DNA from: Solilutibacter silvestris
Lineage (GTDB): Bacteria > Pseudomonadota > Gammaproteobacteria > Xanthomonadales > Xanthomonadaceae
DNA length: 64,000 bases
Reading direction: 5' to 3'
NCBI RefSeq assembly: GCF_002895945.1
Contig: NZ_NPZB01000001.1
Span: 945,501 to 1,009,500, forward strand
The notes beneath the pieces were generated by a model. That model was not told the origin of the DNA. It saw nothing but the letters and a program-made list of their open reading frames with translations, and searched no databases. Within the stretch, counting starts at the first letter, position 1; each line of letters opens with the position of its first letter. A program made the position numbers and the translations under genes. Below, piece by piece: positions 1 through 64,000 of the stretch.

Positions 1-1
1 T

Positions 2-727
2 CTCGATTTCACCCGCGTCGACAAGGACGCCTTCGCCGCCAGTCCCAGCGACTCCATCGACTATGCGGTGATGGAGAAAACGGATCACGCGGCCGTCGTG
101 CCGGTGAGTTGTGGCTGGAGTGACATCGGCTCATGGTCTTCTTTGTGGTCGGTGGCCGAGCGCGATGAAGATGGAAACCGTTACGACGGTGACGTGATCT
201 CAATCGACACCAAGGGCAGCCTGGTGCGTGCTTCGGAGCGACGCATGATCGCGACCATCGGTGTCGAGGACTTGGTCATCATCGATACGCCAGATGCCAC
301 ACTGGTGGCTCGCAAGGATCGCGTGCAGGACGTCAAGGCCATTGTCGATCAACTCAAGGCCGCCGGTCGCCAGGAACACCTGTTCCATCGCAAGGTTTAT
401 CGGCCGTGGGGCAATTACGATTCAATCGATATGGGGGATCGCTTCCAGGTCAAGCGGATCGCAGTGAAGCCGGGGGGAACGCTTAGCTTGCAGAAGCACC
501 ACAAGCGTGCCGAGCACTGGATCGTGGTGTCGGGCGTGGCTGAGGTGACTTGCGACGACAAGGTGTTCGATCTGCATGAGAACGAAAGCACGTACATTCC
601 ACTGGGCAGCGTGCACCGGCTGCGCAATCGTGGCACCGAGCTGGTGGAGTTGATTGAAGTGCAGTCCGGGGCATATCTGGGTGAGGACGATATCGTTCGC
701 CTGGAAGACGTCTACGGCCGTTCCTGA
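2..727 (+). CDS. manC: Mannose-1-phosphate guanylyltransferase / mannose-6-phosphate isomerase, C-terminal part (partial)
   Basis: The frame is open from base 2, so the 5' end lies outside the window. The visible 241 residues cover the end of the nucleotidyltransferase domain (DYAVMEKT, then VPVSCGWSDIGSW) and the whole C-terminal cupin isomerase domain (FHRKVYRPWG, then GGTLSLQKHHKRAEHW). This is the type II bifunctional layout (ManC/AlgA/XanB). Such enzymes make GDP-mannose from mannose 1-phosphate and usually also interconvert fructose 6-phosphate and mannose 6-phosphate. Phosphomannomutase follows 14 bp downstream, so the two genes form a GDP-mannose unit, as xanB-xanA do in Xanthomonas. 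Confidence 0.95.
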   Translation, partial: LDFTRVDKDAFAASPSDSIDYAVMEKTDHAAVVPVSCGWSDIGSWSSLWSVAERDEDGNRYDGDVISIDTKGSLVRASERRMIATIGVEDLVIIDTPDATLVARKDRVQDVKAIVDQLKAAGRQEHLFHRKVYRPWGNYDSIDMGDRFQVKRIAVKPGGTLSLQKHHKRAEHWIVVSGVAEVTCDDKVFDLHENESTYIPLGSVHRLRNRGTELVELIEVQSGAYLGEDDIVRLEDVYGRS

Positions 728-741
728 GCGCGACTTAAGAC

Positions 742-2109
742 ATGGAAACAATGGAATCGAAGGCGTTCAAGGCATACGACATCCGTGGTCGCGTGCCTGA
801 CGAGTTGAACGAATCGCTGGCTTCCCGCATTGGGGTTGCGATGGCGGGACAGTTGCGGCAGGGACCTGTTGTGTTGGGGCGCGATGTGCGCGGCAGCAGT
901 GCTGGCCTGCAATCTGCGCTTGCCAACGGACTTCAAATGGCCGGGCGCGAGGTCATTGATATTGGTCTATGCGGCACCGAGGAGGTGTATTTCCAGACCG
1001 ATCATTTGGGCGCGGCTGGTGGTGTCATGGTGACTGCGAGTCACAATCCGATCGATTACAACGGGATGAAACTGGTGCGAGAAGGCGCACGCCCGATCAG
1101 CGGGGATTCCGGGCTTTTGGCGATCCGGGATCAGGCATTGGCTGCGACGTCCACACCAATGCCTACGCCGGGCGCCGCGATGCGAGTGATGGACGACAAG
1201 TCGGCCTATTTCGAGCATTTGCTCGGATACATCGACGTTCGGCAACTGAAGCCGCTGAAGATCGTCACCAATGCGGGAAATGGTGGTGCGGGGCTGGTCA
1301 TCGACGGATTGGCATCGCGCCTGCCGTTTGATTTCATCCGCATCCAGCATGAACCCGACGGCACCTTCCCGCACGGTATCCCCAACCCGCTGTTGCCGGA
1401 AAGCCGGCAAGCGACGATCGATGCTGTGCGCGCGCATCGCGCTGATCTCGGTATCGCATGGGACGGCGATTTTGATCGCTGTTTCTTCTTCGACGGCGAC
1501 GGTCGTTTTATCGAAGGCTATTACTTGGTCGGCTTGCTGGCGAAGGCACTGTTGGAGCGCTCGCCGGGTGGCAAGGTGATCCATGACCCGCGCCTGGTGT
1601 GGAACACGATCGAGATGGTGCAGGAGGCTGGCGGAATTCCAGTGATGTCCAAGACCGGCCACGCCTTCATCAAGGAGCGCATGCGTTCCGAGAATGCGAT
1701 CTATGGTGGCGAAATGAGCGCGCACCATTATTTTCGCGATTTCGCCTATTGCGATTCCGGAATGATCCCGTGGCTGCTGGTGGCATCACTGATGTCGACC
1801 TCAGGCCTGTCGTTGGCAGAAATGATGGAGGCACGCATGCAGCGCTTCCCCTGTAGCGGTGAGATCAATTTCAAGGTGGTGGATGCACCAGCGGCAGTGC
1901 ATGCGGTGGTTGCGCATTATGCAGCGCTCTCGCCCCAAATCGATCACACCGATGGCGTCTCTGCCGACTTCGGCGGTTGGCGCTACAACCTGCGCAGTTC
2001 CAATACCGAACCACTGCTGCGCCTGAACGTGGAGTCGCGCGGTGATGCGGCGCTGGTAGCAGAACGCGTTGGCGAGATTGGCGAGTTGTTGAAATCCTTC
2101 CAGGCCTGA
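742..2109 (+). CDS. manB: Phosphomannomutase / phosphoglucomutase
   Basis: This 455-residue alpha-D-phosphohexomutase interconverts mannose 6-phosphate and mannose 1-phosphate and probably also the glucose phosphates, as XanA does. The phosphoserine loop TASHNPIDYNGMK, the metal-binding DGDFDRC, the sugar-binding GGEMSAHHYF and the C-terminal phosphate-binding RSSNTEP are all present and in family order. Two starts are possible, ATG at 742 and ATG at 751; the second gives the usual N terminus MESKAFKAYDIRGR. rmlB begins 5 bp downstream, so it is probably co-transcribed with manC and rmlBACD. Confidence 0.95.
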   Translation: METMESKAFKAYDIRGRVPDELNESLASRIGVAMAGQLRQGPVVLGRDVRGSSAGLQSALANGLQMAGREVIDIGLCGTEEVYFQTDHLGAAGGVMVTASHNPIDYNGMKLVREGARPISGDSGLLAIRDQALAATSTPMPTPGAAMRVMDDKSAYFEHLLGYIDVRQLKPLKIVTNAGNGGAGLVIDGLASRLPFDFIRIQHEPDGTFPHGIPNPLLPESRQATIDAVRAHRADLGIAWDGDFDRCFFFDGDGRFIEGYYLVGLLAKALLERSPGGKVIHDPRLVWNTIEMVQEAGGIPVMSKTGHAFIKERMRSENAIYGGEMSAHHYFRDFAYCDSGMIPWLLVASLMSTSGLSLAEMMEARMQRFPCSGEINFKVVDAPAAVHAVVAHYAALSPQIDHTDGVSADFGGWRYNLRSSNTEPLLRLNVESRGDAALVAERVGEIGELLKSFQA

Positions 2110-2114
2110 GACCT

Positions 2115-3185
2115 ATGAGCCATCCTAAAACCGGCAACACCTGGCTTGTCACCGGCGGCGCCGGCTTCATCGGCGGCAATTTCGTGCTGGAGGCCGTGCG
2201 GAGCGGCGTCAAGATCATCAATCTCGATGCCCTGACTTATGCCGGCAACCTCGATACGCTGAAGTCGCTGGATGGCAATCCGAACCATGTCTTCGTCCAC
2301 GGCGACATTGGCGACCGTGAACTGGTGACAAAACTGCTGGCCGAGCATCGTCCGGATGCAGTGGTGAACTTCGCGGCGGAAAGCCATGTCGATCGTTCTA
2401 TCGACGGCCCCGCGGCCTTCATCCATACCAATGTGGTCGGCACGCTTGTTTTGCTGGAAGCGGTGCGCGACTACTGGAAGTCGCTGGAAGGTGCTGCGCG
2501 CGATGACTTCCGCTTCTACCACGTCTCCACCGACGAGGTCTACGGCACGCTCGGCGACACAGGCCTGTTCACCGAAGAAACGGCCTACGCACCGAACTCG
2601 CCGTATTCGGCATCGAAGGCAGCCTCCGACCATCTGGTGCGTGCGTTCCACCACACCTACGGACTGCCGGTGCTGACGACGAATTGTTCGAACAACTACG
2701 GGCCGTATCACTTTCCGGAAAAACTCATTCCGCTGGTAATCGCCAAGGCGCTGGCGGGTGAACCGCTGCCGATCTATGGCGATGGCGAGCAAGTGCGCGA
2801 CTGGTTGTATGTCGGTGATCACTGCGCCGCGATCCGCGCGGTGTTGGCCGAGGGCAAGGTTGGCGAAACCTACAACGTCGGCGGCAATGCCGAGAAGCAG
2901 AACATCGAGGTAGTGAAGACCATCTGCGCGTTGCTCGATCAGCGCAAACCGAAGTCCGACGGTTCGAAGTACGAATCGCAGATCACGTATGTGAAGGATC
3001 GTCCCGGCCATGATCGCCGTTATGCCATTGATGCATCGAAATTGAAGCGCGAACTTGGCTGGGAGCCGGCGCATACCTTCGAACAGGGCATCGCTAATAC
3101 TGTCGATTGGTATCTTGCCAACCAGCCGTGGGTGAATCGCGTGCTCGACGGCAGTTATCGTCTCGAACGCATCGGCCAGGGCTGA
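2115..3185 (+). CDS. rmlB: dTDP-glucose 4,6-dehydratase
   Basis: RmlB performs the second step of dTDP-L-rhamnose synthesis, turning dTDP-glucose into dTDP-4-keto-6-deoxyglucose with tightly bound NAD. The 356-residue protein is an extended short-chain dehydrogenase. It starts with the Rossmann loop [11 protein letters not shown], has the dehydratase catalytic triplet in STDEVYG, and has the Tyr/Lys pair in YSASKAASD. The [15 protein letters not shown] segment is typical of the family. It opens the rmlB-A-C-D run, which supplies rhamnose for O-antigen or other envelope glycans. Spacing to rmlA is 13 bp. Confidence 0.97.
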
Positions 3186-3198
3186 GGAGATCGCTGAC

Positions 3199-4083
3199 AT
3201 GCAACGCAAGGGCATCATCCTCGCCGGTGGTTCTGGCACGCGGCTGTATCCGATCACGCAGGCGATCAGCAAGCAGCTGCTGCCGGTGTACGACAAGCCG
3301 ATGATCTACTACCCGCTCAGCGTGTTGATGCTGGCGGGCATCCGCGAAGTGTTGATCATCAACACCCCGCACGAGCAGGCCTTGTTCAAGGCGCTGTTGG
3401 GCGATGGTTCGCAATGGGGCATGCAGCTGGAATACGCAGCGCAGCCGAGCCCGGATGGGTTGGCGCAGGCCTTCACCATCGGTCGCGACTTCCTTGCCGG
3501 TGCGCCGAGTTGCCTGGTGCTGGGCGACAACATCTTCCACGGACCTGGGTTGACGGCGATGCTCAAACGCGCCGATTCGCGTGATAACGGCGCGACGGTG
3601 TTCGGCTACTGGGTGCGGGATCCGGAACGCTATGGCGTCGCCGAGTTCGATGGCGATGGCAAGGTGGTCGGACTGGAGGAAAAGCCGGCGAAACCGCGCT
3701 CCAACTATGCGGTGACAGGACTGTATTTCTACGATGGACGCGCGCCGGACTTCGCGGCGGCGTTGAAGCCATCGCTACGCGGAGAGTACGAGATCACAGA
3801 TCTCAACAAGTGCTATCTCGATGAAGAATCACTGCACCTTGAACGCCTTGGCCGCGGTTATGCCTGGTTGGATACGGGAACACACGGCTCCCTGCTTGAG
3901 GCCGCTAACTACATAGAGACGATCGAGGCGCGCCAAGGCTTGCGCGTGGCCTGCCCGGAAGAGATCGCCTACAACAACCATTGGATCGATCGCGACCAGT
4001 TGTTCGCCTTGGCAAAGCCGCTGGCCAAGAATGGTTACGGCCAATACCTGATGGCGTTGCCGGAACGAGGCTACGTGCCGTGA
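3199..4083 (+). CDS. rmlA: Glucose-1-phosphate thymidylyltransferase
   Basis: RmlA joins dTTP and glucose 1-phosphate to give dTDP-glucose, the entry and feedback-controlled step of dTDP-rhamnose synthesis. The 294-residue protein carries the nucleotidyltransferase signature [13 protein letters not shown] at residues 8-20, then [16 protein letters not shown], a GDNIFHG metal/sugar motif and [20 protein letters not shown]. Length is normal for the family. A GAGGAG-like Shine-Dalgarno sequence lies just upstream. The stop codon overlaps the GTG start of rmlC. Confidence 0.97.
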
Positions 4084-4637
4084 AGGTGATCGAAACCGAT
4101 CTGCCTGGTTGCCTGGTATTCGAGCCGCGCGTGTTTGGCGACGATCGCGGCTACTTCTATGAATCCTTCAACACCGACAAACTGACGCCGTTGGGTCTCG
4201 ACCTGAAGTGGAAGCAGGGCAACGTCTCGTCATCGGTAAAAGGTGTGTTGCGCGGCCTGCACTATCAGTGGCCGAAGCCGCAGGGCAAGTTGGTCTCGGT
4301 AGTGGAAGGCGAAGTGTGGGATGTCGCGGTGGACATCCGTCGTGGTTCGCCGACTTTCGGCAAGTGGACCGCAGCCGTGCTGAGCGCCGACAACAAACGA
4401 CATTTCTGGATTCCGCCGGGATTCGCGCATGGGTTTGCGGTGCTGAGCGAGCGTGCCGTGTTTACCTATCTCTGCACCGAAACCTATGATGCCGCCGCCG
4501 ATGCCAATATCCGCTGGGCTGATCCTGATCTTGCGATCGATTGGCCTGTCAGCGACCCCTCGTTGTCGCCGAGGGATGCGGTTGCCCCGTTGCTGAAGGA
4601 CATCGCGCTGGATCGCCTGCCCACCCATCAGGGATGA
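4080..4637 (+). CDS. rmlC: dTDP-4-dehydrorhamnose 3,5-epimerase
   Basis: RmlC epimerises C3 and C5 of dTDP-4-keto-6-deoxyglucose. The start chosen is GTG at 4080, overlapping the rmlA stop (GTGA). It gives a 185-residue protein beginning [11 protein letters not shown], the family's usual length and N terminus; the frame stays open upstream but only as an overlap with rmlA. The cupin-fold core shows [11 protein letters not shown], the catalytic His in [17 protein letters not shown], and [16 protein letters not shown]. It is translationally coupled to rmlA and overlaps rmlD. Confidence 0.96.
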
Positions 4638-5527
4638 AGATGAGTATTCTGTTGGTCGGCGGCAACGGACAGGTCGGGCACGAATTGCGCCGCAGTCTTG
4701 CGACGTTGGGCGATGTGGCCGTGACCACGCGTACCGGACAATTGGATGGTAGTGATGCGTTGGCCTGCGATCTTTCGCAGCCGGGGGCGCTCACGAATGT
4801 TGTTGGTCAGGTTGCGCCGGACATCGTGGTGAATGCCGCAGCCTACACCGCAGTTGACAAGGCCGAGAATGAATCGGAACTCGCATTTCGCATCAACGCG
4901 GGCGCAGTGGAGGAACTGGCGAAGGTATGCGCGACGCGCGGCATTCCATTGATCCACTATTCCACCGACTATGTGTTCGACGGACTGGGCGAGCGCCCGT
5001 ATCAGCCGGATGATGCAACGTCGCCACTTGGGGTATATGGCGCAAGCAAACTGGCGGGTGAGGAGGCGATTCGTGCCTCAGGGGCGAAACATCTGATCCT
5101 GCGTACGGCCTGGGTCTATGGCTTGCATGGCCACAACTTCCTCAAGACGATGTTGCGTGTCGGCGCCGAGCGCGATGAACTGCGCGTGGTGTCCGACCAG
5201 ATCGGCTCCCCAACTCCAGCATGGCTGATCGCCGATGTCACCGCGAAAATCCTGAAGCAGGGGATTGGCGCAGGTGGAGTGCATCATCTGGTGACGGCCG
5301 GGCAAACCAGCTGGCAGGGCTTCGCGGAAGCGATCTTCGATGAGGCGGTTGCTGCCAGAAAACTGGCGCGCAAGCCTGTCGTCCACGCGATTCCGACCAG
5401 CGATTACTCTACGCCTGCGCGCAGGCCGCCATGGTCGGTATTGGATACTGGCAGTGTTCGCCAAGCATATGAGGTCGTGCTGCCGGACTGGCGCGAGGCG
5501 CTGCGTCGAACCTTCGTGCTTGAATGA
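4634..5527 (+). CDS. rmlD: dTDP-4-dehydrorhamnose reductase
   Basis: RmlD reduces dTDP-4-keto-L-rhamnose to dTDP-L-rhamnose with NAD(P)H. The 297-residue product has the Rossmann motif VGGNGQVGHEL at its N terminus, YSTDYVFDG, and the catalytic Tyr/Lys in YGASKLAGE, followed by LRTAWVYG. ATG codons at 4634 and 4640 are both possible starts; 4634 overlaps the rmlC stop. It is the last gene of the rhamnose set. The next gene is on the opposite strand with a 38-bp convergent gap that shows no clear terminator. Confidence 0.95.
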   Translation: MKMSILLVGGNGQVGHELRRSLATLGDVAVTTRTGQLDGSDALACDLSQPGALTNVVGQVAPDIVVNAAAYTAVDKAENESELAFRINAGAVEELAKVCATRGIPLIHYSTDYVFDGLGERPYQPDDATSPLGVYGASKLAGEEAIRASGAKHLILRTAWVYGLHGHNFLKTMLRVGAERDELRVVSDQIGSPTPAWLIADVTAKILKQGIGAGGVHHLVTAGQTSWQGFAEAIFDEAVAARKLARKPVVHAIPTSDYSTPARRPPWSVLDTGSVRQAYEVVLPDWREALRRTFVLE

Positions 5528-5565
5528 CACAGACGCCATGCCTGACACAATGGGCAACAGTTCTG

Positions 5566-7269
5566 CTACACAACCTCGATGTCGATACAGAAACCGGATG
5601 TCGCGTTTTCCTCAATAAACCAAGCCACGCCTTCTTGCACCAGCGAGACGGCGAGACGGTAGATTCCGGGTTCGTCGGGAGCACGGACGAGTAATGGTGC
5701 TATCACAGTCTGTCCACCTTGAACATCATCTGGCAGGATGCTTCGGAGTCCGTCCGGGACAAGCAGCTCACTTGTCGGTGAATACCACCGATACGTTGGA
5801 GAAATCCGCCCATAGTACCCGCAAGCTCGCCAGTCTTCCTGGCCGGTATTTCTAATACGCAATTGCAAGATCGAGTCGGTAGCGGCTGGCAATACATGTG
5901 CGGAAGAAAGCAATTGAATCGACGCGGAAAAATCGGTCAAAGGCGGATTCATGCGTCCGAACGAGCGCACAATCGTCCCATCTGAATGCGACGAACTGCG
6001 TCGTGGTTCTGGGCTACCTTCAGTCGCGGCAAGGTCGAAATCGGAATCGAGCATGAAACGGCCTTCGAAATAATCCGTGGCCATGTCATATACCTCGAAG
6101 CGAGCCGCATTTTCGAGCCAGTGGTAGCAGCCATCATGGTGGGACAGGTCTTTTATCAGCGATGCGTCGATGCTGTATTGGCCGCGGCCGAAACGGTTAA
6201 GCATTGAAAAGCTGGCCAGATATCTACCCGGCTCAAGTTCAATAGCATCACCGAGCAGTCGGGAATTCGTGCCGAACAACAGCGCATTGCGTTCATCGCG
6301 GATGCCGATGCCGATCGTGACGTTTTCGACCGGCTCATGCACGGCCATTTCGATTTCGATCAAAAGATGTTCGCCGCATAGCATCTCCGGTGCGCCGGTG
6401 ATTCCTCCCTTCACACCAACTCGCATCACTTCGCATCGCTTGTCGCCGAAGTTCCTTGGTTCTCGGCTTTGTCGAGGCGAATAAGAATGTTCAATATACG
6501 TGCCCGGAACTACCTGGTCGCTGTCGATACGCGCCTCGGTCGTAGTACGGTAAGAGGCAAGCGCAATGTAGCGTCGACGATCTTGTTGAAAACGTCGGCG
6601 CGCGTACTCGTACAGTTCGATTTCCGGCGCTAGTATGGATTCCACTTGTCGGCGTTGTGTCGTGCTCAGATCTTTGACTGAGGCGCGTTTCCAAGTCTGA
6701 TTCGCTCGTTCCAAGGGTTTTTGTGACCAACCCATCGCGGCAGCGAGCATGCAGGCAGTGTCGTCCAGATCTTCCTGGATTCCGATCAAATCGAATTTGT
6801 CGAGCGCTGACTTGGCTGCAGCAAGTTTTTGGGAAATATCCAGATTGGAATCCGATTCTTTTGCCCCAATCGGATAGAGCATCGATAATTGCAGCGCAAC
6901 GGCATCTTGGCGCTTGTGTTCGATTGCGTCGATGTATGAGTCCAAGTCAGCGAGTCGCAACCGCGCATCTCGTGGTTGATCTGGGCTCTGGTGCTTACCG
7001 TAAAACAGGTCTGAGAGGAACCGATCGACTGGGTCACGCAACACGGTCAGAGCATAGAAATCATGGGGTAAATCATCGCCCTGATGGAATACCACATGTC
7101 CGCTTAGGATTTGCTTGTGCTCCCACTGAAGCAATGCATCGGAAAGCCTCACCCCGCCCAACAAAGGCGTTATTTGCGACGCCCCGACTTGGGCGATTAA
7201 GTATTCTCGGATTGCTGTTCCGCCAGTCTTGGGAATGTGAAGATGAAAAATCTTTTTTGAATTCAACAT
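5566..7269 (-). CDS. Sulfotransferase fused to a Wzt-type carbohydrate-binding domain and a beta-sandwich C-terminal domain
   Basis: The protein has 567 residues. Residues 7-25 (FHLHIPKTGGTAIREYL) match the 5'-phosphosulfate loop of the membrane/heparan-type sulfotransferase family. Residues 74-90 (LTVLRDPVDRFLSDLFY) match the 3'-phosphate-binding Arg/Ser motif, so a PAPS-dependent sulfotransferase fold over about 1-235 is likely. Residues about 268-395 resemble the C-terminal domain of Wzt, the O-antigen exporter subunit that binds the modified glycan end (IGIRDERNALLFGTN, GQYSIDASL, then DGCYHWLENAARFEV). Residues about 445-567 form another beta-rich module with WRACGYYG and LVQEGVAWF, of a kind seen with glycosyltransferases. 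There is no signal peptide or membrane segment. The gene is visibly AT-richer than its neighbours and lies between the rhamnose operon and the divergent PAPS-making cys genes. Glycan sulfation is inferred, not shown. Confidence 0.8.
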   Translation of the reverse strand: MLNSKKIFHLHIPKTGGTAIREYLIAQVGASQITPLLGGVRLSDALLQWEHKQILSGHVVFHQGDDLPHDFYALTVLRDPVDRFLSDLFYGKHQSPDQPRDARLRLADLDSYIDAIEHKRQDAVALQLSMLYPIGAKESDSNLDISQKLAAAKSALDKFDLIGIQEDLDDTACMLAAAMGWSQKPLERANQTWKRASVKDLSTTQRRQVESILAPEIELYEYARRRFQQDRRRYIALASYRTTTEARIDSDQVVPGTYIEHSYSPRQSREPRNFGDKRCEVMRVGVKGGITGAPEMLCGEHLLIEIEMAVHEPVENVTIGIGIRDERNALLFGTNSRLLGDAIELEPGRYLASFSMLNRFGRGQYSIDASLIKDLSHHDGCYHWLENAARFEVYDMATDYFEGRFMLDSDFDLAATEGSPEPRRSSSHSDGTIVRSFGRMNPPLTDFSASIQLLSSAHVLPAATDSILQLRIRNTGQEDWRACGYYGRISPTYRWYSPTSELLVPDGLRSILPDDVQGGQTVIAPLLVRAPDEPGIYRLAVSLVQEGVAWFIEENATSGFCIDIEVV

Positions 7270-7477
7270 GTATGGAGTTCGGTAGACAAGTCTTTTATTT
7301 CTTTCAAGTATCTTTCATAATTCTTGCTGAAATATAAACTTAACCTGAATTGCTTCATAGGTCTTTCAGCGTGGTAGCAATCAAACGATATGGATACCAC
7401 CGATCGCGGTGGCGCATTCATAATGTGAATGGCCTAACCCTTGCAGGTAGGGGCACGTATTGGCGTAAGGACACGAC
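7270..7477. promoter_or_regulatory. AT-rich divergent promoter region between the sulfotransferase gene and cysD
   Basis: This 208-bp spacer separates two divergent genes and is much richer in A+T than the surroundings, above all between 7275 and 7390. It contains a 6-bp stem with 4-nt loop (CCACCG at 7397-7402, CGGTGG at 7407-7412) and a CATAAT hexamer at 7419-7424 that could be a -10 box for cysD. I could not place a convincing -35 box or a CysB site. Promoters for both genes must lie here. Confidence 0.4.
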
Positions 7478-8380
7478 TTGACTGCGAAATTGGTTCTGAA
7501 TCGCCTCGAAGCCGACAGCATCCGCATCCTGCGTGAGGTCGCGGCCTGTTTCCGCAACCCGGTATTGCTGTATTCGGTCGGCAAGGACAGTTCCGTCCTG
7601 ATGCATCTGCTGCGCAAGGCGTTTTGGCCGGCCCGCCCGCCGATCCCGCTACTGCACGTCGATACTGGTTGGAAGTTCGCTGAAATGATCGCCTTCCGTG
7701 ATCGCCGGGTCGCGGAGGAAGGCTTGACGCTGCATGTGCACATCAACCCCGATGGTCTTGCGCAGGGGGTCGGGCCGATCAGCCACGGTGCGACAGTGCA
7801 TACCGATATCATGAAGACGCAGGGACTCCGCCAGGCGCTGGAGCAGTTCGGCTTCGATGCCGCGATCGGCGGTGCGCGCCGCGACGAGGAAAAGTCGCGC
7901 GCCAAGGAACGGGTGTTCTCGTTCCGCAATGCGCAGCATCGTTGGGATCCGCGCCAGCAGCGACCGGAACTGTGGCATCTGTGGAATACCCGGCTTGGCT
8001 CCGGTGAAAGCGTGCGCGCGTTCCCGCTCTCCGACTGGACGGAACTCGACGTGTGGGACTACATCGCTCGTGAAGGCATCGAAGTGCCGTCGCTGTATTT
8101 CGCGCGCGAACGGCCGGTGGTCGAGCGCGATGGCGCATTGATCATGGTGGATGATGCGCGACTGCCGCTCGCCGCCGGAGAAACACCGGTCATGCGCAAG
8201 GTACGTTTCCGCACGCTCGGTTGCTATCCCCTGACCGGCGCGATCGACTCCGATGCCGAAACACTGGATGAAGTGATCGCCGAATTGCGCGCCTCACGGT
8301 TGTCGGAACGGCAGGGACGGATGATCGATCATGATCCCCCGGCGTCGATGGAACGCAAGAAGCGCGAGGGTTATTTCTGA
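7478..8380 (+). CDS. cysD: Sulfate adenylyltransferase subunit 2
   Basis: CysD is the catalytic subunit of ATP sulfurylase, which forms adenylylsulfate (APS) from ATP and sulfate with the GTPase CysN. The 300-residue protein has the PP-loop [13 protein letters not shown] near residue 30, [10 protein letters not shown], the family segment [20 protein letters not shown], and the C-terminal [11 protein letters not shown]. The start is TTG at 7478: an in-frame stop lies at 7466-7468, leaving no earlier start, and a GTAAGGA Shine-Dalgarno sequence precedes it. It overlaps cysNC by one base. In Xanthomonas this pair (raxP/raxQ) provides PAPS for sulfation as well as for cysteine synthesis. Confidence 0.95.
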
Positions 8381-10182
8381 TGACGACGAATGTTCGCCCG
8401 TTGCTGCGCTTCATCACCTGCGGCAGTGTTGATGATGGCAAGAGCACGCTGATCGGTCGCCTGCTGCACGATACCGATTCCCTCACAGACGATCTGCGCA
8501 GCACGGCTGGAGGAACTCCCGATTTCGCTGCGCTGCTGGATGGCCTCGAGGACGAGCGCACGCAGGGCATCACCATCGACGTTGCTTACCGCCAATTCGC
8601 CACGCCGCATCGACGCTTCATCGTCGCCGATTGCCCCGGCCACGAGCAGTACACCCGCAACATGGCGACCGGCGCATCCACCGCCGATCTTGCCGTGGTG
8701 CTGGTCGATGCACGCAAGGGATTGTTGCCGCAGACGTTGCGTCACACCGCGATCGTCGCGATGTTCGGCGTGCGTCGCATCGTACTTGCGGTCAACAAGA
8801 TGGACGCGGTGGAGTGGTCGCGCGATGTGTTTGAAAGCATCGTTTCCGCGTACCGCGAACATTTGCACCAACTCCACGCGGAACTGGAATTCGACGCGAT
8901 CCCGCTGTCCGGCCTGACCGGCGACAACGTGGCCGAACCGTCGACGCGAATGCCGTGGTATTCCGGTCCGACGCTGTTGCAGACGCTGGAAGATGCCGTG
9001 ATTGTTCCTGAAATCGGTGATGCGTTCCGCATGCCGGTGCAGTGGATGAATCGTCTGCCGGATGGACGCGGCTATGCTGGCACGTTGGTGGCGGGAACGG
9101 TTTGCATTGGCGACCGCGTGCGCGTCGAACCCGCGGGCACCGAAGCGGTCATCGCGCAGGTGTACGGACCGGATCGAGCATTGGAATCCGCGACGAATGG
9201 CGATGCGATCACGCTGGTACTCGATCGTGAACTCGATGTCGCGCGCGGTGATGTGCTGTGCGCCGCCGCTGTACCGGTGCCCACCAGCGACCAGTTCTCG
9301 ACACGATTGCTGTGGATGGATGCTGAGCCATTGTTGCCAGGGCGTTCCTACACGATGCAGGTGGGCATGCGTAGCGCGCGCGCGACGCTCATGTCGATCA
9401 AGCATCGACTGGACGTGGAAACTGGCGCGCAGTTGTCGGCGACGCAAGTACGAATGAACGAAATCGCCTCCTGCGAGTGGCACCTCGACCATCCGATCGC
9501 GTTCGAGCCGTTCGTGGTGAATCGCGAGCTCGGTGGCTTCATCCTGGTCGATCGCCACAGCAATGCCACCGCCGGCGCGGGCGTGATCGATTTCGCGCTG
9601 CGACGTTCCGGCAATCTCCATTGGCAATCTTTGCTGGTGGATCGTGCATCACGTGCGCGCATCAAGGGCCATCGCGGGCGTTGCCTGTGGCTCACGGGCC
9701 TGTCGGGTGCGGGCAAATCGGCGATTGCAGATGCCGTCGAAGCGCAACTCAACCTGCGCGGCGTCCACACCTATCTGCTGGATGGCGACAACGTCCGCCA
9801 TGGCCTCAATCGCGACCTCGGCTTCACCGCTGCCGATCGCGTCGAGAACATCCGTCGCGTCGCCGAAGTCGCACGGTTGATGGTGGATGCTGGCCTGGTG
9901 GTGCTGGTCAGTTTCATTTCGCCGTTCCGTGCCGAGCGCGAGATGGCGCGAGAACTGTTTGGGCCCGGTGAATTCCTGGAAATTTTCGTCGATACGCCGC
10001 TGGCGGTGGCGGAATCGCGCGATCCCAAAGGACTCTACGCCAAGGCGCGTGCCGGCAAGCTGCCAAATTTCACCGGCATCGATTCGCCCTACGAAGCGCC
10101 GAAACACGCAGAATTGCGCCTGGATACCAGTCGTCAGTCAGTGGCCGAATGCGCGCGGGAAGTACTGGATTTGCTGGATTGA
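8380..10182 (+). CDS. cysNC: Bifunctional sulfate adenylyltransferase subunit 1 / adenylylsulfate kinase
   Basis: The 600-residue product fuses CysN to CysC. The EF-Tu-like GTPase half starts with the P loop GSVDDGKST (residues 15-23), followed by [12 protein letters not shown] and NKMD. The APS kinase half begins about residue 433 with the P loop GLSGAGKS (440-447), then [15 protein letters not shown] and [14 protein letters not shown]. Together with CysD it makes APS and then PAPS, the donor for sulfotransferases and the substrate of PAPS reductase. It overlaps cysD by one base. Because PAPS is the direct co-substrate of the divergent sulfotransferase at 5566-7269, a shared role in glycan sulfation is plausible. 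Confidence 0.95.
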
Positions 10183-10221
10183 CCCTTGTCCATAAGTGCA
10201 ACGGCCAGTGTCGTCGTGGCC

Positions 10222-10230
10222 CGCTACACT
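10222..10230 (+). promoter_or_regulatory. Candidate extended -10 promoter element for scoAB
   Basis: CCGCTACACT lies 27 nt upstream of the scoA ATG in the short gap after cysNC. The hexamer TACACT (10225-10230) sits in the context GCTACAnT that also precedes purL and glyA in this window. No good -35 match is visible, so the call rests on the repeated context. Confidence 0.4.
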
Positions 10231-10257
10231 AACGGGGTTCCGCAATGGATTCCTGCC

Positions 10258-10974
10258 ATGACCGTTTCCAAACTCCAACCGGATGCCAACACCGCACTGT
10301 CCGGCATCGTCGCCGACGGCCAGACCCTCGCGGTCGGCGGCTTCGGCCTGTGCGGCATCCCGGAGGCGCTGATCGCCGCGCTGCGTGATTCCGGCGTCAA
10401 GAATCTCACCGTCATTTCCAACAACGCTGGCGTCGATGGTTTCGGCCTTGGTCAGCTGCTGACGACGCGACAGATCAAGAAGATGATCTCGTCCTACGTC
10501 GGCGAGAACAAGGAATTCGAGCGCCAGTATCTCGGTGGCGAACTCGAACTCGAATTCAATCCGCAGGGCACGCTGGCTGAACGCCTGCGCGCCGGTGGCG
10601 CTGGTATCCCGGCGTTCTTCACCGCGACCGGCTACGGCACTGTGGTCGCGGATGGCAAGGAAACCCGTGAATTCGACGGCCGCCACTACGTGATGGAAAC
10701 CGCGCTCAAGGCAGACGTTGCGCTGGTGAAGGCATGGAAGGCCGATCATGCCGGCAACCTGGTATTCCGCGAAACCGCGCGTAACTTCAATCCCGCCTGT
10801 GCGATGGCCGGCAAGACCTGCATCGTCGAAGTGGAAGAACTGGTGGAAACCGGCAGCATCGATCCCGATCATGTCCATCTGCCCGGCATCTATGTCGATC
10901 GCATCGTCGTCAACACGCATCCCGAGAAGCGCATCGAACAACGCACCGTGCGTGCCGCAGCGGAGAACAAGTAA
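10258..10974 (+). CDS. scoA: 3-oxoacid (succinyl-CoA) CoA-transferase subunit A
   Basis: This is the alpha subunit of a two-subunit 3-oxoacid CoA-transferase, which moves CoA from succinyl-CoA to acetoacetate or a related acid. The 238-residue product starts at ATG 10258 (MTVSKLQPD) and has the family motifs [13 protein letters not shown] and [13 protein letters not shown], then [11 protein letters not shown]. Upstream in-frame extension to 10186 would be non-conserved and would cover a candidate promoter. In Xanthomonas the orthologues are called lpsI/lpsJ because they lie in the LPS locus, and they do so here too. It overlaps scoB by one base. Confidence 0.93.
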
Positions 10975-11600
10975 TGGCCTGGACCCGCGATGAAATGGCG
11001 CAGCGCGCCGCGCAGGAATTGACCGACGGCGCCTACGTGAATCTCGGCATCGGCCTGCCGACGCTGGTGGCGAACTACATTCCCGATGGCATGAATGTGT
11101 GGTTGCAGAGCGAGAACGGCCTGCTCGGCATCGGCCCATTCCCGACCGAAGACGACATCGATGCCGACCTGATCAACGCCGGCAAGCAGACCGTCACCGC
11201 GGTAGCCGGCGCGAGTTTCTTCGGCAGCCACGATTCCTTCGCGATGATCCGCGGTGGCCACATCGATCTCGCCATCCTCGGCGCGATGGAAGTGACCGAC
11301 AAGGGCGACCTTGCCAACTGGATGGTGCCCGGCAAGATGGTCAAGGGCATGGGCGGCGCGATGGATCTCGTCGCCGGCGTGCGCAAGGTCGTGGTGTTGA
11401 TGGAACACACCACCAAGACCGGCGAGCCGAAGATCATCCCGCAATGCACGCTGCCGCTGACCGGCCTCGGCGTGGTCAACCGCATCATCACCGAACTCGG
11501 CGTGTTCGACGTGACGCCGCAGGGGTTGAAGCTGGTGGAGCTGGCCTCGGGCGTCAGTGTGGATGAGGTGAGGCAGAAGACGGGTGTGGCGGTGCATTGA
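10974..11600 (+). CDS. scoB: 3-oxoacid (succinyl-CoA) CoA-transferase subunit B
   Basis: Beta subunit, 208 residues. The [11 protein letters not shown] motif and [10 protein letters not shown] are present; Glu47 in SENG is the expected nucleophile that forms the glutamyl-CoA thioester. The segment [13 protein letters not shown] is also typical. The ATG overlaps the scoA stop (TAATG). It is the last plus-strand gene before a 47-bp convergent gap in which I see no clear terminator. Confidence 0.93.
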
Positions 11601-11647
11601 GGGGCGCGTCGATCCAACGAAAGGCATCGTCTGCTGGTGGCGTTGAT

Positions 11648-12910
11648 TTATTGTGAAAGAAGCTTCGAAAGCGCAGTTTTCGCGAGATCAGGAGAGTAGT
11701 GCTCTGCTACGTTGAGTGCACCCGCGCGTGAGAAGTGTTCCCACATTTCTGCGTCGTCATAGACCCGAGCGACCGCGTGCGCGAAGGATTCCGCATCGTC
11801 GCCGACCAGCACATCCCCTCCATCCGTCAGATGCATTCCTTCGATGGCGATGGATGTTGCGACGACCGGAATGCCATGGCTCATCGCGGTGTTGATCTTC
11901 CCCTTTACTCCGGCGCCGATGCGCAGTGGTGCCACCGAGACTCGGCACCCGGACAGATAGGGTTCCAGGTTGGGAACATGACCGTGGAAGACAATGCCAT
12001 GCGTTGAGAACTGCGCCAGTTCGCGGTCTTCTATGGCGCCAACGACATGAAGTTCGATGTCAGGCAAGCGTGCTCGGATTGCAGGGAAGAGTTCGCAGGC
12101 GAGCCAAGCCAGCGCATCACGATTTGGGGCATGCTGGGTGCCGCCGATGAACAGCAAGCCCGAACGATGGTTGCTGCTGGGGATGCGATCGCGTGGCAGT
12201 GGAACATGGATGTTGCCGAGGATCGCTATCTTGACGTCATGCGCGAATCCAGCCAAAGCCGCGCCTTCTATCTCACTGACGACAATGGTGGTGTCTGCCA
12301 GAGATGCCGCCCCGACTTCCATCCGTCGGATGCGCGCGGCGGTGGCATTGGCCTGCGGATTACCTTCGATCTCCAATCGGCGTCGTTCGCGCACGAAATG
12401 CAGGTCGACGGTATCGAACAGGATGCGGACGCCGGGAGCGAGTGCCTTGATCAGCGGTGCATGCTTGAGTACGGTCTGGAATCGCGATAACCAGACAGCA
12501 CCAAGTGATTCACGGTGCGCAGCCAGCCAGCGCGGCAAATTTCCGATGCTGTCGACGCAGAATTCAACGCCGCCTACCACTATTTTCCCGGATTGCGCGG
12601 GCGGGATCGTGTCCGCGATGAAGGTGACCGACCAACCCATCTCGCCAAGCAGGCGGATGATTTCGACGAGGCGTACCGATCCGGAATCCAGTGACGGATC
12701 CGGAAGTGCACGATCGATGATCAGGATCTGTTTTTCACTTGACGAATGCGTCGCTTCGGGCGATGCGGAGCCACGTGCGAGGGTCAAAGCCTTCCGGGTG
12801 ATGCGTGCCGCTTCCGCAGGATTTCCGGATCGTAACGCGGCTAACGCGAGTCCCGCCCATTCGCGATGTATGCGCGCTTGCCAGCGAATGATTGCGGAAG
12901 CGTAATTCAC
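11648..12910 (-). CDS. GT4-family glycosyltransferase
   Basis: The 420-residue protein has an N-terminal half with FDTVDLHFVRERRR and a C-terminal GT-B donor-binding half: LLFIGGTQHAPNRDAL, then LEPYLSGCRVSVAPLRIGAGVKGKI and GIPVVATSIAIEG. The Glu/Gly-rich GAGVKGKI region is where retaining GT4 enzymes bind the nucleotide sugar. Donor and acceptor cannot be read from sequence. Residues 1-70 form a helical extension resembling TPR-like linkers. Its ATG overlaps the stop of etf-QO (ATGA at 12907-12910), so it is translationally coupled to a respiratory gene. A role in envelope polysaccharide assembly is inferred from the nearby sugar genes. Confidence 0.85.
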   Translation of the reverse strand: MNYASAIIRWQARIHREWAGLALAALRSGNPAEAARITRKALTLARGSASPEATHSSSEKQILIIDRALPDPSLDSGSVRLVEIIRLLGEMGWSVTFIADTIPPAQSGKIVVGGVEFCVDSIGNLPRWLAAHRESLGAVWLSRFQTVLKHAPLIKALAPGVRILFDTVDLHFVRERRRLEIEGNPQANATAARIRRMEVGAASLADTTIVVSEIEGAALAGFAHDVKIAILGNIHVPLPRDRIPSSNHRSGLLFIGGTQHAPNRDALAWLACELFPAIRARLPDIELHVVGAIEDRELAQFSTHGIVFHGHVPNLEPYLSGCRVSVAPLRIGAGVKGKINTAMSHGIPVVATSIAIEGMHLTDGGDVLVGDDAESFAHAVARVYDDAEMWEHFSRAGALNVAEHYSPDLAKTALSKLLSQ

Positions 12911-14541
12911 AAATTCTGGTAATTCGGCCCGCTACCGCCTTCCGGCGTGACCCAGGTGATGATCTGGTACGGATCCTTGATGTCGCAGGTCTTGCAGTGC
13001 ACGCAATTCGCGGAATTGATCTGCAGGCGCTTGCCGCGCGGCATTGCTGCGTCCGCGACCATTTCGTAGACGCCGGCCGGGCAGAAGCGCGTGCACGGGT
13101 TGTCGAAATCCTCCGCGCAGGACGTCGCGCAGATGTTGGTGTCGCTGACCTTGAGGTGGACCGGTTGGTCCTCGTCATGCGAGGTCGATGCGAAGAACAC
13201 GCTTTGCAGGCGATCGCGCGGTGGCAGCGTGCAATCGCCGTAGCCGAGTCGTGTCTGATCCGCAGCAATCGTTTCGCCGGAGGCGACCTTGTCGAGCGTG
13301 TTCCAGTCGGCGTGGTTTTTCAGCGTCCACGGCGATAGGCCGCGCGTCAGCGTTTCCCAGCCGGCGTTCGCCAAGCCTAGCCACAAACCTTTATGGAATC
13401 CCGGGCGGATGTTGCGCACCTGCTTCAGCTCCGCCATCACCGGTGACTCGCGCAACTTCGCATCCCAACCCGTTGCGGATTTCGTCGCGACCACGTGTTC
13501 GGCGGCAAGCATGCCCGCACGCATCGCCTGGTGGGTGCCCTTGATCTTCGGCACATTGAGCAGGCCGGCACTATCGCCGACCAGCATGGCGCCGGGCATC
13601 TCCACCTTCGGCAGCGATTGGTAACCGCCTTCGACAATCGCGCGCGCACCGGTCGAAAGGATGTTGCCGCCTTCCAGCAACGGTTTGATGTGCGGATGGT
13701 TCTTGAATTGCTGGAACGCTTCGAACGGCGACAGCAACGCATCCTCATAGTCCAGGCCAACCACGAAGCCGATCGCGACGCGATCGTTGTCGAGGTGATA
13801 GAGGAAACTGCCGCCGTAGGTCGCGTTGTCCATCGGCCAGCCGATGCTGTGCACGGTCTTCCCTGGCGTGGTGCGGCCGGGCGGCAACTGCCACAGTTCC
13901 TTCATGCCGATGCCGTAGGTCTGCGCATCGCACTCCGCATCCAGCGCGAACTTGGCGATGAGTTGTTTCGACAGATGGCCGCGGCAGCCTTCGGCGAGCA
14001 CGGTGATCGGCGCGACGATGTCGATGCCGGCGGTGTAACCCGCCTTGTGCGAACCGTCCTTGGCCACGCCCATGTCGCCGATGCGCACGCCGCGTACCGC
14101 GCCGGCGTCATCGAACAACGGTTCGCTGGCGGCGAAGCCCGGATAGATCTCCACGCCCAGCGCTTCGGCCTGCGGTGCCAGCCATGCGCACAACGCGCCG
14201 AGCGAGACGATGAAGTTGCCGTGGTTGTGCATCTGCGGCGGGACGATCGGCGATTTGATCGCGCGCTTGCCGTCGGGCAGGTACCAGAACTCGTCTTCGG
14301 TGACCGGCACGCAGATCGGCGGCGGCGCCTCGCGCCAGCCCGGGAGCAGGGCATCGAGCGGGGCGGGTTCGATCACCGCGCCGGAGAGGATTTGCGCGCC
14401 GATGGTCGAGGCCTTCTCGATCACGCAGACCGAGGTCTCTGGATTGAGTTGCTTGAGGCGGATGGCGAAGGACAGGCCGGCTGGGCCGGCGCCGACCACG
14501 ACGACGTCGTACTCCATTACATCGCGCTCGATCTCGCTCAT
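12907..14541 (-). CDS. Electron transfer flavoprotein-ubiquinone oxidoreductase
   Basis: The 544-residue flavo/iron-sulfur protein passes electrons from ETF to ubiquinone at the inner membrane during fatty- and amino-acid oxidation. The FAD-binding motif VVVGAGPAGLSFAIRL is at the N terminus, with IGAQILSGAVIEP next and GDSAGLLNVPKIKG in the middle. The C-terminal 4Fe-4S ligands are visible as CAEDFDNPC and then NCVHCKTCDIKDP. ATG 14541 gives the standard length. In Xanthomonas the LPS locus also abuts etf genes. It is divergent from alkB. Confidence 0.96.
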   Translation of the reverse strand: MSEIERDVMEYDVVVVGAGPAGLSFAIRLKQLNPETSVCVIEKASTIGAQILSGAVIEPAPLDALLPGWREAPPPICVPVTEDEFWYLPDGKRAIKSPIVPPQMHNHGNFIVSLGALCAWLAPQAEALGVEIYPGFAASEPLFDDAGAVRGVRIGDMGVAKDGSHKAGYTAGIDIVAPITVLAEGCRGHLSKQLIAKFALDAECDAQTYGIGMKELWQLPPGRTTPGKTVHSIGWPMDNATYGGSFLYHLDNDRVAIGFVVGLDYEDALLSPFEAFQQFKNHPHIKPLLEGGNILSTGARAIVEGGYQSLPKVEMPGAMLVGDSAGLLNVPKIKGTHQAMRAGMLAAEHVVATKSATGWDAKLRESPVMAELKQVRNIRPGFHKGLWLGLANAGWETLTRGLSPWTLKNHADWNTLDKVASGETIAADQTRLGYGDCTLPPRDRLQSVFFASTSHDEDQPVHLKVSDTNICATSCAEDFDNPCTRFCPAGVYEMVADAAMPRGKRLQINSANCVHCKTCDIKDPYQIITWVTPEGGSGPNYQNL

Positions 14542-14606
14542 GCCGTGTTCCTCGTCGATATGACTGCGATTGTCCGGGTTTCACGCCGATGCGGCAAACT
14601 CGGGCC

Positions 14607-15185
14607 ATGGCCGACCCCGTGCCCGATCCCGATGTGCTGCTGGAACGCGGCTGGTTGCCGCCGGAGGCTGCGGATCGCCTATGCGTGACGCTGCTGGGCG
14701 AGCTGCCATGGTCGGTGCATCGCATCCGCATGTTCGGGCGCTGGGTGGATTCGCCGCGCCTGAGTTGCTGGCTGGGCGATCCCGGCACCGATTACGCCTA
14801 TTCGGGCGGACATTTCGAACCACTGCCGTGGCCGCCGATCCTGGCGGAATTGCGCGATCGACTGGCGATCGAACTCGGCGCACCGTTCAACAGCGCGTTG
14901 GCCAATCTCTATCGCGACGGTAACGACTACGTCGGCTGGCATCGCGACAACGAGCGCGAGCTCGGGGCGCATCCGTTCATTGCTTCGATCAGTCTTGGCG
15001 CATCACGGCGTTTCGTGTTGCGCGCGAATGACGATGCGCAGCGTCAGATGGAATGGACGCTTGAACATGGCGATCTGCTGGTGATGGCGGGCAGCACGCA
15101 GCAGTACTGGAAACACGCATTGCCGAAGAGCGCGAAGGTGAAGCAGCCGCGCATCAATCTCACGTTTCGCGTGGTGCGGCCGTAA
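14607..15185 (+). CDS. alkB: AlkB-type 2-oxoglutarate/Fe(II) dioxygenase
   Basis: This 192-residue AlkB-family enzyme probably removes alkyl groups from DNA or RNA bases by oxidation. The iron ligands are His112 and Asp114 in WHRDNE and His170 in YWKHALP; the 2-oxoglutarate-binding arginines are Arg182 and Arg188 in PRINLTFRVV. The fold resembles AlkB2 more than E. coli AlkB. I chose ATG 14607 (MADPVPDP); an in-frame ATG at 14589 is possible. The 14607 start has no Shine-Dalgarno sequence and lies 6 nt after a weak -10-like CAAACT. Confidence 0.88.
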   Translation: MADPVPDPDVLLERGWLPPEAADRLCVTLLGELPWSVHRIRMFGRWVDSPRLSCWLGDPGTDYAYSGGHFEPLPWPPILAELRDRLAIELGAPFNSALANLYRDGNDYVGWHRDNERELGAHPFIASISLGASRRFVLRANDDAQRQMEWTLEHGDLLVMAGSTQQYWKHALPKSAKVKQPRINLTFRVVRP

Positions 15186-15263
15186 GAGCATCGCCCGGCT
15201 GTGCGCCTTTCAAGTCTCTGAAAAGCAACAACACGCGCGCGGCCACGCCAGCCAGCGCGTGCT

Positions 15264-15887
15264 TTAGCGCCGATTCGCCATCGCACCCAGCGCCCAGCCA
15301 GCGATATCCGCGCTGTCCTTCGCCAACGCCTGCTGGAATGCCTGCGCCACCGCCGGAACCGCAGCCGATGAAGCCGGCGCTTCCGCATGGAACAACCGAT
15401 AGGCGATCACGCTGCCATCGTTGGAGACCACGCGTGCAGCGATTTCCACCACTGCGTTCGGCGTGGCACCACCGGCGTAATCGGAATCGAAACGGCGAAT
15501 GTCCATCGCCAGATTGAAATCGCCGTTGATGTCGCCGCCACGCACGGCCACGCCCTTGAGGCGACCACTGTCCTCCAGCACCTGCAGCACCGATCGCTGC
15601 ACCATTTCCGGCGGCGGTTCCGCCCAGACGGCGCCGTGATACACCTGCAATTCGCCCGGTGTCGGCCGCACCACGATGCGCGGATCGGCCAGCATGCGTT
15701 CCGCCGTCGGCCGCGCGATCACCAGTTGCGTGCGCACTTGCGGCCACGACGGCTCGGGCGCAACGTGCGATAGCGCGCTATGGATCGTCATGTCCTGTTG
15801 CTTGGGCAGGATGCTGCAGCCGCCGAGCATGGCCAATGCGGCAATGGCGGATAGGAAGCGCAGGCGCTTCATTCGTATGGACTTCAT
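15264..15887 (-). CDS. ABC-transport auxiliary lipoprotein (PqiC/YmbA-like)
   Basis: The product has up to 207 residues, with a lipoprotein signal ending at the lipobox LGGC (Cys24 from ATG 15887; ATG 15872 is also possible). The rest, with LQVYHGAVWAEPPPEMVQ and LKGVAVRGG, fits the family of small outer-membrane lipoproteins linked to MCE transporters. It would act as the outer-membrane partner of the MCE protein encoded just upstream. Its ATG overlaps the stop of the MCE gene (ATGA). It is the last gene of a four-gene unit. Confidence 0.82.
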   Translation of the reverse strand: MKSIRMKRLRFLSAIAALAMLGGCSILPKQQDMTIHSALSHVAPEPSWPQVRTQLVIARPTAERMLADPRIVVRPTPGELQVYHGAVWAEPPPEMVQRSVLQVLEDSGRLKGVAVRGGDINGDFNLAMDIRRFDSDYAGGATPNAVVEIAARVVSNDGSVIAYRLFHAEAPASSAAVPAVAQAFQQALAKDSADIAGWALGAMANRR

Positions 15888-16810
15888 TTCGGCGTGAACT
15901 CCTTCGTCTGCTGGCGACCCAGGATGTAACCAGCCGGATTGCGGTTGAGGCCGTCGGCGACGCCACGCAGATCGCGTGTCAGCGCGCGCAACTCTTCCAG
16001 CGTCGGCGCCAGTTGCTGCAGGCCGTCGCGGGTGAAGCCGCGCAACGGCGCGCGATTTTCATCGATCAGCGCATTGGCGTTCTGGCCCGCCGATTGCAGC
16101 GAGGCGATGGTCTTGTCGAGCTTGTCCATCGTCGCCGGCAACTTGTCGATCACCCCGCGATCCACCTTGTCGAGGGCGCCATTGGCGGTCTTGAGCGTGG
16201 CGCGCAGATCGTCGCTGGCGAGGCGTGCGTTCACCAGCAGCTTGCCGATGTCCTCGCGCTGCGCGGCGATGCTGTCGGTGGTGGACTTGAGGTTTTCCAG
16301 CGTCGCGGAAATACGCTTGATGTTGTCTTCGCTCAGCATCTCGTCGAGGCGCGTCACCAGCTTGCTGGCGGTATCGGCGATGTTCTGCAGTGTCGATGGT
16401 TCGGTCTGGATGAGTGGAATCTCGTCGCTTTCGCTCGGCAGCAGTGCTGCGGCTTGCGGCGAACCGCCCGAGAGCTGGATGAACGGGCTGCCGGTGATGC
16501 CCTGCTGCGACAGTTTGGCGCGGGTATCGACCTTGATCGGTGCGTCGGCACTGAGCTTCAGCAACGCGCGCACCCGGCGCGGATCGCGAGGATCAAGCTT
16601 GAGGCGTTCCACCGTGCCGACGCTGATGCCGTTGTACTGCACCGACGATCCCTCGCTGAGGCCAGTCACTGCCTCGTTGAAGATCACTTCGTAGCGGTTC
16701 CAGTTGCGGTCGGAGGCGAATTTCGCCGCCCACAGGCCGAACAGCAGCAAGCCCACCGAGACTATCAGCGTGAAGGCACCAATGAGAACGTAATTGGCTT
16801 TGGTTTCCAT
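15884..16810 (-). CDS. MCE/MlaD-family substrate-binding protein
   Basis: The 308-residue protein has one N-terminal membrane helix (residues about 8-28) and one MCE domain (about 39-115), visible in VIFNEAVTGLSEGSSVQYNG, then VGTVERLKL and QQGITGSPFIQLSGG. A long helical region follows. MCE proteins form hexameric rings that guide lipids across the periplasm. A single MCE domain and genes for permease, ATPase and lipoprotein point to a phospholipid transporter of the Mla type. Spacing to the upstream ATPase gene is 3 bp. Confidence 0.9.
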   Translation of the reverse strand: METKANYVLIGAFTLIVSVGLLLFGLWAAKFASDRNWNRYEVIFNEAVTGLSEGSSVQYNGISVGTVERLKLDPRDPRRVRALLKLSADAPIKVDTRAKLSQQGITGSPFIQLSGGSPQAAALLPSESDEIPLIQTEPSTLQNIADTASKLVTRLDEMLSEDNIKRISATLENLKSTTDSIAAQREDIGKLLVNARLASDDLRATLKTANGALDKVDRGVIDKLPATMDKLDKTIASLQSAGQNANALIDENRAPLRGFTRDGLQQLAPTLEELRALTRDLRGVADGLNRNPAGYILGRQQTKEFTPK

Positions 16811-16813
16811 CGT

Positions 16814-17647
16814 TTAACCAACAGTATGGTCGGTGAGGTTGCGCAAATGGATAGTTTGCGCCGCGCGCGCCCGTGGGCCGTGAAAATATTCCTGCACCCA
16901 CGGTTGATCGTAGCGTTCCACTTCCGACAGCGGTGCGTTGATCAGCACCTTGCGGTCGGCGAGTACCGCGACACGATCGCAGATGGCATACAGGGTATCG
17001 AGATCGTGGGTGATGAGGAACACCGTCAGCCCGAGTGCGTGTTTGAGGGTGAGGATGAGTTCATCAAACTGCGAGGCGCCAATGGGATCAAGGCCGGCAG
17101 TGGGTTCATCCAGAAAGAGGATGGGTGGATCGAGCGCCAACGCCCGTGCCAGCCCGGCGCGCTTGCGCATGCCGCCCGACAACTGCGATGGCAACTTGGC
17201 GACGGCATCGGCAGGCAGGCCCGCGAGCTTGACCTTGAGCAGCGCGAGTTCCTTGCGGATGCGCGGATCGAGATCGGGATGATGTTCCTTCAGCGGCACT
17301 TCGACGTTCTCGCCGACGGTCAGCGATGAAAACAGCGCGCCATCCTGGAACAGCACGCCGGTATTGCGTTCGATGGCGTGGCGATCGGCACTGCTGCCGA
17401 AGGGATTGTGGCCGAGCACGCGCACGCTGCCGGCAGCGGGTTCGTTGAGGCCGAGGATCGTGCGCATCAGCACCGACTTGCCGGTGCCCGATCCGCCAAC
17501 GATGCCCTGGATTTCGCCAGTGCGAACGTCGAGGTCGAGGTCGTCATGCACGACCTGCGCACCGAAACGGTTCACCAATCCGCGCACGCGAATCGCGAGA
17601 CCGGCATCGTCGTCGTGGTGTTCGGTGGTGGTGCGATGCTTCTCCAT
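16814..17647 (-). CDS. Mla-type ABC transporter ATPase
   Basis: The 277-residue ATP-binding subunit energises the MCE-linked lipid transporter. Walker A is GGSGTGKS, the signature is LSGGMRKRAGLARAL, and Walker B is PPILFLDEPTAGLDP, followed by the H loop in LITHD. I placed the start at 17647, where the ATG overlaps the permease stop (ATGA); the frame continues upstream but only inside the permease gene. The C-terminal YDQPWVQEYFHGPR is typical of MlaF relatives. Confidence 0.93.
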   Translation of the reverse strand: MEKHRTTTEHHDDDAGLAIRVRGLVNRFGAQVVHDDLDLDVRTGEIQGIVGGSGTGKSVLMRTILGLNEPAAGSVRVLGHNPFGSSADRHAIERNTGVLFQDGALFSSLTVGENVEVPLKEHHPDLDPRIRKELALLKVKLAGLPADAVAKLPSQLSGGMRKRAGLARALALDPPILFLDEPTAGLDPIGASQFDELILTLKHALGLTVFLITHDLDTLYAICDRVAVLADRKVLINAPLSEVERYDQPWVQEYFHGPRARAAQTIHLRNLTDHTVG

Positions 17648-18825
17648 CAGAATCCCATGTACATGAACCACATCGCGGCCAGTGCATCCAGCACGATCAC
17701 CAGCGCGATCGATTGCACCACGCTGGCGGTGGTGCGTTCGCCCACCGATTGCGCGGTGCCTTCCACCTGCAGGCCTTGCAGGCAACCGATCAGGGCGATG
17801 ATCATCGCGAAGAACGGCGCCTTGGTGATGCCGACCACGAAGTGGCGAACCTCGATCGTGCTCTCCATGCGCGACATCCACGCCTGCATCGGGATGTCGA
17901 GGCTGATCGCGCCGACCGCCATGCCGCCGGCCAGGCCCGCCAGCATTGCCAGGAAGGTGAGCAGCGGCAACATCACCAGCAGCGCGATCACGCGCGGGAT
18001 CACCAGTACGTCGACCGGATCGAGGCCGAGCGTGCGCATCGCGTCGACTTCCTCGCGACTGACCATCGCGCCGATTTGCGCGGCAAACGCGCTGGCGGTG
18101 CGACCGGCCAGCAGGATCGCCGTCAGCAGCACGGCGAACTCGCGCAGGAAGGAGATGTCGACCAGTTCCACCACGAAGATGGTCGCGCCGAAATCCTTGA
18201 GCACATTGGCGCCGAGGAAGGCGATCACCGCACCGACCAGGAAGTTGAGCAGCAGGATCAGCGGCACCGCGTCGAGGCCGACCTGCTCCATCTGGAACAC
18301 CACCGAGGTCAAGCGGATCCGCTGCGGCTGGCCGACCAGGCGCACCATCTTCGCCAGCGTTTCGCCGAGGAAAGCGACCAGGGTGACGATCTGTTGCCAG
18401 TTGCGCACCACGCTGCGACCCATGCGATCGAGCGCGGCGAGGACGCCGTAATCGCGCGGTGGTTCAGGGCGGTCGTCCGAGACTTCGCGGATCGCTTCGA
18501 TCAGCGCGGCTTGGTTGTCATTGAAGCGGATCGCGTCTTCGCCGATGTTGGCGATGCGCGCCAGATGCAACAGCGCCAGAGCGCCCAGCGAATCCAGCGT
18601 GACGACGGCGCTGGCATCGATCGTGCGTGCCGGACCCGGCGTGGTGTCCTTGGTCAACGCGATGATCGTGTCGACGTGGCGCAGCGTCCAATCGCCGCCA
18701 AGCAACAGTGTGGCGCCGTCGCGGCGCAAGGTGGGGCGGGCAGTGGAATCCGGATCGGCCATGGTGTCGGGGAGCGGCAATCCTGCAAGCCTACCGCGTC
18801 GTTGCTGAGCGTTGTGTTGCGACAT
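17647..18825 (-). CDS. MlaE-family permease with fused N-terminal STAS domain
   Basis: The product has 392 residues. An N-terminal STAS-like segment (about 30-115, with TIDASAVVTLDSLGALALLHL) takes the place of a separate MlaB protein. The rest is the MlaE permease domain with several membrane helices and the conserved GRTASAFAAQIGAMVSREEVDAMRTLG region. The start at 18825 is preceded by AGGA; ATG 18762 is an alternative. This gene heads the four-gene transporter unit and is divergent from a ThrE-family gene only 8 bp away, so the promoters must overlap the coding ends. Confidence 0.92.
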   Translation of the reverse strand: MSQHNAQQRRGRLAGLPLPDTMADPDSTARPTLRRDGATLLLGGDWTLRHVDTIIALTKDTTPGPARTIDASAVVTLDSLGALALLHLARIANIGEDAIRFNDNQAALIEAIREVSDDRPEPPRDYGVLAALDRMGRSVVRNWQQIVTLVAFLGETLAKMVRLVGQPQRIRLTSVVFQMEQVGLDAVPLILLLNFLVGAVIAFLGANVLKDFGATIFVVELVDISFLREFAVLLTAILLAGRTASAFAAQIGAMVSREEVDAMRTLGLDPVDVLVIPRVIALLVMLPLLTFLAMLAGLAGGMAVGAISLDIPMQAWMSRMESTIEVRHFVVGITKAPFFAMIIALIGCLQGLQVEGTAQSVGERTTASVVQSIALVIVLDALAAMWFMYMGF

Positions 18826-18833
18826 GCGATCCT

Positions 18834-20084
18834 ATGCCGATGCCGTCGATTCCCGCCCATGCCGCACCGTTCCAGGCCCGTGTCGATTTTCTCGTCGCGC
18901 TGGCCACGCATCTCCACACCTGCGGCACCACCGCGCAACGCCTCGAAGGCGCGGTGCTGGGCATGGCGCGGCGGTTGAAGGTGGAATGTGAACCGTGGTC
19001 GAACCCGACCGGGATGATCCTGTCGTTCCGCGATCCCGCGCAGACGAGTCCGCTCACCGAAACGCGCGTGGTGCGGCTGAGTCCGGGCGATACCGATCTC
19101 TACCGGCTCAGTGAAACCGATCGCATCGCCGAGGAAGTGATCGACGGTCGCATCGATCCGAAGAAGGGCTACGAGGAACTGCGCGCACTGGATGCACGAC
19201 GCAAGCCGCAGCGGTTCTGGACGATGGTGGCGAGTTTCGGGTTGATCTCGCTGGCGATCGCCGCGGTGTTGCGCTTGCCGTGGCTGGATATCGCCACCGC
19301 CGGCGTCGCCGGGATGTTGATCGGCGGCTGGATGAATTACACCAACCGCCGCAGCGCGCTGAAGGAAAGCTCGGAGGCGATGGCCGGCATCCTCGCCGCG
19401 CTGGTGGCGATCCTGGTCGCGGCCTACGTCGGGCCGCTCAATCTCAACACCGTCATCATCGCGTCGCTGGTGGTGCTGCTGCCGGGCATGGCGTTCACCA
19501 ACGCCATCAACGAACTCACCAGCCAGCATCTGGTGTCGGGCACGGCGCGTTTCGCCGGTGCGTTGACGCTGATCCTCAAGCTCACCATCGGCGTGATGAT
19601 CGCGTTCGCCTGCACGGAGGCACTCGGTATCGATCCGCAGATCCGCTACGCGCGACCGCAGCCGGACTGGGTGGAATACGCCGGATTACTGCTCGCTGCG
19701 GCAACCTTCAGCGTGGTCTTCCGTGCCGATCGTCGCGATGTCCCGGTGGTGATGGCGGCGGCGATCGCCGGTTACCTGATTTCGCGTTTTGCCGGACAGG
19801 CGGGCGATGGCGTCGCCGGAACCTTCCTCGCCGCGTTCGCGATGACCGCCATCGGCAATGCCTGGGCGCGCCACTACAACCGACCGGGCGCGATCGTGCG
19901 ACTGCCGGGCATCATCATGCTGGTGCCGGGAAGCGCCAGCCTGCGCGGCCTGATGACGATGGTGCAGGAACAGAACGCATCGACCGGGCAGGCGGCGCTG
20001 CTGACGGTGCTCAACATCCTCGGCGCGCTGGTCGCCGGCCTGCTGTTCGGCAACCTGGTGATTTCGGCGCGTCGCAATCTCTGA
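18834..20084 (+). CDS. ThrE-family threonine/serine exporter
   Basis: The 416-residue membrane protein has a soluble N-terminal part (DFLVALATHLHTCGTTAQRLE, typical of the DUF1212 half) followed by about ten hydrophobic helices, including the second ThrE-like half (IVRLPGIIMLVPGSASLRG). ThrE proteins export threonine and serine. The start at 18834 (MPMPSIPAH) was chosen because further upstream the frame runs antisense into the permease gene; ATG 18840 is also possible. Substrate is inferred from the family only. Confidence 0.88.
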   Translation: MPMPSIPAHAAPFQARVDFLVALATHLHTCGTTAQRLEGAVLGMARRLKVECEPWSNPTGMILSFRDPAQTSPLTETRVVRLSPGDTDLYRLSETDRIAEEVIDGRIDPKKGYEELRALDARRKPQRFWTMVASFGLISLAIAAVLRLPWLDIATAGVAGMLIGGWMNYTNRRSALKESSEAMAGILAALVAILVAAYVGPLNLNTVIIASLVVLLPGMAFTNAINELTSQHLVSGTARFAGALTLILKLTIGVMIAFACTEALGIDPQIRYARPQPDWVEYAGLLLAAATFSVVFRADRRDVPVVMAAAIAGYLISRFAGQAGDGVAGTFLAAFAMTAIGNAWARHYNRPGAIVRLPGIIMLVPGSASLRGLMTMVQEQNASTGQAALLTVLNILGALVAGLLFGNLVISARRNL

Positions 20085-20097
20085 CGCACCACCTGCC

Positions 20098-20271
20098 TCA
20101 ACCGGTCTGGAAGTCCTTGCTGGAACCAGGAGGTGGTGGCGGTGCCACGGCCATCGCCAGCATGGGCGGTGGCGGCAGCTTCTTCTTGGCGGTAGCCGCC
20201 TTGTTGCCAGCGGCTTTCTTGGCTGCAGCTTTCTTCGGTGCAGCCTTTTTTGCGGTCTTCTTCGTGGTCAT
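20098..20271 (-). CDS. Small Lys/Ala-rich histone H1-like protein, 57 residues
   Basis: An ATG at 20271 opens a 57-codon frame ending at TGA 20098-20100. Residues 1-31 are almost only Lys, Ala and Thr, with repeated KKA and KKAA units like bacterial H1/Hc1-like tails. Residues 33-48 are Pro-rich (LPPPPMLAMAV, then five Pro), and the end is GSSKDFQTG. The high charge suggests nucleic-acid binding. Its 3' end lies 13 bp from the end of the ThrE-family gene, in convergent orientation. Function is not known; the repetitive lysine codons and clean start support a real gene. Confidence 0.65.
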   Translation of the reverse strand: MTTKKTAKKAAPKKAAAKKAAGNKAATAKKKLPPPPMLAMAVAPPPPPGSSKDFQTG

Positions 20272-20315
20272 GTCGCGTCCTTGGTCATGAGCTGGCGGAG
20301 AAGAATTCTCGCTCG

Positions 20316-22025
20316 TCAGGCACCGAGCCTGACGAGCAGTGCGTCACGGTCCAGCGACTCCGCTTCGCTGGCGCGACGGTGACGATACTCGAATTGGCCG
20401 GCAGCGAGGCCGCGCTCCGACACCACCACCCGATGCGGGATGCCGATCAGCTCCATGTCGGCGAACATCGAGCCGGGGCGCAGGCCGCGATCGTCCAGCA
20501 GGGTGTCGATGCCGCGTTGCTGCAATTCCTCGTACAAGGCTTCGGCGGCGGCAGTGACGGCGGGGTCGTTCTTGGGGTTGATCATGCACACCGCGACCGT
20601 CCACGGCGCCATCGTGTCGGGCCAGATGATGCCGGCGTCGTCGTGGTTCTGCTCGATCGCCGCGGCAACAATGCGCGAGACGCCGACGCCGTAGCAGCCC
20701 ATCAGCGGATGCACGGCGCGGCCATTGGCGTCGAGCACGGTAGCGTTCATCGCCTGCGAATACTTGTCACCCAATGCGAAGACGTGGCCGACCTCGATGC
20801 CGCGGGCGATGCCGAGCGTGCCGTGACCGTCGGGCGAGGGATCGCCGGCAATGACATTGCGGATGTCGGCGACTTCCGCTTCCGCCAGGTCGCGGCTCCA
20901 GTTGACGCCGGCGATGTGGAAGCCGGGCTTGTTGGCGCCGACCACGAAATCGGCCATCGCCGCCACGCTGCGATCAGCAATCACGCGGATCGGCTTCTTC
21001 GCGTTGAGCGGGCCAAGGAAGCCGGGTTCGCTGCCGAGGTGTTCCATGATCTCGTCTTCGGTCGCCATGCGGTATTCGCCGAGGCCAGCCAGTTTCGTCA
21101 ACTTGATCTCGTTGACGGCGTGATCGCCGCGCACCAGCGCCAGCACGAATTGATCGTTGCCATCGGCATCGACACCCATCACCGCGACCGACTTCACCGT
21201 GCGTTGCAGCGGAATGCCCATCAGCGCGGCGACGTCCTCGCAGGTCTTCTGAGTTGGCGTGGCGATGTCGCGCAATGCTTCCGTCGCGGCCGGACGCGCG
21301 CCCGGCGAAACCGCTTCGGCCAGTTCGACATTGGCGGCGTAATCGGAACCATCCGACCACGCCAGCGCGTCTTCGCCGGAGTTGGCCAGTACGTGGAATT
21401 CGTGCGAGGCAGTGCCGCCGATCGCGCCGGTATCGGCGAACACCGCGCGGAACTTCAAGCCGAGGCGGGTGAAGATGCGGGTGTAAGCGTCGTACATCGT
21501 GCGATAGCCTGCATCCAGTGATGCGGCATCGAGGTGGAAGGAATAGGCATCCTTCATCACGAATTCGCGCGCGCGCATCACCCCGAAGCGCGGACGGATT
21601 TCGTCGCGGAACTTGGTGCTGATCTGGTAGAGATTGATCGGCAGCTGCTTGTAGCTGGTCAGCTCGTTGCGCGCGAACTCGGTCACCGCTTCCTCGGCGG
21701 TGGGGCTGAAGCAGTATTCCTGCTCCTTGCGATCCTTGATCTTCAGCAGTTGTCCGCCGAACTTCTGCCAGCGCCCGGTTTCCTCCCACAAATCCATGGG
21801 CTGGATCAGCGGCAGCGCCATCTCGATCGCGCCGGCGCGGTTCATCTCCTCGCGGACGATGCCTTCGACCTTGCGCATCACCCGCAGTCCCAGCGGCGAC
21901 CAGGTGTAGAGGCCAGCAGCGAGCTTGCGAATCATCCCGGCCTTCAGCATCAGGCGATGGCTGATGATCTCGGCCTCGGCGGGGGTTTCTTTCTCGGTCC
22001 TGAGGTGGAATTGCGACAGGCGCAT
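20316..22025 (-). CDS. proS: Prolyl-tRNA synthetase
   Basis: This 569-residue class II aminoacyl-tRNA synthetase charges tRNA-Pro. The N-terminal [19 protein letters not shown] is the standard start of the bacterial (long) ProS, so I chose ATG 22025; a further ATG at 22064 would add 13 residues. Motif 1 lies around [18 protein letters not shown], motif 2 around [21 protein letters not shown], and motif 3 in [14 protein letters not shown]. Between motifs 2 and 3 is the editing (INS) domain. It is divergent from pssA. Confidence 0.97.
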
Positions 22026-22108
22026 TTGCGCGATTTCCCGAACGACAACCGTGGATTGTGCCATGCAGCAGCCAGACAGGCTTCCGCAGGGGCGATACAC
22101 TGCCGCGG

Positions 22109-22873
22109 ATGACTGACAAGACCCCGTCGCCCGCGCGCCGCAGCGTCTACCTGCTGCCCAACCTGTTCACCACCGGAGCACTGTTCTCCGGCTTTTACTC
22201 GATCATTGCCTCGTCGCAGGGGCTGGTGGAGCACGCCTGCATCGCCATCTTCATCGCCGCCATCCTCGATGGGCTGGATGGCCGCGTCGCGCGCCTGACC
22301 AATACCCAGAGCGAATTTGGCGTGCAGTACGACTCGCTGTCCGACCTGATCAGTTTCGGCATGGCGCCGGCGCTGCTGGTCTACCACTGGTCGCTGGAAT
22401 CGCTGCGCGACCAGGGCGCGACCGCCGGCAAGCTCGGCTGGCTGGCGGCCTTCCTCTACGCGGCCTGTGCGGCGCTGCGGCTGGCGCGCTTCAACAGCCA
22501 GGTCGGCAGCGTCGACAAGCGCTGGTTCATCGGGCTCGCCAGCCCGGCGGCGGCGGCGGTGCTGGCGAGCTTCGTGTGGACATTCCACGGACTGGGCTGG
22601 ACCGATGGTGATGAATTGAGCCTGCCGATCCTGGCGCTGACGGTGATCGTCGCGCTGCTGATGGTGAGCCGCGTGCGCTACACCAGCTTCAAGGGCAGTA
22701 GTGACGGGCCGCGCTCGGAGCGTGTGCCGTTCGTGGTACTGGTGCTGGTGGTGATCGCGTTGATCGCGCTGGCACTGGCGCCTGCGCGCACCTTGCTATG
22801 TGTCTTCGGACTGTATGCATTGTCGGGGCCGGTGATGCTGTTGAAGCGGCGCCGGCCGGGAGCGACTGCATGA
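22109..22873 (+). CDS. pssA: CDP-diacylglycerol-serine O-phosphatidyltransferase
   Basis: PssA makes phosphatidylserine, the precursor of phosphatidylethanolamine. The 254-residue membrane protein contains the CDP-alcohol phosphatidyltransferase signature DG-x2-AR-x8-G-x3-D-x3-D, here [15 protein letters not shown] and VQYDSLSD, within several hydrophobic helices. The [11 protein letters not shown] start at 22109 has no Shine-Dalgarno sequence. A TACACT hexamer ends 7 nt before the ATG, so the mRNA may be leaderless. The stop overlaps the next gene (ATGA). Confidence 0.94.
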
Positions 22874-23151
22874 GTTGGGATGCCTTCCAGCGCGAAGCGT
22901 TGGCGGAACTCGGGATCGAGGTCTATGCGCTGGGCGGCACGTCCGCCGCGCCTGAGCTGATCGATGCGCCTGTCGCGAATTCGTCCGCGCAAACCGCCGA
23001 TGTGTTGTTGCGTCACCTGTTGAAGGCGGCGGGCGGCGATGCGCGCGAACAGGACGTGCTGGCGTTGGCGCAGCCGTTGTCGGGATTGCGCGGCAATGCC
23101 GCCGCCAAGCGCGCGTTGTGGCCATTGCTGAGGGGAATGCGACGGCTGTGA
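22870..23151 (+). CDS. Small protein, candidate DNA polymerase III psi subunit
   Basis: The product has 93 residues. It is not obviously assignable from one motif. The N terminus ([21 protein letters not shown]) follows the pattern of HolD psi proteins, whose N-terminal peptide has a short helix then LGI-x2-W/Y-x-L and binds chi. In E. coli holD also lies directly upstream of, and overlaps, rimI, as here (GTGA at 23148). It is shorter than E. coli psi (137 residues). It overlaps pssA by 4 bp, so all three genes are coupled. The psi assignment is inference from the short motif and position. Confidence 0.6.
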   Translation: MSWDAFQREALAELGIEVYALGGTSAAPELIDAPVANSSAQTADVLLRHLLKAAGGDAREQDVLALAQPLSGLRGNAAAKRALWPLLRGMRRL

Positions 23152-23633
23152 GCGCGGTGACGACGCCACCGCCGATGCCGGCAGGCCGTTTGCGCCCGAT
23201 CCGCGAGAGTGATCTCGATGCGGTGATGGCGGTGGAGGAACGCGGGTATCCGCATCCGTGGTCGCGCGCAGTGTTCCGCGATTGCCTGCGCGCCGGGTAT
23301 TCGGCATGGATGCTGGAAGACGGTGTCGGCGAGGTGCTCGGTTACGGCGTGCTGAGCCACGCGCTCGACGAATGCCATTTGCTGAATCTGTGCGTCGATC
23401 CGCGGGTGCAGTCGCGCGGGGTGGGGCGATCGTTGTTGATGTCGCTGCTGCAATTGGCACGTGCGCGCGGCGCGCGACAGATGTTCCTGGAAGTACGGCC
23501 GTCGAACACGCGTGCGGTCGCGCTGTACCACGACATCGGCTTCAACGAGATCGGGCGGCGCCCGCGCTATTACCCCGCCGCAAATGGTCAGCGCGAAGAC
23601 GCGATCGTGATGGCGATGGAGTTGTTGGATTAG
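23148..23633 (+). CDS. rimI: Ribosomal protein S18 alanine N-acetyltransferase
   Basis: This 161-residue GNAT acetyltransferase transfers acetyl from acetyl-CoA to the N-terminal alanine of protein S18 in the family archetype. The acetyl-CoA-binding loop VDPRVQSRGVGRSLL and the C-terminal LYHDIGFNEIGRRPRYYP are clear RimI features. The start is GTG 23148, overlapping the preceding stop. It ends the pssA-psi-rimI unit and is followed by a structured convergent intergenic repeat. Confidence 0.92.
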   Translation: MSAVTTPPPMPAGRLRPIRESDLDAVMAVEERGYPHPWSRAVFRDCLRAGYSAWMLEDGVGEVLGYGVLSHALDECHLLNLCVDPRVQSRGVGRSLLMSLLQLARARGARQMFLEVRPSNTRAVALYHDIGFNEIGRRPRYYPAANGQREDAIVMAMELLD

Positions 23634-23672
23634 CACGCGCGTGGCCCGCGGGCGGCCCGCCCACTGCGCGGG

Positions 23673-23883
23673 ACGCCGTAAATACGTCCATGTAGGCTCG
23701 ACTCGGCATCCTGCCTCGTATGCCCGCGCATCGGGCAGGCCACCCACTGGCCGCGCGCGTGTTGTGGCTTTTAGAAAGAGCGAAAAACTCGCCACCGGCG
23801 GCGCCAGCGCGGTTCGTCCGTATGGCCGACCATTCCGCAGCATGGATGCTGCGGCTGAGCCTACATGGATGTATTCACGGCGT
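23673..23883. repeat. Long imperfect inverted repeat in the rimI/valS convergent gap
   Basis: The left arm at 23673-23699 and the right arm at 23857-23883 are reverse complements over 27 bp with two mismatches, both C/T changes that would still allow G:U pairs in RNA. Between them lie a perfect 9-bp hairpin (23835-23854) and two GC-rich blocks sharing CCCACTG. The 296-bp gap between rimI and valS holds this element and no convincing gene. Confidence 0.75.
23835..23854. repeat. Perfect 9-bp hairpin inside the inverted-repeat element
   Basis: CCGCAGCAT at 23835-23843 is followed by GG and then its exact reverse complement ATGCTGCGG at 23846-23854. No T-run follows on either strand, so this is not a standard terminator. 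It sits just inside the right arm of the larger inverted repeat. Confidence 0.7.
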
Positions 23884-23924
23884 GTCGGCCATATGGACAA
23901 CCGACGCAGGCGCACAGCCGGGCG
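23876..23924. repeat. Dispersed intergenic repeat, copy 1
   Basis: This 49-bp block starts CACGGCGTGTCGGC and ends GCCGGGCG. It aligns with 50764-50810 with seven or eight differences including two one-base gaps. It overlaps the right arm of the large inverted repeat and ends 6 bp before the valS stop codon, in a convergent gap. Confidence 0.7.
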
Positions 23925-23929
23925 ATGAA

Positions 23930-26719
23930 TCACCCCAACCGCGCGCGCTGTCCCGCCAACGCATCACGCTGCGAGGTCCACTCGACCAGACGCTGGCGCT
24001 CCTGCTCCACCACTTGCGCCGGTGCCTTGCCCTCAAACGCTGCGAGCTTGTTCTGCGACTTCGTCAGCTCCGCTTCGACGCGCTTGAGCTCCTTGTCGAG
24101 GCGCACGCGTTCGGCATCGAGATCGACCAGCCCTTCCAGCGGCACGAACAGATCGAGATCGCCGACGCGTGCAGTCGCCGCAGCTGGCGGTTCACCAGTG
24201 AGTGGCTCGATGTGATCGATGCGGGCGAGGAAACGCAACGCCGCATCGAAGCACGACAAACGGGCAGCATCGCCATCGCTTCCGCCGCGCACCAGCAACG
24301 AAACTTGCTTCGCCGGCGAGATCGCGAGTTCGCTGCGGACGCGCCGCAATGCCGTCACCATCGACTTCAGCCACTCGATATCGTCACTGGCCTGGCCGAA
24401 CGCGGTGGCATCGAAATCGGGTGCCTGCGGATATGGCTGGATCATGATGCTGCCGGACTTGCCGAGCTTCGGTGCGACCGACTGCCACAGCTCCTCGCTG
24501 ACGAACGGCACCAGCGGATGCAGCAGGCACAACAGACGTTCCAGCACGAACAGCAGCGTGTGGCGGGTGGAATCGGCCGCGGCCTTGTCATCGCCATTGA
24601 GCGCCGGCTTCGACAATTCCACGAACCAGTCACAGAACTGGTTCCAGGCGAATTCGTACAGCGTCTGCGCCAGCAGGTCGAAGCGGTAGTTGGCGAAATG
24701 CTCGGCTGCCTCGGCGCTGGTCTTCGCCAGTTGCGCGAGGATCCACTGTTCGGCATCGGTCCGCGGCTGCGGCGCACCTTCGAAACGCACATCGTCGCCG
24801 ACGTTCATCAGCACAAAGCGCGTGGCGTTCCACAACTTGTTGCAGAAATTCCGGTAGCCATCGGCACGCGCCAGATCGAACTTGATGTCACGGCCGGGGC
24901 CGGCCAGCGCGCACATGGTGAAACGCAATGCGTCGGCGCCGTGCGCGGCGATGCCGTCGGGGAATTCCTTGCGCGTGGCCTTCTCGATCTTCGGCGCGTC
25001 CTGCGGCTTCAGCAGTCCGCTGGTGCGCTTGGCGACCAGCGTGTCGGCGCTGATGCCGTCGATGATGTCGATCGGATCAAGCACATTGCCCTTCGACTTC
25101 GACATTTTCTGGCCGTCCTTGTCGCGGACGAGGCCGGTGATGTAGACGTCGCGGAACGGCACTTCACCGGTCAGCGCGTCGGTCATCATGATCATCCGCG
25201 CAACCCAGAAGAAGATGATGTCGAAGCCGGTCACCAGCACATTGGTCGGCAAGTGCTGGTCGAAGCCACGCTCCTGCATCGCCGCAGCATTCGGCCAGCC
25301 CATGGTGCTGATTGGCCAGATTGCCGAGGAGAACCACGTTTCCAGCACGTCGTTGTCCTGGCGCAATTCCGGTGCGGTGCCACCGTGTTTCGCGGCGGCC
25401 TGCACGCGTGCTTCGGCTTCGTCGCGCGCGACATAAATATGGCCGGCATCGTCGAACCATGCCGGGATGCGATGACCCCACCATAGCTGGCGACTGATCG
25501 TCCAATCCTGGATGTTCTCCATCCAGTGGCGATAGGTGTTGATCCAGTTCGGCGGCACGAACTTCACCGAGCCGTTCTCGACCAGTTCGAGTCCGCGCTT
25601 GGCAAGATCGTCCATCTTCACGAACCACTGGTCGGTGAGATAGGGCTCGATCACCTGGCCGCTGCGATCGCCACGCGGCACCTGCAGGCGATGCGGTTTG
25701 GTTTCGACCAGATGACCCTGTGCTTCGAGATCGGCGAGCACGATCTTGCGCGCGGCATTGCGGTCGAGGCTGCGATATTGTTCCGGCGCGTTGTCGTTGA
25801 TGCTGGCGATATCGGTGAAGATGTTGATCAACGGCAGATGGTGGCGCTGGCCGACGGCATAGTCGTTGAAGTCGTGCGCGGGCGTGACCTTGACCACGCC
25901 AGTGCCGAATTCGCGATCGACGTAATCGTCGGCGATTACCGGGATCTCGCGGCCCCCCAGCGGCAGGCGCACGCGCTTGCCGACCAGCGCGCTGTAGCGC
26001 TCATCTTCCGGATGCACCATTACCGCGGTATCGCCGAGCATGGTTTCCGGGCGCGTGGTCGCGACGACGACGTGGTCGGGTTGGCCCGGTTCGGGATCGA
26101 TCACGTCATAGCGGATCGACCACAGGTGGCCGTTCTCTTCCTCGCTTACCACTTCGAGGTCGGACACCGCGGTCTGCAGCACCGGATCCCAGTTCACCAG
26201 GCGCTGGCCGCGATAGATCAGGCCGCGCTCGAACAGGCGCACGAAGGTTTCGATCACCGCGCCCGAGGGACCGTCGTCCATCGTGAAGGTCTTGCGCGAC
26301 CAGTCGCCGGACGCGCCGAGGCGACGCATTTGCCGCTCGATGGTGTCGCCGGATTGTTCCTTCCATTCCCACACTTTCTCGATGAATTTTTCGCGTCCCA
26401 GCGAGTCGCGCGTGTCGCCTGTACCTGCGATGGCGAGATTGCGCGAGACCACCATTTCGGTGGCGATGCCGGCGTGGTCGCTGCCGACCTGCCACAGCGT
26501 GCGGAAGCCGCGCATGCGGTGATAGCGCACCAGCGCGTCCATCAACGAATGCTGGAAGGCGTGGCCCATGTGCAGCGTGCCGGTAACGTTCGGCGGTGGC
26601 AGCAGGATGGTGTAGGGCGCACCGTCGCCGTGCGGCGCGAACATGCCGGAAGCTTCCCACTGCTGGTACAGGCGGGTTTCGATGTCGGCGGGTTGGTAGC
26701 TCTGGGCGAGAGTGGTCAT
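23930..26719 (-). CDS. valS: Valyl-tRNA synthetase
   Basis: This 929-residue class I synthetase charges tRNA-Val. The HIGH motif appears in [15 protein letters not shown] near the N terminus and the KMSKS motif is at residues 538-542. The C-terminal segment with [21 protein letters not shown] is the ValRS coiled-coil arm. It follows pepA, holC and a small membrane-protein gene on the same strand, the usual proteobacterial pepA-holC-valS order. Its 3' end meets a repeat-rich convergent gap. Confidence 0.98.
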
Positions 26720-26752
26720 GCGATTCGGGGACGCGAAAGTGTGTGGATTGGA

Positions 26753-26941
26753 TCAGCTGCGCAGCGCGCGACGGATCTTCTGGTCGGTGTGGTACTGGCT
26801 GACGGCGTAGGCGGCCCAGATCGCGGCCGGCACCCAGCCGATCAGGGTGATCTGCAGGATCAGGCAGACGATGCCCGCGAACGGACGCCCGATGGTGAAG
26901 AAGGCGAACCAGGGCAGCAGCAGGGCGATCAGCAGGCGCAT
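26753..26941 (-). CDS. YqaE/Pmp3-family small membrane protein
   Basis: The product is 62 residues with two hydrophobic helices, MRLLIALLLPWFAFFTIG and CLILQITLIGWVPAAIWAAY, joined by RPFAGIV. This two-helix pattern ending in WVPAAIWA and a charged tail is the UPF0057 (YqaE/Pmp3) family, which is stress-linked in yeast and plants but of unclear role in bacteria. It lies between holC and valS, 33 bp upstream of the valS start, and is probably co-transcribed with them. Confidence 0.85.
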   Translation of the reverse strand: MRLLIALLLPWFAFFTIGRPFAGIVCLILQITLIGWVPAAIWAAYAVSQYHTDQKIRRALRS

Positions 26942-26986
26942 CGGGAGTCTCTTGGTTTGGAGCGGGCGAACGACATGTCCGTCCGC

Positions 26987-27412
26987 TTACATGTCGTGCT
27001 TTTTCACGTCGAAGCCGCGCGACTGGTAGTGCTTCCAGCGTTCGCGCAGCGGTGCGCGCGCGGCCGGATCGGCGGGCACGACTTCCAGCACGCGATCGAA
27101 CGTGCCTTCGACCGCGGCATCACGCAGGTTGATCACCAGCGGACGCAACGCGGCATCGCTGCCGGGCGCGGCGATCAGCACCACCGCTTCATCCTCGTCA
27201 TCGTCGCTGCCGGCGATCTGGTGCGGGATGTAGGCGTCGGGATCGAACGACCACAGCAGGTCGTCGAGCGCTTCGGCCTGCGCGCCATCGCGCGCCAGCA
27301 CCAGGGTGTAGAGATTGGCGTCGAAGGCCTTGCGGGCGAGCTCGCACACCAGCAGCAGCGGTTCCTCGCGGAAGCGCGGCTTGTCGATCAGATAGAAGTC
27401 GGCGCGCGCCAT
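26987..27412 (-). CDS. holC: DNA polymerase III subunit chi
   Basis: Chi links the clamp-loader complex to SSB at the replication fork, through psi. The 141-residue protein has the family features ADFYLIDKPRF at the N terminus and the region LDDLLWSFDPDAYIPHQIAG, in which E. coli chi also reads W-x-F-x5-F-x-PH. The start at 27412 overlaps the pepA stop (ATGA). Here an acidic DDDEDE stretch follows the PHQ motif. Its usual partner psi may be encoded at 22870-23151. Confidence 0.92.
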   Translation of the reverse strand: MARADFYLIDKPRFREEPLLLVCELARKAFDANLYTLVLARDGAQAEALDDLLWSFDPDAYIPHQIAGSDDDEDEAVVLIAAPGSDAALRPLVINLRDAAVEGTFDRVLEVVPADPAARAPLRERWKHYQSRGFDVKKHDM

Positions 27413-28896
27413 CAGGCGGCCGATTGATCCAGCAGCCACTGGCTCAGCAGGCCGACCGGGCGGCCGGTGGCCATGCCCATCTTGCCATCGCCATTGGCGA
27501 CGCCGGCGATGTCCATGTGCACCCAGCGCTGGCCTTCGGTGAAGCGCGACAGGAAGCAGCCGGCGGTGATCGCGCCGCCCCAGCGACCGCCGATGTTGTA
27601 GACGTCGGCGAAGGCGGAATCGAGCTGGGTCTGGTATTCGTCCCACAACGGCAACTGCCAGCCGCGGTCGAACACGGTTTCGCCGGCAGCCAGCAGTTCC
27701 TGCGCCAGGTCGTCGCTGTCCTTGGTCATCACGCCGCTGGCGTACTTGCCAAGCGCGACCATGCAAGCGCCGGTGAGCGTGGCGACGTCGATCAGCGCCT
27801 GCGGTTCGAAGCGCTGCGCATAGGTCAGCGCATCGCACAGGATCAGGCGACCTTCGGCGTCGGTGTTGCCGACTTCAATCGTCTTGCCCGACATGCTGGT
27901 GATGACATCGGACGGACGATAGGCATCACCGTCGATTGCGTTCTCGACTGCCGCGGCGATCACCACCAGATTGATCGGCAATTGCATGCCGACCGCCGAC
28001 ACGAAGGCGCCGAGCACGCTGGCCGCGCCGCACATGTCGTACTTCATTTCCTCAATGCCGCCTTGCGTCTTCAGATTGACGCCGCCGGTATCGAAGGTGA
28101 TGCCCTTGCCGACCAGCACAAACGGCTTGGCATCGCCGCCGTTGGAATACTTCAGCACGGCCAGCTTGGGACGATTGGCCGAACCGCGCGCGACCGCCAG
28201 CAGCGAGCCCATCCCGAGCGCCTGCATCGCGGCATCGTCCAGCACTTCGCAGGTCACGTTGTCGAAACGCTTGGCGAACGATTGCGCCTGTTCGGCGACG
28301 TAGGCGGGATTGCACACGTTCGGCGGCAGGTTGCCGAGTTCGCGGGCGAAGGCGACGCCACCGGCGGTCGCGATGCCCTGGGCCAGTGCGCTGGCATCGC
28401 TGCCCTGGATGGCGAGGTGTTCGAGTCCGCTTTCCTCGCGCTTCTTGTTGTCCTTGCCGAGGGTGGCGACATAGCGGTAGCAGGCATGGTCGGCGGTGAT
28501 CACGGCCTGGCGGATCGCCCAGGCGGCATCGCGGCCCTGCACCGGCACTTCGCCGAGGGTGAGCAGGGCGTGTTTGATCGGGCCGGTGCGCAGGGCGCGG
28601 GCGGCATCGGCCACGGCCTTGAGGAATTGCGGGGTGGCGAACTTGTCGGCATCTCCCAACCCGATCACCAGCACGCGCGGCGCAGTGACGCCGGGGATGT
28701 CGTGGAGCAGGGCGCTGGCGCCGGTCTTGCCGGAGAGGTCGCCGCGCTCGGCCAGTGCCGACAGGCGGCCGCTGCTGGCGCGATCCACGGCCTGGCCGCT
28801 GACGCTGAGGGCCTTGTCGGCGAACAGCCCGACGATCAGGCAATCGGTCTCGGCGTGAAGGGGGTCGGAGTGGTTCAGGGCAAATTCGAGGGCCAT
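27412..28896 (-). CDS. pepA: Leucyl aminopeptidase
   Basis: PepA is a dizinc M17 aminopeptidase; in E. coli it also binds DNA at cer/carAB, which cannot be judged here. The 494-residue protein carries [17 protein letters not shown] and the signature NTDAEGRL, both giving metal ligands. ATG 28896 (MALEFAL) is chosen because an AGGA lies just upstream; ATG 28926 would add 10 residues. It heads the minus-strand pepA-holC-yqaE-valS unit and is divergent from lptF. Confidence 0.96.
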
Positions 28897-29008
28897 CAAC
28901 GAGATTCCTAACAGACTTACGTACAATCCCCCATCCCCCGCGGGGACGGTCCCAGGACTGCATCACGTGAACCCGTTAGTTTAGCGGTAACAGGCCCAAC
29001 TGCCCCGA
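28897..29008. promoter_or_regulatory. Divergent pepA/lptF intergenic region with candidate -10 box
   Basis: This 112-bp spacer must hold promoters for both directions. On plus, TACAAT at 28922-28927 is a good -10 hexamer but has no clear -35 partner and would give a leader of about 75 nt for lptF. An AGGA at the pepA side is its ribosome binding site. A stretch near 28970 looks weakly like a tRNA D-arm but is not a tRNA. Confidence 0.35.
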
Positions 29009-30088
29009 ATGAAGACGCTCGACAAGTACCTGGTGCGTGAATTCCTGCAGTCAGTGTTCGCCGCGCTGGTGGTGTTGCTGATGGTGATGGTTGGCGCGGC
29101 CTTCATGGACGTGCTGCGCGACATTGCCACTGGCCGCATGCCGGCGGGGATGATGTTCGCCCAGCTCGGGCTGGTGATGATCGGCTGGATGCCGCTGATC
29201 CTGCCACTGGCGCTGATGCTGGGCCTGCTGCTGGCGATGAGCCGCCTCTATCGCGATGCCGAGATGCCGGTGCTGGCCTCGGTGGGCGTGGGGCCGCGCC
29301 GTTTGCTGGGGCCGCTGCTGGCGGTGATCGCGCCGATGGTGGTGGTGATCGCGCTGTGCTCGTTGTGGCTGGCGCCGTGGTCGGATCGCTACGGCCGCGC
29401 GATGGTGAAGGAAGCCAACCGCAACATGCTGATCGCCGGGCTGGAACCGGGCAAGTTCACCCAGCTGCCGGGCAGCGATGGCGTGGTCTATGTCGGCGAC
29501 ATGACCGCCGACGGCAGCCGTTTCCGCCGGGTGTTCATCTACCGCGAAAAGAAGGGCCGGATGGACGTGACGACCTCCAGCGACGGCACGATCTGGCTGG
29601 ATGGCAGCCGTGCGCGTTATCTGCGCCTGACCGACGGCTTCGAGGTGGAAGGGCCGCTGGGCCCGGGCGCGCTCGACTACCGCCTGCTGCATTACAAGAC
29701 CAATGACGTGAAGATGCCGGATCGCGACAACGGTGACGTCGACGATCATATCCAGGGCCAGCCGACCGCGACGCTGCTCGCCGCCCCGACGCGCGAGGCC
29801 AAGGCCGAGCTGCATTGGCGCATCGCGCCGCCGCTGGTGGCGTTGGCGCTGGCGTTGCTGGCGATCCCGCTGTCGCGCAGCCCACCGCGCCAGGCGCGCT
29901 ACGGTCGCATCGTTACTGGCGTGATCGGCTACCTGGTGGCCGTGCAACTGATGCTGCTGGGCAAGCAATGGCTGGGGAACGGCAAGATTCCGATCACGCT
30001 CGGCCTGTGGTGGCTGGTGATCCCGCTGCTGGCGCTGGCCTTCTGGTTCTACTTCCGTGACGGTCGCCCGGGGAAATTGCGCCGATGA
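29009..30088 (+). CDS. lptF: LPS export permease LptF
   Basis: LptF is one of two inner-membrane permease subunits of the LptB2FG complex that extracts LPS from the inner membrane. The 359-residue protein has N-terminal membrane helices (LVREFLQSVFAALVVLLMVM), a periplasmic beta-jellyroll segment in the middle, and helices at the C terminus. It begins MKTLDKYLVREF, as typical. It overlaps lptG by 4 bp. The pepA/lptF divergence is conserved in gammaproteobacteria. Confidence 0.95.
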   Translation: MKTLDKYLVREFLQSVFAALVVLLMVMVGAAFMDVLRDIATGRMPAGMMFAQLGLVMIGWMPLILPLALMLGLLLAMSRLYRDAEMPVLASVGVGPRRLLGPLLAVIAPMVVVIALCSLWLAPWSDRYGRAMVKEANRNMLIAGLEPGKFTQLPGSDGVVYVGDMTADGSRFRRVFIYREKKGRMDVTTSSDGTIWLDGSRARYLRLTDGFEVEGPLGPGALDYRLLHYKTNDVKMPDRDNGDVDDHIQGQPTATLLAAPTREAKAELHWRIAPPLVALALALLAIPLSRSPPRQARYGRIVTGVIGYLVAVQLMLLGKQWLGNGKIPITLGLWWLVIPLLALAFWFYFRDGRPGKLRR

Positions 30089-31188
30089 TGCCGTTCCCGA
30101 AAATCCACGATCTCTACATCGGCCGCACCGTGCTGAGCTACGTGCTGGCCGCATGGCTCGTCGTCGTCGGCATGGATTTCATGATCGGTGGCGTGCTCAC
30201 CGAAATGGGCAATGTCGGCAAGGGCGCGTTCACCGCGATGGATGCGGTGATCGTCAGCCTCTACACGTTGCCGTACCGGTTGTATTTCCATTTCCCGACC
30301 GCAGCGGTGATCGGTTCGCTGCTGGCGCTCGGGCAACTGGCGGCCACGTCCGAACTGACGGTGATGCGTGCGCTTGGCCTGTCGCGCCGGCGCATCAGCC
30401 TCGCGGTCGCGATGGTGATCGGGTTGATCACGCTGGCGATGATGATCAACGTCGAGACCATCTCGCCGTGGGCGCAGGGTCGCGCCGACGCATATCGCAC
30501 CGCGCGCAAGACCAACAACACGGTGATGCTGCAGTTCAAGGGCGTGTGGGCGCGCGAAGGCGATACCTTCATCAGCGCGACCGAAGGGCAAAACCGCAGC
30601 GATGGCAAGGATCGCTGGCTGGAATTGCGCGGCATGCGCCTGTACGAATTCGAATCGAATGGACGCTTGAAGTCGATCGCCTACGTCCAGAGTGGCGAAC
30701 ACCGTCCGAATGGCTGGGTGCTGATCGGCGTCGATCGCATCAATTTCTCCGATGCCTCGGTACAGAAGAGCCATGTCGACCGGGAGCAATGGGCGTCGAC
30801 GCTGGACGACACTGCGCTGGCGAGTACGGTGAGTCGCCCGCGCTTCATGAGTACGCGCGACCTCAAGCAGGCGCTGGACTACCGCGAGCGCAACCAGCTC
30901 GACCCGGGCGAGATCGAGGAGCACTACTGGGCGCACTGGTTTTATCCGATCAACGTGCTGGCGTTGTGCCTCGCCGCGATCCCGTTCGCATTCGGCACGT
31001 TGCGCAGCGGCGGCCTCGGCAAGCGGCTGTTCCTCGGTATCGTCTTCGCGATCGGTTTCATGATGCTGCAGACACAGATGGCGCGACTGGCCGGCGCCTT
31101 CAAGCTCGATTTCCGCCTTGCCTACCTGATTCCGGTCGCGGTGATGCTGGGAATTTCCTGGCTATTGTTCCGCCGCCGGTCGAGTTGA
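30085..31188 (+). CDS. lptG: LPS export permease LptG
   Basis: The second permease subunit of LptB2FG, 367 residues. It starts MMPFPKIHDLYIGRTVLSYVLAAW and has the family layout of helices, periplasmic domain (VQSGEHRPNGWVLIGVDRINFSD) and C-terminal helices, with the conserved HWFYPINVLALCLAAIPFAFG. Its ATG overlaps the lptF stop (ATGA). An RDD-family gene converges from downstream after only 12 bp. Confidence 0.95.
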   Translation: MMPFPKIHDLYIGRTVLSYVLAAWLVVVGMDFMIGGVLTEMGNVGKGAFTAMDAVIVSLYTLPYRLYFHFPTAAVIGSLLALGQLAATSELTVMRALGLSRRRISLAVAMVIGLITLAMMINVETISPWAQGRADAYRTARKTNNTVMLQFKGVWAREGDTFISATEGQNRSDGKDRWLELRGMRLYEFESNGRLKSIAYVQSGEHRPNGWVLIGVDRINFSDASVQKSHVDREQWASTLDDTALASTVSRPRFMSTRDLKQALDYRERNQLDPGEIEEHYWAHWFYPINVLALCLAAIPFAFGTLRSGGLGKRLFLGIVFAIGFMMLQTQMARLAGAFKLDFRLAYLIPVAVMLGISWLLFRRRSS

Positions 31189-31200
31189 TTTCGGGCTCAG

Positions 31201-31662
31201 CTATTCCGCGGCGCCATCACGTTGCACATCGCGCACGAAACGCGTGCCGCTGGCGCGGTCATGCCATGTGAGCCGATCGCGATCGAACAGCGCCCACCAG
31301 AAGCCGATTCCCGCCAATCCCAGCGACACGCAACCGACTGCATAACGCAGCCACAGCGCACGCAGCGATGCCGGGCCGCCGGAAACGGCATCGACATACA
31401 CCCGCCACGGCTTCATGCCGATGGTCTGTCCGCCGCGGCGCCAACTCACGGTGGCGTACACCCCGGTGACGGCGAACATCAGCAACGTCTCCAGCCAGCC
31501 GGCCCAGGTGCCGTTTTGCACGGCTTCACCGCGATTGATCGCCAGCATCACGATGATGACCAGGAACCACAGCGCCAGCGCCGGGAACAAGTCGTAGGTC
31601 AGGCATAGCAGGCGCCAGCCGAGCAGGGCGCGAGGGCGTGGCAATGGATCGGGTGCATTCAT
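31201..31662 (-). CDS. RDD-family membrane protein
   Basis: The 153-residue protein has about four hydrophobic segments and the RDD pattern: an Arg and Asp in LLGWRLLCLTYDLFP, then WRRGGQTIGMKPWRVYV, and an Asp in LTWHDRASGTRFV. RDD proteins are poorly understood; some act in sodium/proton exchange. ATG 31662 (MNAPDPLPRPR) is the likely start. The xerD start lies 31 bp away and divergent. Confidence 0.88.
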   Translation of the reverse strand: MNAPDPLPRPRALLGWRLLCLTYDLFPALALWFLVIIVMLAINRGEAVQNGTWAGWLETLLMFAVTGVYATVSWRRGGQTIGMKPWRVYVDAVSGGPASLRALWLRYAVGCVSLGLAGIGFWWALFDRDRLTWHDRASGTRFVRDVQRDGAAE

Positions 31663-31693
31663 CGCTGCAAGGATAAAGGGTAGTCTGCGCGGC

Positions 31694-32647
31694 ATGAGTG
31701 CACGGACTCCCGCCGAACGCCGCATGGCCGCGCTGCGCCTGCCGGATGCGGCCGACGCCGACCTCGCCGCGATCGAAAGCTGCCTGGAATCCGCCTGGGC
31801 CGAACACGGCTTGGCGCGAGCGACGTTGGAGAGTTATCGGCGCGATCTCGCAGGTGCCGCGCGCTGGTGTGCGACGCAGCGCCAACGCTTGATCGACGCC
31901 GGTCGCAGCGATCTCTATGGATTGCTGGCATGGCGCAGCGAGCAGCGCTATTCGCCACGCAGCACCGCGCGTCTGCTGTCGGCGTTGCGGATGTTCTACG
32001 CCGAACGCATCCGTCGCGGCGAACGTGCGGACGATCCGGTCGCGCTGCTCGACAGTCCGCGCTTGCCGCGCAGCCTGCCCAAGGCGCTGGCGGAAGGGCA
32101 GATCGAAGCACTGCTGGCGACCCCGGACATCGCCGCAACCGAAGGTTTGCGCGATCGCGCCATGCTGGAACTGATGTACGCCTGCGGTTTGCGCGTGAGT
32201 GAACTGGTCGATCTCCCGGCCACCGCGATCAACCTGCGCCAGGGCGTGTCGCGCGTGCGCGGCAAGGGCAACAAGGAACGACTGGTGCCGCTGGGCGAGG
32301 AGGCGCAGCACTGGCTGGAGAAATACCTGCAGGAAGCGCGGCCGAAACTGGCCGGACGCCGCACCCTGGAGGCGCTGTTCCTCACCGCGAAAGGCGAGCC
32401 GCTGACACGCCAGGCGTTCTGGACATTGGTGAAACGCTACGCCGCACTGGCCGGGATCGATCCGGCGCGGGTGAGTCCGCATGCGCTGCGCCACAGCTTC
32501 GCCACCCATCTGCTCAACCACGGTGCCGATCTGCGCGCGTTGCAGATGCTGCTTGGCCACAGCGCGCTTTCGACCACCCAGATCTACACGTTGGTGGCGC
32601 GCGAACAACTGAAATCCCTGCATGCCCGCCATCATCCGCGCGGATAG
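31694..32647 (+). CDS. xerD: Site-specific tyrosine recombinase XerD
   Basis: XerD acts with XerC at dif to resolve chromosome dimers. The 317-residue protein has the SAM-like N domain and the full catalytic set: Arg167, Lys191, His263, Arg266, His289 and Tyr298. The end LKSLHARHHPRG matches the XerD C terminus that contacts XerC/FtsK. It is about 20 residues longer than E. coli XerD at the N terminus. TAGTCT at 31681-31686 ends 7 nt before the ATG, so the transcript may be leaderless. Confidence 0.94.
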   Translation: MSARTPAERRMAALRLPDAADADLAAIESCLESAWAEHGLARATLESYRRDLAGAARWCATQRQRLIDAGRSDLYGLLAWRSEQRYSPRSTARLLSALRMFYAERIRRGERADDPVALLDSPRLPRSLPKALAEGQIEALLATPDIAATEGLRDRAMLELMYACGLRVSELVDLPATAINLRQGVSRVRGKGNKERLVPLGEEAQHWLEKYLQEARPKLAGRRTLEALFLTAKGEPLTRQAFWTLVKRYAALAGIDPARVSPHALRHSFATHLLNHGADLRALQMLLGHSALSTTQIYTLVAREQLKSLHARHHPRG

Positions 32648-32720
32648 CTGTTCAGGGTGATGTGAGGGATTCCCGGCGATCCATGCGAAAATGCCGCGAT
32701 AACCGCTCTAGCAGGATCCG

Positions 32721-33527
32721 ATGAACATGCGCCTTTTGTTCGCCACCGCGATGGTGATCGCCAGTCTGACCGCCTGCGCCAAGCCCATTGCTGCGGAAAC
32801 CGCCAAGGCCGCTGCGGCGAAGCCGGCGCCGCTGCCCGTCGCCGATGCCATTGCCAAACCGGCTGCGGGCTCGCCCGAGGCGCGCGCCATTGACGCCCTG
32901 CACAAGGTGAACCCCGATCTGAAGGTCGATCATGCAGCTGCGGCACCGTTGCCGGGCTTTCGCGAGCTGATCGTCGCCGGCCAGACGCTGTATGTCTCCG
33001 ACGATGGCCGCTACGTGCTGCAGGGCAATCTCTACGATGTCGCCGCGAAGAAGGACGTGAGCCAAAGCGCGATGGCGACGCTGCGCCGCGAGGAGCTGGC
33101 CAAGGTGCCGGCGTCCCAGCGCATCGTGTTTGCGCCGGCCAAGCCGAAATACACGGTGAGCGTGTTCACCGACATCCAGTGCGGCTACTGCCAGAAACTG
33201 CATAGCCAGATCGCCCAGTACAACGCGCAGGGCATCGCCATCGAGTATCTCGCCTTCCCGCGCATGGGCCTGGCCAGCGACGATTTCAGTCAGATGGAAG
33301 CGGTGTGGTGCTCGGCTGATCGCGGCAAGGCGTTGACCGAGGCCAAGAACGGCCGTCGCATCAACGCGCCCCGCTGCACCAATCCGGTGGCGATGGAATA
33401 CAACCTCGGCCAGCGTCTCGGCCTGGCCGGCACCCCGATGATCGTCGCGCCCAATGGCATGGCGGCACCCGGCTACCTCGACCCGACCCGGCTGCGCCAG
33501 TGGCTGGATGCGATGGCCACGCAGTAA
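32721..33527 (+). CDS. dsbC: DsbC-type thiol:disulfide isomerase with lipoprotein signal
   Basis: The 268-residue protein has a DsbC/G-type dimerisation region followed by a thioredoxin fold with the active site Cys154-Gly-Tyr-Cys157 (TDIQCGYCQKLH) and the cis-Pro region GTPMIVAPNG. It would rearrange wrong disulfides in the periplasm. The signal ends in a lipobox LTAC (Cys19), so it is probably membrane anchored, unlike E. coli DsbC, and is followed by an Ala/Pro-rich linker. A CAGGA Shine-Dalgarno sequence supports ATG 32721. Confidence 0.9.
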   Translation: MNMRLLFATAMVIASLTACAKPIAAETAKAAAAKPAPLPVADAIAKPAAGSPEARAIDALHKVNPDLKVDHAAAAPLPGFRELIVAGQTLYVSDDGRYVLQGNLYDVAAKKDVSQSAMATLRREELAKVPASQRIVFAPAKPKYTVSVFTDIQCGYCQKLHSQIAQYNAQGIAIEYLAFPRMGLASDDFSQMEAVWCSADRGKALTEAKNGRRINAPRCTNPVAMEYNLGQRLGLAGTPMIVAPNGMAAPGYLDPTRLRQWLDAMATQ

Positions 33528-33551
33528 GAACGGATCCGAATGGCAGGCCTC

Positions 33552-33560
33552 CGCTACAAT
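33552..33560 (+). promoter_or_regulatory. Candidate extended -10 promoter element for purL
   Basis: CGCTACAAT ends at 33560, 30 nt before the purL ATG, in the short gap after dsbC. TACAAT (33555-33560) is one base from the -10 consensus and shares the GCTACAnT context with the scoA and glyA elements. No clear -35 box is seen. Confidence 0.5.
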
Positions 33561-33590
33561 AGGGGGCCACCTGCCACGGTTTTCCCGGAC

Positions 33591-36500
33591 ATGATCGTGC
33601 TCGAGGGCCTGCCGGCCCTGTCGCCGTTCCGTCGCGAACGGCTGGAAGCCCGCCTTCGCGCCATCGCCCCCCAACTCGGGATCACTGCAAGCTGGTTCAC
33701 CTACTGGGTGCAGCCACGGGATGGCGCCACGCCGGGCTCTGACAAGCTCGACCTCGCCAAACTGGGCCGCATCTTGCAGGCCGATGCGACACAGCGCGCG
33801 CGCGCCGAAGGTTCCGTCTCGCGCTATGTCAGTCCGCGCCTCGGCACCATCTCGCCGTGGGCGAGCAAGGCTGGCGAACTGCTGCAGGGCGCCGGCTTGC
33901 CAGTGCAGCGGGTCGAACGCGGTATCCGCCTCGATGTCAGCGGCTGGCCGGCCGATGCCGCGACGCAGGCGGCGCTGGCGAAGGTGTTGCACGATCCGAT
34001 GACGCAATCGCTGCTCGATGATGTCGATGGCGCCGCGCATCTGTTCGAGACGCATCCGCGCGCTGCGCTGGAACGCGTGCCGCTGAACGATCTCGCTATT
34101 GCCAATCGCCGCCTTGGCCTCGCCTTGGCCGATGACGAAGTCGAATACCTGCAACAGCGTTATGGCGAGTTGCAGCGTGATCCCGCCGACGTCGAACTGA
34201 TGATGTTCGCGCAGGCCAATTCCGAACACTGCCGCCACAAGATCTTCAACGCCAGCTGGACGCTGGATGGTGATGCGCAGGAACGCTCGTTGTTCGGCAT
34301 GATCAAGAACACCCACCAGCGTACGCCGCAACACACGTTGTCGGCGTACAGCGACAACGCTGCCGTGGTGGCAGGCTACCCGACGCGGCGCCTGCAACCC
34401 GATCCGGTCACGCACGATTGGGCGCTGAAGCCGGAGCAGGAGTCGGCGTTCGCGATCAAGGTCGAGACGCACAACCATCCCACCGCGATCTCGCCGTATG
34501 CGGGTGCGTCCACCGGTTCCGGTGGCGAAATCCGTGACGAAGGCGCGACCGGACGCGGCGGCAAGCCCAAGGCTGGCCTCTGCGGTTTCAGCGTATCGGC
34601 GCTGCGCATTCCCGGCATGACGCAGCCGTGGGAGCTCGATGTCAATAAGAACCAGCGCGTGTTGAATCCGCGCATGGCCAGCGCGTTCCAGATCATGCAG
34701 GAAGGACCGATCGGTGCGGCGGCGTTCAACAACGAATTCGGCCGCCCGAATCTGGCAGGTTATTTCCGCAGTTTCGAAGTGGTGCAACCCGACGGCCTGG
34801 TGCGCGCCTACGACAAGCCGATCATGCTCGCCGGTGGTCTCGGTGCGATCGATCCTGCATTGGTGGAGAAGCGGCGCCTGCAGCCGGGCGACGCGGTGAT
34901 CGTGCTTGGCGGTCCGGCGATGCTGATCGGTCTTGGCGGTGGCGCGGCAAGTTCGCTGGCGTCGGGCCAGAGCTCCGAGGAACTCGATTTCGCCTCGGTG
35001 CAGCGCGACAACCCGGAGATGGAACGTCGTGCGCAGGAAGTGATCGACGCCTGCGTGGCGCTGGCCGAACGCAACCCGATCCGCAGCATCCACGATGTCG
35101 GCGCCGGCGGTTTGTCGAACGCGATTCCCGAATTGCTGCACGATTCCAGTGTTGGTGGCGTGATCGATCTGGCTGCGGTGCCCAGTGATGACCCCACGCT
35201 GTCGCCGATGCAACTGTGGTGCAACGAATCGCAGGAACGCTACGTGCTCGGGATTGCGCCCGATCGTGTCGCCGAATTTACCGCGCTGTGCCAGCGCGAG
35301 CGCTGCCCGTTCGCGGTGGTCGGTCACGCGACCGCAGAAGAACGCTTGGTGGTGGGATATGGCGCGACGGTCGAATCGATCGCGCTGCCGAAAGATGGCG
35401 CGCCCGCCATCGATTTGCCGATGGACGTACTGTTCGGCAAGGCACCGAAAATGCATCGCGATGCCGAATCGCCGACGAGCCTGCGCTGGCCGGAGCTGAA
35501 GACCGCCGCGCTGTCCTTGCGTGATGCCGGTCTGCGCGTGCTCGCCCATCCCACGGTCGCGTCGAAATCCTTCCTCGTCACGATTGGCGATCGCAGCGTT
35601 GGTGGCCTCACCGCGCGCGACCAGATGGTCGGGCCATGGCAGTTGCCGGTGGCCGATGTCGCGATCACGCTCGCCGGTTACGACGGCCACGCCGGCGAAG
35701 CGATGGCGATCGGCGAACGCACGCCGCTGGCACTGCTCGACGCCGCCGCGAGCGCGCGCATGGCGGTCGGCGAAGCCATCACCAATCTCTGCGCCGCACC
35801 GCTCGACGCGCTTGAACGCATCAAACTCTCGGCCAACTGGATGGCCGCCGCCGGCACGCCCGGCGAAGATGCGCGCCTGTACGAAGCGGTGCAGGCGGTC
35901 GGCATGGAACTGTGTCCGGCACTGGGCTTGAGCATTCCGGTCGGCAAGGATTCGTTGTCGATGCAGGCGCAGTGGCAGGCCGATGGCGAAACGCACAAAT
36001 CTGTCTCGCCGGTGTCGCTGGTCGTCACCGCGTTCGCGCCGGTGCATGATGTGCGCCAGCAACTCACGCCGCTGCTGTCGCGCGAGGCCGATACCGAACT
36101 GTGGCTGATCGGTCTCGGTGCCGGCCAACGCCGTCTCGGTGGTTCGATCCTCGAGCAATGCTTCAATGCCTTCGGCGGCGACGTCCCCGATCTCGATGAT
36201 CCCGAATTGCTGCGCGGCTTCTTCGAGCTGATGCGCGATGCGCGCGAGGCCGGCCTGTTGCTGGCCTACCACGACCGTTCCGACGGCGGCGCCTTCGCGA
36301 CGCTGTGCGAAATGGCGTTCGCTTCGCACCTCGGACTCGATATCGTGCTCGACGGCTGGGCGCAGGCGCACGACGACGATCCGTTCGAAGTGCTGTTCAA
36401 CGAGGAGCTCGGCGCGGTGGTGCAGATCCGCAGCGAGGATCGCGCCGAATTCGCCGACCTCGTCGCCAGGCATGGCCTGATCGAATGCGCACAACGCATC

Positions 36501-37511
36501 GCCAAGCCGACCACCGCCGACGACATCCGCGTCCTCGACGATGGCAAGGTCGTCGCCGAATGGCATTGGCACGAACTGTTCGACGCCTGGTGGTCGGTCA
36601 CGCACGCCATGCAGCGCATGCGCGACAACCCGGAATCGGCTGATCAGGAACGCGAGCTTGTGCGTCGTTTCGATGCGCCGGGTCTCGCACCGAAGCTGGC
36701 GTTCGATCCCGAAGACGACATCGCTGCCGCGCTGATCGCCAGTGGCAAGCGTCCGCGCGTCGCCATCCTGCGCGAGCAGGGCGTGAACGGGCAGGTGGAG
36801 ATGGCGGCGGCATTCATGCGTGCCGGCTTCGATGCCCAGGACGTGCACATGAGCGACCTGATCGAAGGCCGCGCCACGCTCGATGATTTCGTCGGCCTCG
36901 CTGCTTGCGGTGGTTTCAGCTACGGCGACGTGCTCGGTGCCGGTCGCGGCTGGGCGACATCAATCCTCGAACGGCCGGCCTTACGCGCGATGTTCGAACG
37001 TTTCTTCGCGCGCTCCGACACCTTCACCCTTGGCGTGTGCAACGGTTGCCAGATGCTGGCGCAATTGCGCGACATCATTCCCGGCGCCGCGCATTTCCCC
37101 GAGTTGCTGCGCAACGCCAGCGAACAATACGAAGCGCGCCTGTCGCAAGTGGTGGTGCCGGAGTCGCCATCGATCCTGCTGCGCGGCATGGCCGGTTCGC
37201 GCATCCCGGTGGTGGTGGCGCACGGCGAAGGTCGCATGCAGTTCGCCAATGCCGATGCGCAGGCGAACATAGCGGTCGCCGCGCGGTATGTCGATGGCGA
37301 CGGCGAAGTCGCGATGCAGTATCCGGCGAATCCCAACGGATCGCCCGACGGCATCGCCGGCGTCTGCAGCGACGATGGTCGCGTCACCATCCTGATGCCG
37401 CATCCCGAGCGCACGCTGGCTGCCGCCAACTTCAGCTGGCATCCCGACAGTTGGGGTGATACCTCGCCGTGGGCGCGGATGTTCCGCAACGCGCGCACCT
37501 GGGTGGGATGA
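33591..37511 (+). CDS. purL: Phosphoribosylformylglycinamidine synthase
   Basis: This large single-chain PurL has 1306 residues and converts FGAR, ATP and glutamine to FGAM in purine synthesis. The FGAM synthase domains show [24 protein letters not shown] and [14 protein letters not shown]. The C-terminal glutaminase has its nucleophile Cys1150 in GVCNGCQM and the His1271/Glu1273 pair in HPERT. ATG 33591 ([13 protein letters not shown]) is the family start; an ATG at 33540 would run through the candidate promoter. It overlaps a glycosyltransferase-like gene by 4 bp. Confidence 0.97.
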
Positions 37512-38341
37512 GCAACCTGCCGATCATCCTGTTGCCCGTTGGCCCGGATGATGTGGCGCTGGATGCCTGTCTCGCCGCGCTCGATGCCGCGACACCGGCG
37601 CGCGCGCGCGTCTGGTTGATCGACGACGCCCAGGCTGGTCCGCGCAGCGCACGCGTGATCGAGCACTGGATCGCGCAGACTGCGCTGCAGCCCGATTACA
37701 CACGACGCAGCCGCTCGATCGGCGAAAGCGCGCATATCGCCGAAGCGCTCGATATCTGCGGCGATGCCGATGTCGTCGTGCTCGCCGGCGATGCCGTGCC
37801 GGTGCCGGGCTGGCTCAACCAGTTGCAAGCCTGTTTCGCCCGCGATGGCTCGATCGGCACGGCGACGCCGTGGAGCAATCTCGGCGAAATCGCCTCGTGG
37901 CCGCGCTTGGGCGATCTCAACCCCTTGCCCGACGAACCATTGCGGCTCGCCAGCGCATTGCGCGCGATGGCGCCGGTGCATCCGGAATTGCCGGCGGCGG
38001 TGAGTCATGCGGTGTTGTTGCGTGGTCGTGCGTTGCGCAAGGCCGGCGGGATCGATCACGCCAGTTACGGGTCGTGGTCCGCGGCGCTGGCCGATCTCTC
38101 GCTGCGGCTGGCCGGGTTCGGCTGGCGCAATGTCCTGTGCGAAACCGCCTTCGTCGGTCGTCTTGCCGAAGGCGAATTGCAGGATGGCGACCAGGACGCG
38201 CTCGCGGTGCGCTGGCCGGACTGGTATCCGCGGATGGCGGCGATGTTGATGAGCGATCCGCTGCATGAATTGCGCGAGCAGTTGGCGCAACGCGTGGCCA
38301 GCGCCGAACCGTTGCCGCCGCAAACGGAGTTGTTCGAATGA
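37508..38341 (+). CDS. GT2-type glycosyltransferase-like protein
   Basis: The 277-residue product starts [22 protein letters not shown], then has [33 protein letters not shown], the GT-A layout in which a family 2 enzyme binds the nucleotide sugar. The usual DxD is not obvious; [18 protein letters not shown] takes its place. No membrane helix or signal is visible. Its ATG overlaps the purL stop (ATGA), and the next GT2 gene overlaps its own stop, so purL and two glycosyltransferase-like genes are coupled. Substrate is unknown. Confidence 0.75.
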
Positions 38342-39171
38342 GCGACGACGGCATCGCCGCGATCGTGGTCAGTCATCGCAGCATCGATACCATCGATGCC
38401 TGTCTCGATCATCTGCGCGCCGCACGCGACGTCGTGCAAATCCGCGTGATCGACAACCGCTCCGATGACGGCACCATGGAGCGCGTGCAACGTCACGCCG
38501 CTGCCGATTCGCGCGTGCATTTCGTCGCCAATCCCGACAATCCCGGCTTCGCGGTCGCCTGCAATCAGGGGGCGAACAACAGCGACGCACCGTGGCTGGC
38601 CTTCGTCAATCCCGACCTGATGGTGCCGGTGGATGCGTTGGCACGCTTGCGCGACGATGCACGATTGCTCGGCGAGGCGCTGGTCGGTGCCGATCTGGTC
38701 GATGAAGCCGGCGATCATGACCCTGCCGCACGTCGTCGCGATCCCGATTTCGCCGCGATGCTGCGCATGCCGGCGATGCGCAATCTCGCCATTCCATCGG
38801 ATGGCGAACCGCTGCAGCGCGTCGCCGCGATTTCCGGCGCATTGATGCTGATGCCGCGCACGTTGTTCGAACGCATCGGCGGTTTCGATCCTGCCTACCG
38901 CCTGCACGCCGAGGATCTCGACCTGTGCCGACGTGCGCACGAAGCCGGCGCGATCGTCGCGATCGACAACAGCGTCGTCGTCACCCATCTGCGTGGCGTG
39001 TCGTCGCGCTCGCGGCCCGTTTTCGTCGAATGGCACAAGCATCGCGGCCTGTGGCGCTATTTCCGCAAGTTCGATGCCGCCCATCATCGTCCACTGACGC
39101 GGCTGGCGGTGTTCGCGATGATCTGGGCGCGGTTTCCGATTGCGACGCTGCGGGCGTTGGCCCGCAGCTAG
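38338..39171 (+). CDS. GT2-family glycosyltransferase, rhamnosyltransferase-like
   Basis: The 277-residue protein has the GT-A features of WbbL-like rhamnosyltransferases: IAAIVVSHRS, RVIDNRSDDGT, NPDNPGFAVACNQGA, then LAFVNPDLMVP and a later GGFDPAYRLHAEDLDLCRR. The FVNPD stretch replaces a strict DxD, as is common in this group. Its ATG overlaps the preceding stop (ATGA). dTDP-rhamnose is made from genes in the same window, so a rhamnose donor is plausible but not shown. It converges on pyrF after 9 bp. Confidence 0.85.
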   Translation: MSDDGIAAIVVSHRSIDTIDACLDHLRAARDVVQIRVIDNRSDDGTMERVQRHAAADSRVHFVANPDNPGFAVACNQGANNSDAPWLAFVNPDLMVPVDALARLRDDARLLGEALVGADLVDEAGDHDPAARRRDPDFAAMLRMPAMRNLAIPSDGEPLQRVAAISGALMLMPRTLFERIGGFDPAYRLHAEDLDLCRRAHEAGAIVAIDNSVVVTHLRGVSSRSRPVFVEWHKHRGLWRYFRKFDAAHHRPLTRLAVFAMIWARFPIATLRALARS

Positions 39172-39180
39172 CGTCCGACT

Positions 39181-40011
39181 TCAACGATACCGGTTGATCG
39201 CATCACGCAATTCGCGTGCCGCGCGTGCTGCGGCTTCGGCGTAGTCAGCACCCATCGACGCGTAAAGAATGCCGCGCGAGGAATTGATCATCAGGCCAGT
39301 GCCGTCGCTGGTGCGGCCGTTTTTCACCACCGCCTCGACATCGCCGCCCTGGGCGCCGACACCGGGAATCAACAGCGGCATGTCGCCGACGATGGCGCGG
39401 ATCACCTTCAGTTCTTCCGGAAAGGTCGCGCCAACCACCAGCGCGCAATTGTTCGCGCCATTCCATTCGCCGGCAATCGCGCGAGCGATACGCTGATACA
39501 GCGGCTCGCCACCACCGTTTCCATCGGAAACGATGAGCTCCTGGAAATCGCGTGCGCCGGGATTGGAGGTGTGGCAGAGGAACACGCAGCCCTTGCCGTC
39601 GCGCTGCAGGAACGGTAGCGCGGAATCGCGGCCCATGTAGGGATTGAGCGTGACGGCATCGGCGCCGAAACGATCGAAGGCCTCGACGGCGTATTGCTCG
39701 GCGGTGCTGCCGATGTCGCCGCGCTTGGCATCGAGGATCACCGGGACGTCGGGATGTTCGGCATTGATGTGCGCGATCAGTCGCTGCAATGCCGCTTCGC
39801 CACCGTTGTGCGCGGCGAAGTAGGCGATCTGCGGCTTGAAGGCACAGGCATATTCGGCGGTGGCATCGGCGATGTCGCGGCAGAACGCGAACAGCGCGTC
39901 GTCGTCATCGGCGTAGGCATCGGGGAACTTCGCCGGATCGGGGTCGAGACCGACACAGACCAGTGAGTTGGCCTGGGTCCAGCGGCTGCGGAGTTTGTCG
40001 GTGAAGCCCAT
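39181..40011 (-). CDS. pyrF: Orotidine 5'-phosphate decarboxylase (long form)
   Basis: PyrF decarboxylates OMP to UMP, the last step of UMP synthesis. The 276-residue product belongs to the longer type 2 subfamily: [24 protein letters not shown], the catalytic Lys/Asp in [11 protein letters not shown], and [12 protein letters not shown] 40011 has a GGAGAT Shine-Dalgarno sequence; an upstream ATG at 40032 lacks one. It lies next to the ettA terminator hairpin. Confidence 0.95.
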
Positions 40012-40038
40012 GTCGATCTCCTTCTTCCTCATGCCGAA

Positions 40039-40060
40039 ACGCCCACGTTGTCGTGGGCGT
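40039..40060 (-). terminator. Candidate Rho-independent terminator downstream of ettA
   Basis: ACGCCCACG (40039-40047) and CGTGGGCGT (40052-40060) form a perfect 9-bp stem with a 4-nt loop. On the minus strand, the direction of ettA, it is followed by TTTCGG, a short T-run. The same hairpin precedes pyrF, whose start is 28 bp further on. Confidence 0.55.
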
Positions 40061-40066
40061 CCGTCG

Positions 40067-41728
40067 TTACTTCAACGCCTTGAACCGCAAACGATGCGGG
40101 CCGGCATCGTTGCCGAGGCGGCGCCTCTTGTCTTCCTCGTACTCGCGATAGTTGCCTTGGAAGAACTCGACGTGCGAATCGCCTTCGAAGGCGAGGATGT
40201 GGGTGGCGATGCGATCGAGGAACCAGCGATCATGCGAGATCACGAAGGTGTTGCCGGGGAATTCCAGCAACGCATCTTCCAGCGCACGCAGCGTTTCGAT
40301 GTCGAGATCGTTCGACGGTTCGTCCAGCAGCAGCACGTTGCCACCCTGCAACAGCGTCTTCGCCATGTGCAGGCGGCCGCGTTCACCGCCCGAGAGCGTG
40401 CCGACCAGTTTCTGCTGGTCTTGTCCCTTGAAGTTGAAGCGGCCGATGTAGGCGCGTGACTGGATCTCGATGCCGTTGATGTTGAGGATGTCGAGGCCGC
40501 CGGACACTTCCTGGAACACGTTGTGGTTGCCGGTCAGCGCGTCGCGGCTCTGGTCGACGTAGGCCAGCTTCACCGTCGAACCCATGTCGATCTCGCCGGA
40601 ATCCGGCTTCTCCTGCCCGGTGATCATCTTGAACAGCGTCGACTTGCCGGCGCCGTTCGGGCCGATGATGCCGACGATCGCGCCCGATGGCACGGTGAAG
40701 CTGAGATCGTCGATCAGCAGGCGATCGCCAAACTTCTTCGAGACATTCTTGAACTCGACCACCTTGTTGCCGAGGCGCTCGCCCGGCGGAATGAAGATTT
40801 CATTGGTCTCGTTGCGCTTCTGGTAATCGACGGCCTGCAGTTCCTCGATGCGCGCAAGACGCGCCTTGCCCTTGGAACGGCCGCCCTTGGCGTTCTGGCG
40901 CGCCCATTCCAGTTCCTTCTGGATCGCCTTCTGGCGCGACTTCTCCTGGTTGTCTTCCTGCTTCAGGCGTTCGTCCTTCTGCACCAGCCAGTCGGTGTAG
41001 TTGCCCTTCCACGGAATGCCGCGGCCGCGATCGAGTTCGAGGATCCACTCGGCGGCGTTGTCGAGGAAGTAGCGATCATGCGTCACTGCGACCACGGTGC
41101 CGGTGTAGCGGGCGAGGAACTGTTCCAGCCATTCCACCGATTCGGCGTCGAGATGGTTGGTCGGTTCGTCAAGCAGCAGCATGTCCGGCTTCTGCAGCAG
41201 CAGGCGGCACAGCGCGACGCGGCGCTTTTCGCCACCCGAGAGCTTGCCGATCACCGCTTCCCACGGCGGCAGGCGCAGCGCATCGGCGGCGACTTCCAGC
41301 TGGTTTTCCAAGGTGTGGGCATCGCCGGCGGCGAGGATCGCTTCGAGGCGTTCCTGTTGCTTCGCCAGCGCATCGAAATCGGCACCTTCCTCGGCGTAGG
41401 CGGCGTAGATCTGGTCGAGCGCGGCCTGCGCCTGCAGCACTTCACCCACGCCTTCCTCGACCGCCTGACGCACGGTCATCTCGGGGTCGAGCTGCGGTTC
41501 CTGGGCGAGATAACCGACCTTGATGCCGGCCTGCGGGCGCGCCTCGCCGGAGAAGTCGGTATCGACCCCGGCCATGATCTTCAGCACCGTCGACTTGCCG
41601 GCACCGTTCAGGCCGAGCAGACCGATCTTGGCGCCCGGGAAGAACGACAGCGAGATGTCCTTGATGATCTGGCGCTTGGGCGGAACGGTCTTGGAAACGC
41701 CGTTCATGGTGTAGATGTACTGCGACAT
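40067..41728 (-). CDS. ettA: Energy-dependent translational throttle protein EttA (ABC-F)
   Basis: The 553-residue ABC-F protein has two ATPase domains (Walker [10 protein letters not shown] and GPNGAGKST; signatures [11 protein letters not shown] and [11 protein letters not shown]; Walker [12 protein letters not shown] and [11 protein letters not shown]). It lacks membrane helices. In E. coli EttA binds the ribosomal E site and gates translation according to the ATP/ADP ratio. ATG 41728 ([19 protein letters not shown]) is the standard start. A TATAAT -10 box lies about 50 bp upstream on minus. Confidence 0.97.
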
Positions 41729-41779
41729 GCGGGCTCCGGCACCCGGCAGGGCACCCTGTATTTGTGGATGATGTCGCCA

Positions 41780-41808
41780 ATTATACCGGTGCCTATCCAC
41801 AACCTGAA
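41780..41808 (-). promoter_or_regulatory. Candidate ettA promoter
   Basis: On the minus strand a perfect TATAAT (41785-41780) is spaced 17 bp from TTCAGG (41808-41803). Transcription would begin about 41773, giving an ettA leader of roughly 45 nt. Two DnaA-box-like sequences, each with one mismatch to TTATCCACA, lie at 41763-41771 (minus) and 41793-41801 (plus), the second inside the spacer. Confidence 0.6.
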
Positions 41809-41908
41809 TGCGGTGCTTTCCGGCAGCTAAACGGACACGACGATGCACTTTCTTTCCTCAGGCGAACGCGCATATTGGCGTCGAACTACACGCGACCGGG
41901 AGGTCGTC

Positions 41909-42559
41909 ATGAAAGGCACGATGAAGGGTACGGTTTTGTTTCTTGCCTTGTCCTTGTCGGCGATTCCGTTCGCCGCATCGGCTCAGGACTGGCGTGGTGA
42001 TCACGGTCATGACCGCGGCCATGATCGCGGGCAGGGACAGCAACAGCCGCAACAACCGCCGCAGCAGGTGCAACAACCACGACAGTGGTCGGGCAACGCC
42101 GGCGGGCCGCAACGCGACGGTCGTGGCGACAACCGCGGCTGGGGCGATCGCGGCGGCGGCAATTCCGGCAATAACAACAATGGCAACTGGCAACGTGGCG
42201 GCTACACGCAGCGCCCGCCGATGCCGCCGCCCCCACGTGGCGATTACAGCTACAACCGTGGCCGCGGCGACTATGGCCGCGACTATCGCTACGCACCGCC
42301 ACCGCGGGTGGCCTACGGCCAGGGCTATGGTCGTCGCTATTACAGCGCCGGCTATGGATATCAACCGCAACCGGTATGGACGGTCGGCAACCCGTACTAC
42401 GGCGACAACTACGCCCCCACCTACGCGGTCGACGACTACAACGACTACAGCCTGTACGATCCGCCGCGCGGCTACGCTTGGCGTCGCGACGATTTCGGCC
42501 ACTACCTGCTGGTCGCGATCACCAGCGGCATCATCGCCGACCTGTTGTTCGGCCACTGA
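41909..42559 (+). CDS. RcnB-like secreted protein, Gly/Gln/Asn-rich
   Basis: The 216-residue protein has a signal peptide cut at ASA-QD (residues about 1-26), a low-complexity middle rich in Gly, Gln, Asn, Arg and Tyr (QGQQQPQQPPQQ and later SGNNNNGN), and a conserved end with YSLYDPPRGYAWRR and LLVAITSGIIADLLFGH. That C terminus is typical of RcnB-family periplasmic proteins, some of which affect Ni/Co resistance. ATG 41909 has GGAGG upstream. A strong terminator follows. It is a divergent paralogue of the gene at 42749. Confidence 0.82.
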   Translation: MKGTMKGTVLFLALSLSAIPFAASAQDWRGDHGHDRGHDRGQGQQQPQQPPQQVQQPRQWSGNAGGPQRDGRGDNRGWGDRGGGNSGNNNNGNWQRGGYTQRPPMPPPPRGDYSYNRGRGDYGRDYRYAPPPRVAYGQGYGRRYYSAGYGYQPQPVWTVGNPYYGDNYAPTYAVDDYNDYSLYDPPRGYAWRRDDFGHYLLVAITSGIIADLLFGH

Positions 42560-42578
42560 GCGATCCTGCAGCGCAACC

Positions 42579-42604
42579 AAAGGCACGCCTCCGGGCGTGC
42601 CTTT
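42579..42604 (+). terminator. Rho-independent terminator after the first RcnB-like gene
   Basis: GGCACGCC (42582-42589) and GGCGTGCC (42594-42601) pair perfectly around TCCG, extended by AAA before and TTT after, followed by CTTGTT. It lies 20 bp after the stop codon and separates the two paralogous genes into separate transcripts. Confidence 0.85.
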
Positions 42605-42748
42605 CTTGTTGGGCGAATGGAAAAATGTCCGGCAAGTGGGTACGGACCTGAATGGCAGTCATGGCAATCGCACGGAGCCAATTCCTGTTCAGCTTTCTTG
42701 CGTAAATTGATAGTCGTGCAAGGTGCACGTCCCGATGGGAGACATACG

Positions 42749-43219
42749 ATGAAAACTATCCTCAAGCTTGCCCCGGCGTTGGCCGTTGCATTGGGATTTG
42801 CATCCCTGCCGGCCATGGCGAAGGATCACGGCCAGGGCGCGCCGTACGCCTATGGCTACGGTGACGATCAGGATCACGGGCGTGGTCACGATCGTGGTGA
42901 CGATGACGACCAGGGCCGTGGTTACTACCGTGGCGATGACCGCGGGCGCGGTCATGACCGTTATGACGACCGCGATCGCCGCTATCACAAGAACGGCCAC
43001 TGGGACAATGGCCGCCGCGGCCCGCCGCCGTGGGCGCGTGGCCACGATTACCGCAGCTACGGCTACAACAATGTCTATGTCGTCCCCTACAACGACTATC
43101 GGCCGTACGGCCTGTACGCACCGCGTCGAGGTTACCGTTGGGTGCGCGATGATGGTGGCAATTTCCTGATGGTCGCGATCGCCAGCGGTATCATCGCCGA
43201 CGTCCTGCTGCACCATTGA
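42749..43219 (+). CDS. RcnB-like secreted protein, His/Asp-rich
   Basis: The 156-residue product has a signal peptide ending PAMA-KD, then a His/Asp/Arg/Gly-rich region (DQDHGRGHDRGDDDDQGRG) that could bind metal, and the same conserved end as its upstream neighbour (PRRGYRWVRDD, then MVAIASGIIADVLLHH). A GGGAGA Shine-Dalgarno sequence precedes ATG 42749. It probably has its own promoter in the AT-richer gap after the first terminator. Its own perfect terminator follows. The metal role is inferred only. Confidence 0.82.
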   Translation: MKTILKLAPALAVALGFASLPAMAKDHGQGAPYAYGYGDDQDHGRGHDRGDDDDQGRGYYRGDDRGRGHDRYDDRDRRYHKNGHWDNGRRGPPPWARGHDYRSYGYNNVYVVPYNDYRPYGLYAPRRGYRWVRDDGGNFLMVAIASGIIADVLLHH

Positions 43220-43270
43220 GGTCGAGGCGGGGACGCCCGGCATCATTCCCGGGCATCGCCGCAACGGACA

Positions 43271-43299
43271 GGGCCGGTCGCATGCGACCGGCCCTTCTT
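43271..43299 (+). terminator. Rho-independent terminator after the second RcnB-like gene
   Basis: A perfect 24-bp palindrome (43271-43294) forms a stem of 10 bp, GGGCCGGTCG with CGACCGGCCC around CATG, followed by TTCTT. It ends the RcnB-like transcript before the glyA promoter. Confidence 0.85.
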
Positions 43300-43332
43300 G
43301 CTGGTGCACGTCCGGACTGACGGGGGTGGCGG

Positions 43333-43340
43333 GCTACAAT
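43333..43340 (+). promoter_or_regulatory. Candidate extended -10 promoter element for glyA
   Basis: GCTACAAT (43333-43340) lies 32 nt before the glyA ATG and matches the elements before purL and scoA. The gap lies just after the terminator of the previous gene. No clear -35 box or riboswitch-like fold was found. Confidence 0.5.
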
Positions 43341-43372
43341 CGGCAGATTGCTTTCCCAGCCTCGGAGCCCCC

Positions 43373-44641
43373 ATGTTTTCCCGCGACAGCCGCATCGAAA
43401 GCTACGATCCCGAACTTGCCGCCGCCATTGCCGGCGAGAATCGCCGTCAGGAAGACCATGTCGAGCTGATCGCCAGCGAGAACTACGCCAGCCCGCTGGT
43501 GATGGAAGCGCAGGGCAGCCAGCTCACCAACAAGTACGCCGAAGGCTATCCGGGCAAGCGCTATTACGGCGGCTGCGAATACGTCGACATCGCCGAGCAG
43601 CTGGCGATCGACCGCCTGAAGCAGTTGTTCGATGCCGACTACGCCAACGTCCAGCCGCATTCCGGCAGCCAGGCCAACCAGGCCGTCTACCTCGCCCTGC
43701 TCAATCCCGGTGACACCATTCTTGGAATGTCGCTGGCGCATGGCGGACACCTCACCCATGGCGCCAAGGTCAATATCAGCGGCAAGCTATTCAACGCGGT
43801 GCAGTACGGCGTCAACGATGACGGCCTGATCGATTACGACGAAGTCGAGCGCCTCGCCGTCGAGCACAAGCCGAAGATGCTGGTCGGTGGGTTCTCCGCG
43901 TATTCGCAGGTGGTCGACTGGGCGCGGATGCGCGCGATCGCCGACAAGGTCGGCGCGATCCTCTTCGTCGACATGGCGCACGTCGCCGGCCTGATCGCCG
44001 CCGGCGTGTATCCCACCCCGGTGCCGCACGCACACGTGGTCACTTCGACCACGCACAAGACGCTGCGCGGTCCGCGCGGCGGCATCATCGTGTCGAGCAA
44101 GCAGGGTGCCGGCGACGCCTTCGACGACATCACCAAGAAGTTGCAGTCGATCGTGTTCCCGGGCATCCAGGGTGGTCCGCTGATGCACGTGATCGCCGCC
44201 AAGGCCGTGGCCTTCAAGGAAGCGCTCGATCCCTCCTTCAAGGAATACCAGCAGCAGGTGGTGAAGAACGCGCAGGCGATGGCGAAGACGATCATCGCAC
44301 GCGGCTACAAGATCGTCTCCGGCGGCACCGACAATCACCTGATGCTGATCGACATGATCGGCAAGGGCGTGACCGGCAAGGCGGCCGAGGAAGCGCTGGG
44401 TCGTGCCCACATCACCGTCAACAAGAACGCGGTGCCGAACGATCCGCAGAAGCCGTTCGTGACCTCGGGCCTGCGTATCGGCACCCCGGCGGTAACCACG
44501 CGCGGCTACAAGGAAGCGGAATGCGTGGCGCTGGCGGAATGGATCTGCGACGTGCTCGACAATCCGAAGAACGACGATGTGATCGCCGGTGTGCGCGCCA
44601 ATGTCGAACTGCAGTGCAAGCAGTTTCCGGTCTACGGCTGA
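43373..44641 (+). CDS. glyA: Serine hydroxymethyltransferase
   Basis: GlyA converts serine and tetrahydrofolate to glycine and 5,10-methylene-tetrahydrofolate. The 422-residue PLP enzyme has the PLP lysine at Lys229 in [12 protein letters not shown], and the conserved [14 protein letters not shown] and [22 protein letters not shown] 43373 gives the expected N terminus. nrdR starts 3 bp after the stop, so glyA may read into the nrdR-rib cluster. Confidence 0.97.
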
Positions 44642-44644
44642 CGG

Positions 44645-45166
44645 ATGCACTGCCCGTATTGCCAGCACTCCGATACCCGCGTGATCGATTCGCGCGTGTC
44701 CGACGACGGCACGACGATTCGTCGTCGTCGCGAGTGCGAGGCCTGCGGGGAACGCTTTTCCACGCTTGAAACCATCGAACTGAAACTGCCGGCGATCGTC
44801 AAGTCCGACGGTCGCCGCGAGAACTTCGACGCGCGCAAACTGCGCCAGGGATTCGATCGCGCGTTGCACAAGCGTCCGGTCTCCGAGGAACAGATCGAGG
44901 TCGGGGTGCGTGCGGTCATCCATCATTTGCGGATGACCACCGAGCGCGAACTGCAGTCGCGTCGCGTCGGTGAATTCGTGATGGCGGAACTGCGCAAGCT
45001 CGACCAGGTCGCCTTCGTACGTTTCGCCTCGGTGTACCGCAAGTTCGAGGATGCCGCCGATTTCCGCGAGGAACTTGATCGCCTCGAACACGATCTCGCC
45101 GGCGAAGGGCAGTTGCCGCTACTTGGCGGTGACGTGGTGTCGATCGACAAGAACAAGAAGCGTTGA
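44645..45166 (+). CDS. nrdR: Transcriptional regulator NrdR
   Basis: NrdR represses ribonucleotide reductase genes according to ATP/dATP. The 173-residue product has the zinc ribbon [17 protein letters not shown] with a second pair in CEACGERF, then the ATP-cone. Slightly longer than the usual 150 residues because of a tail after [10 protein letters not shown]. Overlaps ribD if ribD starts at TTG 45163. Confidence 0.96.
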
Positions 45167-46281
45167 ACGCGACGATGGGGGACACTCCGTCCGCGTTCAC
45201 CGTCTTCGACCACGCGATGATGGCGCGGGCATTGCGTCTGGCCGAACGCGGCGCCTTCACCTCCCGGCCGAACCCGATGGTCGGTTGCGTGATCGTGCAG
45301 GAACAGGAAGTGGTCGGCGAAGGCTGGCACGAACGCGCCGGCGAAGCGCACGCCGAAGTGATGGCACTGCGCGATGCCGGTGGCCGCGCTTACGGCGCGA
45401 CGGCATACGTGACGCTGGAGCCGTGTGCACACACCGGACGCACGCCGCCGTGCACCGAGGCACTGATCGGGGCTGGCATTGCGCGCGTGGTCGCGGCGAT
45501 GCGCGATCCGTTCCCGAAGGTCGATGGCGCCGGATTCGCGCGCTTGCAGGAGGCGGGCATCCAAGTGGCGTCCGGGTTGATGGAAGCGCAGGCGCGCCAG
45601 CTCAATCGCGCGTTCTTCTCGCGCGTCGAGCGTGGACGCCCATGGCTGCGGATCAAGCAGGGCATCAGCCTCGATGGGCGCACGGCGCTGGCCAGCGGCG
45701 AATCGAAATGGATCACCAGTCCGCAATCGCGCGCGGATGTGCAGCGCTGGCGCGCGCGTTGCGGCGCATTGTTGACCGGCGCCGGCACCGTGCTCGCCGA
45801 CGATCCGCACCTGACCGTGCGCCTGCCCGCAGGCGTGCCGTTCACGCCGCCGTTGCGGGTGGTACTCGATCCGGGTCTCGCAACGATCGCACGCGGGCAT
45901 GTGCGTGATGATGCCGCGCCGACGCTTTATATCCATGCGCCGGATGCCAAGCCGTCGCGCGAATTCTCCGCGCAGCGCATTGCGGTCGCGACCGATGGCC
46001 GTAATCTCGACTTGCTGGCGGTGCTGCAGGAACTGGCGCGGCGCGAGATCAACGAGGTGCAAGTCGAGGCCGGCGCCACGCTCGCCGGCGCCTTTCTCAG
46101 TGCGGGATTGGTGGACGAATTGCTGTTCTACGTCGCGCCGGTGTTGCTGGGCGATCGTGCGCGACCGATGTTCGATGGCCTGCCGATCCAGGCGATGGTC
46201 GATCGTTACGAACTGGAAGTCTGCGACGAGCGTCGGGTCGGGCCCGATCTGCGCTTGCTGTTGCGGCCACGGCTGGGCTGA
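45163..46281 (+). CDS. ribD: Riboflavin biosynthesis deaminase/reductase RibD
   Basis: RibD deaminates and then reduces the pyrimidine intermediate in riboflavin synthesis. The 372-residue protein has the zinc deaminase motif HAEVMAL and [11 protein letters not shown] in the N-terminal half and the reductase half beginning about [21 protein letters not shown] 45163 overlaps the nrdR stop (TTGA); ATG 45175 is the alternative and would give a more standard start. A methyltransferase gene separates it from ribE. Confidence 0.95.
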
Positions 46282-46322
46282 TTCGGACGCCACGATTCGC
46301 CGGGACGTGGGATCATTGCACC

Positions 46323-47084
46323 ATGCCCACGTTTTCCGACCATTTCTCCGCGGTCGCGGCCGATTACGCCGCTGCGCGCCCGGAATATCCGCCGGCATTG
46401 TTCGACTGGATCGCTTCGATCGCCCCCGCGCGAGGCCTGTGCTGGGAAGCCGGTTGCGGCAGTGGCCAGGCGACGCGCGATCTCGCGCGGCGGTTCGATC
46501 ATGTGCATGCCAGCGATCCGAGCGCGGCACAGATCGCGCAGGCGCCAAAGCTGGCGAACGTCGATTTCGCGGTCGAGACCGGCGAACGCTGTGGATTGCC
46601 CGATGCCACTGCCGATGTCGTGTGCGTGGCGCAAGCGCTGCACTGGTTTGATCGCGCGGCGTTTTTCGCCGAAGTCGAGCGCGTGTTGCGACCGGGTGGC
46701 GTATTGGTGGTATGGGGATACCAGGATCTCGTCGCGCCAACCGGGCTGGAAGCGGCGAACCGGGCATTCCGGGATGCCATCCATCCGTACTGGCCGCCCG
46801 AGCGCATCGATGTCGATGCCGGATACGCCGGCTATCCATGGCCGTTCCCGGCGATCGATGTTCCGCAGTTCGAAATGGTCGCGGACTGGCCATTGCAGCG
46901 CCTGCTCGGCTATTTCTCCAGCTCCTCGGCGAGCAAACGCTACCGTGAGGCGACCGGGCGCGATGCTGTCGTCGAGTCCACGCCGGCGCTTGAACAGGCG
47001 TGGGGCGATGCAGCGACGCAGCGCGTCCGCTGGCCGTTGTTCGTTCGCGCTTTCAGGAAACCCGTCCTTGAGGAAGCTCGTTGA
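46323..47084 (+). CDS. Class I SAM-dependent methyltransferase
   Basis: The 253-residue product has motif I EAGCGSGQATRDLA, then VDFAVETGERCGLPDATADVVCVAQALHWFD and RVLRPGGVLVVW, the pattern of methyltransferase type 11 enzymes such as trans-aconitate or ubiquinone-like methyltransferases. Its substrate is not evident. It is inserted in the otherwise standard rib cluster between ribD and ribE, and its stop overlaps the ribE start (TGATG), so ribE is translated with it. No Shine-Dalgarno sequence precedes it. Confidence 0.88.
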   Translation: MPTFSDHFSAVAADYAAARPEYPPALFDWIASIAPARGLCWEAGCGSGQATRDLARRFDHVHASDPSAAQIAQAPKLANVDFAVETGERCGLPDATADVVCVAQALHWFDRAAFFAEVERVLRPGGVLVVWGYQDLVAPTGLEAANRAFRDAIHPYWPPERIDVDAGYAGYPWPFPAIDVPQFEMVADWPLQRLLGYFSSSSASKRYREATGRDAVVESTPALEQAWGDAATQRVRWPLFVRAFRKPVLEEAR

Positions 47085-47683
47085 TGTTCACCGGATTGAT
47101 CCAGGGCGTCGGTGCCCTGCGCGACAGCACGCCACGCGATAACGGCCTGCGCCTGCACATCGATGTCGGCAGCTTGCCGTTCACCGAAGTTGAATTGGGC
47201 GAAAGCATTGCCGTCAACGGTGCCTGCCTGACGGTGGTCGAATTCGACACATCATCGTTTGCAGTCGATGTCTCCAGCGAGACCTTGCGCCTGACCACGC
47301 TGGGTCGGATGACGCCAGGATCGGCGCTCAATCTCGAACGGGCGATGCGCCCCAGCGATCGTTTCGGCGGCCATGTCGTCAGCGGCCATGTCGATGGCAT
47401 GGGCGAAGTGTTGCAGGCCGGCGCCACCAATGGCGAGCAGGTCTGGCGCTTCGCGGCGCCGCGCGAGTTGCAGCGCTACATCGCCAAGAAGGGATCGATC
47501 TGCGTCGATGGCGTCAGCCTCACCGTCAACGAAGTGGATGATGCCGGATTCGCGGTGATGCTGATTCCGCACACCATCGCCCATACCGCGTTTGCGACGA
47601 CGACAGTCGGCGCTGCGGTGAATCTCGAAGTCGATCTGATCGCGCGCTACGCCGAACGCCTGCTGCAGGGAACCACGCCATGA
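47084..47683 (+). CDS. ribE: Riboflavin synthase
   Basis: RibE (alpha chain) converts two lumazine molecules into riboflavin and a pyrimidine. The 199-residue protein has the two repeated barrels: MFTGLIQGVG, GESIAVNGACLTV and FGGHVVSGHVDG in the first, and DGVSLTVNEVDD in the second. Overlap with the methyltransferase upstream and ribB downstream (ATGA) suggests one operon. Confidence 0.96.
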   Translation: MFTGLIQGVGALRDSTPRDNGLRLHIDVGSLPFTEVELGESIAVNGACLTVVEFDTSSFAVDVSSETLRLTTLGRMTPGSALNLERAMRPSDRFGGHVVSGHVDGMGEVLQAGATNGEQVWRFAAPRELQRYIAKKGSICVDGVSLTVNEVDDAGFAVMLIPHTIAHTAFATTTVGAAVNLEVDLIARYAERLLQGTTP

Positions 47684-48783
47684 CCTTCGCCACCATCCCC
47701 GAACTCCTCGACGAATTGCGCGCCGGGCGCATGGTCGTCGTCGTCGATGACGAGGACCGCGAGAACGAAGGCGATCTCATCATGGCGGCGGAGCTGGTCA
47801 AGCCGTCCGACATCAATTTCATGGTCACCCACGCGCGCGGACTGGTGTGCCTGTCTTTGACGCGCGAACGCTGCCGCCAGCTCGGGCTGCCGCCGATGGT
47901 GCGCGACAACACCTCGCAGCACCACACCAATTTCACCGTCAGCATCGAGGCCGCCGAAGGCGTCACCACCGGCATCAGCGCCTACGATCGCGCCCATACC
48001 ATCCGCACCGCAGTGCGACCCGATGCGCGCCCGGACGATCTGTCGCAGCCCGGCCACATCTTCCCGCTGATGGCGCAGCCCGGCGGCGTGCTGAGTCGTG
48101 CCGGCCACACCGAAGCTGCCAGCGATCTCGCCCTGCTTGCAGGTTTCGAGCCGGCCGGCGTGCTGGTGGAAATCCTCAACGCCGACGGCAGCATGGCGCG
48201 TCGTCCGCAGTTGGAAGCGTTCGCGCGCGAACATGGCCTGAAGATGGGTTCGATCGAAGCCTTGATCCGCCATCGCCTCGCCACCGAACACACCATCGAT
48301 GCAGTGGATCAACGCGTGATCGCCACGCCGCACGGCGACTTCATCCTCCATACCTTCCGCGATCGCCTCAACCATCAGCTGCATTTCGCCCTGCAATTGG
48401 GCGATGCCGATCCGCAGGTGGCGACGTTGGCGCGCGTGCAGGTCACCAATCCGCTGGTCGATGCGCTGCATTGGCAGCGCGACGACCTCGGCCTGGCCAC
48501 CGGCGATGTGCTGGCGATGATCGCCGCCGCCGGTTCCGGCGTGCTGGTGCTGCTGTCGGAGCCGCAATCGCCCGAGGCCTTGCTGGAACGCATCCGTGAG
48601 CCCGCGACGGGGACGACCAAGGCGCCGGCGGTGCAGCAATGGCGGCAGACCGGCGCCGGCTCGCAGATCCTCGCGCAACTCGGTTACGGCCGCCTGCGGG
48701 TGATCGGCACCCCGCGCAAGCAGGTCGGGCTGTCCGGCTTCGGCCTGGAGGTGGTCGAGACCGTCTCCGGCGCGGCGCGTTAA
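47680..48783 (+). CDS. ribB: 3,4-dihydroxy-2-butanone-4-phosphate synthase with degenerate GTP cyclohydrolase II domain
   Basis: The 367-residue protein joins an intact N-terminal DHBP synthase (VVVDDEDRENEGDLIMAAE; HARGLVCLSL; QPGHIFPLMA; GHTEAASDLA) to a C-terminal domain related to GTP cyclohydrolase II. The C-terminal part lacks the CLTGDVFGS and CDCG zinc motif and has no cysteine at all after residue 200, so it is unlikely to make the pyrimidine precursor. A separate ribA is expected elsewhere. ribH follows after 46 bp. Confidence 0.93.
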   Translation: MTFATIPELLDELRAGRMVVVVDDEDRENEGDLIMAAELVKPSDINFMVTHARGLVCLSLTRERCRQLGLPPMVRDNTSQHHTNFTVSIEAAEGVTTGISAYDRAHTIRTAVRPDARPDDLSQPGHIFPLMAQPGGVLSRAGHTEAASDLALLAGFEPAGVLVEILNADGSMARRPQLEAFAREHGLKMGSIEALIRHRLATEHTIDAVDQRVIATPHGDFILHTFRDRLNHQLHFALQLGDADPQVATLARVQVTNPLVDALHWQRDDLGLATGDVLAMIAAAGSGVLVLLSEPQSPEALLERIREPATGTTKAPAVQQWRQTGAGSQILAQLGYGRLRVIGTPRKQVGLSGFGLEVVETVSGAAR

Positions 48784-48794
48784 ACTTAGCCCGC

Positions 48795-48802
48795 GCTAAA
48801 CT
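48795..48802 (+). promoter_or_regulatory. Possible internal promoter for ribH
   Basis: GCTAAACT ends 27 nt before the ribH ATG, at the end of a short inverted repeat (TTAGC-CCGC-GCTAA). The context GCTAnnnT resembles the elements found before scoA, purL and glyA. This is the only gap in the ribE-thiL run large enough for a promoter. Confidence 0.3.
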
Positions 48803-48829
48803 AGTACTTTCCCCGTATCCCGGATCTTC

Positions 48830-49297
48830 ATGCCCAGTTTTGAAGGCGATCTCCGCGCCGCCGATGGCGCCCGCTTCGCCATCGTCGCCAGCCGCTGGAA
48901 CTCGCGCATCACCGAGGCGCTGATCGAGGGCGCGCGTTCCGGTTTCAAGGCCAATGGCGTTGACGAGGCGCAGATCGACCTGGTGCGCGTGCCCGGTGCC
49001 TGGGAACTGCCGCTGACCTGCGCCGCGCTGGCCAAGGGCGGACGCCATGCCGGCATCGTCGCACTGGGTTGCGTGGTGCGTGGCGATACCCGCCATTACG
49101 AACACGTCGCCGATGGTTGCTCGCAGGGGCTGATGCAGGTGGCGCTGGAACATGGCGTGCCGGTGGCCAATGGCGTGCTCGCGGTGGAGCAAGTTGAAGA
49201 CGCCGAGGCGCGTGCCGGTGGTTCGCACGGCAACAAGGGCGAGGAGACCGCATTCGTGGTCCTGGAAATGTCGAATTTGCTGGAGCGCCTGAAGTGA
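48830..49297 (+). CDS. ribH: 6,7-dimethyl-8-ribityllumazine synthase
   Basis: RibH condenses the pyrimidine and the butanone phosphate into lumazine. The 155-residue product has [30 protein letters not shown] and [18 protein letters not shown], all conserved in the active-site region. It overlaps nusB by 4 bp (GTGA). Confidence 0.96.
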
Positions 49298-49764
49298 GCG
49301 GCGCCGGTCACCGTCGCCACGACGGCATCGATCCGGTCCTGCGCACGCGTGCGCGTCGTCGCGCCATGCAGGCGATCTATGCCTGGCAGATGTCGGGCGG
49401 GGAAACGCGCCAGGTGATCGCGCAATTCGCGCACGAACAGGCGCGCGAGCAGGCCGATCTCGTCTATTTCGAGGATCTGGTGAAGGGCGTGCTCGCCCAT
49501 CGCCACGACAACGACGACGCCTTGCGCACGCTGCTGGATCGCGAGGTCGAGGAGGTCGATCCGGTCGAACGCGCGGTGTTGCGCATCGCGACCTACGAAC
49601 TGCGCCAGCGCATCGACGTGCCGTATCGCGTGGTGATCAACGAGGCGATCGAAACCGCCAAGCGTTTCGGCGCCGAACATGGCCACACCTACATCAATGG
49701 CGTGCTCGATCGCGCGGCCGAAGCCTGGCGCGGCGTCGAGGTACAGGCGCCGCGCACGCGGTGA
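49294..49764 (+). CDS. nusB: Transcription antitermination protein NusB
   Basis: NusB binds BoxA RNA with S10 during rRNA transcription. The all-helical 156-residue protein starts at GTG 49294 and has [31 protein letters not shown] and [16 protein letters not shown], the typical signature. It overlaps both ribH and thiL, as common in proteobacteria. Confidence 0.96.
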
Positions 49765-50708
49765 GCGGCGAGTTCGAGCTGATCTCCCGGATCGCGGCGC
49801 GCATATCGCCGCGGTCGGATGTGGTGCTCGGCATTGGCGATGATGGCGCGATCGTGCGCCCGCCTGTTGGCAGGGAATTGGTGATCGTCACCGACACGCT
49901 CAATCGTGGCGTGCATTTTCCCGAAGACACCTCGGCATTCGATGTCGGCTGGAAAGCGCTGGCGGTCAATCTCTCCGATCTCGCAGCGATGGGTGCAACG
50001 CCGGCGTGGTGCACGCTGGCGTTGTCGTTGCCCGCGCCGGACGACGTTTGGCTGGACGCGTGCATCGATGGTTTCCTCGCGCTTGCCGTGCAACACGACA
50101 TCGCGCTGGTCGGTGGCGATACCACGCTTGGTCCGTTGTCGCTGACGGTGACCGCGTGCGGAACCGTTGCGGCAGGCACCGCGTTGCGTCGCGACGCCGC
50201 GAAAGTGGGCGATGACATCTGGATGAGCGGCACCCTCGGTGATGCCGCATTGGCCTTGCGCGAGGTGTTGCAGAACAAGCCGTGTGCGGATGAATTGCGA
50301 TCCCGTCTTGATCGGCCATCACCTCGCTGCGAATTGGGGCGTGCGCTGGCCGGCATCGCGCATGCCTGCATCGATGTCTCCGATGGCGTGTTGCAGGATC
50401 TCGGCCATGTCTGCGTGGCGAGTGGCGTTGGCGCGGAAGTGCGGCTCGATGCGTTGCCGGCGTCGGAGGTGCTCGCGGTGCAAGTGGAAGGTGCGAAACG
50501 TTGGCGCCTGCAAACCGCTGGCGATGACTACGAGTTGTGCTTCAGTGCTGATCCGACGCAGCATTCGGTGATCGAAGCATTGTCGAATTCTTTGGATGTG
50601 GCGCTGACGCGCATTGGACGCGTAGTCTCAGGGCAGGGCGTGCGTGCCATCGATGCGGGTGGTGGTGAAGTGCAGTTGCCGTCATCCGGATATCAGCATT
50701 TCGGATAG
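49761..50708 (+). CDS. thiL: Thiamine-monophosphate kinase
   Basis: ThiL phosphorylates thiamine monophosphate to the active cofactor. The 315-residue PurM/ThiL-fold protein starts at GTG 49761 (overlapping nusB) with the FELISRIAAR pattern, then GIGDDGAIV, DTLNRGVHF and GDTTLGPLS metal/substrate loops. It is the last gene of the rib-nus-thi cluster; pgpA is absent downstream. Confidence 0.95.
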   Translation: MSGEFELISRIAARISPRSDVVLGIGDDGAIVRPPVGRELVIVTDTLNRGVHFPEDTSAFDVGWKALAVNLSDLAAMGATPAWCTLALSLPAPDDVWLDACIDGFLALAVQHDIALVGGDTTLGPLSLTVTACGTVAAGTALRRDAAKVGDDIWMSGTLGDAALALREVLQNKPCADELRSRLDRPSPRCELGRALAGIAHACIDVSDGVLQDLGHVCVASGVGAEVRLDALPASEVLAVQVEGAKRWRLQTAGDDYELCFSADPTQHSVIEALSNSLDVALTRIGRVVSGQGVRAIDAGGGEVQLPSSGYQHFG

Positions 50709-50763
50709 AAGGCTGGCTGCTGGGCGATCAAGGCACGCGCTGGTTGGCGTGTGTGACCAGCTC

Positions 50764-50810
50764 CACGGCGTGTCGGCAATAGGGACACCCAAGCGGGCGC
50801 ACGCCGGGCG
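50764..50810. repeat. Dispersed intergenic repeat, copy 2
   Basis: This 47-bp block matches 23876-23924 with few differences, starting CACGGCGTGTCGGC and ending GCCGGGCG. Like copy 1 it lies in a convergent gap (thiL and yraN). An AGAGAG/CTCTCT hairpin follows at 50813-50831. The rest of the 158-bp gap holds no gene. Confidence 0.7.
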
Positions 50811-50866
50811 CGAGAGAGCTGATCCCTCTCTGCTTCGGGATGATATTTCTCAGCTACCGCGCGCGC

Positions 50867-51253
50867 TCAAATCTCGTCAGCGCGGAACGCCGAACGGATC
50901 CACCGCAGGGCAGGAGATGCAGGATCTCCGTGCGCATCCACCACATCGAAACGGCAGCTGCGATCGCGATGTTCGGGATGGCGTTGCAGCCACGCTTCGG
51001 CCGCGCGTACCAAGCGTTGGCGTTTCTTCCAGTCGATCGAATCGGCGCCGTCGCCGAACGTGCCCGGGGTGCGATAGCGCACCTCGACGAACACCAGCAT
51101 CTCGCCGTCGTGCATCACGCGGTCGAGCTCGCCAACGCGAAAGTTCGCGTTGCGCTCGATCGTTGTCAGGCCTTGCGACACCAGCAGCGCTTCCGCCGCA
51201 GTTTCAACCTGCTGGCCGACCAGTCGCCGCGAATTGCCGTCAGCGTTCCGCAA
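50867..51253 (-). CDS. yraN: YraN/UPF0102-family protein
   Basis: This 128-residue endonuclease-fold protein contains the family motifs GLTTIERNANFRVGELDRVM and LVFVEVRYRT, with the Asp/Glu-x-Lys-like core expected for Holliday-junction-resolvase-like nucleases; function is unknown. I placed the start at TTG 51253, which overlaps the lpoA stop region by 14 bp; no ATG or GTG is near the conserved N terminus. It forms a pair with lpoA, as in E. coli yraMN. Confidence 0.88.
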   Translation of the reverse strand: MRNADGNSRRLVGQQVETAAEALLVSQGLTTIERNANFRVGELDRVMHDGEMLVFVEVRYRTPGTFGDGADSIDWKKRQRLVRAAEAWLQRHPEHRDRSCRFDVVDAHGDPASPALRWIRSAFRADEI

Positions 51254-52394
51254 GCGGAACCGGCTGGCCCTGGCGGAACACCGACCAGCCCGGCACGCGC
51301 GCGATGTTTCCATCACGATCCACGTGCAAATCGCCGGTTGCGCCATGCACGCCACCTTCGCGACCGCTGTTGAGATGTTCCGGATAGGCCGTGATCAGCC
51401 ACGCGTCGTAACCGAAGGCGAACAGTCGCGACGCTGCACCACGCGCGGTCGGCGACAAGGTGGCAAGACTGCTGGCGGCAGGCGCCAATGCGGTCTTGCG
51501 CACGTTCCACGCTTCGGTCGGGAAGACGATGCCGTCGAGCGCGCTGTCGTCGCCCTTGCCGATGCCGAGCAGGATCTGCGAACTGGCGAAACGGCGCGCA
51601 TTCGCCGCTGGCGTTGCCGCGAGCTTCGGCGCCATCGCTGCGATCTGGTCGCCCTTGAGTGCGATGAACACGCCATCGATGCCACCCAGCGTTTGCGCGG
51701 CTTTCTGCACATCAGTCGCGAATCCGTCACCACCGGTGTAGACGATGGCCGCTGCGGCCTTGCCGCCGTGATCGTTGAAATAGCCCTGGAACGCCGAGGC
51801 TGCGCGCTTCTGCGTGGCATCGGCGCCAGCGATCACGATCGCCTTGCGAATACCCGACGACAACTGCACCTGGGCGATGGCTTCCGCCTCGTCTTCCGGC
51901 GACAGCGCGAAGCTCAGGCTGCCAGCCGGCGTCTTCGCGTCACTCTGGTTCAGCGCCAGCACCGGCACTTTCAGCGGACTCTTGGCGAACAGTTCCGAAA
52001 CGCCTTCACGCGACAACGGTCCGACCACGTAATCGGCGCCATCGGCCAGCGCCTTGCCATAGGCGACGTTTGCGCCCGCGGACGAATCGTAGAAACGGAT
52101 TTCCGGGCGGCGGCGACGCTCGTTGTAATAGCCGGCCATGAAGCCGTCGCGTACCGGCGCTGCGGCAACGGCGAGATTCCCGGACAGCGGCAACAGGACG
52201 CCGACCTTCAACGGTGGACGGTAGCCATCGGCATCGCCCGGCGGTCGCTGGCTGACATCGACATGCCCTTGCGTGGTTGCGGCTGCCGTCGCCACTGGCG
52301 CGGTGGGTGCCTTGGTGGTGCTGGTCGTTGCGCAGGCCGCGAGTGCGGCGGCCAGCGGCAGGATCATTCCAAACTTGGCGAATGCGGTGCGCAT
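51240..52394 (-). CDS. lpoA: LpoA-like penicillin-binding protein activator lipoprotein
   Basis: The 384-residue lipoprotein (lipobox LAAC, Cys21) has the periplasmic-binding-protein-like C-terminal domain of LpoA: LKVGVLLPLSGNLAVAAAPVRDGFMAGYYN, then YVVGPLSREGV and GYDAWLI near the end. E. coli LpoA activates PBP1A from the outer membrane but is about 680 residues with an extra N-terminal TPR domain, which is missing here. It is divergent from rsmI, the conserved arrangement. Confidence 0.9.
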   Translation of the reverse strand: MRTAFAKFGMILPLAAALAACATTSTTKAPTAPVATAAATTQGHVDVSQRPPGDADGYRPPLKVGVLLPLSGNLAVAAAPVRDGFMAGYYNERRRRPEIRFYDSSAGANVAYGKALADGADYVVGPLSREGVSELFAKSPLKVPVLALNQSDAKTPAGSLSFALSPEDEAEAIAQVQLSSGIRKAIVIAGADATQKRAASAFQGYFNDHGGKAAAAIVYTGGDGFATDVQKAAQTLGGIDGVFIALKGDQIAAMAPKLAATPAANARRFASSQILLGIGKGDDSALDGIVFPTEAWNVRKTALAPAASSLATLSPTARGAASRLFAFGYDAWLITAYPEHLNSGREGGVHGATGDLHVDRDGNIARVPGWSVFRQGQPVPLAER

Positions 52395-52453
52395 GCGGTC
52401 TTCCTGCGATGGGCCGGTGATAGTCTGGTTTCGATTCTACCGCGCCCGTCCTG

Positions 52454-53293
52454 ATGAACACGCCCACGCCCGGAACACTGCATATCGTCGCCACGCCGAT
52501 CGGCAACCTGGGCGATTTCACCGCGCGCGCGGTGGAGACCTTGAAGCGCGTCGCCGCCATCTGCGCCGAGGACACGCGCCATACCCGCCCGCTGCTGCAG
52601 CAGTTCGGCATCGCCACGCCGCTGCTGGCGCTGCATGATCACAATGAATCCAAGGCCAGTGCGGCATTGGTGCACCGGCTGCTGGCCGGCGATTCGCTGG
52701 CGCTGGTCTCCGATGCCGGCACGCCATTGGTCAGCGATCCCGGCTATCGGCTGGTGCGCATGGCGCGCGAGGCCGGCATCCGCGTCAGTCCGGTGCCCGG
52801 TGCATCGGCGCTGGTCGCCGCATTGAGCGTGGCCGGCTTGCCCAGCGACCGTTTCGTGTTCGAAGGCTTCCTGTCGGCCAAGGCTTCGGCGCGACGCGAA
52901 CGCCTGCAAGGACTGGTGGCGGAACCGCGCACGCTGATCTTCTACGAATCCTCGCACCGCATCCGCGATTTCCTCGTCGATGCCCGCGACGCCTTCGGTG
53001 GCACGCGCAAGGCGGTGGTGGCGCGCGAACTCACCAAACTGTTCGAAACCGTGCTCGACGGCGATCTCGACGCCTTGCTGCAACAGGTCGAATCCGATGC
53101 CAACCAGCAGAAAGGCGAATTCGTGGTGCTGGTGGAGGGCGCGGCAGACGATGTCGATGCGAAGATCGCCGAAGGCCAGCGCCTGTACGCGAAATTGTGC
53201 GAATACCTGAAACCGTCGCAGGCGGCGAAGCTGGCCGCCGAACTCAGCGGCGCACCGCGCAAGGCGCTGTACGGTGGGGAAGCGGTAGAATGA
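52454..53293 (+). CDS. rsmI: 16S rRNA (cytidine(1402)-2'-O)-methyltransferase
   Basis: RsmI methylates the 2'-OH of C1402 in 16S rRNA. The 279-residue SAM enzyme of the tetrapyrrole-methylase fold has LHIVATPIGNLGDFTARAVE, ICAEDTRHTRPLLQ, SDAGTPLVSDPG and FYESSHRI. Its last codons (GTA GAA TGA) contain TAGAAT, which is placed as the -10 box of rnpB. Confidence 0.96.
   Translation: MNTPTPGTLHIVATPIGNLGDFTARAVETLKRVAAICAEDTRHTRPLLQQFGIATPLLALHDHNESKASAALVHRLLAGDSLALVSDAGTPLVSDPGYRLVRMAREAGIRVSPVPGASALVAALSVAGLPSDRFVFEGFLSAKASARRERLQGLVAEPRTLIFYESSHRIRDFLVDARDAFGGTRKAVVARELTKLFETVLDGDLDALLQQVESDANQQKGEFVVLVEGAADDVDAKIAEGQRLYAKLCEYLKPSQAAKLAAELSGAPRKALYGGEAVE
53286..53291 (+). promoter_or_regulatory. 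rnpB: Candidate rnpB -10 box inside the rsmI stop codon region
   Basis: TAGAAT at 53286-53291 is one base off the -10 consensus, and the mature 5' end of RNase P RNA follows 6 to 7 nt later, the normal distance to a transcription start. The last base of the hexamer is the first base of the rsmI stop codon. The -35 region (near 53263) is a poor match. Confidence 0.55.
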
Positions 53294-53297
53294 CAGC

Positions 53298-53650
53298 GCG
53301 GAGTCGGCCAGACAGTCGCGGCACCGTTCGCGGTGCCGAGGAAAGTCCGGGCTCCACAGGGCACGATGCCAGGTAACGCCTGGGCGGCGCGAGTCGACGG
53401 ATAGCGCAACAGAAAGATACCGCCGAACGGCCTTCGGGCGCGTGGCAAGGGTGAAATGGTGTGGTAAGAGCGCACCGCGAGTCGGGCAACCGACCGGCAC
53501 GGCAAACCCCATCGGGAGCAAGACCAAATAGGGAACCATCGGCGCGGCCCGCGTCGGTTCCGGGTAGGTTGCTTGAGCCGTCCAGCGATGGGCGGCCTAG
53601 AGGAATGACTGTCCACGACAGAACCCGGCTTATCGGCCGGCTCCGCACTT
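53298..53650 (+). ncRNA. rnpB: RNase P RNA (class A)
   Basis: The RNA component of RNase P, which cuts 5' leaders from pre-tRNA. The conserved core pieces are present in order: CCAGACAGTCGC, GAGGAAAGTCCGGGCTCC, AGAAAGATACCGCC, GGTAAGAGCGCACCG, the GGCAAACCC and AATAGGGAACC region, then TAGAGGAATGACTGTCCACGAC (positions 53598-53619) and CAGAACCCGGCTTATC. The closing helix P1 pairs 53298-53309 with 53635-53646 over 12 bp with one G:U. The ends are estimated from P1. A CTTCTTTTCTTTC tract at 53648-53660 probably terminates it. It lies 4 bp after rsmI. Confidence 0.97.
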
Positions 53651-53663
53651 CTTTTCTTTCGAT

Positions 53664-53680
53664 TGCCCGCATCGCGGGCA
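53664..53680. terminator. Hairpin downstream of rnpB
   Basis: TGCCCGC (53664-53670) and GCGGGCA (53674-53680) pair around ATC. No T-run follows the hairpin, but a pyrimidine-rich tract precedes it. It may assist termination or processing after rnpB. Confidence 0.35.
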
Positions 53681-53815
53681 CATTGATCGGCCTTGCCCTT
53701 CCCAAGCGGCCGGATCTGCGCTACCGACCACGTTTTGATGCGCCGCAACATGAATGGGTTGGCGCAGATTCTCTTCAGGTTGGCCACGCCACGTCCGGTG
53801 GTGGAGGCTGAACAA

Positions 53816-53830
53816 TCTCAAAATTTGAGA
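53816..53830. promoter_or_regulatory. Palindrome upstream of mraZ
   Basis: TCTCAAA-A-TTTGAGA is a near-perfect 15-bp palindrome in an AT-rich part of the mraZ upstream region. Its symmetry fits a dimeric regulator site. I do not recognise the factor. Confidence 0.4.
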
Positions 53831-53842
53831 CGAAACAACTGC

Positions 53843-53852
53843 TTGTGGATAA
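53843..53852 (-). promoter_or_regulatory. DnaA box upstream of mraZ
   Basis: TTGTGGATAA is the reverse complement of TTATCCACAA, a perfect match to the high-affinity DnaA box TTATCCACA. It lies about 70 bp upstream of the -35 box of the candidate mraZ promoter, in an AT-rich stretch. Confidence 0.6.
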
Positions 53853-53922
53853 ATGTTGAACAATTCTCTGAAAGTCTTCGCAAGTCCTTGACCTGCTTGA
53901 CGAATTTCCTCTTGAACGCTTG

Positions 53923-53951
53923 TTGACATCCCTGAAACCGACTCCTAAGGT
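53923..53951 (+). promoter_or_regulatory. mraZ: Candidate mraZ (division cluster) promoter
   Basis: A perfect TTGACA (53923-53928) is spaced 17 bp from TAAGGT (53946-53951). Transcription would start near 53958, leaving a leader of about 77 nt. The MraZ-type repeats begin on the last base of the -10 box, as expected for a promoter repressed by MraZ. Confidence 0.75.
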
Positions 53952-53995
53952 GGGCATTCGTGGGATCACCGGGAAATTGGTGGTTCTTTGTGGAA
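53951..53995 (+). promoter_or_regulatory. MraZ operator: five 10-bp-spaced TGGG-type repeats
   Basis: MraZ of E. coli binds TGGG(N) repeats spaced by 5 bp. Here TGGGC (53951), TGGGA (53961), GGGAA (53971), TGGTT (53981) and TGGAA (53991) begin at exact 10-bp intervals, the first two being perfect. They cover the transcription start region. Confidence 0.75.
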
Positions 53996-54001
53996 TGCAG
54001 G

Positions 54002-54020
54002 GCGACCCGGATCGGGTCGC
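54002..54020 (+). promoter_or_regulatory. Leader hairpin before the mraZ start codon
   Basis: GCGACCCG (54002-54009) and CGGGTCGC (54013-54020) form a perfect 8-bp stem with a 3-nt loop, 14 nt before the ATG and next to the presumed ribosome binding site (CGAGGG). It has no T-run and is unlikely to terminate. It may affect translation. Confidence 0.45.
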
Positions 54021-54034
54021 TGCCCGAGGGCGAC

Positions 54035-54478
54035 ATGTTTCAAGGTGAGACCGCCATCACAGTGGACGACAAGGGCCGGGTTGCCATTCCCGCCGCCCAT
54101 CGCGACGCCGTGTCGGCCTGCGGCAATCGCCTGGTCATCACCTACAACCCCTTCGAGCCCGGTTGCCTGTTCCTTTACCCACAGGACGTGTGGGAGAAGG
54201 TGCGCGACCAGGTCAACGCGCTGCCGGGATCGCTCAGCGCGCATCGCCGCCTGCAGCGCAACCTGGTCGGTTCGTCGGCGCCGGTCGAGCTCGACGCCAG
54301 CGGCCGCATTTCCATTCCCGCCAGTCATCGCAGTGCCGTCGGCATCGAAAAGAAGGCAGTCCTGCTGGGCATGGGCGACAAGTTCGAGTTGTGGAGCGAG
54401 CAGGCGCATCACGCGCAGATCCGCCAGTCAATCAGCGATGACGACCTGAGCACGCAGATGCTCGAGTTGAAGTTGTGA
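54035..54478 (+). CDS. mraZ: Division/cell-wall cluster regulator MraZ
   Basis: MraZ is a ring-forming DNA-binding repressor of its own operon. The 147-residue product has two SpoVT/AbrB-like halves: [22 protein letters not shown] and [19 protein letters not shown] 54035 gives the family start MFQGE. Operator repeats lie just upstream. Its stop overlaps the GTG start of rsmH. Confidence 0.97.
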
Positions 54479-55428
54479 CGGGCGGCGCGACGGCGGCGCC
54501 CGCCTCGCAGTCCCACATTCCGGTTCTGTTTTCGCAAGTGATGGAAGCGCTACAGGTGAAAGGGGATGGAACCTTTTTCGATGGCACGTTCGGTCGTGGT
54601 GGCCACGCCCGCGGCGTGCTCGACAAGCTTGGCGCCGGAGGACGGCTGCTGGTGATGGACAAGGATCCCGAAGCGATCGCGGAGGCCACTCGGCTGGCCG
54701 ATGGCGATGCGCGGGTGTCGATCCACCAGGGTTCGTTCGCCGAATTGGCGCAGTGGGATGCAACGGCCGATGGTCTTGACGGCGTGCTGCTCGATCTCGG
54801 GGTGTCGTCGCCGCAACTGGACATCGCCGAACGCGGTTTCAGCTTCGGCAAGGATGGTCCGCTCGACATGCGCATGGACACCAGCAGTGGCGAGAGTGCC
54901 GCGCAGTGGCTGGCGCGTGCCGACGAGCGCGAGATCGCCGATGTGCTGTGGACCTTCGGCGAGGAACGCATGTCGCGCCGCATCGCCCGCGCGATCGTCG
55001 AGCGTCGCGCAACCGCGCCGCTGACCCGTACCGCCGAACTGGCCGAACTGGTGGCGCGCGTGGTGCCACGGGGAAAAGACACCAGCCATCCGGCCACGCG
55101 CACCTTCCAGGCCATCCGCATCCACATCAACAATGAGTTGGCCGATGTCGAAGCCGGACTCGCCGCCGCGCATGATCGCCTGAAGCCGGGCGGTCGCTTG
55201 GCGGTAATCAGCTTCCATTCGCTGGAAGACCGCATCGTCAAGCAGTTCATCGCGCGCCACGCCAAGGCGCCGCCGGCCAATCGCCGCTTGCCGCAGCTCG
55301 AAACGTTCACGCCGACCCTGCGCGCGCTGGGATCGGCCATCCGCGCCGACAGCAATGAACTCGGCGCCAATCCGCGTTCGCGCAGCGCGGTGTTGCGCGT
55401 CGCCGAGAAGCTGGAGGCCCGCGCATGA
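54475..55428 (+). CDS. rsmH: 16S rRNA (cytosine(1402)-N4)-methyltransferase
   Basis: RsmH (MraW) methylates N4 of C1402, the same nucleotide RsmI modifies. The 317-residue SAM enzyme has [40 protein letters not shown] and [17 protein letters not shown] 54475 overlaps the mraZ stop (GTGA). Both enzymes for this nucleotide are encoded within 2 kb here. Confidence 0.97.
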
Positions 55429-55691
55429 GTGGCTGGGCGCTGTTCGGATTGCTGTTGATCGCCAACGTCGCGAGCGGGATTGCCGTCTCCTACGATCGTT
55501 TCGAGCATCGCCAGCTGTTCTCGAAACTCAGCAAGCTGGAAAAGGCGCGTGACGAACTCGACCTGCAGTTCAGCCAGTTGCAGCTGGAACAGGCGACCTG
55601 GGCCGAGCCGACATTGATCGATCGTGCCGCGCGCGAACACCTGCACATGGACAACCCGCGGCCGGAAGACACCGTGGTGGTGCGCCAATGA
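55425..55691 (+). CDS. ftsL: Cell division protein FtsL
   Basis: This short 88-residue bitopic protein has one N-terminal membrane helix ([18 protein letters not shown]) followed by a heptad-like coiled coil ([29 protein letters not shown]). FtsL joins FtsB and FtsQ in the divisome and activates FtsWI. Sequence is weakly conserved in the family; position between rsmH and ftsI decides the call. Overlaps on both sides. Confidence 0.92.
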
Positions 55692-57508
55692 GCCTGCGCG
55701 ACATCATCCACAACCTGATCGATCGCGAGCGTCGCACCCGCATCGGGCGTTCCCGCTACGACATCCGCGGTCGCGTGCTGATGGTCTGCGGTGGTCTCGG
55801 GCTGTGCAGCGTGGCGCTGATCGCGTTCGCGGTCGATCGCCAGCTGGTACACGCCGATTTCTACCAGAAGCAGGGCAACGTGCGTTTCCAGCGCGATGTC
55901 GAGATCCCGACCACGCGCGGCATGGTCACCGATCGCAACGGCGAACCGCTGGCGGTATCGACGCCGGTGATGTCGCTGTGGGCGAATCCGCAGGAACTGG
56001 CTGGCGACGAAGAACAGATCGCGCGTCTGGCCCAGGCGCTGGGCATGCCCGTCGACGAACTGCAGCGCAGCCTGTCGCAGAAGGCCGACAAGGAATTCCT
56101 GTGGTTGCGCCGGCGCATGAACCCGACGCTGGTGCAGCGCGTGCTGGATCAGAAGATCCCGGGCGTGTACGGCGTGCGCGAGTTCAAGCGCTTCTACCCG
56201 CAGGGCGACGCGGTGGCGCATGTGCTCGGCTTCACCAACGTCGACGATCACGGCCAGGAAGGCGTCGAACTGGCGTTCGACGAATGGTTGCGCGGCAAGC
56301 CGGGCGAGAAGCGCATCCTGCGCAATCGCCAGGGCGAAACGGTCGAGAACGTCGATCTGCTCAAGCCGGCGCAGCCGGGCAAGGATCTCGCGCTCAGCAT
56401 CGATCGCCGCATCCAGTACCTCGCCTACCGCGAATTGCAGAAGGCGGTGACCAGCGCCGGCGCCAGCAGCGGTTCCGCAGTGGTGATGGACATCCATACC
56501 GGCGAAGTGCTGGCGATGGCCAACGTGCCGTCGTACAACCCCAACAACATCAACGGCACCAATCGCGATACCCATCGCAACCGTGCCGTCACCGATCTGC
56601 TCGAGCCCGGTTCGACGATGAAGCCGCTGACCGTGGCCGCGGCGCTGGAAGCGCACGTCATCACCCCGAACACGCTGTTCAACACCAACCCGGGTCGGAT
56701 TCCCAACGGCAATTACTGGACCTCCGACACCCACAACCATGGTGTGCTCGACACGACCGGGGTGATCACCAAGAGTTCCAACGTCGGCGCGGCGTTGATC
56801 GCGCGTCGCCTCAGCAACGAGCAGTTCTACGATTTCGTCCGTCGCTTCGGCTACGGCCAGAGCACCCACAGCGGATTCCCGGGTGAAGCGGCCGGGTTGT
56901 TCCCGCCACCGCCGCGCTGGTATGGCACCACCAAGCAGTCGATGTCCTACGGTTACAGCCTGTCGGTCACGCCGTTGCAGATCGCGCATACCTATGCGAC
57001 GCTGGCCAACGGTGGCGTCGCTACCGTGCCGTCGTTCGTGAAGGGCGGCAGCGGCGAGAGCAAGCAGGTGATCACGCCGGAACTCGCGCACACCATCATG
57101 AAGATGATGCAGACGGTGACCGAGCCCGGTGGCACCGCGACGCTCGCGGCGATCCTCGGTTATCACGTCGCCGGCAAGACCGGCACCGCGCGCATCGCCA
57201 GCAATGGCGGTTACGCGCAGAAATACCTGGCGTTCTTCGCCGGCGTGGTGCCGGTGGACAACCCGCGCTTCGCGATGGTGGTGGTGGTCAACAACCCCGA
57301 CACCGCGAAGGGCTATTACGGTGGCACCTGGGCGGCACCAGTTTTTCGCAACGTGATGGAAGGCGCGCTGCGCCTGCAGGACGTGCCGCCGGACGACATC
57401 AATACCTGGCTCGCGGCGCAGGCATCGGGGCGCACCAAGACGGCGAAGGCTGCACCTGCGGGCGATCCCGAGCCGACACCGGAAGAAGTGCGGGAGTCGA
57501 TGCAATGA
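55688..57508 (+). CDS. ftsI: Septal peptidoglycan transpeptidase FtsI (PBP3)
   Basis: FtsI crosslinks septal peptidoglycan. The 606-residue protein has an N-terminal cytoplasmic and membrane segment ([18 protein letters not shown]), the pedestal domain ([18 protein letters not shown]), and a transpeptidase domain with S309-TM-K312, S363-S-N365 and K497-TG. The C-terminal tail is rich in Ala/Pro. It overlaps ftsL and murE. Confidence 0.97.
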
Positions 57509-58983
57509 AGCACCGCCTCGCCACGTTGCTGCCCGATATCGCCGGCATTCCTGCCGATCTCGAAGTGACCGGGTTCGCCTCGGACAGTCGCGCCGTGCGT
57601 CCAGGACAGGCCTTCATCGCCATCCTGCCGACCAGCAACGACGTCAGCCGCCACGGCCTGCGCCATGTCGATGAAGCATTGGCGCGCGGCGCGGTGGCGG
57701 TGCTCTACGATCCGCCAGCGCCGGACGATGTGACCGTTCCAGCGAATGCGATCGCGGTGCCGAACCTGCGTGCGCGCATGGGCGATCTCGCCAATGCGAT
57801 CCACGGCGACATCACTGCCGCGATGGACGTGGTTGGCGTCACCGGCACCAGCGGCAAGACCTCGACCACGCAACTGATTGCGCAGGCGTGGAGCCTGCTC
57901 GGCGTGACCTGCGGCACCATCGGTACGCTTGGGGCGGGCCTGTACGGCCAGGAACAAGCGACCGGCTTCACCACGCCATTGGTGCTGGAAACGCACGAAC
58001 TGTTCGTGGAATTGCGCGCCGCCGGTGCCACCGCGGTGGTGATGGAAGTCAGCTCGCATGCGCTGGAGCAAGGTCGCGTCGATGGTGTGCGCTTCGACAT
58101 CGGCGTGTTCACCAATCTCACCCGCGATCACCTCGACTACCACGGCGACATGGCCAGCTACGGCGCGGCCAAGGCGCGGCTGTTCCAGCGTCCGGAATTG
58201 AACGTTGGCGTGATCAATATCGATGACGCCTTCGGGCGCGCACTGGCGGCGAAACTGCCGGCGCACGTCCGCGCGATCAGCACCTCCGCGCATGGCGATG
58301 CGACTGCCGACATCGCCGCCGAAGCACTCGCGCTCGATGCGCGCGGCATCGCCTTCGAACTGCGCGTCGGCGATCGTCGCCAGCGCATCCAGTCGCCGCT
58401 GCTCGGCCGTTTCAATGCCGACAACCTGCTGGCAGTGGCCGGCGTGCTGCATGCGCAGGGCCGCGATTTCGACACCATTGCCATATTGTTGCCGCAGCTG
58501 CGGCCGGTTGCAGGTCGCATGAATCGCCTCGGTGGCGATGGTCGCCTGCCGTTGGTGGTGGTCGACTATTCGCACAAGCCAGATCCGCTGCAACAGGCGC
58601 TGGAATCGCTGCATGCGCATCTGAAAGGCCGCATGGTCTGTGTGTTTGGTTGTGGTGGCGAGCGCGACCGCGGCAAGCGTCCGCAGATGGCACGCATCGC
58701 CGAAGACGGCGCCGGACTGGTCATCGTCACCGACGACAATCCGCGCAACGAGGATGGCGACACCATCGTCCACGACATCGTTGCCGGCTTCCTGCATCCG
58801 CAACAGGTGGTCGTCGAACGCGACCGTCGTCGCGCCATCGATCTCGCCATCGGCCAGTCCGGTGCCGACGACATCGTGCTGATCGCCGGCAAGGGCCACG
58901 AGAGCTACCAGGAAGTGCAGGGGATCAAGCATCCTTTCGACGATCTGGCCGTCGCGCGCGCCGCGCTGGAGGCCCACCCATGA
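57505..58983 (+). CDS. murE: UDP-N-acetylmuramoyl-tripeptide (meso-DAP) ligase
   Basis: MurE adds the third peptide residue to UDP-MurNAc-dipeptide. The 492-residue Mur ligase has the P loop [14 protein letters not shown] and [19 protein letters not shown] is the motif that selects meso-diaminopimelate over lysine, so the wall is DAP type. It overlaps ftsI and murF by 4 bp each. Confidence 0.97.
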
Positions 58984-60359
58984 GGGCCCAGACGGTGAAC
59001 GAGATCGCGCGCATGTGCGGTGGTCGCGTGGTTGGCACTGGCGATGCGCGCATCGATGCTGTTTCCACCGACAGCCGCGCGCTGCCCGATGCACAAGGTC
59101 GCGCCGTGCTGTTCGTGGCACTGAAAGGCCCGAGTTTCGATGGCCACGATCATGTGGTGAATGCAGCGGCCAAGGGCGCAGTCGCGGCGCTGGTGTCGCG
59201 CGAAGCTGCCGATGTCGCGATCGTGCAGATCGTTGTCGCCGACACGCAATTGGCGCTGGCCGCATGGGCCGGTGAAGTGCAGCGCCCGCGCACGACCAAA
59301 GTCGCGGCGATCACCGGCAGCAACGGCAAGACCAGCGTCAAGTCGTTGCTGACCAGCATCCTGCAAGTGCATGGTGCGGTGTATTCCACGCCCGGCAATC
59401 GCAACAACGAAATCGGCCTGCCGCTGGCGGTTCTCGATGCGCCCGACGACGTGCCGTTCGCGGTGTACGAGATGGGTGCAGGCCAACCGGGCGACATCGC
59501 CTATCTGACACGCATCGTCCGTCCCGACGTGGCGGTGGTGAACAACATCGCGCCGGCACACCTGGAGCGCATGGGCAGCCTGCTCGGCGTCGCCGACACC
59601 AAGGCGGCGATCTACGACGCATTGCCCGGCGATGGCGTCGCGGTGATCAATGCCGACGATGCCTTTGCACCGTATTTCGCGCAGCGCGCGCATGGTCGCC
59701 GCCTGATCCGCTTCGGCCTCGATGCCAGCGCCGATGTCGTCGCGCGCGACATCCGCGGTGATGCCGATGGCTCGCAGTTCCATCTGGTGACGCCGTTGGG
59801 TGCAGCCGAAGTGCGACTGGCATTGCCCGGCCGCCACAACATCGCCAACGCTCTCGCGGCGACGGCGCTGGCGCTAGGTCTCGGCGTTGCGTTCGACACC
59901 ATCGTGCGCGGGTTGACTGCAGCCACTTCCGTTGGCGGGCGACTGGTGACGCAAAAGTTGGCGAACGGCGCGGTGCTGGTCGATGACAGCTACAACGCCA
60001 ACCCCGGTTCCACCGCGGCAGCGATCCAGACACTCGCGGCATCGCCCGAACAGGAACGCTGGCTGGTACTCGGCGACATGCGCGAACTCGGGCCGGATGC
60101 CATTGCCCTGCACGCCGAGGCGGGCCGCCAGGCGAAAGCCGCCGGCCTGCAGCGTCTGTACGTGCTGGGCGCGTTGAGTGCGGAAGCCGCCGCTGCGTTT
60201 GGCGATGGCGCGCAAGTGTTCGACAGCCACGACGCCTTGGTCGCCGCGCTCGCGCGCGAGTTGCATGGCGGCGTGCGCGTGCTGGTGAAGGGTTCGCGTG
60301 GCAGCGCGATGGATCGGGTGGTGCGTGCTTTGACGACGGGGGAGCGCCATGCTGCTTGA
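58980..60359 (+). CDS. murF: UDP-MurNAc-tripeptide: D-Ala-D-Ala ligase
   Basis: MurF completes the pentapeptide. The 459-residue product starts at ATG 58980 ([15 protein letters not shown]), overlapping the murE stop; the frame extends upstream only inside murE. P loop: [15 protein letters not shown]. Also [20 protein letters not shown] and [10 protein letters not shown]. The end overlaps mraY by 11 bp, more than the other junctions. Confidence 0.97.
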
Positions 60360-61437
60360 ACTGTTCCGCTGGCTCGGGCAGCTGCAGATCCACTTCGGCC
60401 TGTTCAACTACCTCACTTTCCGCGCCATCCTGGCGGCGCTGACTTCGCTCGGCCTGTCGCTGTGGTGGGGCCCGAAGGTGATCCGCCATCTTGCGTCGCT
60501 CAAGAGTGGCGGCCAGCCGATCCGCACCGATGGTCCGCAATCGCATTTCTCCAAGGCCGGCACGCCAACCATGGGTGGCGTGCTGATCCTGATGACGATT
60601 CTCGCCACGGTGCTGCTGCTGGGCGACCTGCGCAACAAGTACGTGTGGATCGTGCTGTTCGCGATGGTGGCCTACGGCGCCATCGGTTGGTGGGACGACT
60701 GGATCAAGATCGTCAAGCGCGATCCCAACGGCATGAAGTCGCGCTGGAAGTACCTGCTGCAATCGATCTTCGGTCTCGGCATCGGCATCTACCTGTGGAA
60801 CTTCGCCGCGGTGCCGGCCGCGACCACCTTCTACGTGCCGCTGTTCAAGTCGGTAGCGTTGCCGCTGGCCGGGATCGGCTTCATCACCATCGTCTATCTG
60901 TGGGTGGTCGGCTTCTCGAATGCCGTCAACCTCACCGATGGTCTTGATGGTCTCGCGATCATGCCGTCGGTGATGGTGGCCTGCGGCCTCGGTGCATTCG
61001 CGTATTTGTCGGGCAACGCCGAATTCTCCAAATACCTGCAGATTCCGGCGGTGCCGGGCGCGGGCGAGTTGCTGATCATCTGTTCGGCGATCGCTGGCGC
61101 CGGCCTCGGCTTCCTGTGGTTCAACACCTATCCGGCGATGGTGTTCATGGGCGACATCGGCGCGCTCGCGCTCGGTGCGGTGCTCGGCACGATCGCAGTC
61201 ATCGTCCGCCAGGAACTGGTGCTGGTGATCATGGGCGGCATCTTCGTCATCGAGACGCTGTCGGTGATGATCCAGGTGGCGTCGTTCAAGCTCACCGGCA
61301 AGCGAGTGTTCCGGATGGCGCCGATCCATCACCACTTCGAACTGAAGGGTTGGCCGGAGCCGCGCGTGATCGTGCGTTTCTGGATCATCACGGTCGTGCT
61401 GGTGCTGGTCGGCCTCGCAACGTTGAAGGTGCGCTGA
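60349..61437 (+). CDS. mraY: Phospho-N-acetylmuramoyl-pentapeptide transferase
   Basis: MraY transfers phospho-MurNAc-pentapeptide to undecaprenyl phosphate, making lipid I. The 362-residue polytopic enzyme has the catalytic Asp region WWDDWIK, the [10 protein letters not shown] motif, and the [13 protein letters not shown] His cluster, with about ten membrane helices. It overlaps murF by 11 bp and ftsW by 1 bp. Confidence 0.97.
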
Positions 61438-62801
61438 TGGCGACGATCGCATCCCGCGTCCAGCAAGCCACCCGCGCCGATGCCATCACTGGCCGTTATG
61501 ACGCGTGGTTGCTGATCGCGGGTCTCGCGATGCTGGCGTTCGGCACCGTGATGGTGGCGTCCGCCTCGTTCCCGGAAGCGGTGAGCAATGGCAAATCGCC
61601 GTTCTATTTCCTCGAGCGCCATCTGTTGTTCCTCGCTGCCGGGATATTCCTGGCGTGGACGTTGATGCGCACCGAGCTGAAGGACGTCGAGTCGTACAGC
61701 AAGTTGTTGCCGCTGGTGTGCATCGCGCTGCTGCTGGTGGTCGCGGTGCCCGGCCTCGGCGTGACGGTGAAGGGCGCGCGGCGCTGGATCAACCTCGGCG
61801 TCACCCGCTTCCAGCCGGTGGAAGTGGTGAAGTTGTTGATGATCGTGTGGCTGGCCAGCTATCTCGTGCGTTTTCGCGATGAAGTGAACGGCACCTGGAA
61901 GGCGATGCTCAAGGCGATCCTGGTCGCCTGCGCGATGGGCGCGATCCTGTTGGTGGTGCAGAAGGATTTCGGCTCGACCGCGCTGTTGTTCATGATCACC
62001 GCGATGATGCTGGTGCTCGGTGGCGTGCACATGCCGCGCATGCTGATCCCGGCGATCCTGGCGATGCCGGCGCTGGCGCTGATGATTTTGATGGAGCCAT
62101 ACCGCATGAAGCGGCTGGTCTCCTATCTCAATCCGTGGGAAGACCCGCTGGGCTCCGGCTACCAGCTGACCAACGCGTTGATGGCGATCGGGCGCGGCGA
62201 ATTCTGGGGCGTTGGCCTCGGTGGTTCCGTGCAGAAACTGTCCTACCTGCCGGAAGCGCATACCGACTTCATCATGGCGGTGATTTCCGAGGAACTCGGC
62301 TTCGTCGGCGTGTGCGCGGTGATCGCCATGTACATGCTGATCGTCGGTCGCGCCTTCGTGATTGGGCTGAGGTGTGTCGACATGCGGCGCTTCTTCGCCG
62401 GCTTCTGCGCCTTCGGCATCGGCACCTGGATCGCGTTGCAGGCCTTCATTTCCATCGGTGTGAACCTTGGCCTGCTGCCGACCAAGGGACTCACGCTGCC
62501 GTTCATTTCCTATGGCGGATCGAGCCTGCTGGCCACCTGCGCTGCGCTCGGCTTGCTGCTGCGCGTGTCCTACGAACTCACGCGCGCCGAACGGCAAGTC
62601 GCGGTGCGTCGTGGCGAAACGGCGACGGCTTCGCAGGCGCCGGAAGCGGTCATCCCGGAGCGCACCATGCGCACCGCAGCAGATGATGCGCGCACAGCAG
62701 TGGCACACAGCCTCGGCAAGTTGCTGCGTCGCGAGCGTCCGTCCGCCACTCCGCAACGTCGTCGCGTCGAACCGGTGTTGGACAAGGTGGAACGCGAATG
62801 A
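61437..62801 (+). CDS. ftsW: Septal peptidoglycan polymerase FtsW
   Basis: FtsW polymerises lipid II at the septum together with FtsI. The 454-residue SEDS protein has about ten membrane helices, GARRWINLG, the catalytic-loop region [18 protein letters not shown], and [21 protein letters not shown] near the end. The start ATG 61437 overlaps the mraY stop (TGATG). The charged tail after RAERQV is longer than in E. coli. murD, usually present between mraY and ftsW, is missing here. Confidence 0.96.
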
Positions 62802-63865
62802 GCGGCCACGGACCCGTGATCATCCTCGCCGGCGGCACCGGTGGCCACATCTTTCCCGGACTCGCCGTGGCCAAGGTGTTGCGCGATGCCGGCATCGATG
62901 TGCGCTGGCTGGGCGCCGATGGCGCGATGGAAACGCGTCTGGTGCCGCAGTACGGCATCCCGATGGACACCATCGCGGTCAAGGGTGTGCGCGGCAAGGG
63001 TGCTGCAGCCTTGCTCGGATTGCCATTGCGGTTGCTGCGTGCGGTCGCCGCCGCGCGCACGGTATTGCGCCGGCATGCGCCGCGCGCGGTGATCAGCTTC
63101 GGCGGTTACGCCGCAGGCCCGGGCGGACTGGCCGCACGCCAGCTCGGCATTCCGTTGATCGTGCACGAACAGAACCGCGCCGCCGGCATGACCAATCGCG
63201 TGCTGTCGAAACTCGCGCGTGAAGTGTTGACGGGATTCCCCGATACGTTCGCCAAGGAAACCGTGGTCGGCAATCCGGTGCGCGACGTGATCACGCGGGT
63301 ACCGGCGCCGGAACAACGCATCGACCGTCGTTGCGATCGCGTGCGCCTGCTGGTGCTCGGTGGCAGCCAGGGCGCGCGCGCATTGAACGATGCGGTGCCG
63401 AAGGCGCTGGCGCAGATCGGCCACAAGTTCGCCGTGCGCCATCAATGTGGCGAGAAGCAGGTCGCCGACGCCGAGGCCGCGTATGCGCAGGCCGGTGTCG
63501 AGGCGACGGTCGAAGCCTTCATCTCCGACATGGCAGCCGCGTATGCGTGGGCCGATGTCGTGGTCTGCCGCGCCGGCGCGCTGACTTTGGCCGAAGTGTG
63601 TGCGGTCGGCGTCGCCAGCGTGCTGGTGCCGTTCCCGCAGGCGGTCGACGATCACCAGACCCGCAACGCGCAATACCTCGTCGATCACGATGCCGCAATC
63701 CTGCTGCACCAGGACACGCAGCTGGCCGACAACCTCACTGGCGTGCTGCGCGATCTCGCCGCCAATCCGTCGCGCCGCCTGGCGATGGCGCGCGCGGCGC
63801 GTGCGCTTGCCCGTCCCGATGCCGCGCAGCGCGTTGCCGATGCTGTCATGAAGGTGGCCGCATGA
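62798..63865 (+). CDS. murG: Undecaprenyldiphospho-muramoylpentapeptide beta-N-acetylglucosaminyltransferase
   Basis: MurG adds GlcNAc to lipid I, giving lipid II. The 355-residue GT28 enzyme has [52 protein letters not shown] and a C-terminal [21 protein letters not shown] region. It overlaps ftsW (ATGA) and murC (ATGA). Confidence 0.97.
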
Positions 63866-64000
63866 TCTCCACCATCCACGAGCGCCGGTTGCAGAACGCG
63901 GGCGATCTCGCCCAGCAGTTCCGTCGCGTGCATTTCGTCGGCATCGGTGGCGTCGGCATGAGCGGCATTGCCGAAGTGCTGTGCACGCTCGGCTACCAGG
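63862..64000 (+). CDS. murC: UDP-N-acetylmuramate-L-alanine ligase, N-terminal part (partial)
   Basis: The gene starts at ATG 63862, overlapping the murG stop, and runs past the window end. The 46 visible residues include [21 protein letters not shown], the Rossmann-type motif at the MurC N terminus. MurC begins peptide assembly on UDP-MurNAc. Position after murG fits the division cluster. Confidence 0.94.

Follow-up and report, generated by a model that had tools for sequence, protein, structure and literature searches.

A much reduced psi (HolD) candidate upstream of rimI in Solilutibacter silvestris and the most likely descent of psi from a uracil-DNA glycosylase

The analysed window, a stretch of 64,000 nucleotides of the Solilutibacter silvestris genome, contains on its forward strand an open reading frame at 22870–23151, the coordinates given in an earlier note made from the sequence. 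The ATG start lies at 22870, the TGA stop at 23149–23151, and the product has 93 residues. The frame overlaps both of its neighbours on the same strand by 4 bases. The upstream gene, at 22109–22873 (ORF 22058–22873; the start is uncertain), is presumably a pssA-like CDP-alcohol phosphatidyltransferase gene, and its end at 22873 shares ATGA with the start of the 93-residue frame. The downstream gene, rimI (23148–23633; TIGR01575, 8.8e-39, 132.7 bits, cut-off 86.4), has a possible GTG start at 23148 which shares GTGA with the stop. The position directly before and overlapping rimI is the E. coli order, as had been noticed earlier; the overlap is 4 bases here and 32 bases in E. coli, from the rimI start at 3186 to the holD end at 3217 of the extracted locus (L061). 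The holD-rimI overlap in enterics is treated in excerpts of PMC2478687. Comparison of the window gene with four close relatives resulted in dN values of 0.11–0.20 and dS values of 0.69–1.02, which indicates that 22870–23151 is protein-coding and a real gene under purifying selection.

The chi subunit gene, holC, claimed earlier at 26987, was recovered on the reverse strand at 26987–27412 by an NCBIfam equivalog match of 243.8 bits (cut-off 234). It lies within 23930–28926 (reverse strand) between genes which we take to be pepA-like and valS-like, and the order pepA-like, holC, valS-like is the same in E. coli. An ORF of 62 residues at 26753–26941 is situated between holC and the valS-like gene. 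In the window HolC, W54 and R123 are the counterparts of W57 and R128 of E. coli chi, and Y61 stands in place of F64, on which psi binding depends in E. coli. According to excerpts of PMC8378479 and PMC9826845, W57 lies buried where chi and psi meet in E. coli, and R128 makes contact with SSB.

Four parts were distinguished in the 93-residue protein, all encoded on the forward strand. Residues 1–21 (22870–22932) form an N-terminal motif that matches the peptide with which psi attaches to the collar of the clamp loader; compared with MTSRRDWQLQQLGITQWSL of E. coli, this end was as close to psi as the earlier note had held. The score of 26.5 bits with the N-motif HMM is not independent, since the window protein was one of the seeds of that model. 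Residues 22–38 (22933–22983) make up a linker that is variable in a 22-member family alignment, and the pLDDT of residues 14–37 was below 50. A predicted helix at residues 39–54 (22984–23031) was aligned to the psi segment around DPLVSDVLRAL. The C-terminal motif GLRGNAAAKRALWPLLRGMR at residues 72–91 (23083–23142) was aligned to LRANPTARAALWQQI, which in E. coli psi is part of the final long helix, and its R81 and W84 were invariant in the 22-member alignment. At the beta-strand segments of E. coli psi, the alignment has gaps in the window protein.

A single-sequence structure model of the window protein consisted of helices at residues 3–13, 29–32, 39–54, 60–71, and 77–92 and contained no strand. 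The structure prediction by which psi identity was to be checked returned helices, whereas the strands of psi were absent, and the confidence of the model was low (pLDDT 54); the outcome named earlier as speaking against psi, a predicted structure unlike it, was thus partly obtained. The helices-only model is explained by a loss of the strands, as longer relatives from the family and the order (L140, L162, L170, L025) have segments that appear strand-like by eye. With these longer members in view, the window protein looks like a much reduced psi at one end of a gradual loss.

That the protein is a divergent psi was supported by two comparisons, neither of which uses gene order. Of 24 family representatives, 22 were combined into a profile with the window protein first, which was searched against 177,635 distinct PDB sequences. 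Three psi chains were ranked at the top, 3sxu_B (E 5.7e-5), 8giy_F (6.3e-5), and 1em8_B (0.017), and the first unrelated chain followed only at E 0.32. One continuous alignment of this search spans the N motif, the middle helix, and the C motif. The sensitive profile comparison proposed earlier was conducted with hhalign between 103 nonredundant family proteins and 32 canonical psi proteins and resulted in Prob 96.8 and P 2.3e-10 over 100 columns. The score was 60.1, whereas none of 60 column shuffles exceeded 12.1 and the reversed alignment also scored far lower. After the removal of the N motif, the corresponding values were Prob 92.5, P 5e-7, and a score of 40.7 vs at most 14.3 in shuffles. 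The homology of the window protein to psi is supported by these sequence profiles.

The signals of the single sequence were lower. The canonical psi HMM matched the window protein alone with an E of 8.7e-4 at Z=1000 over residues 7–32. PF03603 was the sole Pfam match at E≤10 among 24,736 models (E 0.14, residues 67–84, in the region of the C motif), and as its score of 12.9 bits is below the cut-off of 22.2, the protein is called a psi variant and not a PF03603 member. The NCBIfam models did not match the window protein, and phmmer with the window protein alone against the PDB found no psi, the only match being an unrelated chain at E 1.8. In a Pfam scan of 22 diverse family members, PF03603 was detected at E≤1 in 4, the best value being 0.0062; one of the 22 matched DUF6280 at 2.7e-4. 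The PF03603 search of the whole genome was empty at E≤10, so that no other psi was detected by it; this excludes another psi weakly because the window gene was missed as well.

Proteins encoded upstream of rimI were gathered from the family, the order, and the class. The stretch upstream of rimI was obtained in 96 of the 99 genomes of the family sample, and orthologues, assigned by position, were found before rimI across the family. Both end motifs reached at least 5 bits in one ORF in 78 of the 96 stretches, one motif in 16, and none in 2; these family counts are partly circular, since the N- and C-motif models were partly seeded from the same family. Of the two genomes with neither motif, G023 has a stretch of just 153 bases before the contig ends, and in G263 the rimI match is weak and the contig short.

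In excerpts of PMC3290774 and PMC3197488, E. coli psi binds with its N-terminus to domain III of the three tau subunits and links them to the SSB-binding chi; the N-terminus is required for binding to the clamp loader, and the residues of the chi interface are conserved. The psi peptide is present alone in two solved entries, 3gli (chain O, E. coli) and 9oyg (chain J). By analogy, the N-terminal peptide of the window protein (about residues 3–20) most likely docks on the collar, domain III of DnaX, and the C-terminal helix (about residues 72–91) most likely holds HolC, which binds SSB. The short flexible middle would connect both ends, making this psi a two-ended strap rather than a folded alpha/beta domain. 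The helix alone may be sufficient to hold chi, as the HolC-binding residues of the helicase YoaA, which needs the same HolC residues as psi, map to its last 18 amino acids in excerpts of PMC8378479. In the own genome, a YoaA-like helicase (L424, C2 near 193535) ends with SLPPIPRSRDIDDIRAFFADT; beside it lies an ORF named TsaB-like by eye, and yoaA and tsaB are neighbours in E. coli too.

The gene is thus very probably a reduced psi whose N peptide would dock on the DnaX collar and whose C helix would hold HolC, both bindings being deduced from the likeness to E. coli psi. It is improbable that the protein is derived from psi and has ceased to bridge chi and the clamp loader, having kept one contact or serving mainly the translational coupling of rimI. 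The length of 93 residues, the psi strand segments without a counterpart in the alignment, and the 4-base overlaps with both neighbours, which suggest coupling, are in agreement with such a change. In contrast, both end motifs were kept in the 78 family stretches counted above, the C motif has an invariant R81 and W84, the gene is under purifying selection at the dN and dS values given, and holC is retained in the window genome. Still less credible, to the point of being nearly dismissed, is an unrelated small helical protein of a conserved operon which resembles psi by chance and position: the motifs shared with psi are short and the single-sequence searches stayed below threshold, but the profile search of the PDB placed three core-bearing psi chains first, and the profile-profile scores were far above those of column shuffles both with and without the N motif.

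The reduced psi shares with E. coli psi (1EM8, 3SXU, the 3GLI peptide, PF03603) the N-terminal peptide with L..LGI, the middle helix, the C-terminal helix motif, the gene position directly before rimI, and a HolC in the genome. It differs from it in length (93 vs 137 residues), in the gaps at the beta strands, in the score below the Pfam cut-off, and in the shorter overlap with rimI. The psi of Pseudomonas aeruginosa (PA4679), identified by copurification, is likewise divergent; homology search did not detect it, and chi is clear in the same genome, according to excerpts of PMC3197488 and PMC8879598. However, PA4679 has 278 residues with a long disordered N-terminal part, whereas the window protein shrank. 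A third relation is that to YoaA, the C-terminal tail of which uses the psi site of HolC (excerpts of PMC8378479 and PMC11981726); the window genome also encodes the YoaA-like helicase named above, whose tail is similar. Unlike psi, YoaA is a helicase without a clamp-loader peptide, and its tail, SLPPIPRSRD, is unlike the psi C motif. The idea that the two are one motif was set aside, as the sequences differ.

The survey of the class was based on 185 genomes, mostly one per family, and the stretch upstream of rimI was read for 149 of them. The holC model exceeded its cut-off in 156 of the 185 genomes and the PF03603 model of psi in 10. In the ORFs adjoining rimI, the thresholds were at least 5 bits for the psi N motif and at least 20 bits for the uracil-DNA glycosylase (UDG) domain. 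The N motif and UDG were found in the same ORF in 94 of the 149 stretches and in different ORFs in one; UDG only was detected in 14, N motif only in 13, and neither in 27. Both UDG active-site motifs were present in 82 of the 94 ORFs with N motif and UDG. Among the 109 UDG-type ORFs, GEAPGxxED and HPAYLL occurred together in 91, and the four-cysteine pattern as well in 87. By the PF03167 match and the active-site motifs, the rimI-linked relatives are classified as family-4-type uracil-DNA glycosylases. The same assignment was rejected for the window protein, which has no GEAPG or HPAYLL motif, no four cysteines, and no PF03167 match at E≤10.

The N-motif model was built from 21 seeds containing no intact UDG protein (the seed L035 keeps UDG traces). 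In the controls, none of 346 other ORFs of the same stretches reached 5 bits, and among 913 other ORFs the best score was 2.9 bits save one at 17.3, which was a psi-like N-terminus in another frame before a UDG (L087, G146). In this locus and in L246 (G123), the N motif and UDG are in different frames, which reflects a genuine split or else an error of the assembly. About nine of the 14 UDG-only cases showed a variant of the motif by eye, and in three of the 14 the stretch was cut short.

In an alignment of 90 proteins passing both models with at least 150 bits for UDG, L9, G13, and W17 of the motif were at least 90% conserved. The alignment of solved family-4 UDGs and UdgX to this profile begins no earlier than position 55, which places the psi motif outside the UDG domain. 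PF03167 was found in all 90 proteins and PF03603 at E≤0.1 in 30, while the next family was found in 3. When a profile of the first 32 residues (56 of the 90 proteins) was searched against the PDB, psi peptides were the best matches, 9oyg_J at 0.022 and 3gli_O at 0.024; unrelated chains began at 0.052, and full psi chains were at 0.28 and 0.32.

Among 20 family-4 UDGs from other classes of the phylum, chosen one per family, none had the psi motif at 5 bits; in four of them the frame was open to the end of the stretch. Many of them (L431, L446, L448, and others in L429–L448) have an N-terminal helix motif of their own, e.g. FYLEAGVDxAL or YLREIGV. Judged from the distant similarity of these motifs by eye, an equivalent peptide for the clamp loader may exist in UDGs outside the class. 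In the window genome, no family-4 UDG was found at E≤1e-20; the sole PF03167 match, L426 (C1 207165–207635), has a tail like family-1 Ung by eye. In a family relative, G292, a family-4 UDG match occurs in a 524-residue frame away from rimI (C87:46366–46899).

Among the 139 genomes with holC and a readable stretch, the N motif, UDG, or both were located directly before rimI in 115. Exact tracking of holC by the psi-type genes was rejected: 4 of the 94 genomes with N motif and UDG had no holC match, and 24 of the 139 holC genomes had neither motif nor UDG before rimI. Some of these 24 (G111, G118, G216, G220) look by eye like diverged psi and were left out of the counts. In one of them, G220, the rimI-upstream protein (L062) has 265 residues with YLDAMQVASWLPR, a Pro-rich middle, and a decayed core; we take it to resemble the Pseudomonas psi.

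Several proteins form bridges between UDG and psi, most of them by matches to both models. L048 has a UDG match of 9.3e-42 and PF03603 over the cut-off at its N-terminus, and L069 has UDG at 2.5e-16 and psi at 0.001, below the cut-off. In L035, PF03603 is over the cut-off at residues 3–104 and UDG is at 0.0016 over residues 60–145, below the cut-off. PF03603 covers nearly the whole length of L031 (3e-11). L036, from a genome without a rimI match, has PF03603 over the cut-off and 38.4 bits with the UDG profile. Stages of a decay series were also observed before rimI in L256 (G203), L270 (G156), L067 (G195), and L069 (G135), in which some active-site motifs or cysteines of UDG are lost and others kept.

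The likeness between psi and UDG was also studied at the level of structure, using an AF2 model of the enteric psi L344 (47 sequences, pLDDT 80) as the query against the PDB. Foldseek returned psi and then weak matches only; the family-4 UDG 4zby (E 0.57) had a probability of 0.54, the highest among the non-psi rows listed. In a second look with VIA-align, psi entries had Z values of 21 to 22, and the 33 entries after psi were all family-4 UDG or UdgX, with Z of 7.1 to 5.1 and 103–114 residues aligned; these 33 rows represent four distinct proteins, 28 of them being one UdgX. The first protein that was neither psi nor UDG had a Z of 4.9. Family-4 UDGs (1UI0, 4ZBX, 1L9G) and UdgX are thus the closest fold to enteric psi after psi itself by VIA-align. 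As Z below 8 can mean a common arrangement, this result is given weight only in combination with the sequence bridges. By eye, the psi C motif is similar to LLRSPxEKRKAWxDL, the C-terminal motif of UDG. The window protein itself differs from family-4 UDGs in the features by which that assignment was rejected above.

Psi descends most likely from a UDG tethered to the clamp loader, and the window protein would be a much reduced form of it. The fuller reading, which we consider probable, is that psi is a domesticated family-4 UDG and that the 'missing' psi in most of the families read is the UDG before rimI, which the psi peptide would tether to the clamp loader. Neither the active site nor the iron-sulphur cluster would then have survived in enteric psi, and in the window protein the domain itself would be gone and just the two contact ends retained. 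A rival reading, in which psi and the rimI-linked UDGs are separate lineages and the psi peptide was secondarily fused to an unrelated UDG, which took the place of psi in some groups, is regarded as unlikely. The direct comparison of the enteric psi core with the UDG core by hhalign was weak (Prob 28, P 6e-4, 81 columns; score 27.5 vs at most 21.3 in 60 shuffles), and with both ends removed the Prob was 44 across only 22 columns. The UDG profile matched two of the 32 canonical psi proteins at E 0.17 and the others at 1 or more. PDB searches with the profile of enteric psi and with that of eight intermediates found no UDG at E≤10, the five matches of the latter all being psi, and, as stated, a shared arrangement may account for Z values of 5 to 7.

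What speaks against separate lineages is the presence of both signals in one protein: L035 bears psi over the cut-off at residues 3–104 and UDG at 60–145, and L069, L067, and L036 likewise match both. Most of the intermediates share the same chromosomal place, and all PDB entries next after psi, the 33 rows of four distinct proteins, are family-4 UDG or UdgX. The descent of psi from a tethered UDG is consequently the preferred reading.

Divergent psi proteins are already known from Pseudomonas (excerpts of PMC3197488 and PMC8879598) and from Acinetobacter. A link between psi and UDG was present in no title or opening of an abstract among the papers found; an earlier remark on the fold is possible, e.g. 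in the chi-psi crystal papers. The uracil passages of PMC13220808, PMC12448304, PMC10850973, and PMC3290774 deal with other matters, and the word 'glycosylase' is absent from them. In excerpts of PMC3290774 and PMC3197488, chi is found in more bacteria than psi, and psi is thought to be absent or diverged beyond detection in the others.

The window protein indicates how little of psi may suffice: a peptide, a linker, and a helix. For the class, the rimI-upstream genes with the motif or UDG, found in 115 of the 139 genomes, would fill most of the gap of chi without psi and give psi an origin. If the proposed descent is true, the clamp loader of many of these bacteria would carry a uracil-DNA glycosylase, and the removal of uracil would be built into the replisome.
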